Source: Thermodesulfobacteriota bacterium (GTDB lineage: Bacteria; Desulfobacterota; Desulfomonilia; Desulfomonilales; Desulfomonilaceae). Taken from it: 14,513 nt of DNA. Position 1 is the stretch's first letter. Each line of letters starts with the position of its first letter. The notes below the pieces were generated by a model that ran no database searches, was not told where the DNA came from, and saw only the letters and a list, made by a program, of their open reading frames with translations. The stretch is from contig JAUPKT010000337.1 in the NCBI GenBank assembly GCA_030837305.1, positions 1 through 14,513 on the forward strand, given 5' to 3'. Position numbers and translations under genes: made by a program. Positions 1-14,513 of this stretch are shown here, in pieces.

Positions 1-2
1 AT

Positions 3-1100
3 CGCGTTGTTCAGCGCATCGCCCAAGCAGCTCGATCATACACGAATCTCGAATATGATCTGGAAAAGGGCAAGAGAGGGGATAGAAACGCGCATCTCAA
101 GCTTCTCATGCAGGAACTCACGGGTGCGGAAGCGGCCCTCGCTGTCAATAACAACGCCGCTGCGGTACTCCTCGTGTTGACGAGTCTTGCTGCTGGACGA
201 GAGGTGGTTGTTTCCAGAGGAGAACTCATAGAAATAGGAGGCTCATTCCGCATCCCGGATGTCATGAAACGGTCGGGAGCCGTTTTGCGCGAAGTGGGAA
301 CAACAAACCGCACGCATCCTCGTGATTATGTAGAAGCCATCAACGAACGCACAGCTCTGATCCTCAAAGTTCATACGAGCAACTACCACATAGTCGGTTT
401 CACGAGAGAGCTAACTCTTGAGGAGCTTGTTCAAATAGGGCGCGAACAATCTGTACCTACCATGATGGATCTGGGGAGCGGTTGCCTCGTTGAATTGTCC
501 CAGTATGGCTTTACAGAAGAAAAGACGGTTCAGGAGGTCGTTCAGGCAGGCATAGATATCGTTACGTTCAGTGGGGACAAACTGCTGGGTGGTCCCCAGG
601 CGGGTGTCATTGCCGGTCGCGAAATTCTGGTCAATCGGATAAAAGCGGACCCCTTGGCACGAGCCTTGAGAATGGACAAGCTGACACTGGCTGCCTTGGA
701 AGCTACCCTCGAAGAATATACAAGGCCTGAAGGACCGACCGCCCATATCCCGACGCTGGAAATGATAGTCAGGGATCCTGCAGAACTCGAACAATTGGCA
801 GTCCAACTGGCAGAGTCCCTGCGACAGGAATTAAACGATCGTGCAGAAATTGGACTGGAAGCCGGGTCAGGGAAGGTCGGTGGCGGGGCTTTGCCATTGG
901 GTGAACTGCCGGGCTCTCGAGTTGTCATGAGGCCTCGGACCATGTCCTCTGCAGCACTCGAAAGACGACTCAGGACCGGCAATCTTCCTGTAATAGCCCT
1001 GATGAGAGATCAGGCCGTGCTCTTGGATACGCGAACCATATTGAAGGATCAGTTTCAAATTATTCCCAAACTTGTTCTCGATGCAATGGAGTCAACCTGA
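3..1100 (+). CDS. selA: L-seryl-tRNA(Sec) selenium transferase, C-terminal part (5' end beyond window)
   Basis: SelA converts Ser-tRNA(Sec) to Sec-tRNA(Sec) in the cytoplasm with selenophosphate, using pyridoxal phosphate (PLP). The frame is open from base 3 with no start, so the N-terminal roughly 100 residues lie outside the window; about 365 residues are visible against about 460 for the family. Family blocks seen: YTNLEYDLEKGKRGDR, then LTGAEAALAVNNNAAAV, GGSFRIPDVM, VGTTNRTHPRDY, the PLP-lysine block TFSGDKLLGGPQAG (Lys codon at 579-581), and a C-terminus ending in the usual LLDTRT strand region. The coding region is intact to the TGA. The next gene starts about 11 nt later, so the two are probably co-transcribed. 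Its presence implies that the organism makes selenoproteins; selB, selD and tRNA-Sec are not in this window. Identification is secure from the PLP-lysine block and the tRNA-binding N-terminal segment. Confidence 0.96.
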   Translation, partial: RVVQRIAQAARSYTNLEYDLEKGKRGDRNAHLKLLMQELTGAEAALAVNNNAAAVLLVLTSLAAGREVVVSRGELIEIGGSFRIPDVMKRSGAVLREVGTTNRTHPRDYVEAINERTALILKVHTSNYHIVGFTRELTLEELVQIGREQSVPTMMDLGSGCLVELSQYGFTEEKTVQEVVQAGIDIVTFSGDKLLGGPQAGVIAGREILVNRIKADPLARALRMDKLTLAALEATLEEYTRPEGPTAHIPTLEMIVRDPAELEQLAVQLAESLRQELNDRAEIGLEAGSGKVGGGALPLGELPGSRVVMRPRTMSSAALERRLRTGNLPVIALMRDQAVLLDTRTILKDQFQIIPKLVLDAMEST

Positions 1101-1111
1101 CACCGCCCGAA

Positions 1112-2071
1112 TTGATTGTGCCCGAAGGAACTGCCCCCAACAGGCTGGACAAGTTCATTTCTCGCCACCTGCTCCACGAGATCAGTCGAGCCAAAGTTGT
1201 CCGTTTGATTCGTTCGGGCGCAATCCTGGTAAATGGCCGTGTCGTCAAGTCCTCCACCATCATTGGGCCTAAGGACAAGATCGAGATTATCCTACCGGAA
1301 GAAACGGAGCATGACCGGGACTACCAACAAACGGTTGTGCCGCCGCCGAGAATCATCTTCGAAGACCCACACATTGTGATTGTCGACAAGCCTCCTGGAC
1401 TCGCGGTTCACCACGGAGCCGGGCGGCAATCCGGCACATTGATGGATGTAATGCTCAAGGATCGACCGGAAATGAAGGGCATAGGGCAGGCGGGTCGGTG
1501 GGGGATCGTTCACCGGCTGGACAGGGATACCTCGGGGGTCATGGTGGTGGGAAAGACGGACGAAGCCTACAGAGGCTTATGTCTAAAATTCAAAGAACAT
1601 GCCATTCACAGGATTTACCGAGCAATCGTACGCGGAAAACCCACAATGGAAAACGGGGTCATCTCACTTCCCATCGGTCGGCACGTGCGGGACCGCAAGA
1701 AAGTGTCCATCGTGACCGCCAAGGCTCGGTCTGCCATCACGAGATGGCTTGTGACGCAACGGCTCGGCCCTCTCACGTTGCTGCAACTTAGACCGGAAAC
1801 CGGCCGGACCCACCAGATAAGGGTTCACCTAGCCTCATCAGGATTGCCCATCTTGGGAGATCCGGTCTACGGCAGACTGAATAAGAATGATAAAAATGTT
1901 TCACCGATTGTCAAACAATGCGTAAAGCTTATTACCAGACAAGCCTTGCATGCTTCATTGCTAGGTCTGACTCATCCCGTCACCGGTGAATATCTGGAAT
2001 TCGAATCGCCCTTGCCACTGGACATGCAGGCCGTCATTCGAGCTGCCCAGATGGCTCTTTCCAGTCAATGA
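1112..2071 (+). CDS. RluA/RluD-family 23S rRNA pseudouridine synthase
   Basis: The product isomerises uridines of 23S rRNA to pseudouridine. Residues 8-58 form an S4 RNA-binding domain (RLDKFISRHL, SRAKVVRLIRSG, ILVNGRVVK). The catalytic domain follows, with DKPPGLAVHHG near residue 92, the catalytic motif GIVHRLDRDTSG (nucleophile Asp about 137), ETGRTHQIRVHLASSG, and the C-terminal RQALHASLLGLTHP found in RluD-like enzymes. The length of about 319 aa fits RluD (about 326). The exact target uridines cannot be read from the sequence. The start is uncertain: TTG at 1112 is used here, GTG at 1118 is possible, and a CTG at 1097 has a GGAG 5 nt before it. There is no in-frame ATG ahead of the S4 domain. 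The short distance to selA (11 nt) suggests one transcript. Confidence 0.93.
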   Translation: MIVPEGTAPNRLDKFISRHLLHEISRAKVVRLIRSGAILVNGRVVKSSTIIGPKDKIEIILPEETEHDRDYQQTVVPPPRIIFEDPHIVIVDKPPGLAVHHGAGRQSGTLMDVMLKDRPEMKGIGQAGRWGIVHRLDRDTSGVMVVGKTDEAYRGLCLKFKEHAIHRIYRAIVRGKPTMENGVISLPIGRHVRDRKKVSIVTAKARSAITRWLVTQRLGPLTLLQLRPETGRTHQIRVHLASSGLPILGDPVYGRLNKNDKNVSPIVKQCVKLITRQALHASLLGLTHPVTGEYLEFESPLPLDMQAVIRAAQMALSSQ

Positions 2072-2154
2072 CCGTGGCAAACGGCAGTGCATCATCTTTT
2101 CCGCTGACAGTTTTGCCTTATGCCCGCCTGTGTCCATGAGCGGACGAGCGCTTT

Positions 2155-2180
2155 CTGCTCACGGCAAGATTTGTGAGCGG
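2155..2180 (+). terminator. Hairpin downstream of the pseudouridine synthase gene
   Basis: CTGCTCAC at 2155-2162 pairs with GTGAGCGG at 2173-2180 (7 Watson-Crick pairs and one T·G), with a 10-nt loop, 84 nt after the stop codon. There is no T-run directly after the stem, so an intrinsic terminator is only one possible reading. Confidence 0.25.
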
Positions 2181-2372
2181 CGAGCACGTTCTTCCAGATC
2201 ACGGGCAGTCTGAGCCACCCGATATCGAGACGTCTTGTATTTTCATCCAACCTGAATGTCAATCGAGGGTCTGGCAGACTTCCAATTGAGGCGCATCGTG
2301 TTTCCATTACTTACAAGATCGTCCAATATCTTGTCAACACCCACAAATTACCCTAGAAAGACATCCCTTGCA

Positions 2373-2397
2373 TTGCATTTATCAAAGGTGATACTAT
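2373..2397 (+). promoter_or_regulatory. Possible sigma70 promoter with extended -10, ahead of gyrA
   Basis: TTGCAT (2373-2378), then a 13-nt gap to TACTAT at 2392-2397; the overlapping upstream TTGCAT at 2368-2373 gives the better spacing of 18. The -10 is preceded by TGA, giving the extended form TGATACTAT. The -35 matches only 3 of 6 consensus positions. It would give a gyrA leader of about 230 nt, or drive a separate small RNA. Confidence 0.3.
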
Positions 2398-2636
2398 GTT
2401 TTCGTATCTTCTTGCTCCTAAAGAGACGCTTCGGGGGGTGCAAGCCTGATCCTGATCCAGGCATCAGGTACCTCGGAGCGATCAAAGTTTGTTTGAAGGA
2501 CGGGGAAGTTGTTACAGGCAGCCTGAATTGGACAAATCTTTGTTGGAGTTGCCCTGATTCGGCGGCAGGTCTTCTAGCCTGAGAAATCCTTTTTTAATCC
2601 CTGCATACCCGATATTGAGAGGAACAGCATTAAAAA

Positions 2637-5120
2637 ATGCTTCAGGAGAAAACAACCGTAGGCATAGAGGAAGAAGTTCAGAAATCCTATCTTGATTATG
2701 CCATGAGCGTCATCGTCGGGCGTGCCTTGCCCGATCTTCGTGACGGTCTCAAACCCGTTCATAGGCGCATCCTATATGCCATGCATCGAGCCGGCAATCT
2801 ATGGAATCGTCCTTATAGGAAGGCTGCCCGAGTTGTCGGAGATGTGATCGGACAGTTTCATCCTCACGGAGACACTGCTGTGTACGACTCTGTCGTTCGC
2901 ATGGCTCAGCCTTTTTCCATGCGCTATACCTTCGTTGACGGCCAGGGAAATTTCGGAAGTGTCGACGGGGATTCCCCTGCGGCCATGCGATATACGGAAG
3001 TCCGCATGGCACGCATTTGTCAGTCATTGCTCGAGGACCTTGACAAAGATACCGTGGCGTTCGTCCCCAATTATGACAATACTCAACAAGAGCCTCTAAC
3101 CCTACCGGCAAGGTTTCCTGTGCTCCTCGTTATAGGATCTCAGGGCATAGCCGTGGGAATGGCCACCAATATTCCGCCCCACAACCTCGGAGAGACCATT
3201 GATGCGGTCGTACATCTCATCCACAATCCGAATGCATCGCTGGCCGAACTGATGAAGTTGCTTCCGGGGCCTGATTTCCCGACATCCGGCTACATCAGCG
3301 GTCGACGGGGGATCATCGACGCATATTCCACAGGACGTGGCTCCGTGAGGATGAAGGCCAAAGTCGAAACGGAAGATGTGGGGAAAGGATTCCAGAGACT
3401 CGTGGTTACTGAGATTCCCTACTTGGTCAACAAGGCGAGAATGGTTGAGAATGTCGCGGAACTAGTCAAGGACAAGCGAATAACCGGCATTCGAGACATA
3501 CGGGATGAGTCCGACCGAGAGGGTATGAGGGTCGTTTTTGAACTGAAGCGTGACGAAAATCCAGACGTTGTGCTCAATCAGCTTTTTCGTCATACCCAGT
3601 TGCAGACGAATTTCGGCATTCAATTGCTCTGCGTAGATAACGGACGACCCAAAACAATGAATCTCATCGAAATCTTACAGGGATTCATTGCCTTCAGGAA
3701 AGAAGTGGTCATTCGGAGAACTCGCTTCGAATTGGCACGGGCTCGAGAACGGGCCCACATCTTAGAAGGGCTCAAGACGGCCCTTGATCATCTCGATGAA
3801 GTCATAAACATTATCAGAAAGGCTGAAAACCCTTCCACCGCAAAACAGGCTTTGATCGATAATTTTCAGCTCAGCCCGATACAATCACAAGCAATTCTGG
3901 ATATGAGGCTCCAGAGACTGACAGGCCTTGAACGAGACAAGATCTTGCAGGAATTAGATGAAGTGCGAGCCAAAATTGTTGAACTCGAAGCACTCTTGGC
4001 CTCTGACGAGAAGATATTAGATGTGATAGTTGCGGAATTGCAGCAGGTGAAAGATCAGTTCGCAGACCCTCGCAGAACAATCATCCTTGACGAGGAAGCT
4101 GAAACTCTGGACGAGGATCTTATCCCCCGTGAAGATGTCGTGGTGACGTTCTCGAGCAAAGGCTACATCAAAAGGATGGCGGCGAATCTCTACAAATCCC
4201 AGCGACCTGGGGGTAAGGGAAGGATCGGCACGCGGGTCGGAAGTGAGGATGTGGTGAACCAAATTCTCTATGCCTCATCCCACGATGTGCTGCTCTCTTT
4301 TTCCAACAGAGGTCGAGTCTTCTGGCTGCGGGTGTTTCAGGTGCCCGAAGAAGGATTCTACGGTCGGGGGAAAGCAATCATTAATCTGCTGCGTATGGAG
4401 CCGGGAGAGAGGATACGTAAAATACTTCGTGTACAGGAACTCAGCACGGAAGGATACATCGTGATGGTATCCGCCCTCGGGAAGATAAAGAAAACATCTA
4501 CCGGGGAATTTTCCCGACCAAGATCGACAGGGCTCATAGCCCTCACCATCGACCCTGAAGATGAACTCATCGACGTGAACTTCACCTCAGGTGACAATGA
4601 CATCCTCCTGGCCAATCGGAGAGGGAAGGCCATTCGCTTCAACGAAGCATTGGTAAGGCCCATGGGACGTCAAGCTCGGGGTGTTACCGGAATGAGGCTC
4701 CAGAGGGGAGATGCCATAGTGGGAATGGCCGTCATTACTGATCCCCAGGCGACATTGCTCACCATAACGCAGAGCGGTTTTGGGAAAAGGACCTCTTTGG
4801 CCGAGTATCCCGTGAAGGGCCGCGGTGGACAAGGCGTCATAACCATAAAAAATACCGCTCGCTTAGGCGATGTCGTTGGGATCCAACTCGTCGATGATTC
4901 CGATCACTTGCTCATACTCACCTCGGCGGGAAAAATAATCCGGCTTCGAATGGAAGAGATCTCCGTCATAGGTCGAAATACTATGGGGCGTACCCTTGTT
5001 CGTATGGATGCGGGCGAATACGTAGTTGATGTGGCAAGGGCTGAAGCCTCGGAGGAAGAGATAATCGATGAGATCGACGCACCCGAAGAGTCTCAAAACA
5101 ACTCCGGGGACCCTGAATGA
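2637..5120 (+). CDS. gyrA: DNA gyrase subunit A
   Basis: Breakage-reunion subunit of the A2B2 gyrase that adds negative supercoils. The 827-aa protein is complete. The N-terminal winged-helix region holds GLKPVHRRILYAMH, the quinolone-determining region HPHGDTAVYD, and the catalytic Tyr at about residue 119 in AMRYTEVR. The coiled-coil gate includes QRLTGLERDKI. The C-terminal beta-pinwheel carries the GyrA box as QRPGGKG (residues 522-528), which separates it from ParC. The protein ends in an acidic tail, as E. coli GyrA does. The position equal to E. coli Ser83 is Thr80 here and Asp87 is kept (Asp84). ATG 2637 has GAGAGG at 2617-2622 as a rather distant ribosome site. gyrB is not next to it. 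The 3' end overlaps the archease gene by 53 nt. Confidence 0.98.
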   Translation: MLQEKTTVGIEEEVQKSYLDYAMSVIVGRALPDLRDGLKPVHRRILYAMHRAGNLWNRPYRKAARVVGDVIGQFHPHGDTAVYDSVVRMAQPFSMRYTFVDGQGNFGSVDGDSPAAMRYTEVRMARICQSLLEDLDKDTVAFVPNYDNTQQEPLTLPARFPVLLVIGSQGIAVGMATNIPPHNLGETIDAVVHLIHNPNASLAELMKLLPGPDFPTSGYISGRRGIIDAYSTGRGSVRMKAKVETEDVGKGFQRLVVTEIPYLVNKARMVENVAELVKDKRITGIRDIRDESDREGMRVVFELKRDENPDVVLNQLFRHTQLQTNFGIQLLCVDNGRPKTMNLIEILQGFIAFRKEVVIRRTRFELARARERAHILEGLKTALDHLDEVINIIRKAENPSTAKQALIDNFQLSPIQSQAILDMRLQRLTGLERDKILQELDEVRAKIVELEALLASDEKILDVIVAELQQVKDQFADPRRTIILDEEAETLDEDLIPREDVVVTFSSKGYIKRMAANLYKSQRPGGKGRIGTRVGSEDVVNQILYASSHDVLLSFSNRGRVFWLRVFQVPEEGFYGRGKAIINLLRMEPGERIRKILRVQELSTEGYIVMVSALGKIKKTSTGEFSRPRSTGLIALTIDPEDELIDVNFTSGDNDILLANRRGKAIRFNEALVRPMGRQARGVTGMRLQRGDAIVGMAVITDPQATLLTITQSGFGKRTSLAEYPVKGRGGQGVITIKNTARLGDVVGIQLVDDSDHLLILTSAGKIIRLRMEEISVIGRNTMGRTLVRMDAGEYVVDVARAEASEEEIIDEIDAPEESQNNSGDPE
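5051..5056 (+). promoter_or_regulatory. Ribosome binding site of archease, inside gyrA
   Basis: GGAGGA lies 11 nt before ATG 5068, within codons for the acidic gyrA tail. No ATG, GTG or TTG occurs in the archease frame between 5068 and the conserved HTAD block, so this site fixes the start and the 53-nt overlap. Confidence 0.7.
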
Positions 5121-5577
5121 CGAAAACACTGTTTCAGAGAGAAAATCCAAGCACAGGGGAGCCTCCAAACGTTGGAGATTCCTTAATCATACAGCAGATC
5201 TAAGAATTGAGATTCTTGGTGCCACCCTGGCAGATCTATTCGTCAACGCAGCCAACGCATTAGCCCATCTCTTGATCGGAGATCCACAAATTTCTCATCA
5301 ACATGAAAGGCACGTCAGCCTGACGGCTGATACGGTGGAAGACCTCATGGTGGAATGGCTCCGGGAACTCCTTTTTGAGTATCAAGTCCACGGAAAGGTC
5401 CCAGCCCATGTTGAAATACTCGAAATCCAAGATACCTTTGTCAACGCCATGATTCGTTTTGGGATTCCCAAAGTTCCGAAACTCCCGGATTTCGAAATCA
5501 AGGGAGTGACGTATCATGGCCTGGAAATTTGTCAAACCGGAAAGAGATGCTCTGCACAGGTTATTTTTGATATCTGA
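5068..5577 (+). CDS. Archease (RtcB activator protein)
   Basis: Archease speeds RtcB guanylylation and allows multiple turnover, and can widen its nucleotide use. Seen: RFLNHTADLRIEILG at residues 37-51 with the conserved HTAD acidic residue (Asp44), the helix TVEDLMVEWLRELLFEY (89-105), EIKGVTYHGLEI (143-154), and the C-terminal VIFDI with the second conserved Asp (168). These are the hallmark blocks of the family. The 169-aa length exceeds the usual 140 or so because about 35 residues precede HTAD; that basic, polar extension is coded partly by sequence shared with gyrA in another frame. ATG 5068 is the only standard start and has an excellent GGAGGA. RtcB is encoded two genes downstream, which supports the functional link. 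Confidence 0.93.
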   Translation: MRSTHPKSLKTTPGTLNDENTVSERKSKHRGASKRWRFLNHTADLRIEILGATLADLFVNAANALAHLLIGDPQISHQHERHVSLTADTVEDLMVEWLRELLFEYQVHGKVPAHVEILEIQDTFVNAMIRFGIPKVPKLPDFEIKGVTYHGLEICQTGKRCSAQVIFDI

Positions 5578-5655
5578 ACGCGTCAGTTTGCGGACCGATC
5601 CTTTAAGAGGCGACAACTCTAAACCAAAGCTCTATCATTTTGGGTCGCTCAGTCA

Positions 5656-6462
5656 ATGACCTCAAAGTTTTTTGATCTTCAGTACCCGGGCCAAGTTGGG
5701 TCGCTGGTGACATACTCTCTTCTCGTGCTTTGTGTCTCTCTCTTACCCGGATTGTCCTTCAATGCGGAAATATTCAGGATCCTCAATGGGCTCCATTCAC
5801 CAATGCTCGACATGTTTTGGTTGGGTTGCAACACTTTGGGCGATGGATTCTTAGTCGCTGTCATTCTTGGATGCTTCTTGATTCGCAACCCGCGGGTCAC
5901 ATTAGTGGGTCTTTTGACCCTCTGTCTGTCTTCGTTAATGGTCCATTTACTGAAAGCCGCCATGCCGCTTCCGCGACCCGTGGAGCTGCTGGAATCGGTT
6001 CATGTGGTTGGGCCTGTCCTCAGATTCGGCACATTTCCCTCGGGACACTCTGCGGCCGGCATGTCCATGGGAATCACTCTGGCAGGTTTCTCGTCCCTCA
6101 CAAGAGCGAGGTTTACAGCCCTCAGCGTGGGAACACTTATCGCCTTGTCCAGGGTTTTCGTCGGCGCGCACTTCCCAGCAGACATCATCGTGGGAATGGG
6201 GTTAGCTGTGTTGGCTTTTGGCCTTATCGTATTTGCATTGCGCGGTTTCATTCGTGACCACGTCTGGGGAGCGCCGGCATGGGAGAGCGCCTCTTACCGA
6301 GCTTTCTATTATGTGGAACTCTTTGCAGCCGTCGGCGCCTTATTCGTGTACAGCCCTTTCGTGGCTGAGTCTCCGATTGTAGCTGCCGCAGCCTCCGTGA
6401 CGATATTAATTTTGGTAATTCGTGCTCGTCCAAACCTTCGGAAATCGCGACTGTCAAGTTAA
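5656..6462 (+). CDS. PAP2-family membrane phosphatase
   Basis: Integral membrane phosphatase of the type-2 phosphatidic acid phosphatase family. Members remove phosphate from lipid phosphates such as undecaprenyl pyrophosphate, phosphatidylglycerol phosphate or lipid A; the substrate here cannot be read. The three-part phosphatase signature is complete: KAAMPLPRP (Lys100, Arg107), FPSGHSA (His131) and SRVFVGAHFPAD (Arg166, His172). Several hydrophobic segments surround it, including about 20-32, 64-76, 82-98, 153-163, 178-197 and two C-terminal segments (218-232, 240-256). The 268-aa length is normal, with an added C-terminal two-helix part. ATG 5656 has no strong Shine-Dalgarno. It sits 78 nt after archease and 35 nt before rtcB on the same strand, so co-transcription is likely, although no known role links it to RNA ligation. 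Confidence 0.88.
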   Translation: MTSKFFDLQYPGQVGSLVTYSLLVLCVSLLPGLSFNAEIFRILNGLHSPMLDMFWLGCNTLGDGFLVAVILGCFLIRNPRVTLVGLLTLCLSSLMVHLLKAAMPLPRPVELLESVHVVGPVLRFGTFPSGHSAAGMSMGITLAGFSSLTRARFTALSVGTLIALSRVFVGAHFPADIIVGMGLAVLAFGLIVFALRGFIRDHVWGAPAWESASYRAFYYVELFAAVGALFVYSPFVAESPIVAAAASVTILILVIRARPNLRKSRLSS

Positions 6463-6497
6463 GGCATAACTCGTCTCAATCATTTGAGGATCAAGAA

Positions 6498-7946
6498 ATG
6501 GTCACCAAGAAATACACCATCAGACGCCTGGATGACATCAGATGGGAGATTCCCCGAGTTGGAGGAATGAGGGTTCCAGGACTGATTTTTGCTGATGAGC
6601 TAACCCTCCCTGAGATCGAGAAGGATCAGAGTGCAGATCAAGTATATAATGTCGCCCACCTACCGGGAATCGTCGGCAGGTCAATGGCGATGCCGGATGT
6701 TCACTGGGGATATGGCTTCCCCATTGGCGGTGTTGCAGCATTCGATATGGACGAAGGGATCGTGTCCCCAGGAGGAGTAGGATACGATATTAATTGTGGC
6801 GTGCGACTCGGCATAACCAACCTTTACCGGGAGACCATTGCTCCGGAGATTAGGAAAATTATTGACGCACTCTTTGCGCAGGTGCCCTGCGGTGTGGGTT
6901 CCCGCGGAGGCATCAAACTCAACAAGAAATCAATGGGGGAGGTACTCAAGACAGGAGCTGCTTGGGCTGTCAAACAAGGCTTCGGTGACAACGCGGAACT
7001 GGACATGATCGAGAATAGGGGTGTCATACATGATGCAGACCCCAACGCGGCCAGCGAAAGGGCCTTTGAAAGAGGAAAGGATCAGCTCGGCACCCTTGGT
7101 TCGGGAAACCATTTCTTGGAGATAGGATACATTGACGAGATATTTGACGAGACTATCGCGAGGTCATGGGGGCTAGATCTCCAGAGAGTGACCATAATGA
7201 TCCATAGCGGATCAAGGGGTTTTGGTTATCAAATATGTGATGAATTCCTCTCCCGCATGGTCAAAACCTTCCACAAGGAAGGAATAGAAGTTCCAGACAG
7301 ACAACTCGCATGCACGAAGCTCAAAGGAGCCCTTGGCAAACAATACCTGGCGGCTATGGCAGGAGCGGCCAATTTCGCCTTTGCCAACCGGCAGATACTC
7401 ATGCATTTGACCGGCAGAGCATGGCAGCAGGCAATGAATATTTCTCCGCGAGACCTCGGCATGAGGCTTCTCTATGATGTTTGCCACAACATTGCAAAGA
7501 TCGAAACCCACACGGTTAACGGAAAGCCCATGAAACTCTGTGTTCATAGAAAAGGAGCCACGAGATCTCTCCCGGAAGGTCACCCGGACTTGCCTCCTCG
7601 TTACCGGCCTACCGGTCAACCTGTTCTTATACCCGGAGACATGGGCAGAGCCTCGTACATACTCGTGGGTAGGCAAGGAGCCATGGACCAGACATTCGGA
7701 TCAGCATGCCACGGGGCTGGCCGCCTCCTGTCACGGAGCGAGGCCATCAAGAAAACCCACGGGCGTTCCATAGACAGGGAACTCGAAGCACGGAATATTT
7801 ACCCCCGGTGGGTTGGCCGCAAGACTCTCCGGGAGGAGTGCCCAGAGGCTTATAAAGATGTCAGTCTGGTAGTAGACATCGTTCAGCGCGCCGGCCTTGC
7901 TCATAAGGTTGCCCGAATCAGGCCTTTGGGGGTTGTGAAAGGCTAG
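6498..7946 (+). CDS. rtcB: RNA-splicing ligase RtcB
   Basis: RtcB joins RNA 5'-OH ends to 3'-phosphate or 2',3'-cyclic phosphate ends, using GTP and Mn2+. All metal and catalytic positions are visible in the 482-aa protein: GYDINCGVRL (Asp97, Cys100), GSGNHFLE (His205), MIHSGSRGFG (His236), CHNIAK (His330) and GSACHGAGR with His405, the expected guanylylated residue. MPDVHWGYGFPIGG near residue 65 is also typical. The length matches archaeal and archease-dependent RtcB enzymes (about 480) rather than the shorter E. coli form (about 408). ATG 6498 has TGAGGA at 6485-6490 with good spacing. The archease gene two positions upstream indicates an archease-dependent ligase. No RtcR regulator or RtcA cyclase lies nearby, unlike the E. 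coli operon, so control probably differs. Confidence 0.97.
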   Translation: MVTKKYTIRRLDDIRWEIPRVGGMRVPGLIFADELTLPEIEKDQSADQVYNVAHLPGIVGRSMAMPDVHWGYGFPIGGVAAFDMDEGIVSPGGVGYDINCGVRLGITNLYRETIAPEIRKIIDALFAQVPCGVGSRGGIKLNKKSMGEVLKTGAAWAVKQGFGDNAELDMIENRGVIHDADPNAASERAFERGKDQLGTLGSGNHFLEIGYIDEIFDETIARSWGLDLQRVTIMIHSGSRGFGYQICDEFLSRMVKTFHKEGIEVPDRQLACTKLKGALGKQYLAAMAGAANFAFANRQILMHLTGRAWQQAMNISPRDLGMRLLYDVCHNIAKIETHTVNGKPMKLCVHRKGATRSLPEGHPDLPPRYRPTGQPVLIPGDMGRASYILVGRQGAMDQTFGSACHGAGRLLSRSEAIKKTHGRSIDRELEARNIYPRWVGRKTLREECPEAYKDVSLVVDIVQRAGLAHKVARIRPLGVVKG

Positions 7947-8171
7947 TCGCTTGGCAAACCTTATTTAAGTATTTCCCGAACCCAAGCCGCTTCCATGCAT
8001 TACTTTCGGGTGCCGCTAGACAAAACCATACATTTTTTCTTCCCAAAGCAATTTTTCCCGTAAGTTTTTATCGTGGTTTCCGAATTATCGATTAGTCCAC
8101 CGAAAAGAGTGGCAAGAGGCAGTCACCAGTGATTGCCCAAAATCGAAAGAATTCCTTAGGAGGCCATTACA
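7947..8171. other. 225-nt intergenic region rtcB - small Cys-rich gene
   Basis: An inverted repeat CCCGAA (7975-7980) / TTCGGG (8005-8010) with a 24-nt loop lies 30 nt after rtcB but has no T-run next to it. The region is AT-rich with T-tracts near 8030 and 8052. No promoter with two good boxes was found, though the downstream gene probably has its own. AGGAGG at 8158-8163 is a perfect ribosome site for ATG 8172. Confidence 0.5.
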
Positions 8172-8399
8172 ATGAAAAAGTTGATTAATCTGCTTACAGT
8201 AGGAGCTTTCTTGGTTGCAGTTCCTCTCGCGATGGCTCAGGGGCAGCCTGGCACAGCTCCCGCCGCACCGGCGGGGACAGACAAGCCGGCCAAGTCCATA
8301 AACTGTTGCGTCAAAGGCAAGTGTGAGCAGGCCAAGTCAGAGGCGGACTGCGCCAAACTCGGCGGAAAAGTCGTCAGCGACTGCAAGGACTGCAAGTAA
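8172..8399 (+). CDS. Small exported six-cysteine protein, function unknown
   Basis: A 75-aa protein that I do not recognise by name. Residues 1-22 form a clear signal peptide (MKK, hydrophobic core, AMA before the cut), so the mature protein of about 53 aa should lie in the periplasm or outside. A Pro/Ala/Gly-rich linker (23-42) leads to a compact domain with six cysteines: C45, C46, C51, C60, C71, C74, ending in DCKDCK. The even number and wide spacing suit disulphides or metal binding; neither is shown. ATG 8172 has AGGAGG at an 8-nt spacing, which argues for strong translation. A strong hairpin 22 nt after the stop suggests a one-gene transcript. Translation signals, signal peptide and Cys pattern together make it a real gene. 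Confidence 0.82.
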   Translation: MKKLINLLTVGAFLVAVPLAMAQGQPGTAPAAPAGTDKPAKSINCCVKGKCEQAKSEADCAKLGGKVVSDCKDCK

Positions 8400-8420
8400 C
8401 CTCTAGTCCGCCCCTTCAAC

Positions 8421-8448
8421 GGTGCCCCGACCTCATGGCCGGGGCATC
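8421..8448 (+). terminator. Strong GC hairpin, probable terminator of the small Cys-rich gene
   Basis: GGTGCCCCG (8421-8429) pairs with CGGGGCATC (8440-8448), nine pairs including one G·T, with CC/GG pairing further in around a TCAT loop. It starts 22 nt after the stop codon. The following sequence is only moderately T-rich, so termination may be partial. Confidence 0.6.
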
Positions 8449-8611
8449 ATGATTTAAAGGTATTGCGTTGCATTCTTGTGAAAGCCTTTGTCCGTGGCCA
8501 CTCAGGATTGAGGCTGCGAAGCTGGTGCCGTCCGATAGACAATATCCACACTGATGATATGATGTGCCCCGGAGCGAGCAGCATGATGGCCACTGCGAGG
8601 AGCTTTCGGGC
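8449..8611. other. Leader region of the sigma factor operon
   Basis: Between the hairpin at 8421-8448 and the sigma factor start lie the promoter at 8536-8563 and the GAGGAG ribosome site at 8597-8602. A GTG-started extension of the sigma frame (8564-8611) is open but begins inside the predicted -10 region. No ECF-like GAAC/GTC pair is seen here. Confidence 0.5.
8536..8563 (+). promoter_or_regulatory. Sigma70-type promoter of the ECF sigma operon
   Basis: TAGACA (8536-8541, 5 of 6 to consensus), 16-nt spacer, TATGAT (8558-8563, 5 of 6), with TGA before the -10 giving an extended -10. The predicted transcript begins near 8570, leaving a leader of about 42 nt to ATG 8612. This placement also rules against a GTG start at 8564. 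Confidence 0.6.
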
Positions 8612-9253
8612 ATGAATCACGTCGATAACGAGGATTTCCTTCTCGTCAAGGAGTGTTTGGATGGTTCCGAGAAAGCTTGGCAGGAATTCTACAGCCGTTT
8701 TATACTCTTGATGCGGAATGTGATAAGGAGGCATGCAGGTTTCACTTCTCTAGAAATTGATGACGTAACGCAGTCAGCTTTTCTGTCGCTCACCAGCGCT
8801 TTGCAGAACTACGATGGGAAACACCCTCTCTCCAGCTTTGTGTGTCTCATTACACAACGGGTTCTCATTGATGAAATCAGGAAAATGAAGGCTATGAAGC
8901 GGGAGTCGGAAACTGAATCAATAGATCACCATGACTCACTGGGTGATGGATTACGAATGGTGGCGTCGGATACAGAGACGGCTGATGTCCAAATTGAGCG
9001 CTTCGAGAATGCCGAAGTGCTGAGAACAGCTATGGAAAGAATCGATTCTGATTGTCGGGAATTGTTGAGCCTGAGATATCTAGGAGAAATGCCTTTCAGC
9101 GAGATCGCCACGGTCCTCGGCGTGACTGAAAATACACTCAACGTGAGAGCGGGACGATGTTTGAGCAAACTCAGGGCCGCGTACAAAGAACTTGAGAGAA
9201 GTGGAAACAGGGCGTGGAAGACAATGGCCGGAAACGACTCCAAGGGCACGTAG
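8612..9253 (+). CDS. ECF-type RNA polymerase sigma factor
   Basis: Extracytoplasmic-function sigma factor that would direct RNA polymerase to a stress or envelope regulon. Sigma2 spans about residues 20-92, with the core-binding IDDVTQSAFLSLTSAL and the region-2.4-like QRVLIDEIRK. A linker with many acidic residues follows. Sigma4 spans about 136-190, with LSLRYLGEMPFSEIATVLG and the recognition helix VTENTLNVRAGRCLSKLR. The 213-aa length is normal. ATG 8612 is chosen because GAGGAG (8597-8602) lies 9 nt before it and a promoter -10 ends at 8563; the longer form from GTG 8564 would add 16 residues lacking family resemblance. The 3' end overlaps the anti-sigma gene by 40 nt, the usual coupling of such pairs. 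No second copy of its presumed target promoter was seen ahead of it, so self-activation is not evident. Confidence 0.93.
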   Translation: MNHVDNEDFLLVKECLDGSEKAWQEFYSRFILLMRNVIRRHAGFTSLEIDDVTQSAFLSLTSALQNYDGKHPLSSFVCLITQRVLIDEIRKMKAMKRESETESIDHHDSLGDGLRMVASDTETADVQIERFENAEVLRTAMERIDSDCRELLSLRYLGEMPFSEIATVLGVTENTLNVRAGRCLSKLRAAYKELERSGNRAWKTMAGNDSKGT

Positions 9254-10209
9254 AAGCTGAACTCTTCTCGTACCTGCATGAGGAGCTTTCGCTGGAGACT
9301 CGGAAAAGAATCGACGAGCATCTTCGCGACTGCCCTTCATGTCGGACGGAGTTATGGGAAATACGGAACCTCGAAGCGGCTTTGGGGAAAAATCGTACTG
9401 CCCTTTGCCCCAATTCTTCAGAACTGTATGAATATGCCAAGTCCCAGAGAGACCCCAATCGTACCATTGAGCCCCATCTCAGACAATGCGAGATGTGCCG
9501 CTCAGAACTCGCAGAATATGCCCAACTGCCTCAAACACAGCCCTTGCCCAAAGAACTCTGGCAGAAGATCAAAGACGTCTTGGAGCCACGTTCCGCAGAA
9601 AACGCTGAAACATATTCAGATCAGATTGAAAAGGTTTCCTTCCTTCAAAGGATATTTGGATCTTTTAAGCTTCCTGCCGCTGTTACTGCTGCAGTTGCCG
9701 CCGCATTGCTGGTGTTTATTCTTTATCCATCACAAGTTCCAGACTCTTTCGTAGGACTGACGGCGAGCCCTTGGGAACAGATACCGAAATCAAAGACCAG
9801 TATTGACACCGGAAAACAGCGGGTCGCTTTCATTGTCATGTTCAAAGAATTTAAGAAATCCGTCCCTCAATCCATCATCGACCTCTCGTACAAAGCTATT
9901 ACACCGGACATAGAAACTGTGGACCAATATGACGTGATTGACCCTTCCGTTGTGAGCAGGACCCTGAGAAAGTCGGTTCCGAAATCCCCTCATCCAGACC
10001 AAGTATTGGAGATTCTCCAAAGGGACCTGGGAGCGTCTCTTGCGGTGGTCATAAATGTCTCTCCATCCGCTCGGGGCTTTGACATCCATGGAAGCCTCAT
10101 CGAAATATCACTGAGAAAAGACCTGAAAGCCGTGGCACGGATGAATGTGGATCAGGATCAATTAGGGAAGGCAATGAAGGAACTCGGCTTTAGTCTCCTC
10201 TTGAATTGA
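9214..10209 (+). CDS. Membrane anti-sigma factor with two zinc-finger motifs and a CsgG/FlgO-like outer domain
   Basis: A 331-aa protein likely to hold the preceding sigma factor inactive at the inner membrane. The cytoplasmic part has two zf-HC2/ZAS-like motifs: HLRDCPSC (His36, Cys40, Cys43, with His12 upstream) and HLRQCEMC (His88, Cys92, Cys95, with Cys65 upstream). One transmembrane segment (about 153-172, Ala/Val/Leu-rich) follows. The remaining 160 residues should be periplasmic. They contain RVAFIVMFKEFKK, a helix with SIIDLSYKAI, DQYDVIDPSVV, ILQRDLGASLAVVINVS and FDIHGSLIEI, an alpha/beta rhythm resembling CsgG, FlgO or TolB-N type outer-membrane-associated domains. That likeness is by pattern only. 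GTG 9214 starts within the sigma gene; the ribosome site is weak, so translational coupling is likely. Typical anti-sigma factors have one ZAS motif and a shorter or different outer part. Confidence 0.85.
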   Translation: MEDNGRKRLQGHVEAELFSYLHEELSLETRKRIDEHLRDCPSCRTELWEIRNLEAALGKNRTALCPNSSELYEYAKSQRDPNRTIEPHLRQCEMCRSELAEYAQLPQTQPLPKELWQKIKDVLEPRSAENAETYSDQIEKVSFLQRIFGSFKLPAAVTAAVAAALLVFILYPSQVPDSFVGLTASPWEQIPKSKTSIDTGKQRVAFIVMFKEFKKSVPQSIIDLSYKAITPDIETVDQYDVIDPSVVSRTLRKSVPKSPHPDQVLEILQRDLGASLAVVINVSPSARGFDIHGSLIEISLRKDLKAVARMNVDQDQLGKAMKELGFSLLLN

Positions 10210-10220
10210 ACCCCGGGCGA

Positions 10221-10247
10221 GAACATCTGCGGCTCTCCGTTGTCTGA
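10221..10247 (+). promoter_or_regulatory. Candidate ECF-type promoter before the caspase-ankyrin gene
   Basis: GAAC (10221-10224), 17-nt spacer, GTCTGA (10242-10247), resembling the common ECF pattern of an AAC-containing -35 and a CGTC-like -10. It starts 12 nt after the anti-sigma stop codon. It would give a leader of about 110 nt. Such short motifs occur by chance, so this stays a candidate. Confidence 0.3.
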
Positions 10248-10275
10248 GACACAGGTAGGTCAACAAGACCAAACT

Positions 10276-10337
10276 AATGCGCGGCATTTTAGCGAACTCT
10301 ATACAAAGCCAAGTAAAAAAGTAGTTTTCCGCGCATT
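10276..10337 (+). repeat. 9-bp perfect inverted repeat in the caspase-ankyrin leader
   Basis: AATGCGCGG (10276-10284) and CCGCGCATT (10329-10337) are exact inverted copies 44 nt apart. The second arm ends 25 nt before ATG 10363 and 5 nt before the AGGAAAGG ribosome site. It could be an operator or an RNA stem that controls translation. Confidence 0.55.
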
Positions 10338-10362
10338 GTGCCAGGAAAGGGAATGGGGCGTC

Positions 10363-12609
10363 ATGAAGTGTCTGGTATCGGTCTTTGCGGCAATTCTCTT
10401 GTCTTTTGTCTCGATATTCTCCGTCTGTCCTGTATATGGCAAGCCCCCTACGAAAGACCCCATGGGGTCTCCACCAGGAGCACGAGGAAAGCTCTATGCC
10501 CTAGTCGTAGGAGTGGGTCTCTATAAAGATGGGGCACTTCCAAAACTGGACTTGGCTGATCAGGATGCAAAGGCCTTTGGGGATTTCCTCAAAACCCAAG
10601 ACCGCTTGTTTCACGAGGCTCAGATAACCTCACTCATCAATGACAAAGCCACCAAGGCGGAAATTGAAAAGTATCTCTACTATACTCTACCAAAGGCTGG
10701 CAAAGACGATACGGTGATTCTGTTCTTGAGTGGCCATGGCCGTTTCGATCCCATGCGTCCCAAAGAATTCTTCTTTTTGCCCCATGACGCGGAAAACGAA
10801 TTCATTGCCACCACCGGTGTCAGGATGAGCGGCCTGGAATTCCTAAATGGTATCAGCGCAGAGAAAATTCTCATCATAGCGGATGCTTGCTACGCGGGCG
10901 GGTTTTCCCAAATGAAGGCAAAATCTCCGGTTCCCTCCCTCGAACTGTTCCTCAAAGAGGCCAAGCACTCTTCTGGGAGGGCGATCATAAGTTCTTCAAA
11001 AGATGGACAACTCTCTTGGGAATTACCCGGCCATAACAACAGCGTATTCACCCATAATCTCTTGGAAGGACTGAGAGGCAAGGCAGACCGGGACCATGAC
11101 GGTCTCGTCACTCTGAACGAAGCATACGAATACGCATACGCTCAGACGAAAGACGCCACCAAGGGGCGACAGCACCCTCAATTTGAAGGGTCTGTTGTGG
11201 GGATGTTCCCACTCTCCGTAGTGGGCTCGCGTCCATCGGATCGGGAACTGAGGGCTCGGTTTCTCAAACTCGTTGCCGATGGAGACAAAGACGGCACGGA
11301 TGCTTTGCTTTCCCTCGGCGTCGATGTGGATTACCGGGATCAAGAGAACATAACCCCTCTTATGGTCGCAGCATCTGTTGGGCATGTGGAAATAGTTAGA
11401 CTGTTGCTTGCCAAAGGGGCTGACCCAAACGCAACCGACAACTCTCGGACAGGGCCTCTTTCTCGGGCAGCGAGTCAAGGACATATTGAAATTGTGAGGT
11501 CGCTTCTTGACACAGGTTCACGACAAGATCAGAAGGATTCGCAAGGTTGGACTGCCTTGGCTCATGCAAGTCATAATGGGCATGCGTCAGTATCAGAAGC
11601 CTTGATGGCGTCCGGGGCTGATCCGAAAACCCGAACGGACACAGGAGACACTCCATTGGGGATGGCGGCTTCCAAAGGACACGTCAAGACCATCGAAGTG
11701 CTGCTGGATTGGGGAACCGAAGTCAACACAGTGGACCTGACGGGCGTAAGTCCCTTGATGAAAGCTTGCCGCTCAGGCAACGCCAAGGCTGCCGAGTTGC
11801 TGCTGGACCGGGGAGCTGAGCTGAAATTGCGGTGGGGGACCCAACCTCAACTCGACCTCCTCACGGCTTCCGTCAGAGGAGATGTGCCCCGCATAAAGAA
11901 GCTATTGGAACTAGGTATTTTTGTAGACAGTGAAACCGACACGGGAGAAACTCCCTTCATGTTGGCCGCATGTCTCGGGCATGTTGATGCAATAAAGATC
12001 TTGGCCCAGCGCAAGGCCAATATAAACGTTAAAGGTCCCGACAACCGTACACCCTTTATGATGGCTAGTTCTCAGGGAAATATGCCCATGGTGTCCGCTC
12101 TGATGAAGCTTGGAGTTGACATTCACGTGAGGGATGGCTTGGGCAACTCCGCATTGATGCTCGCAGTAATCAACGGACGCGCAGACGTGGTCAAGCTTCT
12201 CATCAATGCATCCGTCGACGTGACGAGTGTCAATAGTATCGGCATGACTCCCCTCTTATACGCCGTGGAAAACAATTACATGGAGCCGGTTCGAATGCTT
12301 CTCGCCAAAGGCGCCAAGGTCACGGAGAAGGATAAGAATGGGAACACCGCCCTCATGATCGCCTCCCAGAGGGGGAATTCAGAGGCGGTTAAACTGTTGT
12401 TGGCAAAGGGATCCAATGTGAACGAAAAAGATCTGGAAGGTAACACAGCGCTCACAAAGGCCGTTCATCAAGGTGACAAGACATTGGTAAGAATGCTCAT
12501 AGCCGCAGGCGCCGACGTACACGCGCGAGACTGGGAGGGCAAGACGGCACTCGCCAAAGCCGAGGAAAACAACCGTTCTGACCTCGTGGAGTTATTACGC
12601 ACTCGATAA
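10363..12609 (+). CDS. Exported caspase-like protease (peptidase C14) with about 14 ankyrin repeats
   Basis: A 748-aa protein. Residues 1-26 are a signal peptide (hydrophobic core, PVYG before KPP); the Cys at 22 does not fit a lipobox. The caspase-fold domain spans about 42-285: YALVVGVGLYKD, catalytic dyad His125 in LSGHGRFD and Cys176 in IIADACYAGG, then ISSSKDGQLSWE and SVFTHNLLEGL. A 12-residue EF-hand-like loop, DRDHDGLVTLNE (242-253), may bind Ca2+. From about 294 to the end lie ankyrin repeats. Bacterial and plant caspase homologues of this type usually cut after Arg or Lys; that is family knowledge. ATG 10363 is preferred over TTG 10240, which would bury the signal peptide behind 41 unrelated residues. 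It follows the anti-sigma gene by 153 nt on the same strand and probably belongs to its regulon. Confidence 0.92.
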   Translation: MKCLVSVFAAILLSFVSIFSVCPVYGKPPTKDPMGSPPGARGKLYALVVGVGLYKDGALPKLDLADQDAKAFGDFLKTQDRLFHEAQITSLINDKATKAEIEKYLYYTLPKAGKDDTVILFLSGHGRFDPMRPKEFFFLPHDAENEFIATTGVRMSGLEFLNGISAEKILIIADACYAGGFSQMKAKSPVPSLELFLKEAKHSSGRAIISSSKDGQLSWELPGHNNSVFTHNLLEGLRGKADRDHDGLVTLNEAYEYAYAQTKDATKGRQHPQFEGSVVGMFPLSVVGSRPSDRELRARFLKLVADGDKDGTDALLSLGVDVDYRDQENITPLMVAASVGHVEIVRLLLAKGADPNATDNSRTGPLSRAASQGHIEIVRSLLDTGSRQDQKDSQGWTALAHASHNGHASVSEALMASGADPKTRTDTGDTPLGMAASKGHVKTIEVLLDWGTEVNTVDLTGVSPLMKACRSGNAKAAELLLDRGAELKLRWGTQPQLDLLTASVRGDVPRIKKLLELGIFVDSETDTGETPFMLAACLGHVDAIKILAQRKANINVKGPDNRTPFMMASSQGNMPMVSALMKLGVDIHVRDGLGNSALMLAVINGRADVVKLLINASVDVTSVNSIGMTPLLYAVENNYMEPVRMLLAKGAKVTEKDKNGNTALMIASQRGNSEAVKLLLAKGSNVNEKDLEGNTALTKAVHQGDKTLVRMLIAAGADVHARDWEGKTALAKAEENNRSDLVELLRTR
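11242..12606 (+). repeat. Ankyrin repeat array in two stacks (protein-level repeats)
   Basis: About 14 units of roughly 33 residues follow the consensus TPLxxAxxxGHxxxVxxLLxxGAxxN. The first six begin with a cap-like unit (ARFLKLVADGDKDG). At about 11842 the pattern restarts with another cap-like unit (LDLLTASVRGDVPRIKKLL) after a short irregular stretch LKLRWGT, then continues for eight units to the stop. The DNA of the units differs widely, so the repeats are old and not prone to slippage. Confidence 0.85.
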
Positions 12610-12626
12610 CCCCTTCAAAAAGAATG

Positions 12627-12663
12627 ACCTGAGACTCGGCGAGTTCCATTGTCAGGTGTTTTT
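12627..12663. terminator. Two-way terminator between convergent genes
   Basis: ACCTGA (12627-12632) pairs with TCAGGT (12652-12657), enclosing an inner hairpin ACTC-GGC-GAGT (12634-12644). On the plus strand GTTTTT follows (12658-12663); on the minus strand the stem is followed by a T5 run (the A-run at 12617-12621). It can serve both the caspase-ankyrin gene and the methyltransferase gene, whose stop codon lies in the stem. Confidence 0.55.
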
Positions 12664-13596
12664 CGGTGATCTGCCAACAAAATCAAGTTGATGTGCGATG
12701 TAGACGAGAACAGCATTGTCGATTTGTTCATGCCGAACCCGCAACCACTCCTCGAACATCCTGTGATTCAAATCCGGATGCCCTGCTAAAGCTTTCCCCA
12801 TCGTATCTATAATGAAATGGAGAAAATAGGCTTCTTTGTCCTGATAACCGCCCTCGTCGGCATACACTACCCAGTCCGAGGATCCTGCGGCAAGTAAATG
12901 GGCTCCAACGTTCCGCAGGTGTCCGAATAAATGTCGCCCGGTCCTGCTATCTCCCGACGGTTTTCCCCTTGTGATTCGGCTATCCATGGTCTTATGGTAC
13001 AGACTTTCTATGAGGCAATCTAAGCCTGAATCGATCTCCGGTTCCAGGAAGGTGCCTCCGTCGAAATTGACGGAAAAATAGAAGAGGTTGCCCGGCTTGA
13101 GAACGCTGAAGAGTTTCTTTAGGGAGGCTCCCACATCCAGGAGGTCCAGAAAAGCATTGGCCATCAACAAGTCCCATTTTTCAGACACGCCAACCTGTTT
13201 AAGAAAATCAAAGAAATCAGCGGTCACGAATCTTACAGAGGTTCGATGACCATCCCGTTCCAGTAGAAAATGCGTATCACTCAGATTCTTCAAGGAACAG
13301 CCGTTTGGGGGCGCCCACTTCACGAGTCGCTGAACCGCTTCCTCTATATTTTCACCCATGGAGTCCAGGGCGGTATATTCACAACTCTCAAATAACCTCC
13401 ATTCCATGCATCGCTCAAACATGGTGCCGATCCCGGCGCCAATCTCGAGAATTCTCGGCATTGGGATGTTTTGACTCAGTGAATGGAACTCATCCTTGAG
13501 AACGTTCCACACATTCTTGTTCAGTGCACGATCGTCTACAGTTCTCTTAGATTCAAGATACTGTATGAAATCATAATCACGTGTTAGGCCCATCAT
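12652..13596 (-). CDS. Class I SAM-dependent methyltransferase
   Basis: A 314-aa protein with a Rossmann-type methyltransferase domain. Motif I is ILEIGAGIGTMFERC (residues 49-63), the acidic post-I position is in EYTALDSM (Asp78), a further acidic motif is VTADFFDFL, and the post-catalytic strand is KWDLLMANAFLDLL, followed by LKPGNLFYFSVNFDGGTFLEP. The N-terminal block YLESKRTVDDRALNKNVW lies ahead of the fold and looks family-specific. The substrate is not visible. The C-terminal third is extra to the core fold and may bind substrate. The start ATG has a TGAGGA about 9 nt upstream on the minus strand. It lies 25 nt after the glycosyltransferase gene, so both are probably one operon and may modify the same sugar or lipid-linked product. 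Confidence 0.85.
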   Translation of the reverse strand: MMGLTRDYDFIQYLESKRTVDDRALNKNVWNVLKDEFHSLSQNIPMPRILEIGAGIGTMFERCMEWRLFESCEYTALDSMGENIEEAVQRLVKWAPPNGCSLKNLSDTHFLLERDGHRTSVRFVTADFFDFLKQVGVSEKWDLLMANAFLDLLDVGASLKKLFSVLKPGNLFYFSVNFDGGTFLEPEIDSGLDCLIESLYHKTMDSRITRGKPSGDSRTGRHLFGHLRNVGAHLLAAGSSDWVVYADEGGYQDKEAYFLHFIIDTMGKALAGHPDLNHRMFEEWLRVRHEQIDNAVLVYIAHQLDFVGRSPKNT

Positions 13597-13621
13597 GCTC
13601 GATCATCCTCACAGGTATTTA

Positions 13622-14513
13622 TTAATATGAACCGATGTTTTCCCTACTATTAACCATCTTGACGAGCAGAGACCTGATTTTTCCGCCTGTCTCAGACCAG
13701 GATGGATGCTCGTTATGGCATTTTAATGCCATCAAACCCATCTGTGCAAGGCTCTGTCTGTCTGAGATAAGCCCAAAGAAGTGGTCGGCGAGGGCCTGGG
13801 TATCTTCAGGCTCAATGAGAAATCCGTTGACTCCGTGCTTTACAATCTCACAAGCGGCTCCAAAGGTCGATGCAATCGCGGGAAGCCCAAAGGCCATTCC
13901 CTCCACGTATACCATGCCAAACCCTTCGTACGATGATGGCACTGCCAGAATATGACTTGAGCTATAAAGATGAGATAGTCTCTCGCCCGTCACCGTTCCA
14001 AGGAAGTCGATGCCGCCCTCCAATCCCAGCCTCTGAACTTGCTTGTGTATGCCGGCGGTGTAACGGGGGTCCGTTTTGGTATTTCCCACCACACGGAGGA
14101 TCCATTGACCTGTAGGTAATTTTGCCAACGCATCGAGCAGGGTGTGAAGTCCTTTTCGAGGAATGAGGTTGCCGACAAAAAGAATCCTTAGCGGCCCTGA
14201 TTCCCTGCTGCGAGAGACAACATCGTCAGGTGAGGCGCCCCCCCGAACGCTATCTTTCCCCGGATTGGCAATGACGTAAGGCTTGTCTTCCGAAACAATG
14301 GACCTAACGGCGGATTCAGTGGTTCTACTAGGAAAGACAAAGCCGTCCACACCATTTAAAAAGATTTTTTCCACCCTCTCGTACAACACATTTTGCCGGT
14401 GCGATCTCAGTTCGCTGGAGCGTAGATGATGTACGATGGATATGATCGGACAACCTGCCGCCTTCCGAAGGCGCTTGTTGAGCATGAAAAGGGATGGATG
14501 GTTTAGTTCGTCC
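13622..14513 (-). CDS. GT4-type glycosyltransferase, N-terminus beyond window
   Basis: Retaining GT-B glycosyltransferase of family 4 that moves a sugar from an activated donor. About 296 residues are visible. The reading frame stays open past the internal Met at 14485 to the window edge, adding DELNHPSLF, which matches the family's acceptor-side N-terminal domain, so the gene is cut rather than starting at 14485. Seen: IVHHLRSSE, then LRILFVGNLIPRKGLHTLL (start of the donor-binding domain), VPSSYEGFGMVYVEGMAFG containing the EX7E pair, LPAIASTFGAACEIV, and NGFLIEPEDTQALAD. The donor sugar and the acceptor are not readable. The methyltransferase gene follows by 25 nt. The protein lacks a signal peptide or membrane segment in the part that is visible. 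Confidence 0.88.
   Translation of the reverse strand, partial: DELNHPSLFMLNKRLRKAAGCPIISIVHHLRSSELRSHRQNVLYERVEKIFLNGVDGFVFPSRTTESAVRSIVSEDKPYVIANPGKDSVRGGASPDDVVSRSRESGPLRILFVGNLIPRKGLHTLLDALAKLPTGQWILRVVGNTKTDPRYTAGIHKQVQRLGLEGGIDFLGTVTGERLSHLYSSSHILAVPSSYEGFGMVYVEGMAFGLPAIASTFGAACEIVKHGVNGFLIEPEDTQALADHFFGLISDRQSLAQMGLMALKCHNEHPSWSETGGKIRSLLVKMVNSRENIGSY

Follow-up and report, generated by a model that had tools for sequence, protein, structure and literature searches.

Organization of the locus and its predicted proteins

The window considered here is the whole 14,513-nucleotide stretch of contig JAUPKT010000337.1, from a member of the Desulfomonilaceae. Three ORFs (8564-9253, 9214-10209 and 10240-12609) follow one another on its forward strand, the first two overlapping by 40 nt. 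This order, the overlap and an intact catalytic dyad in the third product had been described in a first-pass annotation of the sequence, and they were corroborated by the ORF coordinates and by the motifs SGHG and DACYAG. The features of the locus are listed below; the small Cys-rich gene and the promoter of the caspase gene were absent from that annotation.

8172..8399, + strand: small Cys-rich protein of 75 aa, predicted to be exported
8536..8563, + strand: sigma70-like promoter TAGACA-N16-TATGAT of the sigma/anti-sigma pair, assigned solely by its match to the consensus
8612..9253, + strand: ECF sigma factor, 213 aa from ATG 8612, in an ORF that opens at GTG 8564
9214..10209, + strand: membrane anti-sigma factor, with zinc-finger sets at residues 12-43 and 65-95, transmembrane segment 153-171 and TolB-N-like ectodomain 200-331
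9772..9795, + strand: juxtamembrane motif WEQIPKSK of the anti-sigma factor (residues 187-194), a candidate cleavage stalk
10220..10244, + strand: ECF-type promoter of the caspase gene, AGAAC-N16-TGTC, between the anti-sigma and caspase genes
10363..12609, + strand: caspase-ankyrin protein of 748 aa, predicted to be exported, with signal peptide 1-26, C14 domain about 45-276, dyad H125 and C176, EF-hand-like loop 242-253 and ankyrin array 301-748

The sigma factor exceeded the cut-offs of Sigma70_r2 (33.4 against 24 bits), Sigma70_r4_2 (36.5 against 25.7), Sigma70_ECF (32.2 against 21.1) and TIGR02937 (89.8 against 42.9). ATG 8612 is a likelier start than GTG 8564, since the former agrees with the homologues and lies downstream of the sigma70-like −10 box ending at 8563. 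This putative promoter matches the consensus in 10 of 12 positions and has a TG preceding the −10 box; the region 8380-12700 holds 5 promoter-like sites, against 3.0 expected. A homologue of the Cys-rich gene was detected by tblastn immediately 5' of the sigma gene in the six sigma loci of caspase-ankyrin type and in 0 of the 9 other loci of the same database. The product gave no Pfam match; the gene keeps its place beside sigma/anti-sigma pairs of the caspase-ankyrin type.

The double-zinc-finger membrane anti-sigma factor with an outer domain claimed in the first-pass annotation was confirmed. It gave one zf-HC2 match over the cut-off (31.4 against 22.2 bits), and an alignment of 14 rows revealed two zinc sets, of which the first (H36/C40/C43) was nearly invariant and the second (C65/H88/C92/C95) invariant in all rows. 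Hydropathy showed a single hydrophobic segment, at 153-171, so that the traits of the ZAS type (HxxxCxxC zinc finger, one transmembrane segment and a gene adjoining that of the sigma factor) were all present. The ectodomain matched the fold of the TolB N-terminal domain across its length. Next to the membrane, the motif WEx[VI]x[KR][PS]K was found in all six partners of caspase-ankyrin proteins and in none of the 8 other anti-sigma factors of the alignment (A1). Among these six partners it was 32-44% conserved, against 20-28% for the remaining ectodomain. Protein-database searches with the anti-sigma factor returned 4 and 5 homologues only, and the motif recurs in all three that were read of the 5 close homologues found. 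M50 proteases were matched in the six genomes, with strong RseP-like matches in five; the best match in the draft genome of the window itself had an E-value of 7.3e-14.

The caspase gene almost certainly starts at ATG 10363 and not at TTG 10240, since a clean predicted signal peptide opens at 10363 and the TTG overlaps the −10 element of the promoter. The signal peptide of the first-pass annotation therefore held as a prediction, covering residues 1-26 from that ATG. The protein matched Peptidase_C14 with 54.6 bits (cut-off 21.4), followed by ankyrin repeats up to the C-terminus. H125 and C176 were invariant in the caspase alignments. The dyad and the EF-hand-like loop were kept in the 7 caspase-ankyrin orthologues, the loop not being found in the linked DUF4384 caspases. 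D68 and D174, paired by eye with Asp95 and Asp211 of TbMCA2, were invariant in 8/8 sequences. A caspase profile matched GSU0716 (3bij, E 1.3e-5) and Metacaspase-4 (6w8s, E 9.9e-5), while the single caspase-part sequence gave 0 matches in the PDB and the fold-search lists for the protein were taken up by matches to the ankyrin array. The EACC1-type caspase model NF047832 scored 91.8 bits, below its cut-off of 140. A hydrophobic N-terminal segment was present in all 16 partner peptidases having a full N-terminus; unlinked caspase paralogues show such N-termini too, as judged by eye. Both the caspase-ankyrin protein and the anti-sigma ectodomain are predicted to face the periplasm.

A search for defence families returned 0 families for the sigma and anti-sigma factors and a generic 'caspase' model (47.7 bits) for the caspase. 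The best-matching stretches for PDC-M72A, Ankyrin and MzaA fall within the ankyrin part, and a defence island or MZA system was unsupported because the strong matches were ankyrin repeats. Among the window proteins scanned, 13 for the Cas families, we found neither Cas proteins nor a PDZ serine protease of DegS type; the peptidase of the window is a C14-ankyrin protein and not a CHAT-type peptidase with Cas7-11.

A shared promoter motif before the caspase gene

The motif RGAAC-N16-TGTC was present 5' of the caspase gene in all six testable orthologues, which share common ancestry and in which the motif was both discovered and counted. An initial dyad search with exact words gave GGAAC/TGTC in 3/6 upstream regions, a value equalled by 2 of 60 shuffles; once a degenerate form was allowed, this lead became the best shared dyad in 6/6, and 200 dinucleotide shuffles reached 3/6 at most. 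Mean pairwise identity was 89% in the −35 and 100% in the −10 element, against 32% in the spacer and 26 and 29% in the 40-nt flanks. It must be noted that, in parts of the upstream analyses, the sigma start of the window had been entered as 8614 (true ATG 8612) and the caspase start of G002 as 7968 (ATG 7965), which offset the upstream regions by 2-3 nt.

In 593 kb of family loci the motif occurred 17 times, against 10.8 expected, and six of these matches were the caspase-ankyrin promoters. It was not enriched genome-wide (582 matches, against 736 for the reversed pattern). When six genomes were searched for a regulon with RGAAC-N16-TGTCRAA, 27 matches were obtained, against 21 for the reversed pattern; four were caspases, and the other 23 lay inside an ORF of at least 150 aa (15) or outside (8). 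The exact motif was found neither upstream of the partners in other sub-clades nor in any of 14 sigma upstream regions (500 bp each; 168 bp for G015), and autoregulation of the sigma gene through it was rejected on the latter result. A looser form, GAAC-N15..17-KGTC, precedes 3/14 sigma genes, one instance being GGAAC-N16-GGTC at −268 of the sigma gene on contig C69 of G003. General dyad searches, run on the complete set of sigma upstream regions, on that of the partners and on the two combined, yielded nothing above shuffles; dyads common to 5/6 sigma upstreams were attributed to the end of the small Cys-rich coding sequence and not to a promoter.

In the genome G004, probably Desulfomonile tiedjei, the motif is retained even though 42 kb separate the caspase gene from the sigma/anti-sigma pair. 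Given the motif in the six orthologues, its retention in this split locus and the lack of its exact form before the 14 sigma genes, the caspase gene is most likely induced by the sigma pathway.

Linkage of one sigma lineage to different peptidases

Within the Desulfomonilaceae, a clan-CD peptidase partner was found in 10 of the 13 determinable pairs of one sigma lineage, as counted by hand, against 0.06 expected; the remaining 3 had no partner peptidase nearby. None of 5 related control anti-sigma genes, three of them with a sigma gene detected beside, had such a partner. The linkage count was made without G013 (contig end), the L056 anti-sigma gene (no sigma detected; CHAT genes occur at a distance of up to 5 kb, none of them downstream in its orientation) and the divergent pairs L061-L063, two of which have C14 genes downstream. 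The control set was taken without L116 and L119 (contig ends), and G009, whose contig begins within the caspase, stood outside both the linkage and promoter counts. The match L020, in or near an IF2-like ORF, was dropped.

The partners were of caspase-ankyrin, repeat-less caspase, caspase-DUF4384 and TPR-CHAT type, and in the trees three caspase lineages and CHAT adjoin one sigma clade. That the same sigma lineage adjoins several different peptidases suggests that the coupling itself, more than any one peptidase, is conserved. Unlike in the sigma tree, the caspase-ankyrin partners do not form one clade in the anti-sigma tree (2 changes). In the caspase tree the 'linked' label needs 6 changes, as few being reached in 82 of 500 shuffles, and is thus not clustered; this tree left out ten fragment or divergent rows (G012_C306d, G006_C122, G010_cas, G008_C99b, G001_cas, G001_cas472, G012_C306c, G001_C18b, G000_C364N and G057_b).

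The first-pass annotation had held that caspase homologues lying away from any sigma/anti-sigma pair would speak against a functional unit. To a degree this is the case: of the 36 places in the family that hold a caspase domain, 26 (24 being paralogues) showed no demonstrated sigma/anti-sigma neighbour, and one of the six testable orthologues, that of G004, is separated from its pair, but this orthologue keeps the promoter. Outside the family, the sigma HMM matched at two of the 63 loci, namely L156 and L182; flanks are short at many of the 63.

Proposed mechanism, alternatives and known systems

We consider it somewhat more probable than the alternatives together that the locus is a conserved envelope-signalling cassette with the exported caspase as its induced effector, one of the two roles suggested by the first-pass annotation and the one favoured by the promoter footprint in the six orthologues, G004 included. 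The sigma/anti-sigma pair would be transcribed from the housekeeping-type promoter, the double-zinc-finger domain keeping the sigma factor at the membrane and the TolB-N-like ectodomain sensing the envelope state. Once the anti-sigma factor is inactivated, the free sigma factor would transcribe the caspase gene from RGAAC-N16-TGTC. The product, exported to the periplasm, may be a protease of metacaspase type that probably depends on Ca2+ and cuts at basic residues, the ankyrin array serving to bind its substrate. The order of the genes, their domain content, the dyad, the promoter footprint and the conserved linkage are observed; reading of the promoter by this sigma factor, export, activity, substrate and signal are inferred.

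The other role, in which the exported caspase serves as site-1 protease and cuts the anti-sigma factor outside the membrane so that an M50 protease of RseP type completes its removal and frees the sigma factor, is unlikely. The predicted shared compartment, the metacaspase-type S1 acids D68 and D174 together with the published Arg/Lys preference of metacaspases, the basic juxtamembrane motif, better conserved than the remaining ectodomain in the six partners, the M50 matches and the precedent of Csx29 cutting the sigma inhibitor Csx30 all speak for it. However, the caspase's own sigma-type promoter is more in keeping with an output than with a constitutive releaser, the six motif-bearing partners are close kin and may have inherited the motif, 3 of 13 pairs lack a nearby peptidase, and the peptidase type is swapped while the anti-sigma factor persists. 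Rather unlikely, too, is that the sigma-induced caspase then cuts leftover anti-sigma factor as a positive-feedback latch: this would combine the promoter footprint with the basic motif and the S1 acids, but the cleavage is conjectural, and the sigma genes, with no exact motif before them, give no sign of transcriptional autoregulation. Its extension to a self-latching periplasmic switch, with the metacaspase as both sigma output and cutter of the inhibitor's basic stalk, and with caspase-ankyrin, caspase-DUF4384 or TPR-CHAT proteins taking the place of the peptidase time and again during evolution, is a speculative reading of low probability.

Functionally unrelated neighbours, with inherited synteny and a chance motif, would accommodate the many caspase places with no demonstrated linkage and the scarcity of sigma matches outside the family; the excess of linkage, the coupling of three caspase lineages and CHAT to one sigma clade and the promoter footprint make this very improbable. 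The same low standing is given to a catalytically idle scaffold or receptor whose ankyrin array relays a signal to the ectodomain of the anti-sigma factor. Being long, the array would be suited to binding proteins, but the dyad and EF-hand-like loop are kept in 7/7 orthologues, and the caspase domain, with 57-76% identity, is much better conserved than the array (34-44%).

The function and control of bacterial caspase homologues are mostly unknown; of the 217 metacaspase operons in a 2012 survey, 70 could be given no function (PMC3501461). In this regard, the cassette makes the control of one such caspase testable, with a defined promoter, a sigma factor, an anti-sigma factor and a single predicted-exported caspase, and the split locus in G004 is a natural experiment.

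The locus resembles RseA/DegS/RseP in its single-pass anti-sigma factor with a periplasmic domain and in the M50 proteases of the genome. The site-1 protease of that system is a PDZ serine protease, whereas among the linked loci scanned an HtrA-like gene occurs only in L055, adjoining its caspase. Regulated proteolysis of this type is named in PMC10028731, which also describes Csx29-Csx30-CASP-sigma of type III-E CRISPR, where, as here, a caspase-fold peptidase is encoded together with an ECF sigma factor and its inhibitor. According to the same text, Csx29 cleaves Csx30, proteolysis is proposed to lift sigma inhibition, and the peptidase is a TPR-CHAT protein switched by Cas7-11 and target RNA. 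In contrast, the present locus encodes a predicted-exported C14-ankyrin protein and a membrane zinc-finger anti-sigma factor, with no Cas protein among the 13 window proteins. The CASP/Craspase partners are cytoplasmic and soluble. Cleavage of the inhibitor is a feature of Csx29 and conjectural for the caspase-ankyrin protein; if true, the self-latching switch would be an envelope counterpart of Csx29-Csx30-CASP-sigma.

Metacaspase operons with sigma-70 genes were reported in Myxococcus, Anaeromyxobacter, Haliangium, Sorangium, Ralstonia and Fibrobacter (PMC3501461), and share with the locus a sigma factor and a C14 gene in one predicted operon; the operon section of that paper names no anti-sigma factor, export or promoter for them. 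EACC2-caspase neighbourhoods likewise combine caspases of variable C-terminal parts with a nearby ECF sigma factor and DUF1822, and a caspase-sigma coupling was proposed (PMC8195603). They carry the EACC2 module, and 'anti-sigma' is not mentioned in the text of PMC8195603; the protein studied here is predicted to be exported and scores below the cut-off of the EACC1-caspase model. Operons that pair a sigma gene with a metacaspase gene, and the cutting of a sigma inhibitor by a caspase-fold enzyme, are already published, so the present cassette is a variation on them.

The three-gene unit and its relatives

The window is contig C65 of a draft genome (576 contigs, 2.8 Mb) and carries genes for an ECF sigma factor, an anti-sigma factor and a caspase-ankyrin protein in that order, all on the forward strand, and the first two ORFs overlap by 40 nt, as the first-pass annotation had described.

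Features of the window
8172-8399, 75-aa Cys-rich protein, predicted to be exported
8612-9253, + strand, ECF sigma factor (start ATG)
9214-10209, + strand, anti-sigma factor
10220-10244, AGAAC-N16-TGTC, putative promoter of the caspase gene
10363-12609, + strand, caspase-ankyrin protein (start ATG)

In the domain scan of the window proteins, sigma regions 2 and 4, zf-HC2, Peptidase_C14 (the caspase domain, C14) and ankyrin each scored above the curated cut-off. Hydropathy and alignment revealed one transmembrane segment and two sets of zinc ligands in the anti-sigma factor, the second set being invariant in all 14 alignment rows. For the caspase protein, the ATG at 10363 would be the best start; read from it, the previously proposed signal peptide is standard-looking and export is predicted. 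Its catalytic dyad was confirmed as H125/C176, and the C14 domain contains an EF-hand-like loop (residues 242-253).

The 75-aa protein matches no Pfam family; its gene lies immediately upstream of sigma in all six caspase-ankyrin loci, and a second relative is found near 1739-1933 of locus L052. Elsewhere in the window, Archease and RtcB RNA-ligase genes (5068-5577 and 6498-7946) are separated by a PAP2 phosphatase gene. A second caspase gene of the same genome (L097, G000:C364:4602-5441) has one internal TAA stop, either a real disruption or a draft error. Additionally, a conserved protein of ~800 aa ends C-terminally in a transmembrane plus TolB-N-like segment as in the anti-sigma factor (L244:7708-10116, L245:6414-8966, L246:1476-4106, L247:1809-4226, L248:163-2583 and L249:2607-4799, the last cut by a contig end). 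The one copy scanned gave no Pfam match, and the L244 gene is flanked by MMPL and LolA_like genes.

At E <= 0.001, the anti-sigma factor was matched in 21 and the caspase domain in 32 of 99 genomes, own genome included. The proposed tie of the caspase to a sigma/anti-sigma pair, counted by hand as genes on one strand no more than ~5 kb apart, held for 10 of the 36 caspase-domain places in Desulfomonilaceae, the other 26 being without demonstrated linkage. In the caspase tree, the window's protein belongs to a 7-row caspase-ankyrin clade (support 100/100). The three-gene order was kept in five of its six members with readable surroundings (the window, G002, G007, G008, with sigma detected by tblastn, and G012) but not in G004; the seventh row, from G009, starts at a contig end and is outside the readable set. 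In G012, genes for an AAA_15-type ATPase and an uncharacterised 181-aa protein are inserted between anti-sigma and caspase (L047:2635-4410), and the caspase retains its own promoter despite them. In G004, of the same genus, the caspase lies 42 kb from the pair on the opposite strand, a split for which one inversion would account.

Putative promoter and probable role of the caspase-ankyrin protein

The usual boxes of ECF promoters are GGAAC and GTC. All six testable caspase-ankyrin orthologues, the split G004 copy included, carry RGAAC-N16-TGTC ahead of the caspase gene, 87-287 nt from its start, while the exact motif was present in none of 14 sigma upstreams; looser forms precede three of these sigma genes, one being GGAAC-N16-GGTC. 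A sigma70-like promoter match ends at 8563, before the window's sigma gene. Given the ECF-type motif at one gene and the sigma70-like match at the other, the caspase gene looks sigma-controlled and the pair does not look autoregulated. Since the terminator-like sites listed for the + strand include none from 10209 to 10363, read-through into the caspase gene is also possible.

When two-fold degeneracy was allowed at one position, the best shared dyad was found in 6/6, and 200 shuffles gave 3 at most; the exact-word search gave just 3/6, equalled by 2 of 60 shuffles. Among the caspase-ankyrin promoters the two boxes are 89% and 100% identical, the spacer 32% and the 40-nt flanks 26% and 29%. 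The motif is not enriched genome-wide, as six genomes (~31.8 Mb, both strands) gave 582 matches and the reversed pattern 736; the family loci (593 kb) yielded 17 versus 10.8 expected, six of the 17 being the caspase-ankyrin promoters. Among eight non-caspase matches of the stringent form (RGAAC-N16-TGTCRAA) outside long ORFs, two are followed, after 195 and 34 nt, by ORFs of 265 aa (L225) and of 129 aa with an export-like N-terminus (L240), which are possible further sigma targets, unless the matches are due to chance.

The first-pass annotation offered two roles for the caspase, induced effector or protease of the anti-sigma factor; the promoter motif in the six orthologues argues for the former. 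The protein is thus somewhat more probably a sigma-induced, exported effector of metacaspase type than anything else. It seems unlikely that the caspase cuts the anti-sigma factor to set sigma free, and about as unlikely that it is induced by sigma and then cuts the anti-sigma factor in a two-way latch. Both cleavage readings draw on the conserved S1 acids of the caspase, on the Arg/Lys preference of metacaspases, as given in PMC4357240, and on a basic juxtamembrane motif in the anti-sigma factors of 6/6 caspase-ankyrin partners versus 0/8 others; however, these six are close kin. Regarding the targets of an exported effector, the ankyrin array is less conserved among orthologues than the caspase domain (34-44% versus 57-76% identity), which would suit changing targets better than a fixed partner, but this rate does not decide between the two because the anti-sigma ectodomain diverges faster still (20-28%).

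Exchange of peptidase partners

The 14 sigma factors group as one clade (support 84/87), and their partner genes vary with the sub-clade.

Partner genes by sigma sub-clade
Caspase-ankyrin
TPR-CHAT (L053, L051)
OmpA-TPR with TPR-CHAT and caspase-DUF4384 (L057, L060)
Repeat-less caspase, then HtrA-like trypsin/PDZ protein (L055:7935-10920)

Linked caspases occupy three separate positions in the caspase tree; those with DUF4384 keep the dyad and lack the EF-hand-like loop, so Ca2+ control, if real, would not be general. By hand count, a gene for a C14 or CHAT peptidase, both of clan CD, lies within 5 kb on the same strand at 10 of 13 determinable sigma/anti-sigma pairs, where the density of C14 and CHAT genes would predict 0.06. 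The Poisson-binomial tail (~4e-22) treats the pairs as independent; as they are not, the four partner types are the sounder count. No C14/CHAT neighbour was found at five related Desulfomonilaceae anti-sigma genes with longer ORFs (L115, L117, L118, L120, L121), three of them with a sigma gene alongside. All 16 partner peptidases having a full N-terminus begin with a hydrophobic segment (hydropathy, varying with the start chosen), which is no special mark of linked peptidases since unlinked caspase paralogues also show it by eye.

CHAT is expanded in Desulfomonilaceae (19 matches in G003, 16 in G006), with at least one match in each of 18 genomes. One protein (L104:460-2550) combines two protease types, a caspase domain fused to PDZ and Peptidase_S41 (CtpB-like). 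Outside the family, a Spirochaetales locus (L156:2904-10741) carries sigma, a zinc-finger anti-sigma and, a few genes further, a 985-aa caspase, and in Brevundimonas (L182:7317-10705) a caspase match is preceded, at a distance of ~2.7 kb, by a sigma match.

Comparison with known systems

Sigma-70/metacaspase operons have been on record since 2012 (PMC3501461), and EACC2-caspase genes adjoining ECF sigma appear in a 2021 report (PMC8195603). The present unit resembles Csx29/Csx30 in its caspase-fold peptidase, sigma inhibitor and ECF sigma; cleavage of the inhibitor by the peptidase is established for Csx29/Csx30 (PMC10028731). Beyond these three reports, no anti-sigma/caspase unit of the present sort was found among the matches listed from the open-licence literature. 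The Myxococcus sigma-metacaspase operons may hold anti-sigma genes. As far as the literature searches go, the new features are a membrane anti-sigma factor, a caspase predicted to be exported, the promoter of its gene, and peptidase types that are exchanged for one another.
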